Positions 1-64,000 of a DNA stretch of 64,000 nt are shown here, in pieces. The notes beneath the pieces are model-generated. The model was not told the DNA's origin, searched no databases, and saw only the letters and a list, made by a program, of their open reading frames with translations. Numbering within the stretch: the first letter of the stretch is position 1; each line of letters begins with the position of its first letter. The stretch lies in assembly GCF_900198835.1 (NCBI RefSeq), contig NZ_LT900021.1, positions 1,674,001-1,738,000 of the forward strand, written 5' to 3'. A program made the translations under genes and the position numbers. This DNA comes from Thermococcus henrietii (GTDB lineage: Archaea > Methanobacteriota_B > Thermococci > Thermococcales > Thermococcaceae).

Positions 1-757
1 GGGCGAGTTCGATTGCGGCATTCTTAAGCTGTTCCGAGCTGTCGGAGCCGTAAACTATGAGCGAGCTCTTCTTCGCGGTCGGAACGAGCTGGTCAACCCC
101 TATCGCCGGAACCTCTTCCTCGGGCTTTATCGAGGCAACCGCCTTAATCCCGAGCCAGTCAATGGCGTACTCGTCTGGGGGCATCTGGATTACTGCGGTC
201 GCGTTCTTGGGGGCTAAAGCTTTGTAGGCCTCGACTATCGCAAGGACCCTCTCGCGGAACTTCTCGAAGTCCCTCTCGTAAGTCACCGCGTTCGCCGGGT
301 CCTCCTCGATTAGGGCCTTCTCGGTAGCTTCTGCTATGGCTATGGCGTTGTAGGGGTCGAGCCAGACGCCGTGAGGATTGTCCTTCCCGTTGTACCAGTA
401 TTCCTTGGCGTAGTGGAAGCCGTATTTCATATAGTCGTCGACGAAAAGGGCCTTTCCCGTTACGGTGCCCTCCTGTTCAAGTTCTGCAATCCTCTTTTCA
501 ACGGGCAGGTGACCTCCGGTGGTCACTATGACCCGGGCCTTTGAGAGCAGTTCAACCTGCTGGGCCGTCAGCTGGTAGTCGTGCGGGTCAACCCCGGGCG
601 GAACTATCACCTCGACCTTAACGCCCGGGAACGCCTCCTGAACTATTGACGCTATCGGCGCTATCGTCGCTACCACCGTGACGTTCTCCTGAGCCGAGAC
701 GCCGTTGAGGGGAACCAGCGCGAGCGTCAGCAGGATTATGAGCGCGAGCCTCTTCAT
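1..757 (-). CDS. Metal (Zn/Mn-type) ABC transporter substrate-binding protein, partial
   Basis: This is the extracellular binding protein of a ZnuA/TroA-type (cluster A-I) ABC importer. The reading frame starts at 757 and runs off the left edge, so about 252 codons are visible. The N-terminus MKRLALIILLTLALVPLNG followed by VSAQ is a signal peptide. The mature part begins with VTVVATIAPIA, then PPGVDPHDYQLTAQQ and TTGGHLPVEKR, where the His residues sit where family members bind zinc. A later segment, NPHGVWLDPYNA, fits the same family. The gene is divergent from the secreted zincin-like gene at 851. The metal is inferred from family only, and the C-terminal lobe is not in the window. Confidence 0.85.
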   Translation of the reverse strand, partial: MKRLALIILLTLALVPLNGVSAQENVTVVATIAPIASIVQEAFPGVKVEVIVPPGVDPHDYQLTAQQVELLSKARVIVTTGGHLPVEKRIAELEQEGTVTGKALFVDDYMKYGFHYAKEYWYNGKDNPHGVWLDPYNAIAIAEATEKALIEEDPANAVTYERDFEKFRERVLAIVEAYKALAPKNATAVIQMPPDEYAIDWLGIKAVASIKPEEEVPAIGVDQLVPTAKKSSLIVYGSDSSEQLKNAAIELA

Positions 758-850
758 CTTAGGCCACCCTAATTCTCCCTTGGCCTTCGCCTTTTAAAGC
801 TCTCCCACAACCCTTATAACCCATTCCCCTAACTACTACCGGGTGATGTT

Positions 851-2653
851 ATGAAGCGCCTCCTTGCGTGGGTAACACTTGCGGTCCTCCTGCTGGCCTC
901 ATCGGTTCCCGGGGCGTCGGCGGTTGAAATTGACTCCCACGTAACGGTCGAGATAAGCCCCAACGCCGAGCTCCTTGGAATCGTTTACTACCTCGCCTTC
1001 GGGAAGGACCCCTTCGTCATCGACAGAGGGAGTTACCTGAGTGAGGTTGAGGCCCACTTCGGAAGGTTCAGAAACTCAACGGCGGTGCTCCTCCTGAAGT
1101 CCTACCTCTCCCGGGCGAGAACCGTGCCTGAGAGGGATTACTACCTGATGGAACTCGAGTACTACCTCCTCCTGTGCTCCGAACCGCCCGGCCTCATGCC
1201 CATGGTTGACATTGACTTCCCGTGGTTTGAGAACGAGTTCCTGCCGTCACTAAGGGAGTTCGCGAATGAGAGCGACTTCATGGACTTCTACGAGAGTCAC
1301 ATGGACTACTACGACGATGACCTCAGAATCTACGAGAACGCCCTTAAAATGCTACCTCCCGATGAGTTCATGACCGAGAACGCGGGAGTTCACAACGTTA
1401 CCTACGAGTTCCTCCACCCCTACCTCGTCGCGATACACGGCCACAGCTTCAGGCCCGTCCTGAACGGCACCTCGGTTTGGGGCGCCGGCGGAATGCTCCC
1501 CCTCGTCAGGAGAACACCCCAGAGAACGCTCTGGAGCTACAAAACCGCGAGGGACACGATGTTCGGGCTTCCTCTGAACAGGGACTACGTGATGAGCATG
1601 GGGCTCGACGAGTTACTCTACCTCGGCTTCATTTACCACGAGCTCGGTCACGACATCACGATTCCAGCCCTCGACGCCTACGGAAACCTGTCGAACCTCA
1701 CCTACTTCGTTGACGCCATAAGGAGCGACATGCCCTACCTGGCACGCTACGATATCCACTTCTGGAGCAAAACGGGGATGCTCTACGAGGGCTTCGCCGA
1801 CGCGTGGGAGGACTACGCGATAAGCCGGATAAACGAGAACTACACGCTCCTGGCAATCAACATGCAGAAGGCCTGGGGCGAGTTCTGGATTGGGTGGCTC
1901 CTCAACAGAACTGCCTACTATTCAGAGCTGAGCCGGAAAACCGGGAAGCCCTTCTCGGACTACGTTTGGAGTATCCTCGGCGAGATGAGGGGCTTTGCAT
2001 CGCCGGAAAACGTCAGCGAGGTTTACTCTCGCGAGGTTCCGGTCACACCGCTGAGGGCATTTGACAGGGGCGCGGAGCTGGGAAGGGTCGTCATCGTCTA
2101 CGGAACGGCCAACCTGGACCCGACCGGGACGGAGAAGGATAAAGAGACAGCCGAGGAGATAGCGGGGAACTTGAGGCGATTCTACTCCCAGTGGGTTGAG
2201 CCTGTGGACGTCGTGGTGAAAGCGGACGTTAACGTCACGGACGCTGACCTTGAAGGGGTCGTCGTCCTCGTCGGCGGTCCGGTCTCGAACCGGCTCGTGA
2301 GGGAGCTCGATAGTAAGTTCCCGCTCCGCTTCGAGAAGGTCAACGGAACGTGGGTGTTGACCCACACCGAGAACGTCACGAGCTTCGTTCTCCTCGACGA
2401 GAAGAGTCCCTGGAAAAAGGTTTACGGAAACGTGAGCGTCGCCGTTGGAAACCTTGGAAACGTCGCCAATGCGAGTGTCCTCATGGCGATTCGGAACCCC
2501 TACAACGAGAGCAACTACCTCGTCTGGGTTGCCGGTGAGAACAGGAACCTGACGGCGCTCTTCACGAACCCGACCTACTACCTAAGCAGTTACGAAATCT
2601 ACACGGGAAAAGAAGTGGAGATGGGGTTCTACGTTCAGTCGGCCTCTTCCTGA
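851..2653 (+). CDS. Secreted zincin-like protein, DUF4932-type
   Basis: A 600-residue exported protein. The first ~24 residues (MKRLLAWVTLAVLLLASSV...ASA) form a signal peptide, and many NxS/T sites suggest surface glycosylation. The zinc-protease signature HELGH lies at residues 263-267 (context FIYHELGHDIT), and LYEGFADAWEDYA about 50 residues later could supply the third metal ligand. This arrangement resembles DUF4932 proteins, which are predicted metallopeptidases. The C-terminal ~180 residues include a Rossmann-like stretch (VVIVYGTANLDPTGTEKD) also seen in archaeal surface proteins. A GGGTGATG ribosome site precedes the ATG. No C-terminal anchor is evident. The substrate is unknown. 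Confidence 0.6.
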   Translation: MKRLLAWVTLAVLLLASSVPGASAVEIDSHVTVEISPNAELLGIVYYLAFGKDPFVIDRGSYLSEVEAHFGRFRNSTAVLLLKSYLSRARTVPERDYYLMELEYYLLLCSEPPGLMPMVDIDFPWFENEFLPSLREFANESDFMDFYESHMDYYDDDLRIYENALKMLPPDEFMTENAGVHNVTYEFLHPYLVAIHGHSFRPVLNGTSVWGAGGMLPLVRRTPQRTLWSYKTARDTMFGLPLNRDYVMSMGLDELLYLGFIYHELGHDITIPALDAYGNLSNLTYFVDAIRSDMPYLARYDIHFWSKTGMLYEGFADAWEDYAISRINENYTLLAINMQKAWGEFWIGWLLNRTAYYSELSRKTGKPFSDYVWSILGEMRGFASPENVSEVYSREVPVTPLRAFDRGAELGRVVIVYGTANLDPTGTEKDKETAEEIAGNLRRFYSQWVEPVDVVVKADVNVTDADLEGVVVLVGGPVSNRLVRELDSKFPLRFEKVNGTWVLTHTENVTSFVLLDEKSPWKKVYGNVSVAVGNLGNVANASVLMAIRNPYNESNYLVWVAGENRNLTALFTNPTYYLSSYEIYTGKEVEMGFYVQSASS

Positions 2654-2943
2654 CTTTCCTTTTCCCTGAGTCCGTTGCTCTTTATGTGGGGCTTGCCGAT
2701 GGCTATGGTGAAGCCCTTGAAGCTGTCGTCCTTCCTGTTGAACTCAATGGCCAGAGGAAGGCCGTTGTCCTCGTTGAAGACGATGCGGACGATTCTCGCC
2801 CGCGAGTGGTCGCTCAGGTAGTCCTCCTTCAGACTCTCGTAGTCATCGATAACGCGGTCGATGCTTTCGCTGTGCATATCGTAGATTTCCCGCGCGTATA
2901 CGCTGTGGTTCTTGATTTCCTCGACCTTCTTCTCCCTGTCCAA
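2635..2943 (-). CDS. Conserved hypothetical protein, 102 aa
   Basis: A small charged soluble protein, starting at a TTG behind GGGTGTGG. I do not recognise a family. It begins with a helical, charged segment (MDREKKVEEIKNHSVYARE) and ends with a strand-rich part containing RIVRIVFNEDNGLPLAIEF. It lies 12 nt downstream of the phosphoribosyltransferase gene on the same strand, so the two are probably co-transcribed. Its 3' end overlaps the convergent DUF4932-type gene by 19 nt. Confidence 0.6.
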   Translation of the reverse strand: MDREKKVEEIKNHSVYAREIYDMHSESIDRVIDDYESLKEDYLSDHSRARIVRIVFNEDNGLPLAIEFNRKDDSFKGFTIAIGKPHIKSNGLREKESQEEAD

Positions 2944-2955
2944 GGTACCACACCC

Positions 2956-3603
2956 TCAGGCTTTGCGCCACTTCCCGTCGCGGAACTTAAAAACCTTCCT
3001 GCGCTCGGCCATCCTGAGGGCTTCCTCGAGCCTGCCCTTCGGAACTTCCATGCCGTGGAGCTCCTTGAAGAGCTCGACTATCTCGTCGGTGCTGACAGCT
3101 TCCTTCTCCTCAAGGATGTTGCCGACGAGGTTAATCATGTCCTCCACGAAGTTCCAGGGGAAGACTATCCAGGCCCAGTCGATTTCCTCGCCGAAGTAGT
3201 CGGGCTTGAAGCGCGAGCCCTTGATTGTCAGGAGCGTGGCGGTCCTTATCTCGGCCGGCTTCTGACCCTCGACGTAGTTCTTCGCAAGGGTCAGGCTCTC
3301 GCCGGTGTCGCTGATGTCGTCGACGATGAGGACCCTCTTGCCCTCGAGGCTGTAGTTGCTGCCGTACTTGAGCCTGGCCTTGCCGTCCGGGGTTGCCGTT
3401 ACTCCCCAGTGCTCGACCTTCAGGCTTACCAGGTCCTTGACACCGAGGTAGTCGCAGTAGAGCCTCGCCGGAACCCAGCCACCGCGGGCGAGGCCGACTA
3501 TAACGTCAGGCCTCCAGCCGTCCTCCAAAACCTTCCAGGCCCCTTCCTTGGCCCACCTTTCAATGTCTTCCCAAGAAGCGAGATACGCCGGAAACTTCTT
3601 CAT
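2956..3603 (-). CDS. Phosphoribosyltransferase (Gpt/Hpt-like)
   Basis: A type I phosphoribosyltransferase of 215 residues. The PRPP-binding motif VLIVDDISDTGES is intact, and the N-terminal half has the typical hood (PDVIVGLARGGWVPARL) and dimer-loop region (LKVEHWG). Proteins of this group in Thermococcales are annotated as xanthine-guanine or hypoxanthine phosphoribosyltransferases and act in purine salvage. A C-terminal extension of about 70 residues (EEKEAVSTDEIVELFKELHG...) looks like a small winged-helix appendage. It is followed on the same strand by a 102-residue hypothetical gene. Confidence 0.8.
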   Translation of the reverse strand: MKKFPAYLASWEDIERWAKEGAWKVLEDGWRPDVIVGLARGGWVPARLYCDYLGVKDLVSLKVEHWGVTATPDGKARLKYGSNYSLEGKRVLIVDDISDTGESLTLAKNYVEGQKPAEIRTATLLTIKGSRFKPDYFGEEIDWAWIVFPWNFVEDMINLVGNILEEKEAVSTDEIVELFKELHGMEVPKGRLEEALRMAERRKVFKFRDGKWRKA

Positions 3604-3722
3604 TGGATTTCCCTTAACGGAGCAAAAACAACCTTTTATTTAAGGTTTTTGGCGGGGATTTTGACGGGTATTTGTCCATGAAACTGATTTAAACCGGGGG
3701 CGTAGGGGTTTAGGGGATTGCC

Positions 3723-4337
3723 ATGAGGGTTCACCACCTCTACTCCGGCGGAAAGGATTCAAGTCTGTCGGCGTGGATTCTGAGCCAGCTCGGCTACGAG
3801 GTCGAGCTCGTGACGGTCACCTTCGGCCTGCTCGACAACTGGAGGTACGCGAGGGAAACAGCTGAGAGGCTCGGCTTTGCCCATCGGGTTCTGGAGCTTC
3901 CGGTTGAAATCCTCGAAAAAGCCGGGGAGATTGCCATAAGCGACGGCCACCCGAACAACGCGATACAGTTCATCCACGAAAGGGCTCTGGAGGCTCTGGC
4001 GTCCCTTCCCGAAGTGGAAAGGGTGAGCGACGGAACGCGGAGGGATGACAGGGTTCCGCTCCTCGATTTGCCTAAGGCGAGGTCGCTGGAGGACAGGTTT
4101 GGGGTTGCCTACATAAGGCCACTCCTCGGTCTCGGTTACAAGACGATACGCGAGCTGACCGAGAAGCTCTTCGTCGTTGAAATCCGGGAGAGCGAGGAAC
4201 TTGAGAAGGCGGACTACGAGGTTGAGCTGAGGTATCTCCTCAGGGAGAAGGGCATCGACCCGCTCGAAATCTTTCCGAAGAGACACTACCAGTCGAGGGT
4301 TCTGGGGTGGAAAAGAGAAATCAGAGCTCGAGGCTGA
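3723..4337 (+). CDS. PP-loop ATP pyrophosphatase family protein
   Basis: A 204-residue adenine-nucleotide alpha-hydrolase-type protein. The N-terminal PP-loop, [14 protein letters not shown], starts at residue 7 and binds ATP for adenylation of a substrate. A second conserved stretch, [14 protein letters not shown], resembles the GTR/DD motif of small archaeal PP-loop proteins. It lacks the ThiI and TtcA domains and is shorter than Dph6, so the substrate cannot be named. Its 3' end overlaps the convergent L18Ae gene by 17 nt. Confidence 0.7.
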
Positions 4338-4560
4338 GCCTTCTGACTATCGGGTTCTCCGCCTCTTCCGGTTTTATCTCCTCGATGCTCTCAATCCATA
4401 TCTTGGTCCTCGGGACGCGGTGCTTGCTCCCTATCTCGGAGTAGACGAGCTCGACGACGTGCTCCGGCTTGAGAGCGCGGTACTCCTTGGTGAAGGGCTG
4501 CTTGAGCTTACCCCTCTGGAAGATTCCCTTAACGCGGTAGACCTTGACCTCCATTTCCAT
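4321..4560 (-). CDS. rpl18a: Large-subunit ribosomal protein L18Ae (LX)
   Basis: A 79-residue protein matching archaeal L18Ae/LX ([18 protein letters not shown], then [16 protein letters not shown]). It is a component of the 50S subunit in some archaea. It is the last gene of the operon L39e, L31e, aIF6, L18Ae, an order typical for archaea, and sits 39 nt after aIF6. The ATG is preceded by GGAGGG. Confidence 0.93.
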
Positions 4561-4599
4561 CCCTCCTTCAGCGGGCCTTTGACGGTGAACTTTTAAGCT

Positions 4600-5286
4600 T
4601 TATCCGAGGAAGCCTAAAGCTTCTTCAATCTTCACTATCTCCGGACCCGTCGTCAGGTGTCCGACGACGACGCCGTGTGAGTTGGCTATCATGCACGAGC
4701 CAACGAAGGGAACGCCCATGTTGGCGGTTCCGACGTATATATCGACCTTGAAGAGGTCGCTCAACCACTCAAGCTCCTCGTCGGTCGCCTCGGGGTGCAC
4801 GAGACCGCCTTTGTTAGTGACGACGCCGACGCTTCCAACCGCTGTGTAGTCTGCTATGACTCCCCTCTCAACCGGAACGCCGAGTATGTCCTCAATCTTC
4901 CTCGCTTCCTCCCTCGTGAAGTCCTTGCTAACTAAAGCGCCCTTGTCGTTGGCCAGAATCAGGTTTCCGAAGGCGGTGAGCCTGCTCTGGAAGGGAACGA
5001 CCTCCACCTCAATCCCGTACTCCCTGAGCTGGGCGTTTATGAAGTCGAGCTCGGCGTCCCAGATGTACCAAGGGACTATCAGCGCGTTGGAGTTGCCGGC
5101 GACGAATATGCCGACTATGCGCGACTTCATAACACTCGTCTCGATGAGCGGAACCTTCAGAACTTCTCTGAGGGTCTCTAACTTCTTCTCGCCGAGGCCC
5201 TCCCTAATGATGGCTACCCTGTCGGTGGCGAAGCCGTAAACGCCAAGGTACGGGGAGTTTTCAAAATCGAGCCTCTCGATGTGCAT
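4600..5286 (-). CDS. eif6: Translation initiation factor aIF6
   Basis: A 228-residue protein, full length for archaeal aIF6. It has the five-fold pseudo-symmetric beta/alpha repeats of the family (for example IVPWYIWDAELDFINAQLRE and VGVVTNKGGLVHPEATDEE). aIF6 binds the 50S subunit next to L23/L14 and prevents premature joining to 30S. It lies between the L31e and L18Ae genes and is transcribed with them. Confidence 0.95.
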   Translation of the reverse strand: MHIERLDFENSPYLGVYGFATDRVAIIREGLGEKKLETLREVLKVPLIETSVMKSRIVGIFVAGNSNALIVPWYIWDAELDFINAQLREYGIEVEVVPFQSRLTAFGNLILANDKGALVSKDFTREEARKIEDILGVPVERGVIADYTAVGSVGVVTNKGGLVHPEATDEELEWLSDLFKVDIYVGTANMGVPFVGSCMIANSHGVVVGHLTTGPEIVKIEEALGFLG

Positions 5287-5313
5287 CTCTTCACCTCTAA
5301 AAAGTGGTTAAAA

Positions 5314-5583
5314 TCAGGCCAGGGAGACCTTCGCAACCCTCTTGCCGTCAACTTCTTCAACGACGACCTTAACGCGGAGCTTGTTGGGTGGCTTCTCCGC
5401 CCCGCGCTCCCAGAGCTTCTCGTTGACGGCCGGGTCGAGCTTGACCTCCTCGGCCTTAGCGTGCCTTGCTATCCACTCGCGGACGAAGCGAGCCGCTCTC
5501 GGGGCCCTCTTCCAGCGCGGAACGCGCTTCTTTATCTTCCTGATGGGAACGACGAATATGACCTCCTCACCGGGCTTAATCAT
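5314..5583 (-). CDS. rpl31e: Ribosomal protein L31e
   Basis: An 89-residue basic protein with the L31e signature [20 protein letters not shown] followed by [16 protein letters not shown]. It is a 50S component near the exit tunnel. It follows L39e by 10 nt and precedes aIF6 by 27 nt in the same operon. Confidence 0.95.
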
Positions 5584-5593
5584 TTAGACCACC

Positions 5594-5749
5594 TCACTCC
5601 TTGAGCTTGGTTCTCCTCCAGTGCCTCCTCTTCGGATGGGTGAGAACCTTCCTGTTTGTCTTGATGATGACCCAAACGGGAACGCGCCTGTTCTGCTTTG
5701 CAGCCTTGGCGAGCCTGAGCTTCTTGGCGAGTGGCTTGTACCTTGACAT
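5594..5749 (-). CDS. rpl39e: Ribosomal protein L39e
   Basis: A 51-residue highly basic protein starting [19 protein letters not shown] and ending HWRRTKLKE, the canonical full length of L39e. A longer in-frame extension upstream is not expected to be translated, because GGGAGGTG lies just before this ATG and the promoter TATA box is only ~45 nt upstream. It is the first gene of the L39e-L31e-aIF6-L18Ae operon and lines the peptide exit tunnel of the ribosome. Confidence 0.96.
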
Positions 5750-5792
5750 GGTCACACCTCCCTCGCTATGCCTGTTGATGCTTTGGAGATGC

Positions 5793-5801
5793 GTTTTTAA
5801 G
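5793..5801 (-). promoter_or_regulatory. TATA box of the L39e operon
   Basis: On the minus strand the sequence reads CTTAAAAAC, an archaeal TATA box, about 45 nt upstream of the L39e ATG. No specific operator was seen. Confidence 0.55.
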
Positions 5802-5828
5802 CTTTTTCGTGAGGGAAAGAAAAGGGGG

Positions 5829-7244
5829 TCAGCGCCTCCTCCTGTACAGGAGGAGCGGAAGAACGGCCAGTCCAACTATCGCGGCAGGACCGCAGATGCC
5901 CTTGCCTCCACTCCCCTCCTCGGCGGTGACCTCGTACTTGAACTCAACCTTGTTGGGAACCTTGGCCATGAACGCTTTGTAAGCGTCGGCGGGAACCCCA
6001 TAGGCTATGTAAACGTTGCTCGTAATTAGAATCTCCCTGTCGCTGAGCCTCTGCACTTTCATCGTGACGCTTCCCGCCCTTGTCTTAACATCTATGTCGG
6101 AGGGAATGGACGTGAACTTGTAGCCTGTGGGAAGGCTTATCCTCGTGACCTTGGTTTCGTTTATCGCCGCGTTGAGCCGGTATGGGAAGTTCATGCTACC
6201 CAGCTCAAGTTTCGGGTCGTAGGCATAAACGTATGTTCCGTTGACCTTGCTGACGAAGCCCTTGAGAACCCAGTGGTACTTGACTATGAGGGGACCGCTG
6301 GTGTTGGCGTTCAGAATCGAAACCCTTCCCCCAAGGACCTGAACTCCCTCGTTCTGGAACTGCTGGGCGTACTTCTCATAAAGGCTCTGCTCAGCCTTCT
6401 GAAGACCCTCGTAGGCGAACTGAACCTTGACGTAGTTTATGTATGCCTCGGGCTTTATGTACTCCTCCGTAGTGTCGAGAACCGTCTGATTGCCCTGAAC
6501 GGTTATGTTGTTGTATATTTTCATCTCCCAAGTCGTGTAGTTCTCAACACCCTTCTTCCCGGTGTATTGAATCATAACGGGCTCCAGCTTTGAATAAAGA
6601 ACCATGAGGTCCTCCTTGGTAACACCCTTCTTGAGGTACACGATGGAGTGCGTGAATATTGTGTTCCCCTCGACCTTGACGTCCAGGAGTATGTAGCTTC
6701 CGTTTGATTCAACCTTAAATCCCTTCGTGACGTTCTTCAGTCTGGCTCCAGCGGGGAGATGGACAGTGAAGTAGTTCTCCAAGTACATTGAGCCGTTTAT
6801 GGCGGTTGGGTTAATCTGCGAGAGGTCTGCCACGCGGAGCGCGTCGAGCGCTATCTCCCAGACGTTGTCGTAGGAGTAGTAGCGCGCGAAGTTGAGTATC
6901 CTACCCTTTATCACGGTCTCCAACGGCCCGGTGGTGTTGTACCCGATAATTTCTCCCGTTGCGTTTTTGAGCGTTAACCCCATCTGGGAGAGCTTCTGGG
7001 CCTCTTGGCTCACGAACACCTTGGTGGCGTTCTGAATGCCCATCTTCAGTATGCTCGCCTTTGTCTGGTTGAGCATCTCACTCGGGCCGTAAACGATGGA
7101 CACGAGGGTCGCGTTGGCGCTTCCATCCCACGAAACCCAATACTCGTTCTTCTGGACTTCCTTGTATTCTCCAGCGGCCGAGACACTCCCTGCGAGAAGT
7201 CCAACGAGCAGAAGAGCGACCAGCCAAAATCCAAACTTCTTCAT
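5829..7244 (-). CDS. Secreted surface protein with CGP-CTERM anchor
   Basis: A 471-residue exported protein. The start at 7244 ([19 protein letters not shown]) is preceded by GGAGGT and gives a clean signal peptide, so the ~20-codon upstream extension is unlikely. The C-terminus [18 protein letters not shown] followed by LLYRRRR is a CGP-CTERM sorting signal: Cys-Gly-Pro, a hydrophobic helix and a basic end, as found in Thermococcales. By family knowledge the protein is probably trimmed and lipid-anchored at the cysteine. The body has many N-glycosylation sites and no domain I can name. Confidence 0.75.
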
Positions 7245-7321
7245 AACGTTACCTCCAACAGTCCTGGGCTTAAAAACGAACGGGGGTATATTAAGTTTGC
7301 CCAAAAGAAAGGTGAAGAAAA

Positions 7322-8608
7322 TCAGTCACGCCACTTGCTCTCGTCGAGCTCCCCCTCCGTCTTGGCAACGATTGTGGTTCCCGTGAGGTCCCCGGTAACG
7401 TTTACCATGGTCCTGCCCATGTCGAGGATGGCATCGATTCCAAGAATCATCGCGTAGGCAAGCGCAACTGGACTTCCAGACGTCAGGTTGAGGCCAACAC
7501 TCTGGAGAACCATCGCAAGCATTATCGCTCCGGCACCAGGAACGCCAGCGGTTCCGATGGAAGCGAGCACGGCCGTAAGGACGACAACGAGTTGCTGGCT
7601 CAGCGTGAGCGGGTGGCCGATGGCGTTGGCAACGAAGAGAACAGTGACACCCTGGTAGAGGGCCGTCCCATCCATGTTTATCGTTGCACCGAGCGGAAGG
7701 GTAAATGAGTAGATTCCCCTGTCCACCCCCATGTTCTCGTCGGCGACGCGCATCGTAACTGGAAGCGTTCCGCTTGAGCTCCTTGTCACAAATGCCGTCA
7801 GCATGGCGTCCTTTGCCTTCTTAATGAACTTGATTGGGTCGATGCCGAAGATTTTGAGCAGGATGAAGTAGGTCACGACAATCTGCAGGAAGAGGCCGAG
7901 GTAGACCGCACCAACGACTTTCGCCAGGGGACCGACGACCTTCAAACCTTCCTTAGCCATGACGTAAGCTATGAGGGCGAAGACACCTATCGGTGCGTAC
8001 TGCATAACACCCCCAACTATGAGGTACATAGCCTCCGCCAGGCCGTCAAAGACCCTGAGAAGTGTTTCTGCGGACTTTCTAATGCGCTCCTCCTGCCTGT
8101 TCATGAGGTAGGTTATCGCTATTCCCAGGATTATCGCAAAGAATATCGTCTGGAGAACTACCCCGTTAGATAGGGATGCAAACGGGTTCGTGGGAACTAT
8201 GTTTAGAAGCGTGTGAACGAGCGAAGGGCTCTTCGCTTCGATTGCCTTTCCGGTTCCCGAGCCAAGGTGTATGCCCGAGCCAACGTTGAAGACCCTACCA
8301 ACTATGAGGCCAAAGAACACGGCCATTGCGGAGGTTGCCAGGTAGTAGACTATTATCTTGGCACCGACGCGACCGAGACGAGCGGGGCTTATACTCGCAG
8401 CACCGACGACCAAGGACGCGAGGATAATCGGCATCACGAGCATCTTCAGCAGCCGAATGAAGAGGTCGCCGAAGGGCTTGATGTACGTTGCCACGAAGTT
8501 CGTCCAGCCGAAGTGGCCCGCGATGAGGCCAAAAATCGCACCTAAAATTAAACCGTAGAGTATCTTCCACAGAACAGGGTAGTCCAGATACTTCCTCAGC
8601 AGGCCCAT
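7322..8608 (-). CDS. gltP: Sodium-coupled aspartate/glutamate symporter (GltPh/GltTk type, DAACS)
   Basis: A 428-residue membrane protein very similar to the structurally known GltPh and GltTk. Visible motifs are [12 protein letters not shown] (hairpin HP1), [12 protein letters not shown] (NMDGT sodium/substrate motif in TM7), [14 protein letters not shown] (HP2) and [14 protein letters not shown] (TM8, substrate-binding Asp/Arg/Asn). It is therefore expected to import aspartate with three sodium ions as a homotrimer in the cytoplasmic membrane. The start at 8608 follows GGGGGTG. It is an isolated gene downstream of biotin ligase on the same strand. Confidence 0.92.
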
Positions 8609-8730
8609 ACTTTCACCCCCGCTATTCCAGCAGTTTAACAAGTGTAAACACGCGGGATTAATATTAATACAGAAGAGATTTTAACTTTTTCGCAAAATTT
8701 TTGGCAAAATGGCAAAGAGTGAGCAGAACT

Positions 8731-9444
8731 TCATGGAAGCCTCAGGGAAACGTCCCCGTAGAGGACCCTCTCGACCCTCTCCCCGGTGTCGACTAACAGG
8801 GCCCCGGACTCGTCTATTCCAACGGCCCTACCCCTCAGGATGACCTCGCCGTCCTCGAGTATAACAACCTCCTTTCCTATGACAGCGCTCCTATTTCGCA
8901 CAGACCGCAGTATCTCCCCGTGGCGACCGCTCCTAAAGAGGCTGTACCAGTACGAGAGGGACCTCAAGAGCCTCTCAAGAACCTCGTTGGGGTCAAGTTT
9001 CCGCCCGAGGAGTTCAGTCATCGAAACGGCACCGTCCCTGAGCTCCTCGGGGACCTCGTTATTAACGTTCAGACCTATTCCAAGGAGGGCAAAGGAGTTT
9101 AGCTTGCACTCACTCAGGATTCCGGCTATTTTCCGCCCCCCCACGAGGACATCGTTCGGCCATTTTATCTTTCCCTCTATACCGTACTGAGCGAGGGTAT
9201 CAGTGACCGCCAGAGCCCCAACAAAGACCAGCTTCGGAACGTGCTCGGGGCTGGACTTCGGCTTCAGAATCGCCGTCATCCACAGTCCGCCCTCAGGAGA
9301 AACCCAGCTCCGGTCCTTCCTGCCCCTCCCGGAGGTCTGCCTTCTGGCAACGACGACCGTCCCATCGGGCACATCCTCGGCTATCTCCCTAGCGTAGTCG
9401 TTGGTCGAACCGACCTCGGTGAGACGGATTACCTTCCACTCCAC
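8731..9444 (-). CDS. birA: Biotin--protein ligase (BPL)
   Basis: This enzyme adenylates biotin and transfers it to the lysine of biotin carboxyl carrier domains; an acceptor (AMKMEN) is encoded at 10.5-12.3 kb. Motifs are GSTNDYA, the adenylate loop GRGRKDRSW, SPEGGLWMTAIL, KWPNDVLVGGRKIAGIL and GIGLNVN, with a C-terminal SH3-like domain. There is no N-terminal DNA-binding domain, so it is a pure ligase. A TTTAAA box at 9479-9484 places the transcript start near 9456, which favours the GTG at 9444 as a leaderless start. The ATG at 9462 is in frame and would add six residues. It shares its upstream region with the aldolase gene. Confidence 0.88.
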   Translation of the reverse strand: MEWKVIRLTEVGSTNDYAREIAEDVPDGTVVVARRQTSGRGRKDRSWVSPEGGLWMTAILKPKSSPEHVPKLVFVGALAVTDTLAQYGIEGKIKWPNDVLVGGRKIAGILSECKLNSFALLGIGLNVNNEVPEELRDGAVSMTELLGRKLDPNEVLERLLRSLSYWYSLFRSGRHGEILRSVRNRSAVIGKEVVILEDGEVILRGRAVGIDESGALLVDTGERVERVLYGDVSLRLP

Positions 9445-9550
9445 GATTGAACACCGATTCATCGTTCGTCGAAAGGAATTTAAACGATTGCGGAAAACCA
9501 TTGCTGGTAGTAACAACTCCGAGGGAAAACCTTAAATTCCTCCTTGAATA

Positions 9551-9567
9551 TATCACTCACGGTGATG
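9551..9567. promoter_or_regulatory. Thermococcales glycolytic motif (TGM) over the aldolase transcription start
   Basis: TATCAC-TCACG-GTGATG matches the Tgr/TrmBL1 operator TATCAC-N5-GTGATA at 11 of 12 fixed positions. The aldolase TATA box (CTTAAATT, 9531-9538) lies upstream, so the operator covers the predicted transcription start. By the known rule for this regulator, a downstream position means repression when sugars are absent. Confidence 0.85.
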
Positions 9568-9570
9568 TAA

Positions 9571-10416
9571 ATGGATGCGTACCAGAGCGTTGGTATTAGG
9601 AGAAGGCTCAGGCGGTTTTTCAGGAGGGACGGGAGGGCGTTAATCTTCGCGATGGACCACGGCTTCGAGCATGGGCCGACCGATTTTGAGGAGCACTGGG
9701 AGCACGTTAACCCGAGGATAATCCTCCGCAAGGTCGTCAGGGCCGGAATAGACGGCGTGATGGTGCTCCCCGGAATCGCGAGGATTGCCGGCGACGAGGT
9801 CAAGCCCAACGTCGGTTTGATGATAAAGCTCACCAGCAAGACCAACCTCCGCCCGAAGGACGACCAGCTCCTCCAGAGCCAGCTGGGCTTCGTTGAAGAT
9901 GCCGTGAAGCTCGGCGCCGACGCGATAGCGGCGACCGTCTACTGGGGTTCACCTCAGGAAGACGTTATGATGCGCCAGTTCGCGGAGATAGCGAGCTACG
10001 CCCACGACCTTGGCTTCCCGGTTGTGCAGTTCGCCTACCCGCGCGGGCCGTACATAAACGAGAAGTACGGGAAGAAAGAGGACTACCGCGTCGTCATGTA
10101 CGGGGCCAGAGCTGCGGCAGAGAGCGGTGCGGACATGATAAAGACCTACTGGACGGGCTCGAGGGAAACCTTCGCCAAGGTCGTCGATGCAGCAGCTGGC
10201 GTTCCCGTCCTGCTGAGCGGTGGGGCGAAGACGGAAAATCCCGTTGATTTCCTCAAGCTCGTGTGGGAGGTCATAGAGGCCGGGGGTTCAGGAGCCGTCG
10301 TCGGGAGGAACATCTTCCAGCGCGAGAACCCGGAGCCCTTCATAAAAGCCCTTCTCAGGGTAATCCACAGGAACGAGGACCCGGAGGAGGCGGCGAAGGC
10401 TGAAGGTCTGCTCTGA
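9571..10416 (+). CDS. fba: Fructose-1,6-bisphosphate aldolase, archaeal class I (DhnA-type)
   Basis: A 281-residue archaeal class I aldolase. It begins with a basic N-terminus and [16 protein letters not shown], and has a TIM-barrel pattern including [23 protein letters not shown], the Schiff-base region [11 protein letters not shown] and [25 protein letters not shown]. It cleaves fructose-1,6-bisphosphate to glyceraldehyde-3-phosphate and dihydroxyacetone phosphate in the modified Embden-Meyerhof pathway. A GGTGAT ribosome site overlaps the TGM operator. GAPN at 32.7-34.2 kb, further down the same pathway, carries the same operator. Confidence 0.93.
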
Positions 10417-10501
10417 TTTCGACGACTGTCTAATCTCTCTTCTTTTCTCGTCGTAAGACTTTTAAATTCCTGTACTTTTCTGTGCACCGGAGGTGATGGA
10501 G

Positions 10502-12265
10502 TTGGCGAAAGTTGAGATTATAGACACAACCTTTCGTGACGCTCACCAGTCGCTGATAGCAACGAGGATGACGACCGAGGACATGCTGAAAATCGCCGAA
10601 ATGATGGACAAAATCGGCTTCTACTCGATGGAGGTATGGGGAGGGGCGACCTTCGACGTCTGCATACGCTACCTCAAGGAGGACCCCTGGGAGAGGCTCC
10701 ACCTCCTCAGGGAGCACATAAGGAAGACGAAGCTCCAGATGCTCCTTCGCGGTCAGAACGTCGTCGGTTACAGGCATTATCCCGACGATGTTGTAGAGAA
10801 GTTCGTCGAGCTGGCCCACAAGAACGGAATAGACATCTTCCGCATTTTCGACGCCCTCAACGACGTCAGGAACATGGAGGTCGCGATAAAAAAGGCCAAG
10901 GAAGTCGGAGCCGAGGTGCAGGGGGCGATAGCATACACCACGGGCAAAGTCTTCACGCTGGAGTACTACATGAAGAAGGTCGAGGAGCTCCTAAGGCTTG
11001 ACGTTGACGTCATAACGATTAAGGACATGGCGGGCCTTTTAACTCCCTGGAAGGCCTACGAGCTGGTCAGCGAGATAAAGGAAACCTACGGCGTCCCAGT
11101 TAACGTCCACACCCACTCGACGACGGGAATGGCTGTCGCAACGTATCTGAAGGCGGTGGAAGCTGGAGCCGATTACATCGACACTTCCATAAGCCCGCTC
11201 GCCTTCGGAACGGCCCAGCCGGGAATACAGACGATATGGCACGCCCTTCCCGAGGCCGTTGGAAGCCACCTCGACAGGGAGAGAATACACAAGGTTTCCC
11301 GCTACCTCAAGAAACTGCTCGAGGAGAAGTACTGGGGGTTACTTCACAAGGAGACGCTCATGGTGAACCCCTACGTCCTCAAGTACCAGGTTCCCGGTGG
11401 AATGTTCTCCAACCTCATCGCCCAGCTCAAGGAGATGAACGCCCTCGACAGGCTCGACGAGGTTCTTGAAGAGATTCCGCGCGTTAGGGAGGACCTCGGC
11501 TGGCCCCCGCTCGTGACACCGACGAGCCAGATAGTTGGGACGCAGGCCGTTCTCAACGTCCTCTTTGGCCGGTACAAGCAGATAACCCAGGGGGTTAAGG
11601 ACTACATCAGGGGCCTCTACGGAAGGCCCCCTGCCGAGATAAACCCGGAGCTCAAACGGCTGGTCCTTGGCGACGAGGAGCCGATAAGGGAGAGGCCGGG
11701 AAGCCTGCTCAAGCCCCAACTTGAGGAGTGCAGGAGGAAGCTCGAGGAGCTCGGCTACCTCCACAAGGAGGAGGACGTTCTAACCTACTGCCTCTTCCCC
11801 GAGGTCGCCCTCGAGTTCTTCAAGGTGAGGGCGGAGGGAAGAATGAAGGTTGAACTTCCAAAGAAAGCCTCAAAGGTTAAGGTCTACGTCAACGGCGTCG
11901 AGTTTGAGGTCGGCATTGAGGGTGTTGATTTTAGTGCGCTCAGATACCTGTCGGGGGTTCAGGGAGCCGTCCCGGCACAGGTCAACGCCCCTGCTTCCCA
12001 TTCAGTTCCTGCCCCTGCTCCCGCTCCTTCGTCGGCTCCTGTGAGTGCTTCGCCCAACACTGTCACTGCTCCAATGCCCGGGAAAATCCTGAGGGTCCTC
12101 GTGAGCGAGGGTCAGCAAGTCAAAACCGGCCAGGGTTTGGTTGTTCTTGAGGCTATGAAGATGGAGAATGAGATTCCCGCTCCGAAAGACGGTATTGTGA
12201 AGAAACTCTACGTGAAGGAAGGCGACACCGTCAACACCGGCGACCCACTCGTAGAACTCGGGTAA
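10502..12265 (+). CDS. Biotin-dependent carboxyltransferase: pyruvate/oxaloacetate (PycB/OadA type) with biotinyl domain
   Basis: A TIM-barrel carboxyltransferase of HMG-CoA-lyase type fused to a C-terminal biotin carrier. The N-terminus VEIIDTTFRDAHQSL and the metal-binding VHTHSTTGMA are intact. A conserved post-barrel domain follows, then a Pro/Ala-rich linker (residues ~500-520) and the biotinyl motif VLEAMKMENEI. The enzyme moves CO2 between oxaloacetate/pyruvate and biotin. I prefer the TTG at 10502, because GGAGGTGA sits at 10489-10496 with 5-nt spacing, whereas the in-frame GTG and ATG upstream overlap the ribosome site. No biotin carboxylase or membrane beta subunit is adjacent, so pyruvate carboxylase and oxaloacetate decarboxylase roles cannot be separated here. 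Confidence 0.85.
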   Translation: MAKVEIIDTTFRDAHQSLIATRMTTEDMLKIAEMMDKIGFYSMEVWGGATFDVCIRYLKEDPWERLHLLREHIRKTKLQMLLRGQNVVGYRHYPDDVVEKFVELAHKNGIDIFRIFDALNDVRNMEVAIKKAKEVGAEVQGAIAYTTGKVFTLEYYMKKVEELLRLDVDVITIKDMAGLLTPWKAYELVSEIKETYGVPVNVHTHSTTGMAVATYLKAVEAGADYIDTSISPLAFGTAQPGIQTIWHALPEAVGSHLDRERIHKVSRYLKKLLEEKYWGLLHKETLMVNPYVLKYQVPGGMFSNLIAQLKEMNALDRLDEVLEEIPRVREDLGWPPLVTPTSQIVGTQAVLNVLFGRYKQITQGVKDYIRGLYGRPPAEINPELKRLVLGDEEPIRERPGSLLKPQLEECRRKLEELGYLHKEEDVLTYCLFPEVALEFFKVRAEGRMKVELPKKASKVKVYVNGVEFEVGIEGVDFSALRYLSGVQGAVPAQVNAPASHSVPAPAPAPSSAPVSASPNTVTAPMPGKILRVLVSEGQQVKTGQGLVVLEAMKMENEIPAPKDGIVKKLYVKEGDTVNTGDPLVELG

Positions 12266-12299
12266 CGAATGGTCGTGTTAAGCCCGCTTCATTGAAAAT

Positions 12300-12320
12300 C
12301 TCTTTTTTCCTCCTTTTTTC
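12300..12320 (+). terminator. T-rich terminator after the carboxyltransferase gene
   Basis: Two runs of six or more T (ctctttttt, then ccttttttc) lie 35-55 nt after the stop codon at 12265. Such oligo-T tracts terminate archaeal transcription. There is no hairpin. Confidence 0.5.
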
Positions 12321-12414
12321 TGTGAAAAGTCGAAGTATTTTCGGTCTTTTGCCGAAAGACATTTAAGTATGCAATATGTACATTAAGGTGCAGATACTCT
12401 ATGGAGGTGCAACC

Positions 12415-14193
12415 ATGAACTCAGCTGTAATAATATTGATAGCGGCGGCCATTTACGTCGGTTTGTATTTTAGCTACGGTAAGGCCCTGCAGAACAAGGT
12501 CGTCAAGGCCGACCCCAACAGGCCAACACCCGCTCACAGGCTCTACGATGGCGTTGACTACGTTCCGGCAAACCCCGTGGTTCTCTACGGACACCACTTT
12601 GCGTCGATAGCGGGGGCTGGACCTATCGTCGGTCCCGCCATAGCGATGGCGTGGGGCTGGCTTCCGGGACTCCTGTGGGTCTGGTTTGGAAACGTCTTCA
12701 TCGGTGCCGTCCACGACTATCTGGCATTGATGTCATCGGTGCGTTACGATGGAAAGTCAGTTCAGTGGATTGCGGGGAAGCTGATGAGCAAGAGGACGAG
12801 CATGGCCTTTGAGCTCTACGTCTGGTTCTCACTGGTCCTCGTCGTCGCGGCCTTCGGAGCAGTCATCAGTGGCATCTTCGTCAGTACTCCGGGAGCCGCA
12901 ACCGCATCGTGGCTCTTCATGCTGGTTGCGGTAATCCTCGGACTGCTCCTCTACAAGTGGCAGATTGACTTCAAGCTTGGTACTGTAATAGGAATCCTGA
13001 TGCTCATAGGTGCAATATACATCGGCTTCAAGTACCCTATACACGCCAGCACCCACACATGGCTCATCGCCCTCGGACTGTACGTTATCATAGCCTCCTC
13101 ACTGCCCGTCTGGATTCTCCTTCAGCCGAGGGACTACCTTAACGCCTACATCCTGTGGTTCGGACTGATTCTCGGCGGCCTTGCATTCATAGTGGTCGGC
13201 ATTAAGGGCACTGGAACCTTCACGGCACCTGCTTTCACCACATGGAGTGCCCACGTTGTCGGCGGAAAGCCCTCACCATTCTGGCCAACGATTCCGCTCA
13301 TAATAGCCTGTGGAGCGCTGAGCGGGTTCCACTCCATAGTCGGTTCGGGAACCACGAGCAAACAGCTTGACAACGAGCTCCACGGCCTCATGGTCGGCTA
13401 CGGTGGAATGTTCACCGAGGGCTTCCTCTCGACCCTCGTTATATCCTCGATAGCGGTGTACGGCTTCCAGGTCTTCAAGGACCTGAAGATACCCATAACG
13501 GCCGACAACTGGTACAAGGTCTACGCTCCAATAGTCGGCGCAAAGGGTAACCTTGTTACAGCGGGGCTCCTTCAGAAGCTCGGACTCCAAGTTCCAGCGG
13601 GCTTTGAAGCCGTCAAGCTCGGAAAGGTTGGCATCTTCGCCAAGAGCTACGCCTACGGCCTCAACAACGCGTTCGGTATTCCCGTTCACGCGGGAGCACT
13701 CTTCGCAAGCCTCTGGGTAGCGGCTTTTGCGCTGACGACCCTCGATACCGCCACAAGGCTCGGCCGCTTTGCATGGCAGGAAATCATGGAGATGGCCCAT
13801 GGACCGGAGTTCCTGAAGAACAAATGGGTTGCCTCGATAATCCTTGTGGTCTTTGGAATCTACATGGCATGGGGAGGCAACTGGCTCATTATCTGGCCGG
13901 CCTTCAGCGGCATGAACCAGATGCTCGCCAGCATTGCCCTTATGACAGCATCGCTCTGGGTTGCAAAGGTTCAGAACCCGAAAGGTGCCTGGAAGTGGGC
14001 AGTGATAATTCCGGCGCTCTTCCTGTGGATTACCGTCACGGCGGCCCTCGTGTGGTTCCTCGTTGTCGTCAAGCCAGGAATCTGGGTCAGCGTCATAACC
14101 ATCATCGGCCTGCTCCTGAACATAATGCTCGTCATCGACTGGTACGCGGCATGGAGGAGACCGGTCGAGGAGTACGCCGCAATGGCCAGCTGA
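12415..14193 (+). CDS. cstA: Carbon starvation protein CstA-family transporter
   Basis: A 592-residue integral membrane protein of the CstA family, which imports pyruvate and/or peptides in bacteria. The ATG at 12415 follows GGAGGTG. Family hallmarks include YDGVDYVPANPVVLYGHHFASIAGAGPIVGPA near the N-terminus (in parts: DYVPANPVVLYGHHF, AGAGPIVGPAIAMAWGW), PLIIACGALSGFHSIVGSGTT and LDTATRLGRFAWQE. About 15 hydrophobic segments are visible. A small protein, a Get3/ArsA ATPase and a DUF59 protein follow on the same strand with short gaps and may be part of the same transcription unit. Confidence 0.88.
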   Translation: MNSAVIILIAAAIYVGLYFSYGKALQNKVVKADPNRPTPAHRLYDGVDYVPANPVVLYGHHFASIAGAGPIVGPAIAMAWGWLPGLLWVWFGNVFIGAVHDYLALMSSVRYDGKSVQWIAGKLMSKRTSMAFELYVWFSLVLVVAAFGAVISGIFVSTPGAATASWLFMLVAVILGLLLYKWQIDFKLGTVIGILMLIGAIYIGFKYPIHASTHTWLIALGLYVIIASSLPVWILLQPRDYLNAYILWFGLILGGLAFIVVGIKGTGTFTAPAFTTWSAHVVGGKPSPFWPTIPLIIACGALSGFHSIVGSGTTSKQLDNELHGLMVGYGGMFTEGFLSTLVISSIAVYGFQVFKDLKIPITADNWYKVYAPIVGAKGNLVTAGLLQKLGLQVPAGFEAVKLGKVGIFAKSYAYGLNNAFGIPVHAGALFASLWVAAFALTTLDTATRLGRFAWQEIMEMAHGPEFLKNKWVASIILVVFGIYMAWGGNWLIIWPAFSGMNQMLASIALMTASLWVAKVQNPKGAWKWAVIIPALFLWITVTAALVWFLVVVKPGIWVSVITIIGLLLNIMLVIDWYAAWRRPVEEYAAMAS

Positions 14194-14232
14194 GGCTTTC
14201 GTTCTTTAATTTTTCCTTCTGGAGGTGAGAGC

Positions 14233-14499
14233 TTGCAGAAGATTCGCGACTTCTTGAAGGGATTCAGTGAGGCCTTCAAGCATCAGTCGACGGAGTACAT
14301 AGAGTTCGAGCTGAGGGAGCTTGAGAACGTCTTCGCGCTCATCCTGATGGGTTCGTTCGTAGGAATCCCGAGTCCGCCGACCACGCTCGTCATGAGGCTC
14401 ATGCCACACATGGTCAAGGAAATCCGCGTCATGGAGAGTCGCGCTGTGAACCTCGACGACGTCTTCGCGGAAGTTGCCGGAATGTTCGATATAGACTGA
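14233..14499 (+). CDS. Conserved hypothetical protein, 88 aa, in the Get3/ArsA operon
   Basis: A small soluble protein starting at a TTG behind GGAGGTGAG. It is amphipathic (FLKGFSEAFKHQSTEYIEFELREL, in parts) with a hydrophobic centre, VFALILMGSFVGIPSPP. I do not recognise a family. It lies 39 nt after cstA and 9 nt before the ArsA/Get3 ATPase, so it is probably co-translated with the ATPase and may be a partner or substrate of it. Confidence 0.65.
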   Translation: MQKIRDFLKGFSEAFKHQSTEYIEFELRELENVFALILMGSFVGIPSPPTTLVMRLMPHMVKEIRVMESRAVNLDDVFAEVAGMFDID

Positions 14500-14508
14500 G
14501 GTGGTAGC

Positions 14509-15510
14509 ATGAGGGAGTACCTCGTCCCCAAGGAGGGCTTCAGAGTCCTTTTTGTCATAGGAAAGGGTGGAGTCGGAAAGACGACGACGAGCGCTTCAAT
14601 AGCTGTTGGACTGGCCGAGAGGGGATATAAAACGCTGATAGTCTCCCTCGACCCAGCCCACAACCTCGGCGACGTCCTCATGGAGAAGCTGAGCGACAAG
14701 CCAAAGAAAATCCTCGACAACCTCTACGCGAGCGAACTCGACATGGAGAAGCTGATTAAGGCCTACCTCAAGCACCTTGAGAAGAACCTCAAGAACATGT
14801 ACCGATACCTGACCGTCATAAACCTCGAGAAGTACTTCGAGGTCCTCAGCTACTCCCCAGGAATCGAGGAGTACGCGACGCTTGAGGCCATAAGGGAAAT
14901 CCTGAGCGAAGGTGACAAGTGGGATGTTATCGTCTTCGATACTCCCCCCACGGGCCTAACGCTCCGCGTTCTCGCCCTACCGAGGATTTCCCTGATATGG
15001 GCCGACAAGCTGATTGACATAAGGCGCAAGATACTCCAGAGGCGGAAGGCGATAGCCAAAATCAAGGGGGAGGAAGAGTACGAGATAGACGGGGAGAAGT
15101 TCAAGCTTCCCAAGGACGAGGCGGAGGACCCGGTTATGAAGGAGCTCCTCCAGTACAGGAAGGAGGTCGAGTTCGTCGAGAGAGTGATAACCGACCCCGA
15201 GAAAACGAGCGTCGTTGCCGTGATGAACCCCGAAATGCTCCCGCTCTACGAGACTGAGAGGGCCTACGAGAGCCTGAAGAAGTTCAACGTCCCGCTGAGG
15301 CTCATAGTGGTAAACAAGGTAATCCAGCTCAAGGAAGAGGTTCCGGAGCTGAAGGTCAAGATGGAGGCGCAGAAAAAGGTCCTTGAAGAGGTCGAGCGGA
15401 AGTTCAGGGGCATAGACGTCATAAAGCTCCCGATGTTCGCGGAGGAGCCGAGGGGCCTCGAATGGCTCAGAAGGCTCGGGGGAATGATTCTTGAGGGAGG
15501 AGGTTCTTGA
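14509..15510 (+). CDS. ArsA/Get3-family ATPase
   Basis: A 333-residue single-domain ArsA/Get3 ATPase. It has a deviant Walker A, GKGGVGKTTTSASI (residues 18-25), switch I SLDPAHNLGDVL, and switch II VFDTPPTGLTLR followed by LPRISLIW. No CxxC zinc pair is seen and no arsenite genes are near, so a tail-anchored membrane protein targeting role (archaeal Get3) is more likely than arsenite export. It overlaps or abuts the following DUF59 gene and is 9 nt after the 88-residue protein. Confidence 0.82.
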   Translation: MREYLVPKEGFRVLFVIGKGGVGKTTTSASIAVGLAERGYKTLIVSLDPAHNLGDVLMEKLSDKPKKILDNLYASELDMEKLIKAYLKHLEKNLKNMYRYLTVINLEKYFEVLSYSPGIEEYATLEAIREILSEGDKWDVIVFDTPPTGLTLRVLALPRISLIWADKLIDIRRKILQRRKAIAKIKGEEEYEIDGEKFKLPKDEAEDPVMKELLQYRKEVEFVERVITDPEKTSVVAVMNPEMLPLYETERAYESLKKFNVPLRLIVVNKVIQLKEEVPELKVKMEAQKKVLEEVERKFRGIDVIKLPMFAEEPRGLEWLRRLGGMILEGGGS

Positions 15511-15511
15511 G

Positions 15512-15781
15512 TTGCTGAAATCAGTTAAGAACCCCTTCACCGGGGTTGACATCGTGAGCGAGGGGCTCGTTTCGACGATTATTGAAGAGGAGGAGGGGAT
15601 ACGGATATACCTCGCCTTTGCCCGGAACACTCCCCCGGGTCCGGTTTCAAGTGCCCTCGCCTGGCCGGTTCAGGCGAGGATAATCAAGGACATCATAAAG
15701 GCCCTTGAGGGGGCCGGAATAGAAAAGTTTGAAATACTCGATGACACTACCCTTCAGAGATATCATCCAGGTGGTGTGTGA
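15512..15781 (+). CDS. DUF59/MIP18-like Fe-S assembly protein
   Basis: A ~89-residue protein of the MIP18/PaaD-like (DUF59) fold: SVKNPFTGVDIVSEGLVSTI at the start, then PGPVSSALAWPVQARIIKDI. DUF59 proteins help Fe-S cluster transfer. I choose TTG 15512 because GGGAGGAGG lies ~9 nt upstream. An in-frame TTG at 15491 would overlap the ArsA gene and add seven residues. The conserved Cys of many DUF59 proteins is absent. Its pairing with an ArsA-like ATPase resembles the Mrp-DUF59 pairing. Confidence 0.65.
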   Translation: MLKSVKNPFTGVDIVSEGLVSTIIEEEEGIRIYLAFARNTPPGPVSSALAWPVQARIIKDIIKALEGAGIEKFEILDDTTLQRYHPGGV

Positions 15782-16437
15782 TGGAAGTTAGCTCAACCTT
15801 GCTGTTCGCGCTCATGGTCGTTGCCGCGCTGACATCGATTCAATTCTACAAGGGTCGAAAGCTCAACATTCAGCTGATGGAACACTACCTTCGCTCAATC
15901 GAGGAAGTTGTAAAGCCCGAGGACAAGGACTACGTGTGGCTCGGCGGCTACATTGGCTTCAGGGCGAGCTATAAGGTGAACCGCGACAACCTCAGGAAGT
16001 TCGAGTACACGCTAACGCTCCTGCCAAGGCACAGCCTCCTCTACTTCCCGATAGCGCTCCTTACGAGCAGACACGACAAGATTTACTTCGTAATCAGACC
16101 CTTCGCCGAGATTAAGCGCGAGGCTCACCTAATCCAGAAGGGCTACTACAGGCTGAAGCCGAACATCGAGAACGAGGACCTCCTCCAGAGGGAGACGATT
16201 GAGATAGCCGGCAAGGAGTACGAGGCACTCTACGAGAAGAAGAGGGACGTGATAAAGCTCAGGGAGCTCGTCGAGAGCCTTTCAAAGCCCCACAACGTCA
16301 AGCACGTTTCGCTTACGCCCAAAACCAACGTTTTCTACGTCCTCATGAAGCCCGAGCCCGATACCATTGAACGGGACGTTAAGAAACTCGTCCGCTTCAT
16401 CAACGAGAAACTCAGGGAGAGCGCGTTTTCCTCCTAA
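15781..16437 (+). CDS. Membrane-anchored conserved hypothetical protein, 218 aa
   Basis: One N-terminal transmembrane segment (STLLFALMVVAALTSIQFY) is followed by a ~190-residue soluble domain rich in basic residues, with KYVNRD-like and IYFVIRPFAEIKREAHLIQ stretches. I do not recognise the family, but Thermococcales membrane proteins of this layout are common. The ATG at 15781 overlaps the preceding stop region, so it is translationally coupled to the DUF59 gene. Confidence 0.65.
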   Translation: MEVSSTLLFALMVVAALTSIQFYKGRKLNIQLMEHYLRSIEEVVKPEDKDYVWLGGYIGFRASYKVNRDNLRKFEYTLTLLPRHSLLYFPIALLTSRHDKIYFVIRPFAEIKREAHLIQKGYYRLKPNIENEDLLQRETIEIAGKEYEALYEKKRDVIKLRELVESLSKPHNVKHVSLTPKTNVFYVLMKPEPDTIERDVKKLVRFINEKLRESAFSS

Positions 16438-16493
16438 GTTATTTTCTCGAAAGCTTTATTTTGTTGAACCGCGAGTTATACAGGGTGATACCT

Positions 16494-16769
16494 TTGGTTA
16501 GCATACGTCTCAAGGTCGGCCCCAAGGGACAGATTGTCATCCCCAAGGTTTTTCGCGAGGCCTACGGCATAAAGGAAGGGGGAGAGGTCATAGTTGAGCC
16601 TACAGATAAAGGACTGATAATCATGCCCAAGAAAAGCAAAGAGGAGCTGATTAAAGAGCTCCTCGAATGGAAGCACAAGAGGGCCAGGGGCAAGCCTGCC
16701 AAGCTTGGAGAACTCAAGGGGATAAGTCTCGAAGATGAGTTCGACGAGGTCTGGGGGATTGAGGAATGA
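16494..16769 (+). CDS. vapB: VapB-type antitoxin (AbrB/SpoVT domain)
   Basis: A 91-residue AbrB-fold protein: VSIRLKVGPKGQIVIPKVF, then GIKEGGEVIVEPTDKGLII. The C-terminal tail (GISLEDEFDEVWGIEE) is the typical toxin-neutralising part. The TTG at 16494 follows GGGTGAT. Its stop overlaps the VapC start (ATGA), a usual VapBC arrangement. It is expected to bind its own promoter and to neutralise VapC. Confidence 0.85.
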   Translation: MVSIRLKVGPKGQIVIPKVFREAYGIKEGGEVIVEPTDKGLIIMPKKSKEELIKELLEWKHKRARGKPAKLGELKGISLEDEFDEVWGIEE

Positions 16770-17170
16770 AGCTCTTCATTGATACCAACCTTTTCGTTTA
16801 CCTCCTGACCAAGACACCTGAAGACGAAAGAAAGATAATCGAGTTCTATGCCAAACTGATTGAGAATCACGACCTCTACACGAGCCCGTTGGTTCTTGAC
16901 GAGACAATTCACGTCGCAAAGAAGAAGTACAGCGTCCCATACGAGCTCTCGATTGAGTTCATAGACGAGAAGGTTCTTCCCTACGTTGAAGTTCTCCCAC
17001 TAACGGTCTTCGATTATCTAACCGCCAGACAAATAATCATGAATTACAACCTCCGCCCCTCCGATGCCCTCCACGTTGCGGTTATAGAGAACAACGGCCT
17101 TCAGGCGATAGTTAGTGAGGATGAAGATTTTGACGTTCTCCCGCTCAAGCGGGTCTGGCTGGGTGGTTGA
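16766..17170 (+). CDS. vapC: VapC-type PIN-domain ribonuclease toxin
   Basis: A 134-residue PIN-domain protein. The acidic catalytic residues are visible: D6 in LFIDTNLF, E45 in LVLDETIH, D92 in RPSDALHVA and D110 in VSEDEDF. It probably cleaves RNA when VapB is lost. It overlaps VapB by 4 nt. The hydrolase gene starts 1 nt after its stop. Confidence 0.86.
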   Translation: MKLFIDTNLFVYLLTKTPEDERKIIEFYAKLIENHDLYTSPLVLDETIHVAKKKYSVPYELSIEFIDEKVLPYVEVLPLTVFDYLTARQIIMNYNLRPSDALHVAVIENNGLQAIVSEDEDFDVLPLKRVWLGG

Positions 17171-17171
17171 G

Positions 17172-17954
17172 ATGGAGGTTTACAAGGCCAAGTTCGGCGA
17201 ACCAAAGCTTGGTTGGGTCATTCTCGTTCACGGCCTTGGAGAGCACAGTGGCAGGTACGGACGGCTGATTAGGGAGCTCAACGAGGCCGGCTTCGCGGTT
17301 TACGCCTTCGACTGGCCCGGACATGGCAAGAGCCCTGGGAAGAGGGGCCACACAAGCATTGAAGAGGCTATGGAAATAATTGATTACATAATTGAGGAAT
17401 TAGGTGAGAAGCCTTTCCTCTTCGGTCACAGCCTCGGCGGTTTGACCGTCATCCGATACGCCGAAACGAGGCCCGATAAAATCCGGGGCGTAATAGCTTC
17501 GTCTCCTGCACTCGCCAAGAGCCCCGAGACGCCTGGCTTTATGGTGGTCCTCGCGAAGTTCCTCGGAAAGGTTGCCCCAGGGGTGGTCCTCTCCAACGGT
17601 ATAAAACCGGAACTTCTCTCAAGGAACAAAGATGCCGTGAGGAGGTACGTTGAGGACCCGCTCGTCCACGACAGGATTTCGGCGAAGCTCGGAAGGAGCA
17701 TCTTCGTTAACATGGAGCTGGCGCACCTCGAAGTGGAGAGAATAACAGTCCCGGTTCTCCTACTAGTTGGCACAGGAGACGTGATAACGCCCCCTGAAGG
17801 CTCGAGAAGGCTCTTTAAAAGGCTGAAGGTAAGCGACAAAACGCTCAGGGAGTTCGAAGGCGCTTACCATGAGATATTCGAGGACCCCGAGTGGGCGGAC
17901 GAGTTCTATGGAACAATTGTTCGGTGGCTCGTGGATAGGGCTTACTCGGGGTGA
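17172..17954 (+). CDS. Alpha/beta hydrolase, lysophospholipase/monoacylglycerol lipase-like
   Basis: A 260-residue cytosolic serine hydrolase. It contains the oxyanion motif VILVHGLGEHSGRYGRL, the nucleophile elbow LFGHSLGGLTV, the acid VGTGDVITPPEG and the His AYHEIFEDPEW, giving a complete Ser-Asp-His triad. This set matches the PldB/monoglyceride lipase group. The ATG at 17172 begins right after the vapC stop, so it may be read through from vapBC. Confidence 0.85.
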   Translation: MEVYKAKFGEPKLGWVILVHGLGEHSGRYGRLIRELNEAGFAVYAFDWPGHGKSPGKRGHTSIEEAMEIIDYIIEELGEKPFLFGHSLGGLTVIRYAETRPDKIRGVIASSPALAKSPETPGFMVVLAKFLGKVAPGVVLSNGIKPELLSRNKDAVRRYVEDPLVHDRISAKLGRSIFVNMELAHLEVERITVPVLLLVGTGDVITPPEGSRRLFKRLKVSDKTLREFEGAYHEIFEDPEWADEFYGTIVRWLVDRAYSG

Positions 17955-18022
17955 TAATTAACTCTTTTTTACGAGCCATAAACTATTTATTCTCCCCTGC
18001 CTATTCTCTAATGGGGGTTGCC

Positions 18023-20077
18023 ATGTCATGGGAACCTTCGATGATATCCCTCGCACCAGAGGATTTCATAGTTGAGGGACTCGCCGAGCTTCTGAGTAAG
18101 GCAGGTTTCAGGGAAACCAGAAGAGAGTATAAGAGGAGGGGCAAAGCTCATCTCGTGATAGTCACCGGTGAAAGGGAGGACCCGTTCCAAGGAAAGGAAA
18201 CTCTGGCAGTTGCGTTACTGCGGGGAAAGCCTCCAGAGAGTTGGCTCCGTAAGGCCCTACGCGGTGAGGACAAAACGTTTCTCGTAGCCCTTGACGGGCT
18301 CGAGTACAGTCTCGAGGGAGTTAATGTTCTCAGTCCAGACTGGCTCGCGGAGACCTTTAACCGCTATGCGATAGAGCCCCCGAGGACACTTCTTGAAAAG
18401 TTCCTTCCCCGCGAATACGAGGAAGAGGGCGTTCTCAAGGAGTTCGTTCTCGACGGTCCTCTTGTAGAGCCGCTGTCCAGCAAAAAGCTCGTTGATGAGG
18501 CCAAAAACGTCATCTCCTACAAATACGGCATCTCCAGGGAAGAAACCAGACTAAAAGAGCTACGGCTCGAGTTCAGGCCCGTATACATTGTATCCTGGGT
18601 GAGGGAAAGCGACAGCGGCAAGGCCTTCGTTGATGGGAAGCGAGTGGTGCTCAAAACAGAGGGCGAGCTGAAAGGTCTGGCAATGAAGGTCCTGCTGGAA
18701 GACGTTGCAACGGTATTGGCAACTGAGGTCAGGCTCAAAGAAGGGGAAGACCCCAGGAAGTTCGTAGTCGAGGAGGCGGCAAAGAGGGAATGGCTCGACC
18801 TTCGCGTTGTCCATTCGAGGAAGGCTTACGTTCCCGAGTCTGCGGTTGCGGTTTTCTCAATGGGACCGAACGAGGCCACGGTTGTGTTTGACTTTAAAAA
18901 GGGACGCGTGAGTGCAGAGGCGGAACCATTAAGCGAGGAGAGGCTCACAGAGCTCGCGAGAGATGTGGTTAGAGCGGAGATAGGAGAGGAGCCCCTCTCA
19001 ATCGAGGTTGTTAGAAGGGGCCGCTTTACGGTCATGAGGGGAAAAACTGAACGCTACCTCTTCGAGGTCGAGCTCAACTCCTACAGCGGAAGCCTCAGGA
19101 GATTCCATCCGGCACTCACCGAAGAGGCCATGTTCGGGGTCGTCCTATCAAAGTACGACGGAGCCAGGGTAATAGGTGTTGAGAGGCGTTCAAACGCAGT
19201 GTTCATAGACCTTCTCACGGAGAAAGGCGTGCTTACTGTAAAGCTCGACCAGAGAACCGGGAACATCCTCGAGACCAGCAACCTTGGTGCTCCCATTGAG
19301 GTTCTGCGCAGAGTCGCAGGCGATATCGTTGAGGTCGCAAAAAACCTCGAACTGAAGGCCTGTCACGTAATAGACCACGGGATAGTTAAGGCCGAGTTCG
19401 AGGGAGAGGGGTTCAGGGCGTCCATAACATACGAGGGGGAAACTGGGAGAGTACTCGAAGAGGATCTGGAGATTGAGAAGAACATCGCAGTGGAAGTGGC
19501 ACTGAGGAAGTACCGGGGATTCGCGCCGATATTCATCGAGGAATCCGAAGAGGGGTTCACAGTTACGCTTGAGGGGGACAGGAACGTCGTTAAGGTTTTC
19601 GTCTCCCGCTCTGGCGAAGTTGTGGAGCTCGACCGCTTCCTCAAGAAGGAGGTCGTTGAGGAAATTGCACTCTCCAAAATCCGCGAAGTTGAGCCGAGCC
19701 CCTCGATTGAGGGCCTCAAGCTGTCCAACCACTGGGAGGTAGAGTTCACCGGTGTAAAGGCCTTTGGAAGGCTGACGGTTCACAGGACGAGCGGGGAGGT
19801 TCTCGATTTTGACTACCAGTACATCGAAAGCACAATAGCGAAGTCGTTTGAGGAGTTCATTAGGACCACCTACGGAGATTCCATTGAAGTTGAGTGGGTG
19901 GCTCACAACATCGAGGAGGGCTACGCGGGAATAAAAGGGATTGGAAGGAGGGGAATTTACTTCGGCAAGTACAACACCCTAACCGGGGAGCTAATCGAGC
20001 ACGACTTCATTCCAGGAAGCGGCATCACCTCAAAGATTAAACTGGCCCAGGTCGAGGGCAAGTACGCCGTCAAATGA
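18023..20077 (+). CDS. Large repeat protein with PepSY-like modules, function unknown
   Basis: A ~684-residue soluble protein, starting at ATG 18023 behind GGGGGTTGCC. Residues ~10-130 look like a stand-alone alpha/beta domain with a restriction-endonuclease-like feel ([19 protein letters not shown]-type pattern). The rest consists of about five to six imperfect ~80-residue modules, each with a helix ([40 protein letters not shown]), then beta strands ending in R-x-x-G-E/N-V/I ([11 protein letters not shown]-like, [25 protein letters not shown]). This is the PepSY-type pattern. No signal peptide or membrane segment is seen. It overlaps convergent purA by 8 nt. Confidence 0.5.
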
Positions 20078-21089
20078 CGTCTCTCCTGTCGATGATGTGC
20101 TCCAGCTCGGGCCCGGTCTTTATGAGCCCTACAGGAACTCCAACCCTCTCCTCTATTTCTTCCACGAACTCCTTCGCCTTCTTCGGCAGTTTATCGTAAT
20201 CGGTTACTCCGAAGGCGTTCTTATCGTACTTGTCGAGCATCGTGAGCGCTATCATAGTTGCCCCGTTGATTCTCGCGGAGTAGCGGGCGAACTCGAAGTC
20301 GAACCAGCCGACGCGCCTCCTCCTGCCGGTTACGGTTCCATACTCGACGAGACCAAGCTTTTCCGCTTCCTCCTGGTTCATCTCCGTCGGGAAAGGCCCG
20401 GCACCGACCCTCGTCGGAAAGCTCTTGAAGACGACTATGACGTCGTCAACCCTCGTCGGGCCTATTCCGACGTCGCTCGCTATCGCTGAGGCCGTGGTGT
20501 CCTTGGAGGTCACGTAGGGGTAAGTTCCATAATAAAGGCTCAGCCCAAAGCCCTGGGTTCCCTCGATGAGGACGAGCTTCCCCTCGTCGAGCGTATCGTT
20601 TACCTCTTCCGCCACGTCCGTTAGGTAGGGCTCGAGCTCTGGAATATCTCTCGCGAGCTTTGCCCTCCTCATGACCCTATCTGCATTGGCAGGTCCGCAA
20701 CCGCTTCCCGTCGTTCCTATCTTCTCATGTAGGTGGCTGTTGGAGCGGTCGAGTTGCTTGTGCTTCTCCTCGATTATCGCGCAACGGTGGTCTATTCCAA
20801 CCCTCTCGGCGACGTTGAAGTCCCTGAGATGCTCGAGTTCGTGGAAGAAGACCTCCGGGTCAACGAGGACACCGGCCCCAACGAGGAGCCTCGCTTTGGT
20901 CTGCATGAAACCCGTTGGGAGCTGTCTCACCGCGTACTTCTTTCCGTTGATAAAAACGCTGTGTCCGGCGTTCGTCCCAACGCCACCGCGCGCTATGACT
21001 TCGGGCTCGTCCTTCAGGGCAAGGTACGCTATGATAGAACCCTTACCCTCATCTCCCCATTGACCGCCAACAACGATGTAGCTCGGCAT
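20070..21089 (-). CDS. purA: Adenylosuccinate synthetase (short archaeal form)
   Basis: A 339-residue PurA that joins IMP and aspartate with GTP, the first step from IMP to AMP. The N-terminal [17 protein letters not shown] loop, [15 protein letters not shown] and [20 protein letters not shown] are family signatures. It is ~90 residues shorter than bacterial PurA, as in Thermococcales. A TATA box (TTATAAGG on the minus strand, ~21123-21130) lies upstream. PurB for the next step is encoded at 41.3-42.7 kb. Confidence 0.94.
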
Positions 21090-21244
21090 GGCTCCTTACC
21101 AAAGTTTAAGTCAATAAGGGCCTTATAATGGTTTCGAAGTTAACATTACAATGTCAATTTAGTGTCCCCCTGGCCCCGAAGTTTCAACGCTACGGAGCAC
21201 AACCTTAAAGTACGTTGGTGCCCAATGTAGTAATGTGATGCCCA

Positions 21245-21541
21245 ATGGTGAAGGCCCCCAAGGTTGACGTTAAGGTTGTCCTGGAAAACGGCAAGTTGCT
21301 TCTCGTTGAGTGTCCCAGCGAGAAGGTAATCTGCGAGTTCACCCTGGACGACCTTGCGGAGATTATCGAGTTCCGCTACGCAACGCCCTGGAACAAGAGT
21401 AAGGACATCCTTGAAAAACTCGTCATTATCATAAACGACCTCGTTAACGCTTACTCAAACGTTCCCGAGAGGCCCCCCACGAAGGAGGACCTGATGAAGG
21501 CCGTGAAGCTCAGGATGAGCTACTCGGAGAAAGAGACTTAA
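21245..21541 (+). CDS. Conserved hypothetical protein, 98 aa
   Basis: A small soluble protein of unknown family: VKVVLENGKLLLVECPSEK, then a helical C-terminal half including DILEKLVIIINDLVNAYS. A CTTAAAG box at ~21204 puts the transcript start ~10 nt upstream of the ATG. It lies 31 nt before galE on the same strand. Confidence 0.65.
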   Translation: MVKAPKVDVKVVLENGKLLLVECPSEKVICEFTLDDLAEIIEFRYATPWNKSKDILEKLVIIINDLVNAYSNVPERPPTKEDLMKAVKLRMSYSEKET

Positions 21542-21572
21542 GGGGCCCGGTTCTACTCCCCTGGGGTTGAAC

Positions 21573-22493
21573 ATGAGGAACAAGCTAATCGTAGTCACCG
21601 GGGGAGCCGGCTTCATAGGCTCGCACATAGCCTGGGAGCTGGTCAAGGACAACGAAGTTATCGTTATTGACAACCTCTACACAGGTAAAGCCGAGAACGT
21701 TCCGCCCGGGGCGAAGCTGGTTAAGGCTGACATAAGGGACTACGAGGCGATAGCCGAACTGGTGAGCAACGCCGACTACGTCTTCCACGAGGCGGCCCAA
21801 GTGAGCGTCGTCGAGAGCATACGTGACCCTGTCTTCACCGAGGAGGTCAACGTTCTCGGAACCCTCAACATCCTCAGGGCTCTTCTTGATGGACACGGAA
21901 AGCTAATCTTCGCCTCCTCCGCCTCTGTCTACGGTGACAACCCCAACCTCCCGCTAAAAGAAACAGAACGGCCGAGACCGCTCTCGCCCTACGGCGTGAC
22001 GAAGGCTACCGTTGAAGAATACCTTCGCGTTTACCACGAGCTCTACGGTTTACCGGTCGTTGCGCTCCGCTACTTCAACGTCTTCGGGCCAAGGCAGGGC
22101 TTCAACCAGTACGCGGGAGTGATAAGCATTTTCATCAACAAGGCCCTGGCAGGAGAGCCCCTCGTAATCTTCGGCGACGGCAAGCAGACGCGCGACTTCA
22201 TCTACGTGAAGGACGTCGTCAGGGCCAACCTTCTCGTGGCCGAGAGCAAGCGTGCCAACGGAAGGATCTTCAACGTTGCAACCGGAAAACAGACGAGCAT
22301 TCTCGAACTCGCGATGAAAATAATCGAGATAACCGGGACGACGAGCTCGATAATCTTTGACAAGCCGAGGCCAGGCGACATAAGGCACAGCCTCGCGGAT
22401 ATAACGGAAATCAAGAAGCTCGGCTTCGAGCCCGAGTGGAGCCTCGAAGAGGGACTTAAGAAGACGGTGGAGTGGTATCAGGGGCGGAAGTAG
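21573..22493 (+). CDS. galE: NAD-dependent sugar epimerase (UDP-glucose 4-epimerase-like)
   Basis: A 306-residue extended SDR. It has the NAD-binding VTGGAGFIGSHIAWEL, the catalytic FASSASVYGD with Tyr/Lys in SPYGVTKATVEEY, then LRYFNVFGPRQGFNQYAGV, as in archaeal GalE proteins. It interconverts UDP-sugars for glycan synthesis. The ATG at 21573 is preferred to an in-frame TTG two codons upstream. Its last 16 nt overlap the convergent surface-protein gene. Confidence 0.85.
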   Translation: MRNKLIVVTGGAGFIGSHIAWELVKDNEVIVIDNLYTGKAENVPPGAKLVKADIRDYEAIAELVSNADYVFHEAAQVSVVESIRDPVFTEEVNVLGTLNILRALLDGHGKLIFASSASVYGDNPNLPLKETERPRPLSPYGVTKATVEEYLRVYHELYGLPVVALRYFNVFGPRQGFNQYAGVISIFINKALAGEPLVIFGDGKQTRDFIYVKDVVRANLLVAESKRANGRIFNVATGKQTSILELAMKIIEITGTTSSIIFDKPRPGDIRHSLADITEIKKLGFEPEWSLEEGLKKTVEWYQGRK

Positions 22494-23917
22494 AGGGTGA
22501 AAGTGTAGGCCCCACTGGAAGGAGCAGAACACGTTGCGGGGAGGGATACTCTGGGGGGACTGCTCGCAAAGGGTCGGACGCCAATCCAGTAGTAGTGACT
22601 GCCACTATTGGCATTGTACTGCCCCAAGATGGGTGGAATTAGGGTTCCTCTAACTTTAGTAGAGTCAAGGAAGGTCCCGTTTAGATAAATGCCTATGTTT
22701 TTAGTCAGATTGTTGAAGGCCACTGAATACAATCCACTTGAGGATAGTGGAATGTTGTCATTCACCACACTATACGACCATAGGCTAAGCTGACTTGGAT
22801 TGGTGCCCGCAAGCGTAACTGACCCGAGCTGATATGAATAAGATAACGTTGAAAATGATATCCAGTAATTGATACCGATTCCATACAGATAGTAGATACC
22901 CCTCCTATACCGATAAAATCCCAAAAACATCGGACCTGGATGATAGCTATTAGGAATATCTAAGTTGGCATAGGTATCAATGACGTAGCCTGTGTATCCA
23001 AGTGCGGAAATCCTTGAAAGATTCACACCAATCTGGTGTAACGTCATCTCGGACAGCCCTAAATTCCCGGTAAAGTTCCAAAATATCCTGTTTGGGTCAA
23101 AATACTGACTTGTCCCCGTTCCGTTGAGGTGTATTATTATCTCCCGCACGGAGTTAGCCGGCACGGTGTAGTTCACCCAGAACCATATTTTACCGTTTGC
23201 CGAGTCGTTGAATGCCCAGAAGTACAGCTGTTTTCCGGAGGAATCCGTTACGTAAACCTTTGAGAGATTGAGGATGCACGAGGGAGAAACCGTGAAGTTA
23301 ACCACGTAGTCCCTCAGTTCCGGGTTTCCGGTGTTGTTAATCGTCACGTTTATCTGGGGAACGCCCACGGGTAGAGGAGAGTAGGAAGCAGAGCCAATGC
23401 CAATTCCTTCCGATGTAATGGAAATCCTCCCCGGGCACAGAGTAGTTCCTCCAGTTACTGTCCCTTCTGCGTTAACAATCTCTGGTTCCGGAGAATTTAA
23501 GAAAGGGGACACAATGTAGGTAGGACTGGCGTTCAACGTGAGCTGATACACTGCCCCGGCTGAGATACCTGAGTTCGTCGAGAACGTGGCTCTGACGACA
23601 TCGAGGGTTGGATAAGCATCACCAAGGGAACGGTATCCTAAAATCTCAATTCTGGCGGTGAAATTGACCAGCCCACTCACGTCGTTGGAGAAAACAACGG
23701 AGGCCCCGGTGAGGGTCCACCTTTGTATCAACCCTCCTGATTTTGACCAGTGAAGGGTTATCGTCGCCCACCCTACTGGACTCTTTAGTTCACAGCTACC
23801 GCTTGTGATAGGCTGAACCCCAAGGGTGATGTTAGGAACAGCTAACCCTATCGTCACAAGGAGCACGAGGGGGAGGAAGAGCAGTAATGTGAACTTCTTA
23901 GACTTCAGACGACGCAT
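22478..23917 (-). CDS. Secreted surface protein with DUF2341-like domain
   Basis: A 479-residue exported protein. An N-terminal hydrophobic segment (KFTLLLFLPLVLLVTIGLA) follows basic RRLKSKK. The middle (TINNTGNPELRDYVVNFTV, SGKQLYFWAFNDSANGKIW, WVNYTVPANSVREIIIHLNG) is the DUF2341 pattern found in archaeal surface proteins, and the C-terminal third resembles a concanavalin-like fold. It is rich in N-glycosylation sites, Ser/Thr and Tyr. A TTTAAG box near 23941 suggests leaderless initiation at ATG 23917. Codon use is more AT-rich than its neighbours, so recent exchange is possible. A link to GalE-made glycans is speculation. Confidence 0.65.
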   Translation of the reverse strand: MRRLKSKKFTLLLFLPLVLLVTIGLAVPNITLGVQPITSGSCELKSPVGWATITLHWSKSGGLIQRWTLTGASVVFSNDVSGLVNFTARIEILGYRSLGDAYPTLDVVRATFSTNSGISAGAVYQLTLNASPTYIVSPFLNSPEPEIVNAEGTVTGGTTLCPGRISITSEGIGIGSASYSPLPVGVPQINVTINNTGNPELRDYVVNFTVSPSCILNLSKVYVTDSSGKQLYFWAFNDSANGKIWFWVNYTVPANSVREIIIHLNGTGTSQYFDPNRIFWNFTGNLGLSEMTLHQIGVNLSRISALGYTGYVIDTYANLDIPNSYHPGPMFLGFYRYRRGIYYLYGIGINYWISFSTLSYSYQLGSVTLAGTNPSQLSLWSYSVVNDNIPLSSSGLYSVAFNNLTKNIGIYLNGTFLDSTKVRGTLIPPILGQYNANSGSHYYWIGVRPFASSPPRVSLPATCSAPSSGAYTFTLYFRP

Positions 23918-24002
23918 CACCGAACATCGGCGAAAGGGCTTAAATCTTTAACCTTTTGGGGGCAAAGTAAAAGAATAGAACACCAAGAATCGTAACCAAT
24001 CG

Positions 24003-24416
24003 TTAAGATTTGGTCGCCTGCAACTCCTGGGCCTTCCTCGCGAGCTCACCGAGTTGGGCCTCAAGCTTCTTCAGAGCTTCCTGGGTCTTCGCGATTGCCT
24101 CGTCGTACTCCTTTATACGCTCCTCGAGGTACCCGATGGCGCTATCGAGGTTCTTCTCGACGGCGTAGCCGGCTCCAACGCTCACAATCGCGTTCTCCTT
24201 GTCGGTTATCCTGCCCTTGAGGAAGGAACCGGCCCCAATCGGAACGAGGATTTCAACCTCCCCCTCGGTCTTCTTGAGCTCCTCCAGCGTCTCCTTAACG
24301 GCCTTAAACTCGTCCCTTCCGAGGGTGAGGAGCTCAAGGTTCTGGGCCAGCAACTGGGCCTGCGCCTGCAGGAGCTGATACTCGTAAGCGAGCTTCTCCA
24401 TCTCCTTCTCAACCAT
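24003..24416 (-). CDS. pfdA: Prefoldin alpha subunit
   Basis: A 137-residue chaperone subunit. N- and C-terminal coiled coils ([39 protein letters not shown]) flank the beta-hairpin region with [19 protein letters not shown] and [12 protein letters not shown]. Two alpha and four beta subunits form the jellyfish-like hexamer that hands unfolded proteins to the thermosome. The ATG at 24416 is preferred to the GTG three codons upstream because GGTGG precedes it. Confidence 0.92.
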
Positions 24417-24478
24417 CGCTACCACCGGAGAAACTACGGAGGGAGGCTTTTAAGGTTTGGGTTAAAAGAAAAGGGAAA

Positions 24479-25369
24479 TCAGCCAAGGATTTCCTCAGCG
24501 ATTCTCTCGGCAATCTCTTTGAGCGCTTTACTCGCCGGGCTGTCGGGGAAGGCCTCAACGACGGGTTTAAGCATCGCCATGCTCTTCGGAATGGCCCTGT
24601 CGTAGGGAACCTCGCCGATAACGGGAATTCCTTCGGCCTCGGCCCACTCCCTAAGGGCGGTAAAGCCCGGGTTCAGGTCGGCCTTGTTGATTATCAGGTA
24701 AGCCGGCTGTCTGAAGTGCTGGACGACCTTGTAGGCACGCTGAACGTCGCTGAGCGAGGCCGGCGTCGGCTCGGCAATCAGTATCGTTAAATCGGCCCCA
24801 CCTATGCTCGCTATCACCTGACAGCCAATTCCCGCCGCGCTATCAACAATCATGTGCTCCAGGTTGAGCTCGTCCATCAGCTTCTTCGCCCACTCCTTCT
24901 CCTCGGTGACAAGCTTACCGCTCTCGGGCCTGCCGACGTCGAGCTGGGCCGAGATTATCGGGAAGCCGTACTTGGTGGTTGCCTTCCTGATGACGCCGGA
25001 GCGGGCCTGCTCAAGGGTTATAGTGCCCGGAACTGGGCAGACAAGGCCGCAGACGTTGCAACCCTCGCAGGTGAGCTCGTTGACGATGTAGTTACCGTCC
25101 TCGTCGATGTAGATGCTCTCGTAGGGACAGCGCTCGTAGCAGATTCCACAGCGGACGCAGGTCTCGGTGTTTATCCTGGCGACCTTAGCCCCGATGTGCT
25201 CGCGCTCCTCCTCCCACTCCTCAACGCCGAGGAGAAGGCCGAGGTTCGGCGCTTCGGCATCTGCATCGACCGCGATGAGCCTGTACCTATCCTTTAGGAA
25301 GTAGAGGAGCGACGCCGTTATCGTGCTCTTCCCGACGCCACCCTTACCGCTCGCAATGGCGACCTGCAT
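24479..25369 (-). CDS. MinD-family P-loop ATPase with inserted ferredoxin domain (second of pair)
   Basis: A 296-residue ATPase with deviant Walker A (IASGKGGVGKSTITASLL). A 2x[4Fe-4S] ferredoxin insert carries CVRCGICYERCPYESI and CEGCNVCGLVCPVPGTI, and the switch region is MIVDSAAGIGCQVIASI. Such COG1149 proteins occur in pairs with NifX-like and DUF134 proteins in anaerobes and are thought to act in Fe-S or metal-cluster transfer. The start ATG overlaps the stop of the upstream paralogue (TGATG), so the two are translationally coupled and probably form a heterodimer. Confidence 0.85.
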   Translation of the reverse strand: MQVAIASGKGGVGKSTITASLLYFLKDRYRLIAVDADAEAPNLGLLLGVEEWEEEREHIGAKVARINTETCVRCGICYERCPYESIYIDEDGNYIVNELTCEGCNVCGLVCPVPGTITLEQARSGVIRKATTKYGFPIISAQLDVGRPESGKLVTEEKEWAKKLMDELNLEHMIVDSAAGIGCQVIASIGGADLTILIAEPTPASLSDVQRAYKVVQHFRQPAYLIINKADLNPGFTALREWAEAEGIPVIGEVPYDRAIPKSMAMLKPVVEAFPDSPASKALKEIAERIAEEILG

Positions 25370-26238
25370 CACTCATCACCTCCGAGGAAGCCGGCAACCT
25401 TCTCGGCCAGCTCGCGGAAGATTTTCGCCTCGGGAACGTCCTCCAGAACTATCGGCCTTCCGCTTACGTAGCTCCTCACGATGTTCTCACTGTAGGGAAT
25501 TTCAGCGACGACCTCGGCGCCGTAGCTTTCGGCTATCTCCCTGACCTTCCCGACGTCACCGAGGTCCGAGCGGTTGACCACGACCCAGGTGTTGAGGCCC
25601 ATCAGCTTCCCGAGCTGAAGGATGAGCTCGGTGTCGTGGATTCCGAGCGGGGTCGGCTCAGTGACCGCTATGAGGAGCCTTGACCCCTCTATGGCCTTCG
25701 AAACGGTGTTGCCGGTTCCTGCCGCCGTATCAACCATCAGGAGCTCGTAGTCGAGGTTTCTTGCCCTCTTCTTGGCCTCAACGACGAGGGGCATCGAGCG
25801 CTCTTCCCCTTCCCTCAGCTTCCCGGTGACGAGGGTAAAGCCGTAGGGCGTTTCCGTCACGTAGGTGTGGCCGATGACGCGGAAGGCTTCCTGAATAGCG
25901 CCGGGAACGGGACAGACTATTTCACAGGCCCGACAGCCCGAGCAGAGGTTCGGCATGAGAAAGGGCGTCCCGTCCTTCAGGGTTATTATCGCGTGCTCCT
26001 CGCAGACTTCCGCACACTTCCTGCACTTGGTACACTTTGAGTAGTCGAACTTCGGCATGAACTGGTTCACCGGTTCTTCCCCGGCCAGCTCAACGCCGAG
26101 GAGCAGGTGGTCGTTCGGCGCCTCGACGTCCAAGTCAGCTAAGACCAGCTTGAAGCGCCTCGCAAGCTCGACCGCGAGGTTAATCGCGACGGTTGACTTT
26201 CCGGTTCCTCCCTTTCCACCGCTCACGGCTATCTGCAA
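25369..26238 (-). CDS. MinD-family P-loop ATPase with inserted ferredoxin domain (first of pair)
   Basis: A 289-residue paralogue of the next gene: deviant Walker A VSGGKGGTGKSTVAINLA, ferredoxin insert CTKCRKCAEVCEEHAI plus CSGCRACEIVCPVPGAI, and switch MVDTAAGTGNTVSKAI. It starts with TTG behind GGAGGTGAGAG. Its TATA box (CTTAAAAGG on the minus strand) is followed directly by the GGCTTCCC element shared with NifX-like and DUF134 genes (see the 26251 site). The pair is divergent from the ferritin-like gene. Confidence 0.85.
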   Translation of the reverse strand: MQIAVSGGKGGTGKSTVAINLAVELARRFKLVLADLDVEAPNDHLLLGVELAGEEPVNQFMPKFDYSKCTKCRKCAEVCEEHAIITLKDGTPFLMPNLCSGCRACEIVCPVPGAIQEAFRVIGHTYVTETPYGFTLVTGKLREGEERSMPLVVEAKKRARNLDYELLMVDTAAGTGNTVSKAIEGSRLLIAVTEPTPLGIHDTELILQLGKLMGLNTWVVVNRSDLGDVGKVREIAESYGAEVVAEIPYSENIVRSYVSGRPIVLEDVPEAKIFRELAEKVAGFLGGDE

Positions 26239-26250
26239 GCTCTCACCTCC

Positions 26251-26271
26251 GGAAATTAGGGAAGCCGAATT
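26251..26271 (-). promoter_or_regulatory. Shared GGCTTCCC element, MinD-pair promoter
   Basis: On the minus strand it reads AATTCGGCTTCCCTAATTT, directly downstream of the TATA box of the MinD pair. It matches elements at 26826, 35773 and 39521 (consensus rTTnGGsTTmCCyTAAwT). Confidence 0.6.
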
Positions 26272-26350
26272 CCTTTTAAGCTTTGTGCATAATCACGAAA
26301 GTCGCGAAAGATTTTTATTCACTCAAGGTTATTAAAACTCGGTGATGGGC

Positions 26351-26827
26351 ATGGAGAGCGTCGTTAGGCTAGAGAAAAAGAAGGCTGAAGTCTACAGAGC
26401 CTTACTTCCGCTCGTCCCGAGGGACTTCAGGGACGACCTGAAACTTCTTGCGAGCCACTCGGAGAGGAACGCGAAGCTCCTCGAGGGCGTTGAGATACCG
26501 GCCGACACGAAGGGCCTACGGGAGGTCGAGGTTGCCCTCGAGTTTCTCGAGAAGGCACTCGCCGACCCAGAAGCGACCGTTGAGGACTACTACCGCTACG
26601 CCATCGACGCGGAGGAAGCGACGGCAAAGCTTTACTCGGAGCTCAGCATGAGGGCTAAATCAGAAAAGACGAGGAGGCTCTTCCGCTGGCTGGCGGAGAT
26701 AAGCAGGGAGCACGCCGAAATCCTGAGGAGGCACCTCGAGATGTGGGAGTTTATGCAGGAGAACGTTGAAGAGGAGGAGATTCCAGAGGATTTAATCGAG
26801 CAGTGGTTCGAGGACATCGACCTGTGA
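26351..26827 (+). CDS. Ferritin-like (rubrerythrin-type) four-helix protein
   Basis: A 158-residue all-helical acidic protein. ExxH-type diiron ligands are suggested by AEVYRALLPL, SERNAKLL, AEEATAKLYSEL and ISREHAEILRRH, the spacing of ferritin-like and rubrerythrin-like domains. There is no C-terminal rubredoxin zinc site. It is probably involved in peroxide detoxification or iron handling. The ATG at 26351 is preferred to in-frame starts at 26342 and 26345, which lie in the GGTGATGGG ribosome site. It sits between the divergent MinD pair and a NifX-like gene. Confidence 0.7.
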   Translation: MESVVRLEKKKAEVYRALLPLVPRDFRDDLKLLASHSERNAKLLEGVEIPADTKGLREVEVALEFLEKALADPEATVEDYYRYAIDAEEATAKLYSELSMRAKSEKTRRLFRWLAEISREHAEILRRHLEMWEFMQENVEEEEIPEDLIEQWFEDIDL

Positions 26828-26844
26828 TTAGGCTTCCCTAAATC
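26826..26844 (+). promoter_or_regulatory. Shared GGCTTCCC element, NifX-like gene promoter
   Basis: GATTAGGCTTCCCTAAATC directly upstream of a TTTTTAAAG TATA box (26845-26853). The core TTAGG-CTTC-CCTAA is an inverted repeat. It overlaps the ferritin-like stop codon. Confidence 0.65.
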
Positions 26845-26882
26845 TTTTTAAAGGGCCCATCGAGCTTTCACCGGTGATGCTC

Positions 26883-27293
26883 ATGAGGTGCCTCAAGGTT
26901 GCGTTCGGAATGGAGGACGATAAACACTTGATAGACGCGCACTACGGCGACTCCGAGTTCTTCGCAATCTACGAGGTCTGCGAGGACGGGAGCGTGAGGC
27001 TCATCGAGAAGAGGCCGAACAAAGCTAAAGATTTTGAAGAGGAGCACGACGAGGGCCACGGCGACCCGAGGAAGTTCAAGGCTGTTGTGAGCCAGCTCCT
27101 CGACGTTGACGTCCTCGCCGCTTTCAGAATGGGGCCGAACTTCCTGAGGATTCGCGACAAGACCAACAAGGTCGCATTCTTCACGAGGACGAGGGATTTG
27201 AAGCTCGCCCTTCAGAGGCTCATTGAGAACTTCGACGACCTCTGGGGGCAGGTGCAGGCGAAGAAGGCCGAAAAGCCTCCAATCGAGGAGTGA
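26883..27293 (+). CDS. NifX/NifB-C-terminal-like protein (MTH1175 fold)
   Basis: A 136-residue protein of the dinitrogenase Fe-Mo cofactor-binding superfamily: LKVAFGMEDDKHLIDAHYGD, FFAIYEVCEDG, a His/Asp-rich loop (EEEHDEGHGDP) and VSQLLDVDVLAAFRMGPNFL. Members bind Fe-S or metal clusters; no nitrogenase genes are present. The ATG at 26883 follows GGTGATG. It is controlled by the GGCTTCCC element and is 3 nt before the methyltransferase gene. Confidence 0.72.
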   Translation: MRCLKVAFGMEDDKHLIDAHYGDSEFFAIYEVCEDGSVRLIEKRPNKAKDFEEEHDEGHGDPRKFKAVVSQLLDVDVLAAFRMGPNFLRIRDKTNKVAFFTRTRDLKLALQRLIENFDDLWGQVQAKKAEKPPIEE

Positions 27294-27296
27294 ACC

Positions 27297-27728
27297 ATGC
27301 GCTTCTGGGGCATAGAGCCGAAGGTGGCGCTTTTCACTTTTCCCTACGCGCTCCTCGCCTTCTACCTGAACTCCGCCCTTGGACTCCGAACTCCGAGATT
27401 CCCGGAAGTTGGGGCGGTTCTCGTTATCGTCGGAGTCGCACTGTGGCTCATCTGCTACCTTCAGGTTTCAGGAGCTTACAGAGAAGGCAAACTGCTGACT
27501 GAAGGCTGTTATTCCCGTGTCAGGCATCCGATATACTCAATCTGGGGTCTCCTGATAATCCCCGGCTTCTCCCTCACCATATGCGGCTTCATGCTCGGCT
27601 TACCCCTGGTTTACTGGCTCGCCGTGGTGAAGTTTATAGGCGATGAAGAGAAGGTCCTTGAGGAGCGGTTCGGCGATGGGTGGCGGGAATATGCAGAAAG
27701 AACGCCCCGGTTCCTACCGAGGCTTTGA
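27297..27728 (+). CDS. Isoprenylcysteine methyltransferase-like (ICMT/PEMT) membrane protein
   Basis: A 143-residue membrane protein with about four hydrophobic segments. The hallmark GCYSRVRHPIYSIWGLL and the C-terminal EEKVLEERFGDGWREYAERTPRFLP are those of the ICMT/PEMT methyltransferase family, which uses S-adenosylmethionine at the membrane. The substrate is unknown. It follows the NifX-like gene by 3 nt, and its last ~38 nt overlap the DUF2250 gene. Confidence 0.75.
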   Translation: MRFWGIEPKVALFTFPYALLAFYLNSALGLRTPRFPEVGAVLVIVGVALWLICYLQVSGAYREGKLLTEGCYSRVRHPIYSIWGLLIIPGFSLTICGFMLGLPLVYWLAVVKFIGDEEKVLEERFGDGWREYAERTPRFLPRL

Positions 27729-28209
27729 GCTCCTGCCGGTTCACCTCTACGTTCTCGCCCATCTGAAGAAAGCAGGCGTTGACTACGCCAAGATGATGGC
27801 GAAGGTGAGCGGTTTACCCCTTGAACTCATCGAAGATGCGATAAACGACCTCCTCGAGCTCGGGTTGATTGAGCGCGACTCGGGGAGCGCGATAAAGAGA
27901 AGCAGGGCGCGCTTCAAGAAGGCCTTCGAGGTTCACAAGCACCACACCTACTACCGCCTCTCCCGCAAGGGCGAGCTCTTCGTCCGCTCGATTGACGAAA
28001 GGTGGCTTAAGCGGTACTTCAACAGCCTCATTCCAGACGGCTGGAAGGTCGTTAACGCCCTTGCAGAAAGCAGGGACGTGAGGGAAGTGGGCAGAAAGGT
28101 TCAAATCGAAGAAGAAGCCCTTGAAGAGCTTAGGGTTCTTCGCTTCGTGACGGAAAAGGGCAGAAAAACGGAGTTCTTTAAGAGGCTGTGGGAGTTCGTT
28201 ATGAAATGA
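27691..28209 (+). CDS. DUF2250-type winged-helix protein
   Basis: A 172-residue predicted DNA-binding protein: FELLPVHLYVLAHLKKAGVDYAKM, then a winged-helix pattern with DLLELGLIERDSGSAIKRSRARF and the invariant EVHKHHTYYRLSRKG of the archaeal DUF2250 family. A second small helical domain is at the C-terminus. The ATG at 27691 lies inside the preceding methyltransferase gene and follows GGTGGCGGG, so coupling is likely. A regulatory role is inferred. Confidence 0.65.
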   Translation: MQKERPGSYRGFELLPVHLYVLAHLKKAGVDYAKMMAKVSGLPLELIEDAINDLLELGLIERDSGSAIKRSRARFKKAFEVHKHHTYYRLSRKGELFVRSIDERWLKRYFNSLIPDGWKVVNALAESRDVREVGRKVQIEEEALEELRVLRFVTEKGRKTEFFKRLWEFVMK

Positions 28210-28227
28210 AAAAACGAAAAGTCTGAA

Positions 28228-28620
28228 TCAGCTCCCGTTCTCCTTTGCGGCAATTGCATTCTGCAGGAGATTAATTGCATTGGTGATATCAACGTAGGCA
28301 AGTCTAACGTGAAGGAACACGAAGTAGTCCCCAAGGCTGGCAAGGATGCAACCGCCGTTTGAGAGGTTCTTTGCGACTGCGATTTCCTTGGTGGCGTTTT
28401 CGTAGAGTGCAATGGCCTTGGAAAGGGTCTGGTTATCAACGCCCACCTGTACCGCCTTCTGGTACGTGGAGTTAAACGTCTGGACCATTGAGGTGTAGCT
28501 CCTGTAGTACCTAAGTGTGAGCCCTGCAACCGTTGAAGCAGACTGCGGTGAGAATGCCGCGGCGGTCACTGGCACTGCAACGAGAATCAAGAGAAGGAGC
28601 ATTCCCGCAAGCTTTTTCAT
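28228..28620 (-). CDS. Small secreted hypothetical protein, 130 aa
   Basis: An N-terminal signal peptide (MKKLAGMLLLLILVAVPVTA) is followed by an all-helical domain with NxS/T sites and one cysteine (NGGCILASL). No family was recognised. It is alone, with an AT-rich 130-nt promoter region upstream. Confidence 0.55.
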   Translation of the reverse strand: MKKLAGMLLLLILVAVPVTAAAFSPQSASTVAGLTLRYYRSYTSMVQTFNSTYQKAVQVGVDNQTLSKAIALYENATKEIAVAKNLSNGGCILASLGDYFVFLHVRLAYVDITNAINLLQNAIAAKENGS

Positions 28621-28755
28621 GATGTGTCACCCCCTTCATAGACTAATGCCTACCGTTCGTTATAAATTTTGTTATTGTACAACTCAGTTATGAAAAAGTT
28701 CACTGCTATACAGGATGGTCCCCCATCGTTCTGCTCTTTTTGAATGGCATTATAT

Positions 28756-29496
28756 TTACATGACCACAACCACATACTTCCTGTTTCCCTCCTCGAAGCC
28801 CTTAAAGGAGCCGAGCTTGAGGCCGAGGAGGGCTTTCTTGATATCGACAACCTTCATCGCAGCGAGATGTGTCACGCCGGTTCCCCTGAGGAACTCCGGC
28901 AGAAGCTGGCCCGTCGGTCCGGTCAGGACGAAGAGCTTCGCCCTCTTTGCCCTCTCGAGGAGCATATCTATCGTTCCATTGACAAGGCAGCTGGCGCTCG
29001 CTATCACCGCATCCATCTCCGGCAGAAGGTGGTACTCAAGGGCATCGCTGAACGTGTCCTTGTCCCAGAGGCGGGCGTTTCTCTCGAAGACGTAGATTTC
29101 ATAGCCTTTCTCCCCCAGCTCCCTCACGAGGGGCGGCATGTTGCCGATTAAGGCGACCTTTCCGGAGTTCTCGGGAATCAGCTCGAGCACGTCAACCCAC
29201 TCCGCGCCGCTGAGGTCTATGTGGTACTGCGAGACAGCGTTTATGGCCGCGAGCCCGAGCGTCCTCTCGATGGCGTTTATACTGTCGGCCTTCCCTATGA
29301 AGGCCTCGAGCGAGGGCTCGGTTATCGAGTTTCGGTAGCGCTGCACCTCCTCGGGCAGGGTCATCGCAACCCCCAGTGCCATCTCCCCTTCGCCCTCAAC
29401 GAGAACCCACGTGTAGGGAAGTGCAAACCCAAAGTCCACCAGCTCAAGGCCGTCGGCGAGCCTCAAAGCTTCGCGCTTGATTTTTCCGAGTAGCAT
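28756..29496 (-). CDS. DUF364 family protein (putative heavy-metal chelation)
   Basis: A 246-residue Rossmann-like protein of the DUF364 (PF04016) group: GLAAINAVSQYHIDLSG, GKVALIGNMPPLVREL, EYHLLPEMDAVIASASCLVNGTID, VLTGPTGQLLPEFL and GVTHLAAMKVVD. The family is often found next to metal transport genes and has been proposed to bind metals. It is directly adjacent to the ABC ATPase (ATG right after TGA), the last gene of a FecCD-type importer operon. Confidence 0.78.
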   Translation of the reverse strand: MLLGKIKREALRLADGLELVDFGFALPYTWVLVEGEGEMALGVAMTLPEEVQRYRNSITEPSLEAFIGKADSINAIERTLGLAAINAVSQYHIDLSGAEWVDVLELIPENSGKVALIGNMPPLVRELGEKGYEIYVFERNARLWDKDTFSDALEYHLLPEMDAVIASASCLVNGTIDMLLERAKRAKLFVLTGPTGQLLPEFLRGTGVTHLAAMKVVDIKKALLGLKLGSFKGFEEGNRKYVVVVM

Positions 29497-30291
29497 TCAA
29501 CCACCTCCAATCCATCGTTTTGCCTCAATAAAACCTTTGCCTGGAAGGATTAACCTCCTCCCATCAGTCCTCAGCTCCACAACATCCATATCGTATAAGC
29601 GCGAAATGTCCCCCGGGGTCACTACTTCGGTTGGACCCCAGCCCACGATTCGCCCCTGCCGCATCATGAAGATAACGTCGCAGAACTCGAGAGCCTGGTT
29701 CGGGTCGTGGAGGGAGAGGAGGGTGAGTTTATCGAGCTTCTTCGAGATTTTTTGTATTAAGGAAAGGACGAGGTACTGGTTCCTGAAGTCGAGGAAAGAA
29801 GTCGGCTCGTCAAAGAGGAGGAGCCTGCCGCCCTGGGCAATAGCACGCGCCACTATGACGAGTCTTTTTTGACCGCCGCTGAGCTCGCTGAACGGTCTTT
29901 CCGCGAGTTTTTCAAGGCCAAGATTTCGAAGGGCATCAAGAGCAATCCGAACATCCTCATCCCCCGGCCCGCATAGGGGGTTCACGTGGGGGTTTCTTCC
30001 CATCAGAACAACGTCGATAACGCGGTAGGGGAAGGCAACGTTGAACTCCTGGGGCGCATAGCTCACAAGCCTCGCGCGCTCCCGGTAATCAAGGGAGGTC
30101 AGCTCAACCCCGTCCAGCTCTATACTCCCCTTCTGAGGCGCCAGCACGCCGGCAATGCACTTTAGCAGGGTGCTCTTTCCAGCCCCGTTGGGACCGAGCA
30201 GACAGCCAACCCCACCATCGAGCTCGAAAGTCACGTCCCTCAGCACTTCTCCACTGCCGTAGGAAAAACTCACATCGCTGACGTTCAGCAT
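29497..30291 (-). CDS. ABC transporter ATP-binding protein (FepC/BtuD/MolC type)
   Basis: A 264-residue ABC ATPase with Walker A GPNGAGKSTLLKC, Q-loop YAPQEFNVAFPY, signature ELSGGQKRLVIVARA, Walker B LLLFDEPTSFLD and switch SLHDPNQAL. It energises import with the FecCD-type permease. The ATG overlaps the permease stop (TGATG). The substrate may be iron chelate, cobalamin or molybdate/tungstate; the shared promoter element with modABCD favours the last. Confidence 0.85.
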   Translation of the reverse strand: MLNVSDVSFSYGSGEVLRDVTFELDGGVGCLLGPNGAGKSTLLKCIAGVLAPQKGSIELDGVELTSLDYRERARLVSYAPQEFNVAFPYRVIDVVLMGRNPHVNPLCGPGDEDVRIALDALRNLGLEKLAERPFSELSGGQKRLVIVARAIAQGGRLLLFDEPTSFLDFRNQYLVLSLIQKISKKLDKLTLLSLHDPNQALEFCDVIFMMRQGRIVGWGPTEVVTPGDISRLYDMDVVELRTDGRRLILPGKGFIEAKRWIGGG

Positions 30292-31247
30292 CACCAGCGC
30301 CTCCTGATAATGTAGTTGCTCTTTGAGAGAACCAAGAGGAGGAGCGGACCACCAACGAGAGACGTCACTACTCCTATAGGAATTTCCCCCGGTGTGAGGC
30401 TCCTAGCGATGTCATCACATATCAGCATGATAACGGCCCCTGCCAGAGCGGTAGCGGGGGCGAGGGAGCGGTTGTCGTGGCCTACAATCAGCCTCGCCAC
30501 GTGGGGAGCTATCAGGCCAACCCATCCGACCATGCCGGCGACGGCAGTCGTTGCGGAGATTGATAGGGTCGAGAGCCCTATGAAAATGGCCCGGAACCTG
30601 CTGATGTCAAGCCCAAGAGCCCTGGCCTCATCGCCGAGGCTCATGACGTTAAGAGGCCAGCGGAGTAGGATTATCCCGACCGTTCCCACGAGCATCGGTG
30701 CGGTGAAGGGAACGATATCACCCCACCTCACGCCCGCAAAGCTACCGAGGAGCCAGAAGGTTATCGCGGGAAGCTTGTTGTAGGGGTCCGCAACGTACTT
30801 GGCGAACCCGACGAAGGCCTGGAAGAGCGCCGAAACCGCCATGCCAACGAGAACAAGGCCCAGAGTCCCACCCCGAATTAGCCTTTGCAGTCTCCACACT
30901 ATGACCAAGGCGAGTATTCCCCCAATGAACGCAGAGAGCTGTATTGTTAGCGGGTTAAATCCTAGGTACAGAATCGCCAGAACTGCCCCAAAGGCGGAAC
31001 CGCTGGTAACTCCAACGATGTTGGGGCCCGCTAGAGGGTTTCTGAAAACGTTCTGAAGGGCCAATCCCGCCGTGGCAAGGGCCGCTCCAGATAAGGAAAC
31101 GGCCACTGCCCTGGGCAGGCGTATGTCCACGAGTATCGTTCTCTCAACCCCGTTTGAGGGGAGGGGTAGGAAAAGGTACCTGCCGGTGAGCAGGTAAAGC
31201 AGGAAAACCAATGAAAAAATCAGCGAATAGAGAAAACGCCTCCTCAT
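30291..31247 (-). CDS. ABC transporter permease, FecCD family
   Basis: A 318-residue permease with about 9-10 transmembrane helices and family motifs DIRLPRAVAVSLSGAALATAGL, FRNPLAGPNIVGVTSGSAFG, and GWVGLIAPHVARLIVGHDNR near the ATPase-coupling loop. This type imports iron-siderophores, cobalamin or heme, and in Haemophilus (MolB) molybdate/tungstate. It overlaps the binding-protein gene (ATGA). Confidence 0.87.
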   Translation of the reverse strand: MRRRFLYSLIFSLVFLLYLLTGRYLFLPLPSNGVERTILVDIRLPRAVAVSLSGAALATAGLALQNVFRNPLAGPNIVGVTSGSAFGAVLAILYLGFNPLTIQLSAFIGGILALVIVWRLQRLIRGGTLGLVLVGMAVSALFQAFVGFAKYVADPYNKLPAITFWLLGSFAGVRWGDIVPFTAPMLVGTVGIILLRWPLNVMSLGDEARALGLDISRFRAIFIGLSTLSISATTAVAGMVGWVGLIAPHVARLIVGHDNRSLAPATALAGAVIMLICDDIARSLTPGEIPIGVVTSLVGGPLLLLVLSKSNYIIRRRW

Positions 31248-32359
31248 GGCATATCCCCAACTATTTTAACCTCCTTCGGGTTTATCCCGTAGAATTTGCT
31301 GTAAAGCTGGTCAGCCTTTGCGGTAACGTTCAAGTCGCTGAAGAGGGATGGATGGAAGAGCTTCGCCATCCAGTAGAGACCAAGGACCCACTTCGGCCCA
31401 AAGTCCCAGCTCTCCCCGTCGTTGGGCATCGCGTAGACCTTCCCATCCTCCACGGCCTTCACGGCCTTCCATGCAGGGTCACTGAGTATCTCCTCCTTGG
31501 CCTTTGTTGCTGGGAACTTTGGCCAATAGCTTACCACTATTATGATATCGGGGTCCCACTTGGCAACCTGTTCGGCATCCACGACGTTCCATCCACCTGA
31601 GAGGTTCGCGGAGACGCTAATTCCCCCTGACATTTCTATCAGCCTGTTCTGGAAGAAGTCCCTGCCCGGTGCCTTGAAGACCTTGTCCTTCATGCTGTAC
31701 TCGAGTAAGAGGACCCTTGGACGCTTTGAACCGGGCAACTTCGAGGTTCTGTTCGTCACAAATGACACCGCCCCCTCGTAGAAAGATACTATCTCACTCG
31801 CCTTCTTTTCCTCCCCGAGAATCTTACCGATTATCTCAACACCCTTTGTGAAGTTCTTGACGCTCTCAAGGTTGAGAACCACGACGGGAATGCCGAGTGA
31901 CTCAATCTGCTCGTTCAGTCGCGGGTCTCCCCAGTAGGCCGTGAAAACGACCTCCGGGTTGAGTTTTTCTATTGTCTCAACGTTTGCCTTGCGCGGACTG
32001 CCAACGAAAACCATCCTCTTCTCAGAACCCGGGTCTACCAGATGAATGAACCCGTCGTGTAGCGCGAGGGGCGTGCTCCCGACCACTTTCTTTCCCTGAG
32101 TGACGCCGAAGAGGTAGATAACCTGAGTGGCTATTCCGTAGAGTGAGACTATTTTATTAACGGGTTCTTTAATCTTGATGGAATTCCCAGACATGTCCGT
32201 GACGGTGAGGTATCCTGAAGAAGACGTGTCCGTGGAGGTTTTCTGGGTTCCTGAACCGGAGATGCACCCGCTTGAGAACACCGACAAAACAACCAGAAAC
32301 ATCAGCATCAACGTCAGAGCCCCACTTACCTTCGACCATCCCACTGGGACCACCGACAT
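31244..32359 (-). CDS. ABC transporter substrate-binding lipoprotein (BtuF/FepB/MolA type)
   Basis: A ~371-residue cluster A-II binding protein. The N-terminal hydrophobic segment ends in the lipobox-like LSVFSSGC, so it is probably membrane-anchored, followed by a Ser/Thr linker. The lobes contain KIVSLYGIATQVIYLFGV, LNPEVVFTAYWGDPR and WDPDIIIVVSYWP. GESWDFGPKWVLGLYWMAKL near the end is a pattern seen in non-siderophore members. I choose ATG 32359; an in-frame ATG at 32374 is possible. Its promoter carries element A (32378-32427), shared with GAPN and modABCD. Confidence 0.82.
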   Translation of the reverse strand: MSVVPVGWSKVSGALTLMLMFLVVLSVFSSGCISGSGTQKTSTDTSSSGYLTVTDMSGNSIKIKEPVNKIVSLYGIATQVIYLFGVTQGKKVVGSTPLALHDGFIHLVDPGSEKRMVFVGSPRKANVETIEKLNPEVVFTAYWGDPRLNEQIESLGIPVVVLNLESVKNFTKGVEIIGKILGEEKKASEIVSFYEGAVSFVTNRTSKLPGSKRPRVLLLEYSMKDKVFKAPGRDFFQNRLIEMSGGISVSANLSGGWNVVDAEQVAKWDPDIIIVVSYWPKFPATKAKEEILSDPAWKAVKAVEDGKVYAMPNDGESWDFGPKWVLGLYWMAKLFHPSLFSDLNVTAKADQLYSKFYGINPKEVKIVGDMP

Positions 32360-32377
32360 AAGTCCCCACGGCATATT

Positions 32378-32427
32378 TTTAACAATTTGCGTAAACAAAA
32401 AAGTTTAAATAAACAGAAGTGTTTACA
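32378..32427 (-). promoter_or_regulatory. Shared ~48-nt promoter element, site A (FecCD-type importer)
   Basis: Minus strand: AAACACTT, then TTTA, AAAC, and TTTTGTTTACGCAAA, followed by the TATA-like GTTAAAAATA. The 15-mer TTTTGTTTACGCAAA is identical in the modABCD promoter (site B). The 5' end of the element overlaps the stop codon of the aldehyde dehydrogenase remnant. Confidence 0.7.
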
Positions 32428-32593
32428 CGGGCTGGAACGGCCTCCCCCAGTCCTCGACCGGGACGGTGGTTTCTTTAATCGTCCGCGGGTTGAGCCAGAA
32501 GCCGGCCTTGTCGTTCGTTCCGCTGTGCCTCGTGCCTCCGAAGGGCTGTCTGCCTACTATCGCGCCGGTCGGCTTGTCGTTGATGTAGAAGTT
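32423..32593 (-). pseudogene. C-terminal remnant of a delta-1-pyrroline-5-carboxylate dehydrogenase-type aldehyde dehydrogenase
   Basis: Fifty-six codons survive, reading [19 protein letters not shown], then [20 protein letters not shown] and a stop at 32423. This is the C-terminal end of the P5C dehydrogenase branch of the ALDH family ([20 protein letters not shown]). A TAA lies in frame just before the fragment and the other ~450 residues are missing, so an internal deletion joined the promoter region (site D) to the last codons. The neighbouring GAPN is a different branch and is not the source by simple duplication. Confidence 0.8.
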
Positions 32594-32605
32594 TTAGAGC
32601 CTTGG

Positions 32606-32657
32606 CTTAAACAATTTATGCAACTAAAAAGGTTTTCGTTAAAAAGAAATGTTTTCA
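32606..32657 (-). promoter_or_regulatory. Shared ~48-nt promoter element, site D (aldehyde dehydrogenase remnant)
   Basis: Minus strand: GAAAACATTT, TTTTTAACGAAAACC, TTTTTAGTTGCATAAA, then GTTTAAG. The register matches sites A-C within one base but the sequence is more diverged, consistent with decay after loss of the gene it served. Confidence 0.6.
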
Positions 32658-32661
32658 TAGT

Positions 32662-34188
32662 TCACATGTAGCTCCAGATGCCCTTGCCCCTGTAGTTCTT
32701 GACGATGGTCTTCGTCGTCGTGAGGGTCTCGAGGGAGTAGCCTATGCCCTCCCTGCCGATTCCGCTGTCCTTCATGCCGCCGAAGGGGTAGTAGCCTATG
32801 CCGTGCCTCGGGAACTCGTTGATGAACACCGCGCCAACCTCAAGCTTCCTCGCGACCTTTCTCGCGCGCTCGTCGCTCCCGCTGAAGACCGCCGCGTCGA
32901 GCCCAAAGCGGGAGGAGTTGGCAACGCCTATCGCTTCCTCGTCGCTCCTGACCTTAACGAGGAGCGTCAGCGGGCCAAAGACGTCCTCCTGAAATGCCCT
33001 GAGCTTCTGGAGCGTTTCCCTGTCCACTTCAAGGAGGACCGGCCAGACGTAGGTTCCCTCACGCCTGAACTTCGTCAGCGGGACGGCGCCCTTGTCCACA
33101 GCATCCCTGTAGACTTCTTCAATCGCTTCGGCGCTCTTCTCGTCAATCAGCGGGCCCATCACGGCGTTCTCGTCCTCGAGCGGGTTCTTGGGCTCTATCT
33201 TTGACAGCTCCTCGACGAGTTTTGCCCTGAGGTCGGAGTAGATGCCGCTCTCCGCTATAATCAGCCTTATCGCGTCGCACCTCTGGCCGGAGTAGCTCAC
33301 CATGCCCTTTACGAGCTTCTCGACGGTCTCCTCGAGCGGTGCGTCGTCGAGCACTATGGCCGGATCCTTGCCGCCGAGCTCCATGTGGTAGGCCTTTATC
33401 CCCCCGACCGCGAGGATGTGCTCCCCGACCTCGGTGCTGCCGGTGAACGTGACCGCCCTTATGCGTCTGTCCGCGACGACGGAGTCCATGAGCCTCCCGG
33501 GGATTGTGAGGAGCTGATACGCCTTGGGAGGAATCCCGGCGAGCTGGAGAACCCTCGTGAAGAGCAGCGGCGCGAGCGGGTCGAGGGAGGCAGGCTTGAG
33601 CAGGACCGCGTTTCCGGCGAGGAGCGCGGGTATCACCTTCGTGGCCGAGATGAAGAGCGGGTAGTTGTAGGGACTTATCGCCAAAACCACCCCGTAGGGC
33701 TCCCTCTTGACTATGCCCTCACTCTCCAGCGTTTCCTCACTCCAGTCGCCGGGTATGTAGTCGCCGACGAGCTTCCTGAACTCCATCGTCGTCTTCTCAA
33801 GCCTCTCAACCGTCGCCCTGACCTCGCCCCTCGCGTTGGAGAGGGGCTTCCCGGCGTCAAGGATGAGCGCCGTGACGAAGTCCTCAAACGCGTCCCTTAT
33901 GAGGCACGCCGCCTTCAGGAAGGCCTTGACGCGCCTGTCCCCGGGGGTCTCCCTGATGGCAGACCTGCCCCTCTCGTATGCCGTGGAGACGGCTTTCCTC
34001 GCGAGGTCGCCGTCGGCGAGGCTCACGCGAGCTATGACGCTCCCGTCAATCGGGCTCCTGACTTCCGCGGTTCTGCCGGTGAACAGCCACTCCCCATCCA
34101 CGTAGGTGGCGAACTCTGGAACCCCGTCCTCGCCCTCGCGCCACACTACCCTGAAGAGCTCGGACTTCGGTCTGAAGGGGCCAACCAT
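32662..34188 (-). CDS. gapN: Non-phosphorylating glyceraldehyde-3-phosphate dehydrogenase (GAPN-type ALDH)
   Basis: A 508-residue aldehyde dehydrogenase. The catalytic Cys304 is in SGQRCDAIRL, the general base Glu270 in HMELGGKDPAI, Asn175 in SPYNYPLF, and the cofactor motif is FTGSTEVGEH. In Thermococcus, GAPN oxidises glyceraldehyde-3-phosphate to 3-phosphoglycerate with NADP+, next to the tungsten enzyme GAPOR. ATG 34188 is chosen because GGGTGAT precedes it and the promoter lies just upstream. The promoter has both a perfect TGM (34191-34207) and shared element C (34219-34270). Confidence 0.85.
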   Translation of the reverse strand: MVGPFRPKSELFRVVWREGEDGVPEFATYVDGEWLFTGRTAEVRSPIDGSVIARVSLADGDLARKAVSTAYERGRSAIRETPGDRRVKAFLKAACLIRDAFEDFVTALILDAGKPLSNARGEVRATVERLEKTTMEFRKLVGDYIPGDWSEETLESEGIVKREPYGVVLAISPYNYPLFISATKVIPALLAGNAVLLKPASLDPLAPLLFTRVLQLAGIPPKAYQLLTIPGRLMDSVVADRRIRAVTFTGSTEVGEHILAVGGIKAYHMELGGKDPAIVLDDAPLEETVEKLVKGMVSYSGQRCDAIRLIIAESGIYSDLRAKLVEELSKIEPKNPLEDENAVMGPLIDEKSAEAIEEVYRDAVDKGAVPLTKFRREGTYVWPVLLEVDRETLQKLRAFQEDVFGPLTLLVKVRSDEEAIGVANSSRFGLDAAVFSGSDERARKVARKLEVGAVFINEFPRHGIGYYPFGGMKDSGIGREGIGYSLETLTTTKTIVKNYRGKGIWSYM

Positions 34189-34190
34189 GA

Positions 34191-34207
34191 TATCACCCAA
34201 AGTGATA
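34191..34207. promoter_or_regulatory. Perfect Thermococcales glycolytic motif (TGM) at the GAPN promoter
   Basis: TATCAC-CCAAA-GTGATA matches the Tgr/TrmBL1 operator at all twelve fixed bases. It lies 3-19 nt before the ATG and downstream of the TATA box (GTTTAAAC, ~34219-34226), over the expected transcript start, the position of repression. Confidence 0.9.
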
Positions 34208-34218
34208 CCGAGCTTGAG

Positions 34219-34270
34219 TTTAAACGTTTTTCGCAAACATTTCTGTTTTTGATAAGCATTATTGTTTACC
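34219..34270 (-). promoter_or_regulatory. Shared ~48-nt promoter element, site C (GAPN)
   Basis: Minus strand: GTAAACAATAATG, TTATCAAAAAC, ATGTTTGCGAAAAACGTTTAAAC. Position by position it follows site B (AAACA, TTA, AAAAC, TGTTT, CG, AAA, CGTTTAAA) within one base of spacing. It is directly upstream of the TATA box. Confidence 0.65.
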
Positions 34271-34313
34271 CAAACGGGCTTAAGCCGGAGCCCCAAGGGA
34301 GAGCGGTGGTACC

Positions 34314-34796
34314 ATGGAAATCTGCTACCGGCCGATTGGGGTCATTCACAGCCCCTTCCGAGAGCCTAATGGAGTTCCGATTCAACCTTCGGCCGCGAAG
34401 GGGATTCGCGGAACCGTGGAGGTGTTCCCGGAGTACGCGGACGGGCTGAAGGACATCGAGGGCTTCTCGCACGTAATCCTGATTTACCACTTCCACCTCG
34501 CGAGGCCCGGGGAGCTAATCGTCAGGCCGTACATGGACGACGAGGGGCACGGCGTCTTCGCGACGAGGGCACCTGGCAGACCGAACCCGATAGGGCTCTC
34601 CGTTGTGCGTTTGCTCGAAGTTCGGGGAAGGCGGCTCACTGTGGAGAACATTGACGTCCTCGACGGGACTCCCCTGCTTGATATAAAGCCCTACGTGCCG
34701 GAATTCGATGTTCACCGGGTTGAAAGAATCGGATGGCTTGAGAAAAACGTCCACAAACTTTCAGAGGCGAGGGACGACGGGCGCTTCACGCGTTAG
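34314..34796 (+). CDS. trmO: tRNA (N6-threonylcarbamoyladenosine37) methyltransferase-like protein, TrmO/TsaA family
   Basis: A 160-residue TrmO-type beta-barrel protein: PIGVIHSPFREPNGVPIQPS at the N-terminus, DIEGFSHVILIYHFH, the invariant VFATRAPGRPNPIGLSVVRL, and VLDGTPLLDIKPYVPEFD. In bacteria TrmO methylates t6A37 in tRNA with S-adenosylmethionine. The ATG follows GGTGGT and the gene is divergent from GAPN. Confidence 0.88.
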   Translation: MEICYRPIGVIHSPFREPNGVPIQPSAAKGIRGTVEVFPEYADGLKDIEGFSHVILIYHFHLARPGELIVRPYMDDEGHGVFATRAPGRPNPIGLSVVRLLEVRGRRLTVENIDVLDGTPLLDIKPYVPEFDVHRVERIGWLEKNVHKLSEARDDGRFTR

Positions 34797-34809
34797 GGTC
34801 GCCGAAAAG

Positions 34810-34833
34810 TTTATAAGTCTGTGCATATGCACA
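34810..34833 (+). promoter_or_regulatory. TATA box plus 14-bp perfect palindrome before the NifX-like gene
   Basis: TTTATAAG (34810-34817) is followed after 2 nt by TGTGCATATGCACA (34820-34833), a perfect 14-bp palindrome between TATA box and transcript start. This position is typical for a repressor operator. Confidence 0.6.
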
Positions 34834-34861
34834 AAATAACAGAAGGAAGGAGGTGGTAAAG

Positions 34862-35485
34862 ATGAAGATTGCGATACCTACCAACGGAGGAGGACTGAAC
34901 GATACCGTTGCTCCCGTCTTCGCGAGGGCGCCCGCGTTCCTCATAGTTGATGTCGACGAGAACGGAAACGTCACCAACGAGAAGGTCATTCAGAACCCCG
35001 CTGCCAACGCCGCCGGAGGTGCCGGACCGCTGGCAGTTCAGACCCTCATCAACGAGGGCGTTGAGGCAATAGTCGCCCCGCAGGTCGGCCCGAATGCCCT
35101 TGGAGCCATTCAAGCCGCGGGCATAAGGCTCTACCAGGTCACTCCAGGAACCCCAGTCGAGGAGGCCATCAAAGCCATTACCAGCGGAAGCGCCCCGAGC
35201 GCGAGCACTGCCGTTCCAGCACCGGCCTACGGACCGTACCCCGCCGCACCCACAACTCCCGCGACCCCGACCGCCCCAGCGTACCCGGCTTACCCGCCCT
35301 ACGGCTACGGCTTCGGCCCGGGAAGGGGCTGGGGAAGAGGCTGGGGACGCGGTAGAGGTTTCGGACGCGGTTTCGGCCGGGGCTGGGGAAGAGGAGGAAG
35401 AGGCTGGGGCGCGAGGCTCGGCTACTGCCCCTGGACCGGCCAGCCAAGCAGGAGAATCCTCCGCTGGCTCTACGGCTGGTGGTGA
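34862..35485 (+). CDS. NifX-like protein with Gly/Arg/Trp-rich tail
   Basis: A 207-residue protein. Residues 1-105 are a NifX/MTH1175-type domain (KIAIPTNGGGLNDTVAPVFA, FLIVDVDENGNV, GVEAIVAPQVGPNALGAI). A Pro/Ala-rich linker follows, then a tail of repeated GWGRGWGRGRGFGRG-type units ending in a basic-aromatic segment (RRILRWLYGWW). The fold binds Fe-S or metal clusters; the tail may bind nucleic acid, membrane or metal. ATG 34862 follows GGAGG. A small membrane protein and another NifX-like gene follow on the same strand. Confidence 0.72.
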   Translation: MKIAIPTNGGGLNDTVAPVFARAPAFLIVDVDENGNVTNEKVIQNPAANAAGGAGPLAVQTLINEGVEAIVAPQVGPNALGAIQAAGIRLYQVTPGTPVEEAIKAITSGSAPSASTAVPAPAYGPYPAAPTTPATPTAPAYPAYPPYGYGFGPGRGWGRGWGRGRGFGRGFGRGWGRGGRGWGARLGYCPWTGQPSRRILRWLYGWW

Positions 35486-35522
35486 GTTCTCCTCTTTCTT
35501 TTAATTGGTTGGAGGTTCAAAG

Positions 35523-35753
35523 ATGCCGCGGGGAATGGGCAGGGGCTACGGAAGGAGAGGTTACTACGGCAGAACCTTTTACCCGTTTGGGGGCTTCTAC
35601 GGAATCCTCGACCTGCTAATCCTGTTAGGGATACTCTACTTCCTGTTCAAACTCTTCATAGTCGCCCTTCCGTACGCCCTCGGACTCGTCGTGTTGTTGC
35701 TCCTCCGCTCGTTCCTGAGGGGAAACCGTTTCCGGTTCTGCGGGCCTTTTTGA
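35523..35753 (+). CDS. Small membrane protein with Gly/Arg-rich N-terminus, 76 aa
   Basis: It begins MPRGMGRGYGRRGYYGR and continues into two hydrophobic segments (FYGILDLLILLGILYFLFKL; VALPYALGLVVLLLL). ATG 35523 follows TTGGAGG. The family is not recognised. It lies between two NifX-like genes whose tails share the same Gly/Arg composition, so it may be their membrane partner. Confidence 0.65.
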   Translation: MPRGMGRGYGRRGYYGRTFYPFGGFYGILDLLILLGILYFLFKLFIVALPYALGLVVLLLLRSFLRGNRFRFCGPF

Positions 35754-35772
35754 GCCTATGCAAAATTTTTTA

Positions 35773-35791
35773 AGTTCGGGTTACCTAAATC
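35773..35791 (+). promoter_or_regulatory. Shared GGCTTCCC-type element, third NifX-like gene
   Basis: AGTTCGGGTTACCTAAATC lies directly downstream of an AATTTTTTAAG TATA box, the same placement as in the MinD-pair promoter. It differs from the 26826 element at only a few positions. Confidence 0.5.
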
Positions 35792-35808
35792 AACCGGAGG
35801 TGATGTGA

Positions 35809-36279
35809 ATGAGGATTATTGTGTCCACTATAAACGGCGGACTCGACGACCGCGTTAACCAAGCCTTTGGAAGAACTCCGACCTTCACGATTGTCGACGT
35901 CGAGAACGGGGAGATAGTGAACGTCCAGGTCGTCCCGAACCCGGGCTACTCCCAGCCGAGGGGAGCGGGCGTTACCGCGGCGCAGTTCGCCATTGACCAG
36001 GGAGCTGATGCAGTAATAGCGGGCCAGTTCGGGCCAAACTCCTACGGCGTCCTTCAGGCGGCAGGCATAAGAATGTACTCAGCTCCCCCGACCATGACCG
36101 TCAGGGAAGCCGTTGAGGCGCTCCTCCGCGGTGAACTCCAGCCCGGAATTCAGGGAGGTGCAGGAATGGGTCCCGGCGGTGGCATGGGAATGGGCCGTGG
36201 CATGGGCAGGGGCATGGGTCGCGGCGGAGGAATGGGAAGAGGTCGCGGTATGGGCCGCGGAAGGGGCGGCTGGTACTGA
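35809..36279 (+). CDS. NifX-like protein with Gly/Met/Arg-rich tail
   Basis: A 156-residue protein: the NifX/MTH1175-like domain at residues 1-105 (RIIVSTINGGLDDRVNQAFGR, FTIVDVENGEIV, GADAVIAGQFGPNSYGVL), then a low-complexity tail of GMGRGMGRGGGMGRGRG-type repeats. The ribosome site GGAGGTGATG is strong. It is likely to bind an Fe-S or metal cluster. Its promoter carries the GGCTTCCC-type element. Confidence 0.75.
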   Translation: MRIIVSTINGGLDDRVNQAFGRTPTFTIVDVENGEIVNVQVVPNPGYSQPRGAGVTAAQFAIDQGADAVIAGQFGPNSYGVLQAAGIRMYSAPPTMTVREAVEALLRGELQPGIQGGAGMGPGGGMGMGRGMGRGMGRGGGMGRGRGMGRGRGGWY

Positions 36280-36324
36280 GCCTTTTTATATCCCTTTCTC
36301 TCTTTATGTATCCTGTGATTGCTC

Positions 36325-36633
36325 ATGGCGATTGTTAGACTCTGGCACGGGAAGGTTCCGGTTGAGAAGGCCGATGAGTATGAAAAGTTCCTCATCGAGA
36401 GGGCGGTTCCGGACTACGGCTCCGTTGAGGGCCTTTTGAAGCTCTACTTCACGAGGAGGGACGAAGGGGACGTTGCCCACTTTCTCCTCATAACGGTCTG
36501 GGACTCGATGGAGGCCATAAAGCGCTTCGCCGGCGAAAACCCCGAGCTGGCAAAGTATTACCCCGAAGACGATGAATTTCTCCTTGAAAAGGAGAAATAC
36601 GTCCAGCACTACAGAGTTTTCTACGAGAAATAA
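36325..36633 (+). CDS. Dimeric alpha/beta-barrel (antibiotic monooxygenase-like) protein
   Basis: A 102-residue protein of ABM/ferredoxin-like fold: IVRLWHGKVPVEKADEYEKF at the start and HFLLITVWDSMEAIKRFAG, the ABM-type core. The function is unknown; family members include heme-degrading and quinol monooxygenases. ATG 36325 is preferred to a TTG two codons upstream. The SDR gene follows after 37 nt. Confidence 0.6.
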   Translation: MAIVRLWHGKVPVEKADEYEKFLIERAVPDYGSVEGLLKLYFTRRDEGDVAHFLLITVWDSMEAIKRFAGENPELAKYYPEDDEFLLEKEKYVQHYRVFYEK

Positions 36634-36670
36634 TTTTATGCTCAAAGATAAAAACTTCATCGGTGATACC

Positions 36671-37462
36671 ATGCTGGGTATAGACCTATCCGGACGGCTG
36701 GCCTTCACAACCGCCTCGAGCAAGGGAATAGGCTTCGGCGTCGCGAGGGTCCTGGCAAAGGCCGGCGCTGACGTAATCCTTCTCTCAAGGAGTGAGGAGA
36801 ACCTCAAAAAGGCGCGGGAGAAAATACGGGGCGAAAGCGACGTCGAGGTGCACTACATAGTCGCGGACCTCACGAAGCGAGGGGACCTTAAGAGAGCGGT
36901 TCGAGAGCTCGAGAACATAGGGGAGCCAGATATATTCTTCTTCTCGACCGGCGGGCCCAAGCCGGGCTACTTTATGGAGATGGACATGGAAGACTGGGAA
37001 AGCGCCGTCAACCTGCTCCTCTATCCGGCGGTCTACCTCACCAGGGCCCTCGTTCCCGCGATGGAAAGGAAGGGCTTTGGCAGGATAGTTTACTCCACGA
37101 GCGTCGCCATAAGAGAGCCGATTCCCAACATTGCCCTTAGCAACGTCGTCAGAATCTCGATGGCGGGCCTCGTGAGGACCCTCGCGAAGGAGCTCGGGCC
37201 AAAGGGCATAACGGTCAACGGAATAATGCCCGGCATAATCAGGACCGACAGAATGATTCAGCTCGCCCAGGACAGGGCAAAGAGGGAAGGAAAGAGCGTC
37301 GAAGAAGCTTTAAGGGACTACGCGAAGCCGATACCCCTCGGAAGGCTCGGAGAGCCCGAGGAGATAGGTTACCTCGTCGCATTCCTTGCGAGCGACCTGG
37401 GAAGCTACATCAACGGCGCGATGATTCCCGTTGACGGAGGGAGGCTGAACTCGGTCTTCTGA
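36671..37462 (+). CDS. SDR-family oxidoreductase lacking the usual Tyr-x3-Lys
   Basis: A 263-residue short-chain dehydrogenase. It has the cofactor motif TTASSKGIGFGVARVL, then STGGPKPGYFMEM, IVYSTSVAIREPIPN and GITVNGIMPGIIRTDR, GEPEEIGYLVAFLASDL, IPVDGGRL. Where the catalytic Tyr-x3-Lys belongs the sequence reads ALSNVVRISMAGL, that is Ser-x3-Arg, so normal SDR catalysis is doubtful. ATG 36671 follows GGTGAT. The gene follows the ABM-like gene. Confidence 0.78.
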   Translation: MLGIDLSGRLAFTTASSKGIGFGVARVLAKAGADVILLSRSEENLKKAREKIRGESDVEVHYIVADLTKRGDLKRAVRELENIGEPDIFFFSTGGPKPGYFMEMDMEDWESAVNLLLYPAVYLTRALVPAMERKGFGRIVYSTSVAIREPIPNIALSNVVRISMAGLVRTLAKELGPKGITVNGIMPGIIRTDRMIQLAQDRAKREGKSVEEALRDYAKPIPLGRLGEPEEIGYLVAFLASDLGSYINGAMIPVDGGRLNSVF

Positions 37463-37507
37463 AGCAAATCCTTTTCAATTCTTCTACAGTACGTTAACGT
37501 GGTGGCT

Positions 37508-38086
37508 ATGAACCGAAGTCAGCTCCTTGCGGGGATTTTTGCGCCGATAGTGGCCCTCACAGGCATAGGGACGGCGATTCTCATAAATCGCTCGTGGTGG
37601 AGGCTTACCGACAACGCGATAAGTGACCTCGGAAAGCTCGGCCTGCCCCACAACTGGGTCCTCAACGTCTCGCTCATAGTTTCTGCCGTTCTGGCGATTT
37701 ACTACGCGGTCGGTCTCATCGGAGAAGTCAGCAACACCATGGAAAAACTCGGCATTGGAGTTTTCATCGTTGGGCTGGCCTTCCTCGCATTAATCGGTCT
37801 CTTTCCGGAGGGAACGAGCCCCCACTACTACGTCAGCTGGGCCTTTTTCGTGTTCTCGAGCCTTGGTTTCCTTGTCACGGGTATTGGACTGGGCCTCTCT
37901 GGAGAAAAGGAGCTTGCGGTCTTCAGCATAGCCCTCTTCACAGTCGGCTGGGCGCTGGCCCTCTGGGCGAAGAACAGCTTCCCAGGGATAGCACCGGCAG
38001 AGTTCGTCGGCGTCTTTGGAGTGATTGTGTGGCACTACACAGTAATGTGGAAAAAGTTCAGAGGGGCTCCTCGTCCCAGAGGCTGA
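37508..38086 (+). CDS. DUF998-type membrane protein
   Basis: A 192-residue protein with about six transmembrane helices: LLAGIFAPIVALTGIGTAI, the conserved SWWRLTDNAISDLGKLG, IGLFPEGTSPHYYVSW and SLGFLVTGIGLGLSG. This is the DUF998 pattern; the function is unknown. ATG 37508 follows GTGGTGG. Its 3' end overlaps the convergent DUF296 gene by 29 nt. Confidence 0.75.
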   Translation: MNRSQLLAGIFAPIVALTGIGTAILINRSWWRLTDNAISDLGKLGLPHNWVLNVSLIVSAVLAIYYAVGLIGEVSNTMEKLGIGVFIVGLAFLALIGLFPEGTSPHYYVSWAFFVFSSLGFLVTGIGLGLSGEKELAVFSIALFTVGWALALWAKNSFPGIAPAEFVGVFGVIVWHYTVMWKKFRGAPRPRG

Positions 38087-38480
38087 GGTTGTTTCCCCTC
38101 TCTTTTCTCACCAGCGGCTCCCCCAGGAGTTCCTGCACATACAGCTCTGCGACGAAGACCTCTCCTCTCATCAAATGTCCCCCGAAAACGTCGCCGCTGG
38201 CGTTGCCCAGAGTAACGTGGAGGTGCGCGAAGGGCCGCCCATCCTTGATGCTGACGTTGCCGAGCAGGGTCAGCAGCTCGAAGGTTCCCACGAGCTCAAT
38301 CCGCTTATAGCCGCGAGTTTCCTCCGAGTAGTAGCCCACGACCGGGTTCCTGAGCGAACCTATGCCCTTAACAATCGCCGTCTTTATTCCCTTCTCCTCC
38401 GCGAACCTGTTTACAAAATAGAGCAGGTCCTCCCCCTCGGGAACCCTAAGCAGGAAAATTCGCCCCGGCTTGAACTCCAT
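38058..38480 (-). CDS. PPC/DUF296 domain protein
   Basis: A 140-residue single PPC domain (plant and prokaryote conserved, DUF296): GRIFLLRVPEGEDLLYFVN, IKTAIVKGIGSLRNPVVGYY, and PFAHLHVTLGNASGDVFGGHL, whose His residues form the metal site. Archaeal stand-alone members are trimeric; DNA binding is only known for the AT-hook fusions in plants. Convergent overlap with the DUF998 gene. Confidence 0.85.
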   Translation of the reverse strand: MEFKPGRIFLLRVPEGEDLLYFVNRFAEEKGIKTAIVKGIGSLRNPVVGYYSEETRGYKRIELVGTFELLTLLGNVSIKDGRPFAHLHVTLGNASGDVFGGHLMRGEVFVAELYVQELLGEPLVRKERGNNLSLWDEEPL

Positions 38481-38534
38481 GCTCCCACCTCAAAGCTAAT
38501 AAGACGGCCACGCTTTAACGCTTTGGGTGATTCG

Positions 38535-39059
38535 ATGAAGACCAAGGAGGCACTGCTCGCAATCCTGCCCGAGCTTGAGGAGCTGAACGATGTCGACTTC
38601 AGCCAGTACGCGCCACCGTATCCAAACTTACTCACAGCTTTCCTCGAAAGTGGGGAAAAAGGTCTTCCCGCCTTTCAGCGGTTTGCGGAAAGGGCAGTCG
38701 GTAAGGAAGTCGTTGGTCAGGTGCTCCTCTCACTCCTCCAGTACCTGCTCATACGCTACCGCCGTTTCAACGAGTACGCCGTTGTGAGGCCGGCGGTGAA
38801 GGTGTTCCTGACGCTCAAAGGCTGGCTCAACGAGAACGGCTTCGGGGAAGACTGGGACAGGGTTCTTGGCTCCTTCATAGGCTACCTTGTGAGCATGGTG
38901 CCCATGATAGCGGAGCATGAAGACAGAGAGACCGCTTTAGCGTATGCGAAGCTAATCGAAGACCTCGCAAGGGAAGCTTCCGAAAAGTTCAACGACGAGT
39001 ACTACGACGAGCTTCTTGAGCGGGCCCTGGAGCTGAGGAAAAAGATTGAAGAAAGCTAA
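38535..39059 (+). CDS. Conserved hypothetical protein, 174 aa
   Basis: An all-helical soluble protein: KEALLAILPELEELNDVDF, LLSLLQYLLIRYRRFNEYA, GSFIGYLVSMVPMIAEHED. No motif or family recognised. ATG 38535 follows GGGTGAT. Its 3' end overlaps the convergent queD-like gene by 4 nt. Confidence 0.6.
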   Translation: MKTKEALLAILPELEELNDVDFSQYAPPYPNLLTAFLESGEKGLPAFQRFAERAVGKEVVGQVLLSLLQYLLIRYRRFNEYAVVRPAVKVFLTLKGWLNENGFGEDWDRVLGSFIGYLVSMVPMIAEHEDRETALAYAKLIEDLAREASEKFNDEYYDELLERALELRKKIEES

Positions 39060-39511
39060 CGCTCGAGGACTACCTGCGCGTAGCTCCTCGGGTCCTCCCA
39101 GACCTTAACGAGGATTCGCTTCACGTTCTCCCCGGCCTTCTCCGCTATTCTCTCCGCGAACCACTCGGCTATGTATTCAGCTGTAACGTTGGGCTTGTCG
39201 AGGATTACAACCTCATCCTCGGGCAGTTCGAGCCTCTTGCCGTTCTTCTCGACCACGACTCTGCCATCTCTCCTTTCGAGGACCCAATCCTCGCTGACGA
39301 GAATCCTGTGGTCGAGCCTCTTAATTAGGTTGCTGAGGTGGTTGAAGTCGAAAATCATGCCGTTCTCGTTCAGCTCACCCCATACCTCCACGTCCACGTT
39401 GTAGGTGTGTCCATGAATTCTAAGACACTTGCTGTCGTAGGGCAAGGCGAGGAAATGCGAGCTGTCAAAGTCCTTGTGCCAGCCGATTTTTCTCTCCACG
39501 AGCCTGAACAT
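39056..39511 (-). CDS. queD: 6-pyruvoyltetrahydropterin synthase/QueD-family protein
   Basis: A 151-residue T-fold enzyme. Zinc ligands are in SSHFLALPYD and RIHGHTYNVDVEVWG, with Cys in SKCLRIHG; IFDFNHLSNLIKRLDHRIL and the C-terminal glutamate segment KVWEDPRSYAQVVLER follow. QueD makes 6-carboxytetrahydropterin for archaeosine/queuosine precursor synthesis. It is divergent from the DUF134 gene. A second enzyme with the QueC zinc/PP-loop pattern is encoded at 46.8-48.3 kb but looks to have another role. Confidence 0.85.
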   Translation of the reverse strand: MFRLVERKIGWHKDFDSSHFLALPYDSKCLRIHGHTYNVDVEVWGELNENGMIFDFNHLSNLIKRLDHRILVSEDWVLERRDGRVVVEKNGKRLELPEDEVVILDKPNVTAEYIAEWFAERIAEKAGENVKRILVKVWEDPRSYAQVVLER

Positions 39512-39520
39512 GCTCCCACC

Positions 39521-39539
39521 GATTGGGCTTCCCCGTTAA
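39521..39539 (+). promoter_or_regulatory. Shared GGCTTCCC element, DUF134 promoter
   Basis: GATTGGGCTTCCCCGTTAA is directly upstream of a TTATAAC TATA box (39542-39548), the same placement as at 26826. The first 14 bases match the 26826 element with one change. Confidence 0.6.
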
Positions 39540-39584
39540 GGTTATAACTCTAACTGGACAAACCTGAGGGGAGGAGGCCGAAGA

Positions 39585-39935
39585 ATGCCGATGGGAGGAC
39601 CTGGATGGGGACGAGGTAGAGGAAGAAGGCGGAAGATGAGAATGATTGGGTTCATTCCCCAGGTTAGACACTTCTATCCTGCGTTGCCCCCGGTCAGCCA
39701 GCCGAAACCGCCGATTTTTATGACCTATGAGGAGTTTGAAGCCCTCCGGCTGGTGGATTATGAGGGCCTGACTCAGGAGGAGGCGGGAAAGAGAATGGGT
39801 GTCTCCCGCGGCACCGTCTGGAGAGCGCTCAATTCGGCCCGAAAGAAGGTCGCCCAGATGCTCGTTGAGGGGAGGGAGCTCATAATTCTGCCCCAGGGGA
39901 ACGAGGTTCCCAGGAGATTTGAAGAGGAAATCTAA
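39585..39935 (+). CDS. DUF134 family helix-turn-helix protein
   Basis: A 116-residue protein of the DUF134 (UPF0251) family, predicted DNA-binding. After a Gly/Arg-rich start (MPMGGPGWGRGRGRRRK) come PPIFMTYEEFEALRLVDYEG and a sigma-like helix-turn-helix LTQEEAGKRMGVSRGTVWRAL. The family co-occurs with NifX-like and ferredoxin-MinD genes in many anaerobes. Its own promoter carries the GGCTTCCC element also found before those genes here, so it is the natural candidate for their regulator (inference). Confidence 0.85.
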   Translation: MPMGGPGWGRGRGRRRKMRMIGFIPQVRHFYPALPPVSQPKPPIFMTYEEFEALRLVDYEGLTQEEAGKRMGVSRGTVWRALNSARKKVAQMLVEGRELIILPQGNEVPRRFEEEI

Positions 39936-40301
39936 GGTTCTGTCTTTTTAAACTCCTTCTTGGACATTTTCCTCAGTCTTCTTGTCAAACAGCCCTTTCT
40001 AATGTCTCCTTTGTTTTTAGGGCATCCTAATTACCGAGTGACTTAAAAATTTTCAGAGGGTTTTTACTTTTGATAGTTTTAATATTATGTTTTGTTTTAT
40101 GTTAATTATTGTGACTTAATAAAATAATTTTTGAGTACGATAAAAATTTGTAAATAAAAATTATTAAAATTAAGTTAATAATTCTTTTTAAAATATACAA
40201 TTTAAACACAACTTAAGAAAATTAGATTTGAGGGAAAATCTACAAGAAAAAGTTGAAAATATGAAACAATAAACAAAAAAGAAGATATTCTTATTCTCAA
40301 A
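39936..40301. other. AT-rich intergenic region
   Basis: A stretch of ~365 nt with no supported gene. From ~40025 to 40300 it is over 75% A+T, in sharp contrast to the neighbouring genes, and has poly-T/poly-A runs but no clear repeat unit, hairpin or RNA gene. It may be degenerate or foreign DNA. Confidence 0.6.
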
Positions 40302-40617
40302 TCAAGAACCGTGATACGTTTTAAGGATTAGCTCGGGCAGGCGGGGGTCAATTGCAATCCCTTCCTTTGCAGGTATAACGAACGCAATGACGACGCCATC
40401 TCCAACTCTCACAGGCTTGGGGGAATACCCAACCGCCTTCAGGACTTCCCTCTCCAGCCGGTTCAGAGACCCAAGCGGAATGACAAGCTCAACCTCACCT
40501 GTGCGGGGATTCTCCTTGAAGAAAGGCTTGGTGCGGTTCTTTACGAATAGAACTTCTCCAAGCTTTGCCGTGATAATCTCCCACGCCAAGGGGGCCAAGG
40601 TGTTTGTACTCGCTCAT
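40302..40617 (-). pseudogene. Hypothetical protein, ~104 aa, with apparent frameshift near its start
   Basis: The main frame (40302-40598, from a TTG) encodes WEIITAKLGEVLFVKN, then GEVELVIPLGSLNRLEREVL and GIAIDPRLPELILKTYHGS, of unknown family. A better start, ATG 40617 behind GGGGGGAGTTGAG, reads MSEYKHLGP and is out of frame by one base. Deleting one C from the five-C run at ~40588-40592 would join them into MSEYKHLGPLAWEI. So either the gene is frameshifted, the run is a sequencing error, or translation begins at the TTG. It lies in an AT-rich degenerate island. Confidence 0.5.
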
Positions 40618-40618
40618 C

Positions 40619-40733
40619 TCAACTCCCCCCATATACGAAGAATTCTTCGTAGTCGAGTCTGTAGAGGATATAGACCGAACCGGTGAGCTCGCCCAGGCGT
40701 TTAACTTCTTGACAGAGGGGTGCAAGTAACGAG
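40619..40733 (-). pseudogene. Possible C-terminal gene remnant upstream of the frameshifted gene
   Basis: A 37-codon open stretch ending CQEVKRLGELTGSVYILYRL, then DYEEFFVYGGS and TGA at 40619-40621, one base before the next ATG. It has protein-like composition but no good start, since an in-frame TAA precedes it. It looks like the end of a gene that was coupled to the following one and lost its 5' part. The family is not recognised. Confidence 0.35.
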
Positions 40734-41346
40734 GTAAGTTACCTGGAATAATGCTTGATATAGGTTGATGCTCTTTAATTGAGCACGATTGACAATGCAT
40801 ATTTTTATTCGATGTTTTTAGATATAAGGTACATTATATCTCAAACCAACGAGCAGAAAAGTGCATTAGCAGGAGAAACGCATGAAGAGTATTTCAGTAT
40901 TGCCACTCATCTCTAACGGTGAACAACAAAGGCACCCTCCCCGTATTTTCTATGTTCCCCCGCACAAATCTAGGCCTTCCAGACGTTAACCGCAGCATTA
41001 ACCACGATGAATTGTAATGGGAAAAATTGGAATTGATGCGGGCTTCACCACGTGTGATTCCCCTACAAGAGCAAGCGGGACAGGTGGCCAAATATTTCAG
41101 CCAGCATTTTACTCACCAAGTAAGTAGATTCTTTGGATTTTATACAATTTTCTATATGTGAAAATTTACTTAATATAGAGGTTTTAATCCCCTTTTAAAA
41201 TTAGAAAAAAACTAACTAAAATTAAATTATTATAAAAATGCTGATGAGAATAATAAAATCACTAAGAAGATTGTAAAACATAATAAGAACATAAACAGTA
41301 AACACCCTCCCAAGAATCAAGAGAGTTTGTGATAAAAATGAAGGAA
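40734..41346. other. AT-rich region without supported genes
   Basis: About 610 nt of low GC content. Short open stretches exist (for example 40894-41091 on the minus strand) but none has a ribosome site or recognisable protein pattern. No tRNA-like or CRISPR-like structure was seen. With 39936-40301 it makes a ~1.4-kb island that interrupts otherwise dense coding. Confidence 0.55.
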
Positions 41347-42690
41347 TCAGAGAGAACGCCCACGGATGTGGCGGAGCACGTTGTCAACTATCTGGGGGGC
41401 AACGCCGATGTAGTTCTCTGGCTTCAGCGAGGCCAAGTCCTCATCGGTTAGATACTTTCTAACTTCCTCGCTCTCCTTCACGACCTCAAGGAAGTCCCTT
41501 CCCTCCCCAAAGGCCTTCATGGCCAATTGCCTAACGAGCTCGTGCGCCTCCTGCCTGCCCATGCCCCTCTCGGCGAGCTTGAGCATCAGCGGTTCGGCCA
41601 TGATGAGGTTCTTCGTCAGGTAGAGGTTGCGCTCGATGTTCTCCGGGAAGAACTCCAGCCCCTTGAGAACGCGGATTGTGACGCGGAGCATCTCGTCGAG
41701 AAGAACAAAGCTCTCGGGCAGGATAACGCGCTCGACCGAGGAGTTCGTGAGGTCCCTCTCGTGCCACAGCGGGTTGTTGAGGAGCGCGGGGATAACGTTC
41801 GAGTAGAGAACCCTCGCCAGACCGCAGACTTTCTCCGTCCTTATCGGGTTCCTCTTGTGGGGCATCGTCGAAGAGCCAACCTGCTTCTTTCCGAAGGGCT
41901 CGCTGACCTCAAGGATTTCCGTCCTCTGGAGGTTCCTAATCTCAAGGCCTATTTTGTCGAGGGTAGAAGCAACGAGGGCCAAAAACATCATCAGCTCTGC
42001 GTATAAGTCCCGCGGAACGAGCTGGTTGGTTACCAGCGCGGGCCTGAGGCCAAGGTCCTCCATGACGAGCCTCTCAATCTCAAGGGCCTTCTCCCCGAAG
42101 GAGGCAGCAGTTCCAACGGCACCGCGCATCTTGCCGACGAGAACACGCTTCTTGAGCTCTTCAAGCCTCTCAAGGTGTCTCTGAACCTCGTCGAGCCAGA
42201 GGGCGAACTTCATGCCGTATGTGGTTGGAACCGCGTGCTGTCCGTGGGTTCTGCCGATGCAGACGGTGTACTTGTGCTCCTCGGCGAGCTTCATTAGCAC
42301 GTCGCGGAGCTCCCTAAGGTAGCGCTCGATGAGCTCAAGGCTCTCCTTTATGAGGAGCGTGTTGGCGGTGTCGATTATGTCGTTGGAGGTCGCGCCGAGG
42401 TGGACGTACTTTCCGTGCTCACCGCAGACCTCGCTTAAGGCCTTAACGACGGCCATTATATCGTGGTGTATCTCCGCCTCTATCTCCTTGACGCGCTCGA
42501 GCTTCACCCACTCAGTGCTGGCTCTCTCGGAAATCACGCGGGCGCTTTCCTCGGGAATGTTGCCGAGCTTCGCGTGGGCCCTTGCCAGAGCGGCCTCAAC
42601 GTCGAGGAGCTTTTGAAGCTTGTTCTCCTCGTCCCAGATGCGCCTCATTTCCTCGCTTCCATAGCGGTAGTCAATCGGGTGAACCGCCAT
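41347..42690 (-). CDS. purB: Adenylosuccinate lyase
   Basis: A 447-residue fumarase/aspartase-superfamily enzyme that releases fumarate in two steps of purine synthesis. Signatures are VHPIDYRYGSEEMRRIW at the N-terminus, HLGATSNDIIDTANTLL, GRTHGQHAVPTTYG and the catalytic loop GSSTMPHKRNPIRTEKV. ATG 42690 is chosen over an upstream in-frame start because GGTGATTGG precedes it and family members begin MAVHPIDYRYG. It works with PurA (20.1 kb). Confidence 0.95.
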   Translation of the reverse strand: MAVHPIDYRYGSEEMRRIWDEENKLQKLLDVEAALARAHAKLGNIPEESARVISERASTEWVKLERVKEIEAEIHHDIMAVVKALSEVCGEHGKYVHLGATSNDIIDTANTLLIKESLELIERYLRELRDVLMKLAEEHKYTVCIGRTHGQHAVPTTYGMKFALWLDEVQRHLERLEELKKRVLVGKMRGAVGTAASFGEKALEIERLVMEDLGLRPALVTNQLVPRDLYAELMMFLALVASTLDKIGLEIRNLQRTEILEVSEPFGKKQVGSSTMPHKRNPIRTEKVCGLARVLYSNVIPALLNNPLWHERDLTNSSVERVILPESFVLLDEMLRVTIRVLKGLEFFPENIERNLYLTKNLIMAEPLMLKLAERGMGRQEAHELVRQLAMKAFGEGRDFLEVVKESEEVRKYLTDEDLASLKPENYIGVAPQIVDNVLRHIRGRSL

Positions 42691-42886
42691 TCCAATCACC
42701 ATTCTCGTGATTATTTTGGATGTTAAAACGTTTTCTTTTGACAACTATACGTCAATATCAGCCGGGCAAACGAGCGTTTTTGAGATGCGCTCGCCACTTA
42801 AAAAGCCCTTCCCACAGATAGAACCGAAAAGTATTTAACCCTATGCCCGCGATAGGCTGATGACAAAACTTCCGGAGGTGCCAGAA

Positions 42887-43162
42887 ATGGCTGAGGAGCA
42901 CGTCGTCTACATCGGAAAGAAGCCGGTTATGAACTACGTCCTCGCCGTGATAACCCAGTTCAACGAGGGCGCTAAGGAGGTCAGCATCAAGGCTCGCGGT
43001 AGGGCTATCAGCAGGGCCGTTGACGTCGCCGAGATTGTCAGGAACAGGTTCCTCCCCGAGGTCAGGGTCAAGGAAATCAAGATAGGCACCGAGGAGCTCC
43101 CGACTGCCGACGGCAGGACCGCCAACACCTCGACCATCGAGATTATCCTCGAGAAGCCGTGA
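42887..43162 (+). CDS. albA: DNA/RNA-binding chromatin protein Alba
   Basis: A 91-residue Alba protein: [37 protein letters not shown] and [12 protein letters not shown]. It forms dimers that coat DNA and also bind RNA; Lys in [10 protein letters not shown] is the acetylatable position in Sulfolobus Alba. ATG 42887 follows GGAGGTG, so nine upstream in-frame codons are not included. Confidence 0.95.
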
Positions 43163-43246
43163 ATTTGACCCCTTTCCTTTTCCTTCGGGTTTCTTCTGAG
43201 AAGCAAAGTTTAATAGCACCGCCCCGTACCCCTTCTGGTGGGCCCG

Positions 43247-43795
43247 TTGGAGTACGAGACCATAGACGTTACAGATGAGCGGGTTCGCGAGCTCGCGCAG
43301 GTTCTCGCCAGCGAGAGGTCGATGGCCATTCTGAGGATTCTCCGCGAGCGTGAGCTCTCGATGAGCGAGATTGCAAAGGAGCTCGACATGCCCATATCAA
43401 CAGTCTCATACCATCTTGACAAACTTCTCCGTGTGGGTCTCGTTGAAGTGACCGGGAAAAAGTACGGCAAAAGGTTGCAGGAGGTCAAACTCTACAGGGC
43501 ATCAAGCCGGCCGATTCTACTGCTCCCGCGCCCAGCCGAGCGGAGAACGTCACCGTTGGACAAACTGCGCGTCATAACCCTCTCGGTTGCAACGGGGCTT
43601 TCCGCACTCGTCTACTGGGCCGCGGAGAAAATGTTGTCATCTGAGAGGAGTAGCGGGACGGAGACAATTAAAATGTTCTCGGCCGAGACGACAAGCAGGG
43701 CCGGCCACTCGGGGGATTACGTTCCCGCCCTACTCGCGATAATGACGTTCGTCATCGTAATTTCCGCAGGGTGGTTTCTTAAGAAACGTTTTTAA
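43247..43795 (+). CDS. ArsR-type winged-helix regulator with C-terminal membrane segments
   Basis: About 182 residues. The N-terminal ~80 residues form a winged helix (SERSMAILRILRERELSMSEI; ELDMPISTVSYHLDKLLRVGLVEV). The C-terminal part has hydrophobic segments VITLSVATGLSALVYWAA and YVPALLAIMTFVIVISAGWFL with a basic end (KKRF), so the factor is probably membrane-tethered. TTG 43247 with GGTGGG upstream is preferred; GTG 43238 is in frame. The target is unknown. Confidence 0.72.
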   Translation: MEYETIDVTDERVRELAQVLASERSMAILRILRERELSMSEIAKELDMPISTVSYHLDKLLRVGLVEVTGKKYGKRLQEVKLYRASSRPILLLPRPAERRTSPLDKLRVITLSVATGLSALVYWAAEKMLSSERSSGTETIKMFSAETTSRAGHSGDYVPALLAIMTFVIVISAGWFLKKRF

Positions 43796-43834
43796 GAAAC
43801 TCAAATCAACCCCAACTCGTGGGGTGAGATTCCA

Positions 43835-44359
43835 ATGATGACCGTGGGACAGGTAGTCAAGAGAAAGGCAGTGATTGTGAAGCCCGACGACACCATCGAG
43901 AGGGTTGCAAGGATACTCTCAAGGCACAAGGTTGGGAGCGCCGTTGTCGTGGACGACGACGAGATAGTTGGGGTCATCACCGACCGCGACATCCTCGACA
44001 AGGTCGTTGCGAAGGGACGCGACCCTAAGACCGTCAGGGTGCACGAAGTCATGACAAGGAACCCGATAACGATTGAGGATGACTATGACATAAGCGATGC
44101 AATAGACAAGATGATGGAGAAGGGCATAAGGAGGCTCCTCGTAACGCGCCTTGGAAAGCCCCTCGGTTTCGTTACCGCGGCGGACCTGCTGGCAGCCCTC
44201 AACAGCATGAACAGCGAGGAGGAAGAGGAAACCGTTGAGGAGACCGAGGTTTACGGAATCTGCGAGCTCTGCGGTCAGTACGGTCCACTCTACAAGGTCT
44301 ACATAGAGGGCCAGGAAAGGTGGATTTGCGAGAGCTGTAAGGACAGTCTCAACCTTTAG
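43835..44359 (+). CDS. CBS-domain pair protein with zinc ribbon
   Basis: A 174-residue protein. Two CBS domains (VGQVVKRKAVIVKPDDTIE ... GVITDRDILDKVV; VHEVMTRNPITIEDDYDIS ... GFVTAADLLAAL) form an adenosyl-ligand sensor. An acidic linker is followed by a small zinc ribbon, CELCGQYGPLYKV ... ICESC. Stand-alone CBS proteins of this kind sense AMP, ATP or S-adenosylmethionine; the partner is unknown. Convergent overlap of 4 nt with the THEP1 gene. Confidence 0.82.
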   Translation: MMTVGQVVKRKAVIVKPDDTIERVARILSRHKVGSAVVVDDDEIVGVITDRDILDKVVAKGRDPKTVRVHEVMTRNPITIEDDYDISDAIDKMMEKGIRRLLVTRLGKPLGFVTAADLLAALNSMNSEEEEETVEETEVYGICELCGQYGPLYKVYIEGQERWICESCKDSLNL

Positions 44360-44886
44360 CCCCTCAGCTCTCTCATTATCTCATCGAGGATTATTCCGAA
44401 CTCCCTGTTCCTGTTCTCAACGCTTAGAATATGGGTCCTTCCAAGGGGCCTGAACTTGTCAATCATCCTCCTGTGGACGACCGCCAGAAGGGGTTTGTCC
44501 GAGTTCAGCACCTCGCCGACTGCCTTCACGAACTCGTCGCTCTTATACTCCATCGGGCCTATTTCGTCTATTACAACCAAATCCGCCTCGACCAGCGCGC
44601 GCCTTATTGCTGAAACACCAACCCGTTCAAGCTCATCAACGTGGACGACGTACTTTCCGAAGGGAACCCCTGGCAAGTGCGACGTTCCGCGCAGGCTTGC
44701 GAGCGTTCCCTCCTCACCGGTGTCGAGGGCGATGATTTTGAAGCCTATTCTCCTTCCGTTTCGCCTGACTTCCTTCGTTATCATGCCCCCAACGATGTAG
44801 CCCCACCTCTCGACTTCCCTCGCGACCCTCTCGACGAGCGTCGTCTTCCCAACCCCTGCCGGGCCGGTCACGAAAACCCTGACCAT
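44356..44886 (-). CDS. Nucleoside-triphosphatase THEP1 family
   Basis: A 176-residue P-loop NTPase: Walker A FVTGPAGVGKTTLVERV (residues ~5-20), GGMITKEVRRNGRRIGFKII, ADLVVIDEIGPMEYKS (Walker B with Glu), and a C-terminal conserved VENRNREF. THEP1 proteins hydrolyse NTPs in vitro; a nucleic-acid modification role is suspected. Divergent from mtnA. Confidence 0.88.
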   Translation of the reverse strand: MVRVFVTGPAGVGKTTLVERVAREVERWGYIVGGMITKEVRRNGRRIGFKIIALDTGEEGTLASLRGTSHLPGVPFGKYVVHVDELERVGVSAIRRALVEADLVVIDEIGPMEYKSDEFVKAVGEVLNSDKPLLAVVHRRMIDKFRPLGRTHILSVENRNREFGIILDEIMRELRG

Positions 44887-44942
44887 TTTTCATCACCGAA
44901 GGAGCTTTAAGTTCCTCCCTTAAACCCTTTGGGGTGGTCGCG

Positions 44943-46016
44943 GTGGAGATAAGGTATAAACCTGAAGAACTCACGAGGCTCCCGAGGAGCGTTCGCTACG
45001 AGACTGGAAAGGTTATCATGATTGACCAGACGCTCCTGCCAAGGGAGTTCAAGACCATCGAGCTGAGAACAGTTGATGAAGTAGCTGAGGCAATCATCAC
45101 GATGAAGGTGCGCGGTGCTCCGGCCATTGGAGCGGCGGCTGCTTTCGGTCTTGCCCTCTACGCGGACACGAGTAAAGCCAGAACCAAGGACGAGTTCATG
45201 GACGGCTTTTACAAGGCCTACGACCGGCTGAGGAACACGCGCCCCACCGCCGTAAACCTCTTCTGGGCGCTCAACAGGATTAAGAAGCTCGTCGAGGAAA
45301 ACGCCGAGAGTCCGCTGGAGGAAATAAAGAAGCTCATAGTTGCCGAGGCGCAGAGGATAGCGGACGAAGACGTCGAGGCGAACCTAAGGATGGGTCACTA
45401 CGGCGCTGAGGCCCTGCCTGAGGGCAACGTTCTCACCCACTGCAACGCCGGGAGCTTGGCTACCGTCCAGCTCGGGACCGTTGGGGCTGTTCTGCGCGTG
45501 ATGAACAAAGACGGAACGCTGAAGCTCCTCTGGGTGGACGAGACGAGACCCGTCCTTCAGGGGGCCAGGCTTTCAGCCTGGGAGTACCACTACGATGGAA
45601 TTCCGCTGAAACTAATAGCGGACAACATGGCCGGTTTTGTTATGCAGCAGGGGAAGGTTGACGCGATAATAGTCGGCGCGGACAGGATAGTGGCCAACGG
45701 CGACTTCGCCAACAAGATAGGCACCTACACACTGGCGGTTCTCGCGAAGGAGCACGGAATACCGTTCTTCACGGTTGCACCGCTCTCGACGATAGACATG
45801 AGCCTGAAGAGCGGGAAGGAGATACCAATTGAGGAGCGGAAGCCGGAGGAAGTTTTGACCTGCGGCGGTTGCAGAATCGCTCCAGATGTGGACGTTTACA
45901 ACCCGGCCTTCGACGTTACACCGCACAGGTATCTGACCGGCATAATAACCGACAGGGGCGTCGTTTACCCGCCGTTTGAGAGGAACCTGAAGAAGTTGTT
46001 CAAGGGACAGGAATGA
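44943..46016 (+). CDS. mtnA: 5-methylthioribose-1-phosphate isomerase
   Basis: A 357-residue eIF2B-like isomerase that converts 5-methylthioribose-1-phosphate to the ribulose form in methionine salvage. The catalytic Cys (~167, THCNAGSLATVQLGT) and Asp (~247, IIVGADRIVANGD) are present, together with MKVRGAPAIGAAAAFGLAL. The length fits MtnA rather than the ~320-residue ribose-1,5-bisphosphate isomerase of the archaeal AMP pathway. GTG 44943 follows GGGGTGGT; a GTG three codons upstream overlaps that site. Confidence 0.88.
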   Translation: MEIRYKPEELTRLPRSVRYETGKVIMIDQTLLPREFKTIELRTVDEVAEAIITMKVRGAPAIGAAAAFGLALYADTSKARTKDEFMDGFYKAYDRLRNTRPTAVNLFWALNRIKKLVEENAESPLEEIKKLIVAEAQRIADEDVEANLRMGHYGAEALPEGNVLTHCNAGSLATVQLGTVGAVLRVMNKDGTLKLLWVDETRPVLQGARLSAWEYHYDGIPLKLIADNMAGFVMQQGKVDAIIVGADRIVANGDFANKIGTYTLAVLAKEHGIPFFTVAPLSTIDMSLKSGKEIPIEERKPEEVLTCGGCRIAPDVDVYNPAFDVTPHRYLTGIITDRGVVYPPFERNLKKLFKGQE

Positions 46017-46017
46017 G

Positions 46018-46305
46018 CTATTTCTTTCCTTTTAGTTTCCCAAGCAACTCCCTAATCCTTCTCAGAACAGATTTCTCTTCCTCAACATCCTCGACGAAAA
46101 CACCCTCTATTTCGCCGATGCGCTCCTCGAAGGCCGGCAGGAGAAGGCCGACCAGCTCAAGTGGTTCGAGGCAGGGGCAGTCAACAGAGTAATCGAACGG
46201 TTCTCCGTCAGGAAACTCCGCCCTGAGCGTTAGACCCCCTTTCGCCTTCTTGACCTCAAAACGGGCGGTGCCGTTCTTTCCGACGACCTTTCCCCTGACG
46301 AGCAT
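46018..46305 (-). CDS. Conserved hypothetical protein, 95 aa
   Basis: A small soluble protein: MLVRGKVVGKNGTARFEVK, FDYSVDCPCLEPLELVGLL with a CPC pair, and a charged C-terminal helix. No family recognised. Convergent with mtnA (ends 1 nt apart). Confidence 0.6.
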   Translation of the reverse strand: MLVRGKVVGKNGTARFEVKKAKGGLTLRAEFPDGEPFDYSVDCPCLEPLELVGLLLPAFEERIGEIEGVFVEDVEEEKSVLRRIRELLGKLKGKK

Positions 46306-46367
46306 CGAAGGTAGTGCGAAGGGGAAACTTAAAGGCCTTTTTTGAACGGAGGGTTAAAAACGGGAGG

Positions 46368-46886
46368 TTAAAGTTCCTTTTCGAGGATGAAGGCCCTCTC
46401 ACGGTAGCCCCTGCGCCTGTACCAGTTCAAGGCAGGGTTGTCGAGCTCGACGCGGAGCGAGACCTTTGAGGCTCCTTTCTCCCTCGCCCAGTCCTCGGCC
46501 CTTTCGAGGAGCGCCGAGCCGATTCCGAGGCCACTAATTTTCGTCTCGACGTCAAGGATGTATGCCGTTGGCACGAAGTCAACGGTGTCCTCCATGATGC
46601 AGACCCAGACGTGGCCGAGGTACCTCCCGTAGGGGTCCACCGCAACAAAAAACTTGTGCTCACCATGAGCCAAGAGGCGGTTTATGACCCTTGAGTAGGC
46701 GGAGACGTAGTCCTCATCGCTCAGTTCCGCCCTTGAAAAGCCCCTGCTGACATCCATGTCGTACTCGAAGATTTCGTCGAGGTAGGACTCGCCGTCAACC
46801 ACTTTGAAGTCCCTCGCCGTCTCTTCAATCGGCGGGAGCTTTTCCTTCGGTTTCTTCCCCAAGAACACCCCTGACAGCCTCCTCAC
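46368..46886 (-). CDS. GNAT-family N-acetyltransferase, last gene of the overlapping four-gene operon
   Basis: A 172-residue (or shorter) GNAT enzyme. The acetyl-CoA site is visible in YILDVETKISGLGIGSALLERAEDWAREKG, in parts: TKISGLGIGSALL (Q/RxxGxG/A-like) followed by VSLRVELDNPALNWYRRRGY. Its start (GTG 46886 or 46868, behind GAGGAGG) lies inside the PP-loop gene, an overlap of up to 62 nt, so translation is coupled. The substrate is probably the product of the upstream enzymes. Confidence 0.8.
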   Translation of the reverse strand: MRRLSGVFLGKKPKEKLPPIEETARDFKVVDGESYLDEIFEYDMDVSRGFSRAELSDEDYVSAYSRVINRLLAHGEHKFFVAVDPYGRYLGHVWVCIMEDTVDFVPTAYILDVETKISGLGIGSALLERAEDWAREKGASKVSLRVELDNPALNWYRRRGYRERAFILEKEL

Positions 46887-48303
46887 GCGTTATCCTCACC
46901 CATTTGTTCCCCTTCAGGTAGGCGTAACCCCTAGTGTAGCCTTCAAAAATCGAGTAGAGTTTTTCTCTGAACTCCTGGGGAATTGCATCAATCCTTGAGC
47001 TTTTCCCGTCGAAGTGCACCATCTCCACGTGCCAGTGGGGCTTTCCATCGAGCGGGAAGTTGGGAAAGCGGCGCTTTATTAGGTAGAGCGAGTGTTCGAG
47101 CTCATCGCGGTCGAGCCTTACGAGGCCCTTCCTCAGCCTTTCAGGGAGCGTGACTATGTGCCAGTCCCTGTACTTAATCAACCTCGGATTGATGCCGTTG
47201 GCGAGCAGGAAGGTAAGGATTCCGTTGCACTTGAAGCAGGTTCCGCAGGGAACGTAGTCGTTGCCCTCCCTGTGGACCGAGTGACAGCTCCTCTGGAGGG
47301 CGAAGAGTTCTGGATAGCGGCTGTGGAGAATTCTCTCCACTATGAGACCCGTCAAAGGCCTCACCGCCGACCACTGGCGGATTTTAAGGCCCCTCTCAGC
47401 GAACCAGCGCGTCATGTAGAGCTCGAAGTCCTGGCTCTGGTCGTAGGTGGCGTTGTAGTGCTCTATCCCGTGAAACGGTTCATAAGAGCGGGGGTCGTCG
47501 TACTCGTTGCCGAAGAGCAGGTTGCCGATGGAGTACTTGTAGAGCAGCGGCAGGAAGGCGAAGGCGTAGCCCTCGAAGAAGAACAGCCTGATTGGATAAA
47601 CCTCGGCCCTCTTCCTCCTCCCGACGCCGTGCAGGATTCTCATGTTCCGCTCTATGAAGGTGTAGAGCCTGTCGGCGTTGCTCCAGACTTTCCTTGTATT
47701 CGGTTCATTCTCCTCGAACCAGCGGTATGCAGGAACCGCCACGCGCCAGTGGGCACCGGATTCGTTGTAGAAGAACGGGTAAACCTCGCAGCCGAGCTCC
47801 TTCATGAGGCCGTAGGTCAAAAGGCTTTCCTTCCCGCCGCTGAGCATGACCGCACAGCGGGAGTAGTCGGGCTCGAAGTCTATCTCCTCTTCCTCGATTC
47901 CCTCTGGAGTTAGCTTCGCCATCGGCTCGGCCATCTCGGGCTTTATCTCCTTCGGCACAAACTCCGGCCTTAGGAACTCGCTCGGATTCGCGATTCTGTT
48001 CACGAAAATATCTCTCGCGGTCACGCGCATCATGTCCTCAAAGAACCTCATGTCCCTGCTATCGAGGGTGAACTCGAACCGAATTTCGGGCGTGAAGAGG
48101 CCGTAGTTTATAGCTGGGACGATGCTCATGAGCTTGGCAAAGGCTTCTATCTTAGGAATCCTCTCGCGGTAGGAGTGAACGAGCTCGTAGCCCTTTTCCT
48201 CGCCGTCAATTCCGAGGACGTAGCGCGCTTTGATGTGCCTCGAAGAAATCCTCGGCCGCTCTATGGCGATGTAGTCAAAGCACTTCAGCTCTGGCAGGCT
48301 CAC
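46825..48303 (-). CDS. QueC-like PP-loop ATPase with N-terminal extension and zinc site
   Basis: A 492-residue protein. Residues 1-145 are an unassigned alpha/beta N-terminal domain. The PP-loop AVMLSGGKESLLTYGLM (154-160) opens an adenylating domain with GNLLFGNEYDDP in the middle. Cys340, Cys353, Cys356 and Cys359 (C-x12-C-x2-C-x2-C) reproduce the zinc site of QueC. QueC adenylates a carboxylate and adds ammonia; a similar amide- or nitrile-forming step on another substrate is inferred. GTG 48303 follows GGAGGTGA. It overlaps both the DUF1611 gene (29 nt) and the GNAT gene. Confidence 0.75.
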   Translation of the reverse strand: MSLPELKCFDYIAIERPRISSRHIKARYVLGIDGEEKGYELVHSYRERIPKIEAFAKLMSIVPAINYGLFTPEIRFEFTLDSRDMRFFEDMMRVTARDIFVNRIANPSEFLRPEFVPKEIKPEMAEPMAKLTPEGIEEEEIDFEPDYSRCAVMLSGGKESLLTYGLMKELGCEVYPFFYNESGAHWRVAVPAYRWFEENEPNTRKVWSNADRLYTFIERNMRILHGVGRRKRAEVYPIRLFFFEGYAFAFLPLLYKYSIGNLLFGNEYDDPRSYEPFHGIEHYNATYDQSQDFELYMTRWFAERGLKIRQWSAVRPLTGLIVERILHSRYPELFALQRSCHSVHREGNDYVPCGTCFKCNGILTFLLANGINPRLIKYRDWHIVTLPERLRKGLVRLDRDELEHSLYLIKRRFPNFPLDGKPHWHVEMVHFDGKSSRIDAIPQEFREKLYSIFEGYTRGYAYLKGNKWVRITREEAVRGVLGEETEGKAPAD

Positions 48304-49369
48304 GGCCCGTCACCTCCCGCCTGGAGAGCCGCAGGATAAGCCTCGCTATATCGCCGACCCCCTGGAGGAAGGGGACGCGCGTCATAATCCCTGTCGCGGC
48401 CTCGATGCGTTTCGCCCATTCAAGGGCCTCATCATCGCTCAGGCCGGAGGAGTTAATCGTTATCGCCACGGGCTTCTTCCCGCTGAGGAGCTCTATGAGC
48501 TGGATGTAAACTTCAAGCGGGGGAATCCTGAATTCGGGAAAGTCGTCGAAGGTCTTCCTCGCGGGGGCGTGCTGGAGGACGATGAAGTCGGGTCTCGCCG
48601 CGGCAATCAGGTCAAAGCCGCCGGGAAATGCCGGATGGAGAAGCGAGCCCTCGCCGTGGGTGACGATTACGTCTGGCCTCTCCTCAACCCAGGCGCGGTA
48701 GAAGACGTCCTCTATCGCCCCCGGCACGAAGTCGTCTATTATCGAGTCCGTGACTATAGCGTACCTGAAGCCCTGCATCCAGCCGGTCTGGCCCATCGCT
48801 ATGAACTCGCTCTTTAAGCCGAGCTCTTTGAACGCCTCGTGGAGCATTATCGCAACGGTTCTCTTTCCTATCGCCGCATCCGTTCCGAGGACGGCCACCT
48901 TTACCGCTTTAACCTCCGCTATCTTCCCGGTGAAGGGAATCCTCATATTGTAGAAAATCTTCCTCACGTCAACTATCTCCACGCCGTAGCGCCTCGCGAG
49001 GTGCTTGAAGTAGGGGTCGTCGCTCAGGAACTCGTGGAGGCCGTTCACAACGCCGAGGCCGTTCCTTATTGCTTCTTCAACGATTTTCCGATAGTTCTCA
49101 GGCAGTTTTCCTCCCGGAGTTGCGACGCCGATGATGAGCCACTTTGCGTTTGGATTCTCGTGGAGCGCCTCCTCCAGAGAGGCATATATCGGGATTCCGC
49201 GCCTTATTCCGTCGAGGACTTCACCGGCGTCCCTACCGGCGAGCGTTGGATCTATTAGCCCCACGATTTTGAACTGCCTCGAATAACGCACGAGGCCGTG
49301 GGCGGTCTTTCCGTCGGTCGTTAGATAACGCCCCTCGGTAAGGATTAGCGCCTCATCCAACCCGGACAC
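48275..49369 (-). CDS. DUF1611 P-loop protein (DgcN-like)
   Basis: A 364-residue two-domain protein: an N-terminal Rossmann-like domain (IVGLIDPTLAGRDAGEVLDG; NAKWLIIGVATPGGKLP) and a C-terminal P-loop domain with VAVLGTDAAIGKRTVAIML (162-171), MGQTGWMQGFRYAIV and VIVTHGEGSLLHPAFPGG. The family includes bacterial DgcN, reported to act in D-glutamate metabolism. Start is GTG 49369 or, better spaced from GGGGGTG, TTG 49360. It overlaps the threonine-synthase-like gene by ~17 nt and the PP-loop gene by 29 nt. Confidence 0.8.
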   Translation of the reverse strand: MSGLDEALILTEGRYLTTDGKTAHGLVRYSRQFKIVGLIDPTLAGRDAGEVLDGIRRGIPIYASLEEALHENPNAKWLIIGVATPGGKLPENYRKIVEEAIRNGLGVVNGLHEFLSDDPYFKHLARRYGVEIVDVRKIFYNMRIPFTGKIAEVKAVKVAVLGTDAAIGKRTVAIMLHEAFKELGLKSEFIAMGQTGWMQGFRYAIVTDSIIDDFVPGAIEDVFYRAWVEERPDVIVTHGEGSLLHPAFPGGFDLIAAARPDFIVLQHAPARKTFDDFPEFRIPPLEVYIQLIELLSGKKPVAITINSSGLSDDEALEWAKRIEAATGIMTRVPFLQGVGDIARLILRLSRREVTGREPARAEVL

Positions 49370-50324
49370 CCCCAGTGACGACGAGGACGAACCGTCCGTT
49401 CCTCAGGTTAAATTTCCTCACGAACTTCACGAGACCGGCCAGCACTAAAGCCGACGCGGGAAGGGGTCTTATCCCTGCCGCGACGCGCATCAGCTCGGCA
49501 CACCTCAGGGCGGTGTCGTCGGCGAATCCGAAGACGTAGCCGTTTGACTCGCGGACGGCTTTCAGTGCTCCATCTGCATCGAAGGACCTCTCCGAAACGA
49601 GGGGCTCGTTGAGTTCAGTCTCCGCGAAGTCTTCGTTTCCATCGCCGTAGAACCTCCTCAGGATTTCGTTGCCAAAAGCGGTGGTCACGCCAACCATCCT
49701 CGGGGCCAGGCCAATGCTCCTGAACCCCTCCCAGAGGCCTGCCATCGTCGTCCCGTTGCCGAGGGGTACGAAGACCGTGGTGGGGTTTACCCTTGACGCA
49801 ATCCAGAGGGCCATCTCGGAGTAGGCCCTTATGTCAACGGCGCGGTTGCTCCCCGGGTTGGCGTCGTAGAAGCCGTTTTCCCTCGCGAAGGCCCTGCTGG
49901 CCCTGACGGCCTCCTCGTAGGTGCCCGGAACCTCTACGACTTCTGCACCGAGTGCCTTCATCTCGGGAAGCCTTTCGAGGGTGTAGCCTCTGGGGACGAA
50001 TATCACCGCTTTCAAACCCGCGAGGGCAGAGTAATAGGCTATCGCGGCGCCGTAGTTGCCGCACGTGCCGACCGTTATCCCCGGAAAACCGCGTTTAACG
50101 GCCTCACCAACGTGGGCAAGGGCAATCCTGTCCTTGTGGGTCCCTGTTGGGTTGACGCCCTCGTAGTCGACGTAGACCTCCCTAACGCCGAGGAGCTCCT
50201 CCAAAACCGTGGCGCGGAAGAGCCTGCCGAGGCCGCCGGGCCCCTCACCTGCCTCGGATTCACTCACTGAAAGGCCTTCTTTGGACCTATAAGATTCGGA
50301 ACGGGCTGTTTTTATGGCTTCCAT
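49353..50324 (-). CDS. Threonine-synthase-like PLP enzyme (fold type II)
   Basis: A ~323-residue PLP enzyme. The Schiff-base lysine is Lys64 in NPTGTHKDRIALAHV, the cofactor loop is VGTCGNYGAAIAYYSAL, and PLGNGTTMAGLWEGF is the phosphate cup. It is shorter than canonical threonine synthase and first in a four-gene overlapping operon, so a beta-replacement on another amino acid is possible. ATG 50324 has GGGGG upstream; a TTTATATA box at ~50378-50385 would allow leaderless initiation at ATG 50357 in the same frame. Confidence 0.75.
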   Translation of the reverse strand: MEAIKTARSESYRSKEGLSVSESEAGEGPGGLGRLFRATVLEELLGVREVYVDYEGVNPTGTHKDRIALAHVGEAVKRGFPGITVGTCGNYGAAIAYYSALAGLKAVIFVPRGYTLERLPEMKALGAEVVEVPGTYEEAVRASRAFARENGFYDANPGSNRAVDIRAYSEMALWIASRVNPTTVFVPLGNGTTMAGLWEGFRSIGLAPRMVGVTTAFGNEILRRFYGDGNEDFAETELNEPLVSERSFDADGALKAVRESNGYVFGFADDTALRCAELMRVAAGIRPLPASALVLAGLVKFVRKFNLRNGRFVLVVTGGVRVG

Positions 50325-50538
50325 TGTTGAATTCCCCCAATATTTGGAATGGGGCATCATCGGGTTGGGCAATGGTATATAAACCTTTCTCCCAGATGAG
50401 GCCGTTTTTGAGGCCGAACTTTGTTCTCAACAGTTAAAAATTTTAGAAAACCGAATAATTGCCGTGAAAATGGAAAAGAAAAGTTTTTAACCCTTTAACC
50501 AACCGTAGAGTGCCCCTGAGCGGGGCGAGGTGGTTGAG

Positions 50539-50700
50539 ATGTATCCACCGAGGAAGAAGGTTCAGCCCAAGGTTGAGGAGGAAGAGGAGGAGTTTGACCC
50601 CCTCGAGAGCGTCGAGGGCGCCTACGAGGACTTCGACGAATACGAGGAAGACTGGGAGGACGAGGAAGAGGACTGGAGCTGGGATGACGACGAGGACTGA
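50539..50700 (+). CDS. Very acidic small protein, 53 aa
   Basis: MYPPRKKVQPKVEEEEEE opens the protein, and the remainder is Asp/Glu/Trp-rich (EDWEDEEEDWSWDDDED). More than half of all residues are acidic, with a short basic start. ATG 50539 follows GAGGTGGT and a TTTTTAACCC promoter box lies at ~50485. No known domain; such proteins can be nucleic-acid mimics or assembly chaperones. It stands alone between a divergent operon and an MFS gene. Confidence 0.7.
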   Translation: MYPPRKKVQPKVEEEEEEFDPLESVEGAYEDFDEYEEDWEDEEEDWSWDDDED

Positions 50701-50739
50701 GGGTTAGGTTTTTAAACCCTCTCCTTTTCTCCCGCGCCC

Positions 50740-52017
50740 ATGGCGGTCAGTCAGAAACGCAAGAGAACGAACCTGAAGAAGCTTGAGAGAAAGAGCCAGA
50801 TGAGACACCGGCCGAATCCGGAGAGGTGGTTTTACTCCTTCATCCCATTCAAGGTCTCAACCGGCGGAGCGGCTCCCCTGATTCCCCTCCTCACAATGGA
50901 GCTCGGTGGTGGCCCGAGGGAAGTCGGCCTCGTGAACGCGGTCGGAAGTCTGTCCTCGATGCTCGGTGGCCTCTTCTGGGGAAAGCTCAGCGACAGGCTC
51001 AACAGGCGGAAGGTCTTCCTGATACTCGGTTTCCTCGGGACGGCGCTGTCGACATTTCTGTTCGCCCTCGCGGGGAGCATTCCATCGGTGGTTTTCGCAA
51101 ACGCAATCTACACCTTCTTCATAGCCGCGACCGTCCCGATTCCCGTCCTCATAATAACCAAGGTCTTCCGCCTTGAGGACTGGGACTGCGCCATAGGGAG
51201 GTTCAACGAAATAGGTGGCTGGGCGTGGGTGCTCGGGCTCGTGATTGGCTTCATCCTGTCTCACCTGCTCCCCATCAGGTGGATTTTCGCCGTTCTTGGC
51301 CTAATCGGTCTGCTCTCCGTCCCGTGGGGAATGCGGACGATAAGGGAGGTCCCGCTTCACCTCGACAGAAAAGTCCTCGGGGTCTACGCGGGCTACGTCG
51401 TCGAGAAGTTCCGCTACCTCCCGAACTTTATAACGCACCTCCCAAGGTTCTCCACCTGCGGTTTTGGGAGACTCTATATCTCGGCCCTCCTCTTCTGGTT
51501 TGGGGCCATGCTCTACTTCACCCAGTTCCCCGTCCTGCTGAAGGCAAGGGGCTTCGGGGCCTCGGTGCTCTACCTGATGAGCATAGGGAACTCCTCAATC
51601 TCGGCCTACATGTACACCCGCGTGGGGAGGCGCGTTAGGGAGAGGGGTGGTTACGGAACACTCAGGTTCGGTCTCCTCCTCAGGGGACTCGCGTTCCTCC
51701 TGCTCGCTGTTGCAACGCCCACCAAGGGGCCCCTATTCCCGGTTCTCGCCTTCGTATCCTACTTCCTCGCGGGCTACACGTGGGCATTCATCGGCATATC
51801 AACGACCGCCGTAATCTCCCGCCTCGCCCCGCCCGAAAAGAAGGGGACGCTGATAGGGGCCTACAACCTCGTGAGCTCCCTCGGGGCCATAGCCGGCAAC
51901 CTGACGAGTGGTTTCGTCGTTTCACTGCTCGGCTTTGCCGGCAACTTCGCCCTCGCCTCCGTCTTCCTCTTCCTCTCGCTCCTTCCCATAGTCCGTCCGA
52001 AGGCTAAAGCTCGATAA
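50740..52017 (+). CDS. MFS transporter
   Basis: A 425-residue major facilitator protein with about 12 transmembrane segments after a basic N-terminus (KRKRTNLKKLERKSQMRH). The loop 2-3 motif GGLFWGKLSDRLNRRKVFL and a second one in the other half (APPEKKGTLIGAYNLVSSLG) mark the family. The substrate is unknown. Its last 14 nt overlap the convergent truncated metallo-hydrolase gene. Confidence 0.82.
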   Translation: MAVSQKRKRTNLKKLERKSQMRHRPNPERWFYSFIPFKVSTGGAAPLIPLLTMELGGGPREVGLVNAVGSLSSMLGGLFWGKLSDRLNRRKVFLILGFLGTALSTFLFALAGSIPSVVFANAIYTFFIAATVPIPVLIITKVFRLEDWDCAIGRFNEIGGWAWVLGLVIGFILSHLLPIRWIFAVLGLIGLLSVPWGMRTIREVPLHLDRKVLGVYAGYVVEKFRYLPNFITHLPRFSTCGFGRLYISALLFWFGAMLYFTQFPVLLKARGFGASVLYLMSIGNSSISAYMYTRVGRRVRERGGYGTLRFGLLLRGLAFLLLAVATPTKGPLFPVLAFVSYFLAGYTWAFIGISTTAVISRLAPPEKKGTLIGAYNLVSSLGAIAGNLTSGFVVSLLGFAGNFALASVFLFLSLLPIVRPKAKAR

Positions 52018-52180
52018 CGCTTCCCGTCATCACCGCCACGAACTTCCCAGGATACTTTCTCCGCACGTAGGCCTTTGCCTCCTCGCCCGAGCAGTGGGCG
52101 GGGGCCATGAACTCCGTCATCTCGGCAAGTCTATCGAGGGTCTCTCTGGACGGATAGTGAAAGCCGCCGATTACATTTTT
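52004..52180 (-). pseudogene. C-terminal remnant of a metallo-beta-lactamase-fold hydrolase, cut by a TnpB element
   Basis: About 58 codons remain: NVIGGFHYPSRETLDRLAE, then MAPAHCSGEEAKAYVRRKYP and VAVMTGSVIEL. This is the end of the MBL-fold family related to the methanopterin-pathway dihydropterin phosphate synthase (GGFH ... HC.GEEA ... GSVIEL). The reading frame runs into the left end of the TnpB element at ~52181 and no 5' part is found on the other side, so the gene was truncated by insertion plus deletion. Confidence 0.8.
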
Positions 52181-52190
52181 CTTTTGAAAG

Positions 52191-52210
52191 CCTCGCCCTT
52201 TAGGGCGGGG
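52191..52210. repeat. Left-end hairpin of the TnpB element
   Basis: CCTCGCCCTTTAGGGCGGGG can fold with CGCCCT pairing to AGGGCG. The same CCTCGCCCTT string opens the right-end sequence at 53612. Confidence 0.65.
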
Positions 52211-52288
52211 ATGCAATAATCAACCAAACAACCTTCAAACGGGAAAGCGACACTTTTTTAAAGCTTAAAATTCATACCATACTTTGAA

Positions 52289-53563
52289 ATGAAGAGAAGC
52301 GTGACGGTAAAACTCCAGCCCTCCAAAGAGCAGGCGAAAATTCTCCACCAGTTAGCCGACACTGGAGCCAAAGTCTGGAACCGAGTAAACTACCTGAGAA
52401 TACAACAATACTTCAAAGAACAAATCGTGGACTTCAATTCAACCGAGAAGACCGTTTATGAGGAGTTTAAGCGGGAAATTGGCTCTGCAACTGTCCAGCA
52501 AATAGCGAGGAAGAATTCGGAAGCCTGGCGGAGCTTCTTCTCCCTCCTCCGCAAAAAGCGTAACGGAGAACTCCCCAACTGGCTTAAGCCAAAACCACCA
52601 AATTACTTGAAAGAAGACGGGAGGAGGAAACCATTAATCGTCCTGAGAAACGACCAATACAAAATTGAAGGAAATAAGCTCATTCTAAAAGGCTTTGGCA
52701 AATTCAAACGCCTTGAAATCCAATTCAAGGGAAGAATACACTTGAAGGGCAAGCAAGGGCGGTTAGAAATCACTTACGACCCTGTAAAGCGGAAATGGTA
52801 TGCCCACTTGAGCGTTACCGTCGAGGAAAAACTTGAAGGTGAGAATTGGATTAAACTCCCGAGAACTCCAAAGGGAAGCCTTTCGGCAGGAATTGACCTC
52901 GGAGTTAACAATTTGATGGCCGTTTATGTGGAAAACGGGGAAAGCTTCCTTGTGAATGGAAGACCGTTAAAGAGTATTGACTTCTACTGGCGGAGAAAAA
53001 TCGCTGAGTATCAGTCAAAACTCAACAAGTCTGGAGCAAAGACGAGCAGGAAACTCAAGAGAATGCATGAGAAGTCCAAACTTCAGGCGAGGCACTACAT
53101 CAACACGGTAGTTAGACAAACGGTCAAGAAGCTCTACGAGTTAGGCGTTTCTAAAATAGTGGTTGGTTATCCTAAGGGCATAGCTCGGAATTCTGATAAG
53201 GGCAAAAGGCAGAATTTTATCCTCTCTCACGTTTGGCGGTTTAATTACGTTATCAAACGCTTGACTGAGGTTGCGGAGGAGTATGGTATTCGGGTTTTGG
53301 TTGTGAATGAGGCTTTCACTTCTAAGACCTGTCCCGTTTGCGGGAAGCCTCATGAAGGGGCTCGTTTTGTTCGTGGGTTATTTAAGTGTCCCGCGACGGG
53401 GCTTGTCTTTAACGCGGACTTGGTTGGAGCGTTTAATATTTTGAAGAAGATTGTCAAAACCATAACCCCGAATCTGGGCGGTTTGTACGCTCAGAGGAGG
53501 GGTAATTGGCCGAAGGCCCGGCCAGAGGGGTTCGAAGACCCACTTTTTAGTGGGTTTGAATGA
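52289..53563 (+). CDS. tnpB: TnpB-type RNA-guided nuclease homologue with altered RuvC-II
   Basis: A 424-residue TnpB. The N-terminal OrfB helix-turn-helix (VTVKLQPSKEQAKILHQLA) and RuvC-I Asp203 (GIDLGVNNLMAVYV) are intact, and RuvC-III Asp377 is in FNADLVGAFNIL. At the usual RuvC-II glutamate the sequence reads KIVVGYPKGIARNSD, with Gly293 in its place; Glu341 in VVNEAFTSKTCPVC may substitute. The zinc finger has Cys348, Cys351 and Cys367 but the fourth position is Thr/Gly (CPATG). It may therefore be weak, rearranged or inactive. Confidence 0.88.
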   Translation: MKRSVTVKLQPSKEQAKILHQLADTGAKVWNRVNYLRIQQYFKEQIVDFNSTEKTVYEEFKREIGSATVQQIARKNSEAWRSFFSLLRKKRNGELPNWLKPKPPNYLKEDGRRKPLIVLRNDQYKIEGNKLILKGFGKFKRLEIQFKGRIHLKGKQGRLEITYDPVKRKWYAHLSVTVEEKLEGENWIKLPRTPKGSLSAGIDLGVNNLMAVYVENGESFLVNGRPLKSIDFYWRRKIAEYQSKLNKSGAKTSRKLKRMHEKSKLQARHYINTVVRQTVKKLYELGVSKIVVGYPKGIARNSDKGKRQNFILSHVWRFNYVIKRLTEVAEEYGIRVLVVNEAFTSKTCPVCGKPHEGARFVRGLFKCPATGLVFNADLVGAFNILKKIVKTITPNLGGLYAQRRGNWPKARPEGFEDPLFSGFE

Positions 53564-53640
53564 GACCCCTCAAACCTCCCCATCCCCAGCGAGGGGTTAA
53601 ACCGTTGGAACCCTCGCCCTTCAGAACGGGGAGGAGGTCA
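53480..53640 (+). ncRNA. Predicted right-end guide (omega) RNA region of the TnpB element
   Basis: Position-based call: omega RNAs of TnpB elements span the 3' end of tnpB to the right end. The segment contains GACCCACTTTTTAGTGGGTT (53537-53556), a stable hairpin, and the GC-rich right-end sequence. Without expression data the ends are approximate. Confidence 0.4.
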
Positions 53641-53646
53641 GGAGCC

Positions 53647-54657
53647 TCATGGGGCAACCTCCAAAAACTCCCGCAGGGCATCCAGAAGCGCATCGTTTTC
53701 TTCTTTTCTGCCGACCGTTATTCTAATGTGCCCCTCAAGCCTTCCGGAGAGCTTTTTAACCGCAATCCCGCGCTCAAGGAGAAAGTCATGGGCGTCGAGC
53801 TTTACCAGGAGGAAGTTCGCCTCGCTCGGGTAGGCGTAAGGCCTGAGGGCATGGTAGAGCCTCTCGCGCTCCGAGACGATGTAGCGGATGATTTTCCTCA
53901 CGTAGTCGAGATGGTTGAGCATGAAGTCGGCTGTCGCGAGGGAGAGCGAGTTCACGCTGAACGGGGGCCGGAGCTTCCTGAGCTGCTCCATGGTTTCTTC
54001 ACTCGCCACCGCGTAGCCGAGCCTCGCCCCGGCAAGGCCGAAGGCCTTCGAGAACGTTCTGAGGACTATCAGGTTGTCGTAGTCCTTCACGAGGCCAGTG
54101 CTACTCTCCCGCGAGAACTCGGCATAGGCCTCGTCGAGCACCACAGGCGCCCCCGTCTCAAGCACTTCGATAATCCTCTTCCGGGGCTGGACGTTCCCCG
54201 TCGGATTATTGGGAGAGCAAATGAAGACGGCCCTCGCGTTCTCCGCGTGGGCCTCGATGTTACCGAGCTCGAAGTTTTCGCCGAGGGGGACGTCCTCAAC
54301 CTTCAGCCCCTCGACGGCCGCGAAGAAGGAGTACATCCCGAACGTCGGCGAGCTTATCACTACCCGGTCGCCCTCGAAGAGCTTGAGGATTAGGCCTATC
54401 AGCTCGTCGCTCCCGTTGGCGAGCATGACGTTTTCGGGGCTTAACCCGAGGGCTCCGGCGATTTTCGCCTCGACGTCGGTGGGAAAAGCCGGAGGATAGC
54501 GGTTCAGGGGAATCCGCGAGAGCTCCGAGAAGAGCTCCCTCTTGAGGCCGTGCGGCAGGTCAAAGGGGCTCTCGTTCCTGTCGAGGCGGATTCTCACTTC
54601 TGGCTCCCCAACGGGCTCCCATGAGGGAAGGTTCAGCACGTTTTTTCTAATTCTCAC
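53647..54657 (-). CDS. hisC: Histidinol-phosphate aminotransferase family protein
   Basis: A 336-residue fold-type I aminotransferase: RLDRNESPFDLP at the start, NVMLANGSDELIGLIL, FICSPNNPTGNV, VVLDEAYAEFS, the Schiff-base lysine in LRTFSKAFGLAGARLGY, and IRITVGRKEENDALL at the end. HisC makes histidinol phosphate or acts on aromatic substrates. GTG 54657 fits GGAGGCGGG upstream. No other his gene is nearby. It follows the RecA-like ATPase and could share the DtxR-type box at 55436. Confidence 0.85.
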   Translation of the reverse strand: MRIRKNVLNLPSWEPVGEPEVRIRLDRNESPFDLPHGLKRELFSELSRIPLNRYPPAFPTDVEAKIAGALGLSPENVMLANGSDELIGLILKLFEGDRVVISSPTFGMYSFFAAVEGLKVEDVPLGENFELGNIEAHAENARAVFICSPNNPTGNVQPRKRIIEVLETGAPVVLDEAYAEFSRESSTGLVKDYDNLIVLRTFSKAFGLAGARLGYAVASEETMEQLRKLRPPFSVNSLSLATADFMLNHLDYVRKIIRYIVSERERLYHALRPYAYPSEANFLLVKLDAHDFLLERGIAVKKLSGRLEGHIRITVGRKEENDALLDALREFLEVAP

Positions 54658-54672
54658 TTCACCCGCCTCCAA

Positions 54673-55422
54673 TCAGAGCCGCTTTATAGCGGGAATCAGG
54701 TTCTTCTTGCCCCTCTCCGCTTCCTTCCTAATCTCCTCAAGGATTTCCTTCGAGAGAGGAACCTCGATTTCTTTCCGCTCGAAGGGAGCGCCTTTCACCC
54801 GCTCGACCCTCAGGAAGAGCCTCATCGGCTTCTCCATCCTGCTGAACATGAGGTTGTCGGCTACCTTCTCCAGCTCCTCCACCATGTCCCTGAAGACGTC
54901 GGTGTTCACGGTCAGGAAATACGTCTTCGTTTTATCAACGCTCAGTGCCCCCTTAATCTTTTCGTGGATGGCCCTTCCATAGGTCGGCGAGAAGAATAGC
55001 AGGTTCAGCGCGGAGCCTACCACCATGGTGCCTAAGGGCGGATGGGAGTTGCTGAGGTAGACGCTTCCAAGCGCTATAGCCTCGTCCCAGACGTTGGGTT
55101 TCACAAAGTTGGCCCTGACGTGGTTGTCGGAGACGAGTTCGATTCCCTCAATCGTCGGGTCGAGCTCAACGAAGAAGACCCTTCTCCTGTACCGCTCAAG
55201 GCTCGCACCGAGGAGCCTCATCGTGTTCTGAAGGTATTCAACTGTCGTGCTCGTGAGGAGGAAGACGACCGCTCCACCGTTTTTGAGCCAGCCGGAGGCG
55301 AAGATGTAGCCGATTAGGGGCTTTCCTGAGCCGCCGGGCCCGCTGACGAGTGTTGATGTGTTCGCCGGAAACCCCTTGGGGAGTACTTCCTCAATCCAGG
55401 GAATCCCGAGCCTCACGAGCAT
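54673..55422 (-). CDS. RecA/KaiC-like ATPase domain protein with unusual Walker A
   Basis: A ~249-residue protein related to archaeal KaiC/GvpD-like RecA-superfamily proteins: LGIPWIEEVLPKGFPANTST, then the P-loop SGPGGSGKPLIGYIFA, followed by VVFLLTSTTVEYLQNTM. The residue after GK is Pro, not Thr/Ser, so nucleotide hydrolysis may be impaired. The Walker B region is also weak. ATG 55422 follows GGGGGGTGGT. The operator 55436-55458 lies in its leader. It probably forms an operon with hisC. Confidence 0.65.
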   Translation of the reverse strand: MLVRLGIPWIEEVLPKGFPANTSTLVSGPGGSGKPLIGYIFASGWLKNGGAVVFLLTSTTVEYLQNTMRLLGASLERYRRRVFFVELDPTIEGIELVSDNHVRANFVKPNVWDEAIALGSVYLSNSHPPLGTMVVGSALNLLFFSPTYGRAIHEKIKGALSVDKTKTYFLTVNTDVFRDMVEELEKVADNLMFSRMEKPMRLFLRVERVKGAPFERKEIEVPLSKEILEEIRKEAERGKKNLIPAIKRL

Positions 55423-55435
55423 GGCACCACCCCCC

Positions 55436-55458
55436 AATTAGGTTAGGCTAACCTAATT
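55436..55458. promoter_or_regulatory. DtxR/IdeR-type iron-box palindrome
   Basis: AATTAGGTTA-GGC-TAACCTAATT is a perfect 10-bp inverted repeat. Its core TTAGGTTAGGCTAACCTAA is the textbook DtxR/IdeR operator. It lies between the start of the RecA-like gene and its TATA box (GTTTAAAG, ~55485 on the minus strand), over or just after the transcript start, a repressor position. Confidence 0.8.
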
Positions 55459-55512
55459 CCATGTGCGTGGTGAATTACACGAACTTTAAACCTTGCGCCA
55501 CAGATGTGTCCA

Positions 55513-56319
55513 TTAAAGTCGCTCAATCCTCGTCGTCAGGTCGAGGGGCCTGGCGTAGTAGGGAGCGCTCGTCACTATGACATCGGCCAGGCGGGCGTAG
55601 TCGGCGATGTTATCGGCGTTTATGTTGCCCGCGACGGCTATCTCAAGCGAGGGGTTAAGCTCCCTAAGTCTCGGCACGAGGTCCTCAAGCTCCTCCGGTG
55701 AGAAGTGGTCGAGGAGGAGAAGGTCAGCGGTCTTGGCGTACTTCATGGCTTCCTCGGCAGTCCCTGGCTCCAACTCGACTTTTCTGAGGGTTTTAAGGTC
55801 TCCAAGCCCTCCGAGACAATCAACAACGCGGAGGTGGTTCCCGGTTATCAGAACGGAGTCGCTGAGCGAGTTCCTGTGGATTCCCCCGCCGCCGGCTTTA
55901 ACTGCTTTCAGCTCGAAGTAGCGCATCCCCGGGTGAGTCTTGCGCGTCGTCGCGATGATGACGTTGGGATTTACTTTCCTCGCGAGATTGACGAGCTTTC
56001 TCGTCTCGGTCGCTATCGCGCAGGTCAGCGAGAGGAACGTCTGGCTCACGCGCCAGACCCGGAAGAGCGTTCTCAGGTCTCCCCTCGCCGAGAGGATTGC
56101 CGAGCCTGCATCGAAAGTTCTTCCGCTCGGGATGAAGCCGGTCTCAAGTCCAAGGGAGGATAAAAAAGCGGAGAGCTCCTCCGTGCACGCTGAAACTCCA
56201 GGCTCCCTTGAGATTATCCTCAGCTCTCCTTTCCCCTCAATGCCGAGCAGCTCGGTTGTCTCGTCGAAGTAGGGGCAGTCCTCGTCGAGGTATAGCTCGA
56301 AGAGCCTCAGAGGGTTCAT
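55513..56319 (-). CDS. modD: ModD, NadC-like phosphoribosyltransferase of the molybdate operon
   Basis: A 268-residue quinolinate phosphoribosyltransferase-fold protein: ELYLDEDCPYFDETTELLGI, AILSARGDLRTLFRVWRVSQT, ATTRKTHPGMRYFELKAVKAGGG (in parts) and the C-terminal VTSAPYYARPLDLTTRIERL. Such NadC-like proteins encoded after modABC are called ModD; the function is unclear. Its ATG overlaps the modC stop (ATGA). A NadC function in NAD synthesis is the alternative, but no nadA or nadB is nearby. Confidence 0.75.
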   Translation of the reverse strand: MNPLRLFELYLDEDCPYFDETTELLGIEGKGELRIISREPGVSACTEELSAFLSSLGLETGFIPSGRTFDAGSAILSARGDLRTLFRVWRVSQTFLSLTCAIATETRKLVNLARKVNPNVIIATTRKTHPGMRYFELKAVKAGGGGIHRNSLSDSVLITGNHLRVVDCLGGLGDLKTLRKVELEPGTAEEAMKYAKTADLLLLDHFSPEELEDLVPRLRELNPSLEIAVAGNINADNIADYARLADVIVTSAPYYARPLDLTTRIERL

Positions 56320-57371
56320 TTCACCACCCTCAGTGCGCTCGCTTTGAAGAGGGCGTAGAACCTCTCACCGGGCCTTATCTTGAGCAGCTCGACGGCGTTC
56401 GGTGTGACAACCGCGCGGAGCGAGAGGCCGTCCGAGACGAGCGAAAGCCAGACGAGCTGGCCGCGCCTCTCCATCTCCGCTATCTCAACGGGGACAACGT
56501 TCTGAGCAGAGCATTCCCCGGGCTCCCTGGCGAGTATTATCTCCTCTGGCCTGAGCGAGAGCGTGGCTTCCCCTTCCGCCTCATCAGCGGTGTAGAGGAT
56601 TACGTCCCCGACCCTAACAGCCGTCAGGCCGTCGCGGAGGCCTTCAACGCGCCCCCTGAGCAGGTTCGTCCCGACGAAGCTCGCTATGAACTCGTCACCC
56701 GGCCGCGAAAAGACCTCCTCCGGCGTTCCAAACTGGACAATTCTCCCGTCTCTCATCACCGCGACGTGCTTTGCCAGGGCAAAGACGTCCTCGAAGTCGT
56801 GGGTGACGTGGATTACCGTCGTGCCGTGCTCCTCGATGACGGACTTCACGAGGGAGCGCAACTTTTCCCTCGTCTTCGAGTCGAGGGCGGAGAAAGGCTC
56901 GTCCATCAGGAGGACCTTTGGCCCGACGATTAGGGCCCTTGCGAGTGCAACCCTCTGCTGCTCACCGCCGCTCAGCGTCCCTGGCTTCCTGTGGAGGATG
57001 TGACCTATGTGGAGCTCCCCAGCTATTGAGCGGACCTCCCTCTCGATTTCTCCCCGCGGGAGGCCCTTCTTCCTCAGCCCGAACGCTATGTTGTCGAAGA
57101 CGCTCATGTGCGGGAAGAGCATGTAGTCCTGGTAGACTATGCTTATCCCCCTCCGCTCCGGCGGCTCGTTGGTGATGTCGCGCCCCTCAAGGATTACCCT
57201 TCCTGAGAGGAGGGGGTAAAAGCCGGCTACCGCCTCAAGGAGGACGGATTTTCCGGCCCCGGTTGGCCCGATGACGGTGAGGTAATCGTTCTCCTCGACC
57301 GAGAGCGAGACGTCTCTAAGGTGGAAGTCCCCGAGGTCTATGCTCAGGTTCTCAACCTCTAACAGGGCCAT
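56316..57371 (-). CDS. modC: Molybdate/tungstate ABC transporter ATP-binding protein
   Basis: A 351-residue ABC ATPase with Walker A GPTGAGKSVLLEAV, signature TLSGGEQQRVALARAL, Walker B VLLMDEPFSALD, switch HVTHDFEDV, and a C-terminal TOBE domain (LSLRPEEIILAREP ... VVPVEIAEMERRGQLVWLSL) that can bind oxyanions for feedback. ATG 57371 follows GGAGGGTGG. It overlaps modB by 20 nt and modD by 4 nt. Confidence 0.86.
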   Translation of the reverse strand: MALLEVENLSIDLGDFHLRDVSLSVEENDYLTVIGPTGAGKSVLLEAVAGFYPLLSGRVILEGRDITNEPPERRGISIVYQDYMLFPHMSVFDNIAFGLRKKGLPRGEIEREVRSIAGELHIGHILHRKPGTLSGGEQQRVALARALIVGPKVLLMDEPFSALDSKTREKLRSLVKSVIEEHGTTVIHVTHDFEDVFALAKHVAVMRDGRIVQFGTPEEVFSRPGDEFIASFVGTNLLRGRVEGLRDGLTAVRVGDVILYTADEAEGEATLSLRPEEIILAREPGECSAQNVVPVEIAEMERRGQLVWLSLVSDGLSLRAVVTPNAVELLKIRPGERFYALFKASALRVVK

Positions 57372-58149
57372 GCTCTCCACCCTCCAGCCTCTCGAAGAGG
57401 AGTATCGCGAGGAACGAGACCACGACGAGCACTATGCCGCTCGTTATTGCCATGCCGATGTTGCCGTAGGAGATGTTCAGGTAGAGCGTCACCGGCAGTA
57501 TCTCAGTGTTCATGTAGCTCCCGCCAGCTAAGATGAGCACGGCACCGAAGGCACCCATCGAGCGCGCGAACGAGATTATGGTCGAGGCAAAGAGGCCGTT
57601 CTTGGCCATCGGGAGCGTCACCTTCCTGAAGGTCTCGAACTCGGAGTAGCCGAGGCTCCTCGCGACGAGCTCGTAGCGCGGGCTTATCTCCTCAAACGTC
57701 GTGTAGATTACCCTGACGGCGTAGGGGAGTGCCGTGAAGAACTGGGCCACGACGATGCCGAGCTTCGTGAAGACAACCTTTACCCCAAGGTCGCTGAGGG
57801 CTTCCCCGACCGCAGTCCTGCCGAAGAGGAGGAGCAGAGCGAGACCGAGGACGAGCTCCGGGAAGGCCATCGGCAGGTCGAGGACTGACTTGACCGCGCT
57901 CTTTCCAGGGAAGTCGAAGCGCGAGAGGGCGTAGCCTATCGGTATTCCCACGAGGATGACGAGAACCGTTGAGACCGATGCCGTTATGAGCGAGAGCTTG
58001 AGGGAGTAGACCATCTCCTCCGACCTCAGCGCCTCAAGGATTTCGTGGGGCCTCGGCACGAAGAAGAGCGTCGCTATCGCCACGAAAAGGAAAAACGTGA
58101 AGATGAACGCGACCGCAATCGTGACTCTCCTGAAGCTCAGCCCTTCCAT
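57352..58149 (-). CDS. modB: Molybdate/tungstate ABC transporter permease
   Basis: A 265-residue permease with five to six transmembrane helices. The coupling motif RSLGYSEFETFRKVTLPMAKNGL (EAA loop) and DLPMAFPELVLGLALLLLFG, in parts, are typical of ModB/WtpB. ATG 58149 overlaps the end of modA by 13 nt and follows GGGGGTT. Confidence 0.87.
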   Translation of the reverse strand: MEGLSFRRVTIAVAFIFTFFLFVAIATLFFVPRPHEILEALRSEEMVYSLKLSLITASVSTVLVILVGIPIGYALSRFDFPGKSAVKSVLDLPMAFPELVLGLALLLLFGRTAVGEALSDLGVKVVFTKLGIVVAQFFTALPYAVRVIYTTFEEISPRYELVARSLGYSEFETFRKVTLPMAKNGLFASTIISFARSMGAFGAVLILAGGSYMNTEILPVTLYLNISYGNIGMAITSGIVLVVVSFLAILLFERLEGGEHGPVRG

Positions 58150-58949
58150 GGCCTGAACCCCCACTTCTCCCAGATTTCCGTGTGATTAGCTACGAACTCG
58201 TTGAAGGCCTTCGCGACGGCGAGGTGGCCGTCCTTTTCGGCGCAGGTCGTCACGGCGGTTGGGATGGTTTTAATCGAGTTCTGCTCGCGCGGTATCTGAA
58301 TAACCTCGATTTTGCCCTTTGACTGGGCCCACGTCACCATGTCCTCCCAGATTATCGCCGCGTCCGCCTGCCCGGTGGCGATGTAGATGAGGAGCTGGTT
58401 AACCGTCGGGGTAAAGACCACCACGTTTTTACTCACGTTCTCCCAGAGGCCGTTCTTTTCGAGGATTTTCTTGGCGACCTTACCGATGGCGCAGGCCTTC
58501 GGGTCGCCGAGGACGACTCTAACGCCGGGCTTCGCAAGGTCCTTGAGGGAGTGGATTCCCTTCGGGTTGCCCTTCGGAACCGCTATGACCGGGACGTGCT
58601 CCGTAACGTTGATGACGGTGTCGTTGAGGATGTACCCTTTCTTCATGGCCTGCTCGGTGTAGTACCAGGCCCCGGGGATGAAGACATCGCAACCGCATGT
58701 CGTCTGAAGGACGCCGAAGATTTCGCTGCTCCCGCCGTAGTGCACCTCGACCTTCGCGCCGGTCTCGTTCTCGAAGAGGCTTATCAGCTCGTTCATCGGC
58801 TTCATCAGGCCGGCTCCAGAGCAGACGACGACGGTTTGACCCGAGAAGGGTTTTTCGCTCCCGTGGTGACTTCCCGAGGCTATACAGCCCGCGCCGACAA
58901 CGGCTCCCAAGAGCAGCAAAACCAAGACAATACCTGTAACACCCTTCAT
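58137..58949 (-). CDS. modA: Molybdate/tungstate ABC transporter substrate-binding lipoprotein
   Basis: A 270-residue ModA-type binding protein. The N-terminal signal ends in VVGAGCIAS, a lipobox-like cysteine. The mature part has VVCSGAGLMKPMNELI, VEVHYGGSSEIFGVL, CDVFIPGAWYYTEQA and TGQADAAIIWEDMV, the ModA/WtpA two-lobe pattern. It is shorter than Pyrococcus WtpA, so molybdate/tungstate preference cannot be told. ATG 58949 follows GGGTGGT. The promoter carries shared element B (58983-59032). Confidence 0.85.
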   Translation of the reverse strand: MKGVTGIVLVLLLLGAVVGAGCIASGSHHGSEKPFSGQTVVVCSGAGLMKPMNELISLFENETGAKVEVHYGGSSEIFGVLQTTCGCDVFIPGAWYYTEQAMKKGYILNDTVINVTEHVPVIAVPKGNPKGIHSLKDLAKPGVRVVLGDPKACAIGKVAKKILEKNGLWENVSKNVVVFTPTVNQLLIYIATGQADAAIIWEDMVTWAQSKGKIEVIQIPREQNSIKTIPTAVTTCAEKDGHLAVAKAFNEFVANHTEIWEKWGFRPWKG

Positions 58950-58982
58950 TAGACCACCCGAAAAGGAGGTTCGGGATTCGAA

Positions 58983-59032
58983 TTTAAACGTTTGCGTAAA
59001 CAAAAGAGTTTTCTGTAAATGAAAGTGTTTTC
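58983..59032 (-). promoter_or_regulatory. Shared ~48-nt promoter element, site B (modABCD)
   Basis: Minus strand: GGAAAACACTTTC, ATTTACAGAAAACTC, TTTTGTTTACGCAAA, then the TATA box CGTTTAAATT. It matches sites A, C and D in the same register within one base. Confidence 0.7.
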
Positions 59033-59085
59033 CAACCCTGCGAGACCGTTAAAAGGATTCCCTCGAATTCGGTCCGGTGGTGGCG

Positions 59086-60222
59086 ATGTTCTGGCTCAAG
59101 ACGAGAATCATCGAAGGCAGGGGCTCCCTCGAGAAGCTCAGGAAAGAGATAAGCGGGCACGAGAAGGTTCTTATTCTGGCCAGCAACTCAATGAAGAAGC
59201 ACGGCTTCCTGAGCGAGGCGGAGGATTACGTTAGGGAAGCGGGAGCGGAGGTTCTGTCCATAGCCGGCCTTCCGGCGGAGCCGAGCGTGGAAACGATAGA
59301 GGAGTTCCTGCCGAAGGTGAGGGAGTTTAAACCTGACCTGCTGATAGCGCTCGGCGGTGGAAGCGTGATAGACACGACGAAAGCGTTGAAGGTCTTCTAC
59401 GATGCTCCCGAGCTGAACTTTGAGGAGATAGCCTTCATGGACCGCTTTTCAAGGCCCAAACCGGTTCCGAAGCTGAAGACGAAGCTCATAGCGATTCCCT
59501 CGACGAGCGGTGCAGGAAGCGAGGTCTCCGGAGCGAGCGTTCTGAAGAAGGGCGGAATCAAGTACAACATCGTTACGCCCGAGATAGCGCCTGAGGTTGC
59601 GATACTTGACCCCCGCCTGCCGATGACAATGCCGAGGGAAGTGGCGAGGAATTCCGGGTTAGACGTCCTCGTCCACGGAATAGAGGCCTACACCACGAAG
59701 GTCGCCAACGACTTCAGCGACGCGATGGCGATTAAGGCAATAAAGACCGTCTTCAGCTACCTTGAGAAGAGCCTCGAAGGCGACGAGGAAGCGCGCGAAA
59801 GGATGCACTACGCCTCTACAATGGCCGGAATCGCCTTTCTCAACGCGCGCCTCGGTATCTGCCACGCGATGAGCCACAAGGCCGCTTGGCTCGGTCCGCA
59901 CGGACTTCTCAATGCCATATTCCTGCCCTACGTTATGGAGTTCAACGCCGAGAGAAGCGACTACGCGAGGAGGCGCTACGACGAGATAGCGAGGGAGCTC
60001 GGGCTGAGGGACTGGAGGGCGCTGGTTGATGCCGTCAGAGAGCTGAACGAGCGGACGGACGTTCCGAAGCTGAGCGAGCTCGTTGATGAAGAGACATTCA
60101 TGGCGAGGCTCGACGAGATGGCCGAGAAGGCATACCACGACGGCCTTTTGGCCTTCAACCCTGTCGAGGCGAAGCCGGAAGAGATAAGGGAGCTGTATTT
60201 GAAGGCTTTCAGGGGAGAGTAA
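59086..60222 (+). CDS. Iron-containing alcohol dehydrogenase
   Basis: A 378-residue group III Fe-dependent alcohol dehydrogenase. The cofactor loop is LIALGGGSVIDTTKAL, followed by AIPSTSGAGSEVSG, the metal His in VLVHGIEAYTT and HAMSHKAAWLGPHGLLNAIF. Thermococcus relatives reduce aldehydes to alcohols with NADPH, removing reductant from fermentation. ATG 59086 follows GGTGGTGG. It is divergent from modA. Confidence 0.9.
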   Translation: MFWLKTRIIEGRGSLEKLRKEISGHEKVLILASNSMKKHGFLSEAEDYVREAGAEVLSIAGLPAEPSVETIEEFLPKVREFKPDLLIALGGGSVIDTTKALKVFYDAPELNFEEIAFMDRFSRPKPVPKLKTKLIAIPSTSGAGSEVSGASVLKKGGIKYNIVTPEIAPEVAILDPRLPMTMPREVARNSGLDVLVHGIEAYTTKVANDFSDAMAIKAIKTVFSYLEKSLEGDEEARERMHYASTMAGIAFLNARLGICHAMSHKAAWLGPHGLLNAIFLPYVMEFNAERSDYARRRYDEIARELGLRDWRALVDAVRELNERTDVPKLSELVDEETFMARLDEMAEKAYHDGLLAFNPVEAKPEEIRELYLKAFRGE

Positions 60223-60240
60223 AGAGAAGAAAAGCGGAGT

Positions 60241-61734
60241 TCAGCCAACCTCTACTTCCTTTTCTCCCCCGTTCTCGACCTCGCGAATCTTTCCACCTTT
60301 CATGACCTCGACGATGGCCAGGCTGAGTATCGCCAGGAAGAGGTAGATTCCTGCGGAGGTCCCGAAGAGGACCTCGTAGGCCTTCGTCGTCGGTATCTTT
60401 ATCTTGACCCACGAAGGGGCACCGGGCGGGTGGAAGAGGGTGTAGTAGGTGCTCATGACGGTTCCGGCTATAGCCGGTCCCCACGTCGAGCCGAAGTTCC
60501 TGAAGAGGCTGTTGGCACCGGTCGCGACGCCCATGACCCTCTGCGGGACGCTGAAGACGAGAACGTTGATGAAGGAGATATTCATCAGCGTTATTCCCGC
60601 GCCAACGTAGGTTATCATCGCCACGAAAGCCCAGAGGTGGTTCGGCGGGAATTCAGGGGCGTACTTCGCCAGAATGGCGAGGCCCGAGCTCGCGATGAGA
60701 GCGCCCGTTATTGCGAGGGGTTTGGCGCCGATTTTCGGCATCAGTTTACCTGCCAGGGGGGCTATTACGAGCATGACGCCCGCCATTGGGGTCATAAGCA
60801 GACCGCTCTCGAGTATGCTCTTGCCGAAGCCGTACGGTGGCTTCATCTGGAAGATGTAGGTGTTCGCCTGGCTCATCATTGAGATTCCAAAGGCCGCGAA
60901 CATTATTCCGAGGTTCACTATCGCGGGGTTCCTTGCGGTCACGATGTCGAGGGGGATTATCGGGTTCTCAGCGCGTTTCTCCCAGAGGACGAGCAGGACC
61001 GCGCCGACTATCGAGACAGCGAAGAGGACGAGGGTTTCTCTTGCGGTCCAGCCGACGTTCGGGGCGCGCGTTACAGCGACGAGTGCCGGAACGACGGCCC
61101 AAACGAGGAGCAGAGCGCCCTGCCAGTCGAGCTTTCCGGGGTTGATGTATCTGCTCTCGCGGAGTATCTTCCACGCGAGGATGAACATCAGAACCGCGAA
61201 TGGGGCGGCGGTATGGTAGGTCCAGCGCCAGCCCCAGTGCTGGGTAACGTAAGCTCCGAGCGGGAGGGCTATGACCATACCGACGCCAAACATCGCACTT
61301 ATCATTCCCTGAACCTGGGGCACCATCTCGGGCGGGAACTCCTCACGAACGAGGCTGAAGGCGAGCGGGAATATTGCCATTCCAAAGCCCTGGATTGCCC
61401 TGCTGAAGAGCAACCAGCGGAAACTCGGCGCAAAGCCGTTGAGTATGACGCCGAGGGTGTAGAAGCCGAGGGCAACGAGGAACATCTTCTTCTTGCCGTA
61501 CATGTCGCCGAGCTTTCCAAAGACCGCGACGCTGACCGTTCCGACGAGGAGGTAGATTGTGAGAACCCAGCTGACATCGTTGGGGTTTATTGCGAACTCC
61601 TTCTGAATCGTTGGCAGAGCGGGAGTTAGCATCGCCTCTGTATACATGACCAGGAGCGGGAGGAGAACCACGACGAGCGTGGCCTTCTTCGCATAGCTGA
61701 GGTCGTACGTTTCACCGTTCCTCGTGACGTTCAT
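60241..61734 (-). CDS. MFS multidrug exporter-like protein (DHA2/EmrB type)
   Basis: A 497-residue protein with about 14 transmembrane segments: TPALPTIQKEFAINPNDVSWVLTIY at the start, in parts, GKLGDMYGKKKMFLVALGFY (motif A), FSRAIQGFGMAIFPLAFSLV and GNSLFRNFGSTWGPAIAG-type motif. This is the EmrB/QacA-like (DHA2) pattern, usually drug/proton antiport. A TATA box and a CGATAT-type palindromic site precede it. Confidence 0.87.
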   Translation of the reverse strand: MNVTRNGETYDLSYAKKATLVVVLLPLLVMYTEAMLTPALPTIQKEFAINPNDVSWVLTIYLLVGTVSVAVFGKLGDMYGKKKMFLVALGFYTLGVILNGFAPSFRWLLFSRAIQGFGMAIFPLAFSLVREEFPPEMVPQVQGMISAMFGVGMVIALPLGAYVTQHWGWRWTYHTAAPFAVLMFILAWKILRESRYINPGKLDWQGALLLVWAVVPALVAVTRAPNVGWTARETLVLFAVSIVGAVLLVLWEKRAENPIIPLDIVTARNPAIVNLGIMFAAFGISMMSQANTYIFQMKPPYGFGKSILESGLLMTPMAGVMLVIAPLAGKLMPKIGAKPLAITGALIASSGLAILAKYAPEFPPNHLWAFVAMITYVGAGITLMNISFINVLVFSVPQRVMGVATGANSLFRNFGSTWGPAIAGTVMSTYYTLFHPPGAPSWVKIKIPTTKAYEVLFGTSAGIYLFLAILSLAIVEVMKGGKIREVENGGEKEVEVG

Positions 61735-61739
61735 ATCTC

Positions 61740-61765
61740 TTCACCGATATGTCGAACGATATATC
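61740..61765. promoter_or_regulatory. Putative operator of the DHA2 exporter
   Basis: On the minus strand ACGATATATCGTT and CGACATATCGG lie between the TATA box (CTTTATAAG, ~61768-61776) and the start codon. ACGATATATCGT is a 12-bp perfect palindrome and CGATAT/ATATCG half-sites recur. The position suits a repressor; the factor is not encoded nearby. Confidence 0.5.
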
Positions 61766-61835
61766 GTCTTATAAAGTTAGCGGTAGGGGTTGAAAGCGAG
61801 TAAGGTATATAACCACTATTGAGAAATACCAAACC

Positions 61836-62048
61836 ATGAAAGTCATAAGCGTGAAAGTCCCAGAATGGGTTTCGGAACAGGAAGCCGAGCTCTGGATAGC
61901 AGAGGGGCTCGGGAAGAAGATATCAAGAAAGATAGTCCTTGAGGCCCTTGCCGAAGGAATACCCCTGGATAAGAAATTCTTTGAGGAAACAAGGGAAGAA
62001 GTCTGGGCCGAAGTAAAGCACAAATATATCAAAATGGGATTGATATGA
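61836..62048 (+). CDS. VapB-like antitoxin, 70 aa
   Basis: VISVKVPEWVSEQEAELWI opens a 70-residue protein, followed by LGKKISRKIVLEALAEGIPL. This is the pattern of small archaeal antitoxins paired with PIN toxins. A GTATATAAC box at ~61804 gives a very short leader. Its stop overlaps the start of the damaged vapC (ATGA). Confidence 0.72.
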   Translation: MKVISVKVPEWVSEQEAELWIAEGLGKKISRKIVLEALAEGIPLDKKFFEETREEVWAEVKHKYIKMGLI

Positions 62049-62523
62049 GGGTCGTTGTTGATAGCAACATTCTGTTTTCCATATAGTATCTGGAAGGAAA
62101 TCAAAGGCATTCAGGCTTCTCGAAGAGCACGAGCTTACCCTCTTCGCCCCGGAAGAGGTCATCCTTGAGTTCAGACGACACTCCACTAAACTTAAGAAGT
62201 TTGCAAAGGACTTTGAATACCGAACGTTTCTGACCTTTTCACTGGTTCAGATAATCCCGCTTGAGTTTTATTCCAACAAAATCAGAGAAGCTTATCAGAT
62301 AGCCTCCAAGTTTGATGAGAAAGACACACCCTTCATAGCCTTGGCCATGAAGCTTGGTATTCCCCTATGGACGGGAGATAAAAAGATTCTGAGCGCGGCA
62401 ATCTCAACGGAAAGATTTTTGGCCCTCGATTCTACTGCATTAGAGTCTCTGCTGAATGGAGATACGCTGGAAAACGTACTCAACGAAATGAAAACTCGAC
62501 TTGGTATTTTGAGAACACAGTAA
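62045..62523 (+). pseudogene. VapC-type PIN toxin, frameshifted
   Basis: Starts MRVVVDSNILFSI and then meets TAG at 62084-62086. The PIN domain continues in another frame: VSGRKSKAFRLLEEHELTLF, VILEFRRHS, DEKDTPFIALAMKLGIPLW, TGDKKIL, ending at TAA 62521-62523. The missing base is near 62082-62090. All four acidic residues are kept across the two frames, so the break is recent or a sequencing error. The start overlaps the antitoxin gene by 4 nt. Confidence 0.82.
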
Positions 62524-62554
62524 AGTTCAAGAACTAAAGGTTCTCCCTTGAATC

Positions 62555-64000
62555 ATGCACCCACTCCTCAAGAAGGCCATCAGGGAGCGCTTTGGGAAGC
62601 TCAACCGGCTCCAGCAGGACTCGTTCAGGGAGGTTAGCTCCGGGAAGAGCGTTCTAATCATCGCGCCAACCGGCTCGGGGAAGACGGAAGCGGCAGTTCT
62701 GCCGGTTTTCAATGAAATCCTTGAAAACGGTCTCAAGCCGATTTCGGCCCTTTATATAGCCCCTCTCAAGGCCCTCAACAGGGATTTGCTCGAGAGGCTC
62801 GAATGGTGGGGGAGGAAGCTCGGAATAACCGTCGAGGTCAGGCACGGCGATACGTCGGCCTACAGGAAGGCGAAGCAGACGAAGAATCCGCCTCAAATGC
62901 TAATCATCACCCCCGAAACCCTCGGCGTGATTCTGACGGTTAAGTCCCTCCGGAAGCACCTGAGCAACGTTAAGTTCGTTATCGTTGACGAGATAGCGGA
63001 GCTTGTAGACAATAAGCGCGGTTCCCAGCTCCTCCTGAACCTTGAGAGACTCGCTGAGATTGCCGAGTTCAAGAGGATAGGCATGACCGCAACCGTCGGC
63101 AACGAGGAAGAGGTAAGGGACTGGCTTGGGGCCGAGGTGATAGTAAAGCCGAACTGGAGGAAAGCCTACCGCTTTCACGTCCTCTATCCGAAGCCGAAAG
63201 AGGAAGACGAGGAGCTTGCGGAGAAGCTGAGCGTCTCGCTGGAGATAGCGTCCCGTCTGAGGGTTCTGTGGGAAATCGTTGAGAGGCACGGGAAGGCTCT
63301 CATCTTTACCAACACCCGCCAGTTCGCCGAGGTTCTTGCGCACCGCCTCAAAGCCTGGGGAAAGCCCGTCGAGGTTCATCACGGCTCGCTCTCGAAGGAG
63401 GCGCGCGTCAGAGCCGAGAAAGCCCTCAAGGAGGGGAAAATCAAGGCCCTAATCTGCACCTCCTCGATGGAGCTCGGCATAGACATCGGCGACGTTGACG
63501 TTGTAATACAGTATATGAGTCCGAGGCAGGTGAACAGGCTGGTTCAGCGCGTCGGCAGGGCGAAGCACAGGATTGGAGAGGTCAGCGAGGGCTACGTCAT
63601 AGCGACGAACGTCGAGGACTACCTCCAGAGCCTTGTCATAGCGAAGAGAGCCTTGGAAGGGCGCTTCGAGGCGGTCGAGCCGATAGGCGGGCTTGACGTC
63701 CTGGCCCACTTCGTCGTCGGGTTGCTCATCGAACACAAACGCCTTCCGCGCGAGAGGCCCTATGAGATAGCGAAAAGGGCTTACGTCTACCGCGATTTGA
63801 GCTGGAGCGATTACCTCGACGTTCTCAGCGTTTTAGAGGACGCTCGCCTTGTCGGCTACGATGAGGAGAGCAACCTCCTCTACCTTAGACGAGGAGCGTT
63901 TCAGTACTACTACGAGAACCTCTCGACGATTCCGGACGAGGTTTCCTGGAGAGTTTTCGACGCCAAAAGCGGGCACGTCATAGGAAGACTTGACGAGAGC
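62555..64000 (+). CDS. Lhr-type ATP-dependent helicase, partial
   Basis: A superfamily 2 helicase whose 482 visible codons run off the right edge. Q-motif-like LNRLQQDSFREV, Walker A IIAPTGSGKTEAAVL, PLKALNRDLLERLEW, TPETLGVIL, VIVDEIAELVDNKRG (DEIA in place of the usual DEIH), MTATVGN, FTNTRQFAE, STSSMELGID-like CTSSMELGIDIGDV and QRVGRAKHRIGE. These features are Lhr-like; Lhr proteins unwind DNA in repair. ATG 62555 is 31 nt after the vapC remnant. Confidence 0.87.
   Translation, partial: MHPLLKKAIRERFGKLNRLQQDSFREVSSGKSVLIIAPTGSGKTEAAVLPVFNEILENGLKPISALYIAPLKALNRDLLERLEWWGRKLGITVEVRHGDTSAYRKAKQTKNPPQMLIITPETLGVILTVKSLRKHLSNVKFVIVDEIAELVDNKRGSQLLLNLERLAEIAEFKRIGMTATVGNEEEVRDWLGAEVIVKPNWRKAYRFHVLYPKPKEEDEELAEKLSVSLEIASRLRVLWEIVERHGKALIFTNTRQFAEVLAHRLKAWGKPVEVHHGSLSKEARVRAEKALKEGKIKALICTSSMELGIDIGDVDVVIQYMSPRQVNRLVQRVGRAKHRIGEVSEGYVIATNVEDYLQSLVIAKRALEGRFEAVEPIGGLDVLAHFVVGLLIEHKRLPRERPYEIAKRAYVYRDLSWSDYLDVLSVLEDARLVGYDEESNLLYLRRGAFQYYYENLSTIPDEVSWRVFDAKSGHVIGRLDES

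Follow-up and report, generated by a model that had tools for sequence, protein, structure and literature searches.

A conserved archaeal gene module of a PLP-dependent enzyme, a DUF1611 protein and a QueC/QatC-fold PP-loop protein with a putative role in amino-acid modification

Introduction

Four overlapping genes of Thermococcus henrietii raise the question of what a PLP enzyme, a DUF1611 protein, a PP-loop protein and a GNAT acetyltransferase could make together. They are located in the complete 2.16 Mb genome within the window (the whole stretch of 64,000 nucleotides that was analysed). The original prediction, made from the DNA letters, saw in them a four-enzyme pathway and knew of no described route with this combination. 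On the latter point our literature searches on DUF1611, on DgcN, on QueC-like proteins, on QueC together with threonine synthase and on Thermococcales together with D-amino acids agree, since no matching pathway was found. All parts belong to known superfamilies, and the locus would be a module of the racemase–DUF1611 type with its own ligase branch.

The locus and its genes

The genes occupy positions 46368–50324 of the minus strand, as had been predicted, with overlaps of 17 nt (PLP/DUF1611), 29 nt (DUF1611/PP-loop) and 62 nt (PP-loop/GNAT). These overlaps make it plausible that the proteins are produced in fixed ratio. The family names given to three of them were confirmed by the Pfam domains PALP, DUF1611_N/DUF1611_C and Acetyltransf_1. 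The features of the locus are as follows.

46368..46886, minus strand: GNAT acetyltransferase, relative of the solved structure 1vkc (Pfam Acetyltransf_1); operon part in Thermococcales only
46825..48303, minus strand: QueC/QatC-fold PP-loop protein, 492 aa (SGGKES loop, C-x12-C-x2-C-x2-C metal site, predicted fold); putative ATP-dependent carboxylate-amine ligase
48275..49369, minus strand: protein of the DgcN superfamily with DUF1611_N (Rossmann-like) and DUF1611_C (P-loop) domains (Pfam); putative amino-acid N-acyltransferase
49353..50324, minus strand: PLP-dependent fold-type II enzyme, 323 aa (ORF call, Pfam PALP, NCBIfam PRK06381 "threonine synthase"); putative racemase or other C-alpha enzyme
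50374..50385, minus strand: TATA-like element GGTTTATATACC, read by eye, about 50 nt upstream of the ATG of the PLP gene
50539..50700, plus strand: very acidic Trp-containing protein, 53 aa (MYPPRKKVQPK...DWSWDDDED); divergent, associated but not obligatory
50740..52017, plus strand: MFS transporter; divergent, associated but not obligatory

For the PLP gene a TTG at 50372 is a possible alternative start, but the ATG at 50324 (323 aa) is favoured because the TATA-like element sits at 50374–50385.

Distribution and co-inheritance

Among 115 Thermococci genomes, 27 carry the PP-loop gene, intact or as a remnant, and these belong to four genera. DUF1611 is encoded in 25, all but one of which (24) carry the PP-loop gene too, a linkage far above chance (Fisher p ~2e-20, calculated on genomes that are not phylogenetically independent). 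About 20 Thermococcales genomes preserve the order PLP–DUF1611–PP-loop–GNAT. Most homologues resemble the window also at the junctions, with genes that overlap or almost meet; in Thermococcus mtnA mostly adjoins the operon. A survey of this kind had been proposed with the prediction, which would have fallen if the genes were scattered in relatives; instead, the linkage held. Degraded copies are also informative. All four genes are broken together in G049, most of the PLP gene is gone in G110, only a fragment of the PP-loop gene is left in G032 and G031, and only the start of the PLP gene in G075 (L190). The gene set of Thermococcales decays as a unit and represents a co-inherited, repeatedly lost accessory pathway.

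When the contigs of all genomes were scanned for the PP-loop family with two peptide patterns as query, three relatives with 35–38% identity were revealed in Thermoplasmatota. In all three, PLP and DUF1611 genes that touch or overlap precede the PP-loop gene, arranged as in Thermococcales, and the GNAT gene is absent. Because only two patterns were used, other phyla may carry the cassette unseen. In total, PP-loop matches were obtained in 68 of 390 Thermoplasmatota genomes, at least two of them weak fragments, so that the core is present in about 66. Among 43 loci that were read, DUF1611 is adjacent in essentially all (43/43) and a PLP gene is present in 40. Six genomes were searched for a PLP ortholog located elsewhere and five contain one: G230 and G442, which hold two of the three PLP-less loci, and three further genomes. 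The exception is the 1.2 Mb assembly G376. These unlinked copies retain the motifs of the PLP family, and their neighbours (FtsZ-like, SpoU methylase, Cdc6) give no functional clue; in L191 an amino-acid permease gene stands beside the unlinked PLP gene. Conversely, in a sample of 233 genomes the PP-loop gene is present in 44 of the 46 with a PLP ortholog (a count across two tables). The pairwise distances of the PLP, DUF1611 and PP-loop proteins correlate with r of 0.82–0.87 over 57 loci, with Thermococcales forming one clade.

From the linkage and co-occurrence of the PLP gene and from these correlated distances it follows that the conserved core consists of the PLP enzyme, the DUF1611 protein and the PP-loop ligase, and that the GNAT is an addition of Thermococcales. 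These genes almost certainly form one functional module. The predicted four-enzyme pathway is thus upheld as a single co-inherited gene set, but its acetyltransferase lies outside the conserved core. A RimI-like GNAT gene convergent to some Thermoplasmatota cassettes was considered as its counterpart and rejected, since RimI is its best match and it lies on the other strand.

The DUF1611 protein

Both Pfam domains of this protein are far above their gathering scores (PF07755, 202 versus 25 bits; PF17396, 113 versus 23 bits). DgcN, with which it had been compared, is annotated as a D-Glu N-acetyltransferase. A secondary source agrees with this annotation (PMC12363236). The comparison stands insofar as the same N- and C-terminal domains, the P-loop, the H-P-x-Y motifs and the pairing with a racemase or epimerase are shared with the DgcN–DgcA system (D-Glu N-acetyltransferase plus N-acetyl-D-Glu racemase). 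In contrast, the score is far under the cut-off of the DgcN model NF041892 (150 versus 480 bits), so membership of DgcN is not claimed; moreover, where DgcN pairs with an enolase-fold racemase, the cassette has a fold-type II PLP enzyme, and an ATP-dependent ligase is added.

Outside the cassette, the contexts of DUF1611 genes were sampled at 20 archaeal loci (19 from Thermoplasmatota, one from Thermococci) and ten plasmid loci. At 7/20 archaeal and 6/10 plasmid loci, the gene for a racemase or epimerase of a different fold is no more than a few genes away. The neighbours are ornithine-racemase-like (L143, L154), an Ala/Orn racemase (L155–L157) or a dipeptide epimerase or DgcA (L142, L146, L151–L153, L160, L162, L164). 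At the other 13 of the 20 archaeal loci no racemase is close by, which counts against a racemase reading. Still, the repeated pairing points to D-amino-acid chemistry, a direction that the original prediction had touched through DgcN only. Since DUF1611 elsewhere neighbours racemases and epimerases, it is plausible that the PLP enzyme takes their place in the cassette.

The PLP enzyme

Lys64, the Schiff-base lysine, and Cys88, which directly precedes the PLP-binding Gly-Asn, are invariant in 59/59 homologues. In sequence and predicted fold threonine synthases rank first, followed by deaminases and O-ureidoserine/cysteine synthases; to this extent, and with respect to Lys64, the description as threonine-synthase-like was correct. 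With threonine synthase and other fold-type II PLP enzymes it has in common the fold, Lys64, Asn90, the region of the PLP phosphate loop and Thr317 near the C-terminus. It differs from threonine synthase in its TG(T/S)(H/Q)KDR and TCGNYG motifs and fails the thrC model TIGR00260 (84.7 versus 167.1 bits), which is matched by two paralogues in the same genome (230 and 175 bits). In a profile alignment with four threonine-synthase structures the NPxR-EGQKT segment is missing, and 58 of 59 relatives carry Gly after the Pro, whereas none of the 59 has the Arg two residues behind it. In threonine synthase the Arg of this segment binds the substrate phosphate. With this common Arg/Lys signature missing, O-phosphohomoserine, which had been suggested as a substrate, is unlikely. 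The NCBIfam model PRK06381 is reached with 364 bits (cut-off 266); because members from Thermoplasmatota fit it better still, it appears to describe this very family.

By motif, Cys88-Gly-Asn aligns with Ser84-Gly85-Asn86 of serine racemase, an enzyme that uses Ser84 as its second catalytic base (PMC6333871). Both enzymes belong to the same fold family, and right before the Gly-Asn of the asparagine loop both have a residue that could serve as second base. The enzyme of the window differs by Cys in place of Ser, by about 19–20% identity in structural matches and by its phosphate loop (GNGTT). From these motifs it is a putative C-alpha enzyme, most likely a racemase or epimerase; that threonine synthases and not racemases are nearest in sequence and fold counts against this reading.

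A fairly unlikely alternative is a beta- or gamma-replacement reaction of the PLP enzyme that yields an unusual L-amino acid, which would be modified by the DUF1611 protein, the ligase and the GNAT with no D-amino acid involved. The ranking of its nearest relatives and the match to PRK06381 speak for such a reaction. It conflicts, however, with the thrC result and the missing NPxR-EGQKT segment, and it explains neither why Cys88 is invariant nor why DUF1611 genes have racemase genes as neighbours.

The PP-loop protein

With this 492-residue protein Pfam (E 0.1), NCBIfam and PADLOC gave no match and the QueC model PF06508 was not reached; a PDB profile search with its family revealed no relative, and a plasmid search with the protein no match. 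Its AlphaFold2 model (pLDDT 88.8) finds QatC (9y01, E 5e-5), Cap9 (9nto) and QueC (2pg3, 3bl5) as top PDB matches in Foldseek, with modest TM-scores of 0.36–0.65. Across 64 sequences of the family the SGGKES loop, an ESGxHW motif and Cys340, Cys353, Cys356 and Cys359 are invariant or nearly so, and the array C340-x12-C353-x2-C356-x2-C359, which had been read as a zinc site, occurs in 64/64.

A common predicted fold, an SGGxxS phosphate loop and a CxxCxxC site with an upstream Cys are shared with QatC (of qatABCD), Cap9 (of type IV CBASS) and QueC, and with QatC also N- and C-terminal extensions. Published motifs are YxQxHxxE, VPxRN and YPDC for QueC, and further ones for QatC (PMC13329287); neither set is conserved in the 64 sequences. 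Besides these motifs and the failed PF06508 and PADLOC searches, the protein is set apart by its amino-acid enzyme partners and by a context free of queD/queE and of defence genes, none of the latter having been seen in the Thermococcales and Thermoplasmatota neighbourhoods that were read. Judged by its sequence it is not a member of the QueC or QatC family. On the basis of the model, it probably acts as a QueC/QatC-type ATP-dependent ligase, and the carboxylate activation originally proposed fits this fold, as QatC, Cap9 and QueC are all ligases that activate carboxylates. A 7-deazaguanine substrate is unlikely because the QueC motifs are not conserved.

Acetyltransferase, acidic protein and transporter

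The GNAT protein matches Acetyltransf_1 with 46.7 bits (threshold 20.7) and is related to 1vkc. Divergent from the operon, nearly all Thermococcales loci encode an acidic Trp-containing protein of 49–70 aa and an MFS protein; the latter had no match in the PDB. The acidic ORF adjoins the operon in 21 of 24 loci and looks coding, with 245/344/1612 differences at codon positions 1/2/3. Close MFS orthologs (at least 65% identity) are found in about 22 genomes, most with the operon; within one genus (g4), by our count, five of the six genomes with the operon have such an ortholog and those that lack the operon have none. As obligatory operon parts both genes were rejected, since G055 and G075 retain them although the operon is missing. 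Their association with the operon is strong, not obligatory. No comparable acidic ORF is located near the Thermoplasmatota cassettes.

Proposed pathway and alternatives

We suggest the following chemistry. The PLP enzyme would catalyse a reaction at the C-alpha of an amino acid, most likely racemisation or epimerisation, with Lys64 on one face of PLP and Cys88 on the other. Its product, probably a D-amino acid, would be N-acylated by the DUF1611 protein, as DgcN does with D-Glu. The QueC-like protein could then activate a carboxylate with ATP for coupling to ammonia or some other amine, which would yield an amide or, less likely, a nitrile. In Thermococcales the GNAT may contribute an acetylation, and product or precursor may cross the membrane by means of the divergent MFS protein. 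The order of these steps and the direction, synthesis or breakdown, are a guess. The whole chain from C-alpha chemistry (probably racemisation) through N-acylation, ATP-dependent amide formation and GNAT acetylation to MFS transport is a tentative proposal and somewhat more probably wrong than right in at least one link. Rather doubtful is the more specific version of an undescribed archaeal pathway in which a Lys/Cys PLP racemase supplies a D-amino acid that is N-acylated by the DUF1611 protein and, through a ligase of QatC fold outside PF06508, amidated or linked to an amine or a partner peptide.

It is unlikely that the module serves scavenging or detoxification, i.e. that imported D-amino acids or peptides are converted as in DgcN–DgcA catabolism with the MFS protein as importer. 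Such a role would fit the catabolic nature of DgcN–DgcA, the single DUF1611 locus near a D-aminoacylase gene (L160) and a DgcA-like epimerase gene close to the cassette in four related Thermoplasmatota loci. Further, dtdA is adjacent in 28 of the 43 Thermoplasmatota loci; however, 362 of the 390 genomes possess this near-universal gene, so its presence was downgraded as evidence for D-amino acids and only the adjacency is unusual and counts. Moreover, a ligase that spends ATP is unexpected in a purely catabolic route.

In a peptide or carrier pathway the ligase would couple small molecules to the acidic protein or modify its carboxylates, in the manner of RiPPs or amino-group carriers, and the MFS protein would export the product. 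In its favour are the modification of protein termini by QatC and Cap9 (PMC13329287, PMC12424860) and the formation of a C-terminal nitrile on a peptide by an asparagine-synthetase-like enzyme with a PP-loop (PMC13060819); in addition, the acidic ORF is conserved, coding and mostly adjacent. Its persistence together with the MFS gene in genomes that lack the operon and the absence of a comparable ORF near Thermoplasmatota cassettes render this pathway very improbable.

Least probable of all is a modification of nucleobases or RNA by the QueC-like protein, acting on 7-deazaguanine or another base: the QueC fold and the Thermoplasmatota neighbours dtdA, ValRS and Tsr3 (15 genomes without the cassette, possibly of distant lineages, show no such cluster around dtdA) would agree with it, but the three QueC motifs (PMC13329287) are not conserved, the partners are amino-acid enzymes and the Thermococcales neighbours are mtnA and the MFS gene.

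Significance

If the proposed racemase–acyltransferase–ligase chemistry is true, the QueC fold would have a branch that acts on small molecules, and archaea would have a native metabolite derived from a D-amino acid. DUF1611 proteins and QueC/QatC-type ligases, both poorly understood, would be tied to one defined three-gene pathway that is open to testing in the genetically tractable genus Thermococcus. It would also correct the label "threonine synthase" (PRK06381) that this PLP family bears in two archaeal phyla. The module could reveal a D-amino-acid or N-acyl amino-acid metabolite of archaea and a reaction of the QueC fold beyond nucleobase synthesis and phage defence.

Flanking genes of the Thermoplasmatota cassettes

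In about 28 of the 43 Thermoplasmatota loci the cassette is flanked by dtdA (D-aminoacyl-tRNA deacylase), Tsr3 and often ValRS. These flanks belong to the cassette set L062, L063, L064 and L095-L129, though not to every member, and occur in at least two arrangements; in 15 cassette-less genomes dtdA was not found adjoining Tsr3 or ValRS. At some cassettes a further gene pair is present:

L123:2967-5495, convergent to the cassette, DgcA-like epimerase and 458-aa protein

The same pair is found at loci L118, L122 and L125. Its 458-aa member has no match in Pfam or NCBIfam and by eye appears to resemble a zinc carboxypeptidase.

Neighborhood and decay of the operon in Thermococcales

Three ORFs lie near the operon in the window:

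46018-46305, minus strand, 95-aa ORF without Pfam match, just 3' of the GNAT gene
50539-50700, plus strand, acidic Trp-containing small protein (codon-position pattern, conservation)
52289-53563, plus strand, TnpB-like transposon-associated nuclease adjoining the locus

The acidic protein (49-70 aa) is conserved, extremely acidic and contains Trp, and judging from its codon-position pattern the ORF appears to be coding. It lies divergent to the operon with the MFS gene directly downstream and is retained in two genomes (G055 and G075) where the operon is lost or absent. The 95-aa ORF is conserved in this position behind the GNAT gene in several Thermococcus genomes and in G032 still adjoins a PP-loop remnant. 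A TnpB-like copy (82% identical) lies near the operon at locus L052.

In genome G049 (L054:6184-10653) the entire operon, the divergent MFS gene and the acidic ORF are degenerating jointly to pseudogenes. G110 has a large internal deletion in the PLP gene (L044:5226-5561), with DUF1611, PP-loop and GNAT genes apparently intact.

A racemase-like gene possibly shared by two phyla

Ornithine-racemase-like genes adjoin DUF1611 at two loci:

L143:1070-2170, ornithine-racemase-like gene
L154:1167-2219, ornithine-racemase-like gene

Because these genes are 89% identical between G266 (Thermoplasmatota) and G019 (Thermococci), their sequences suggest either recent inter-phylum gene transfer or a common contaminating contig.
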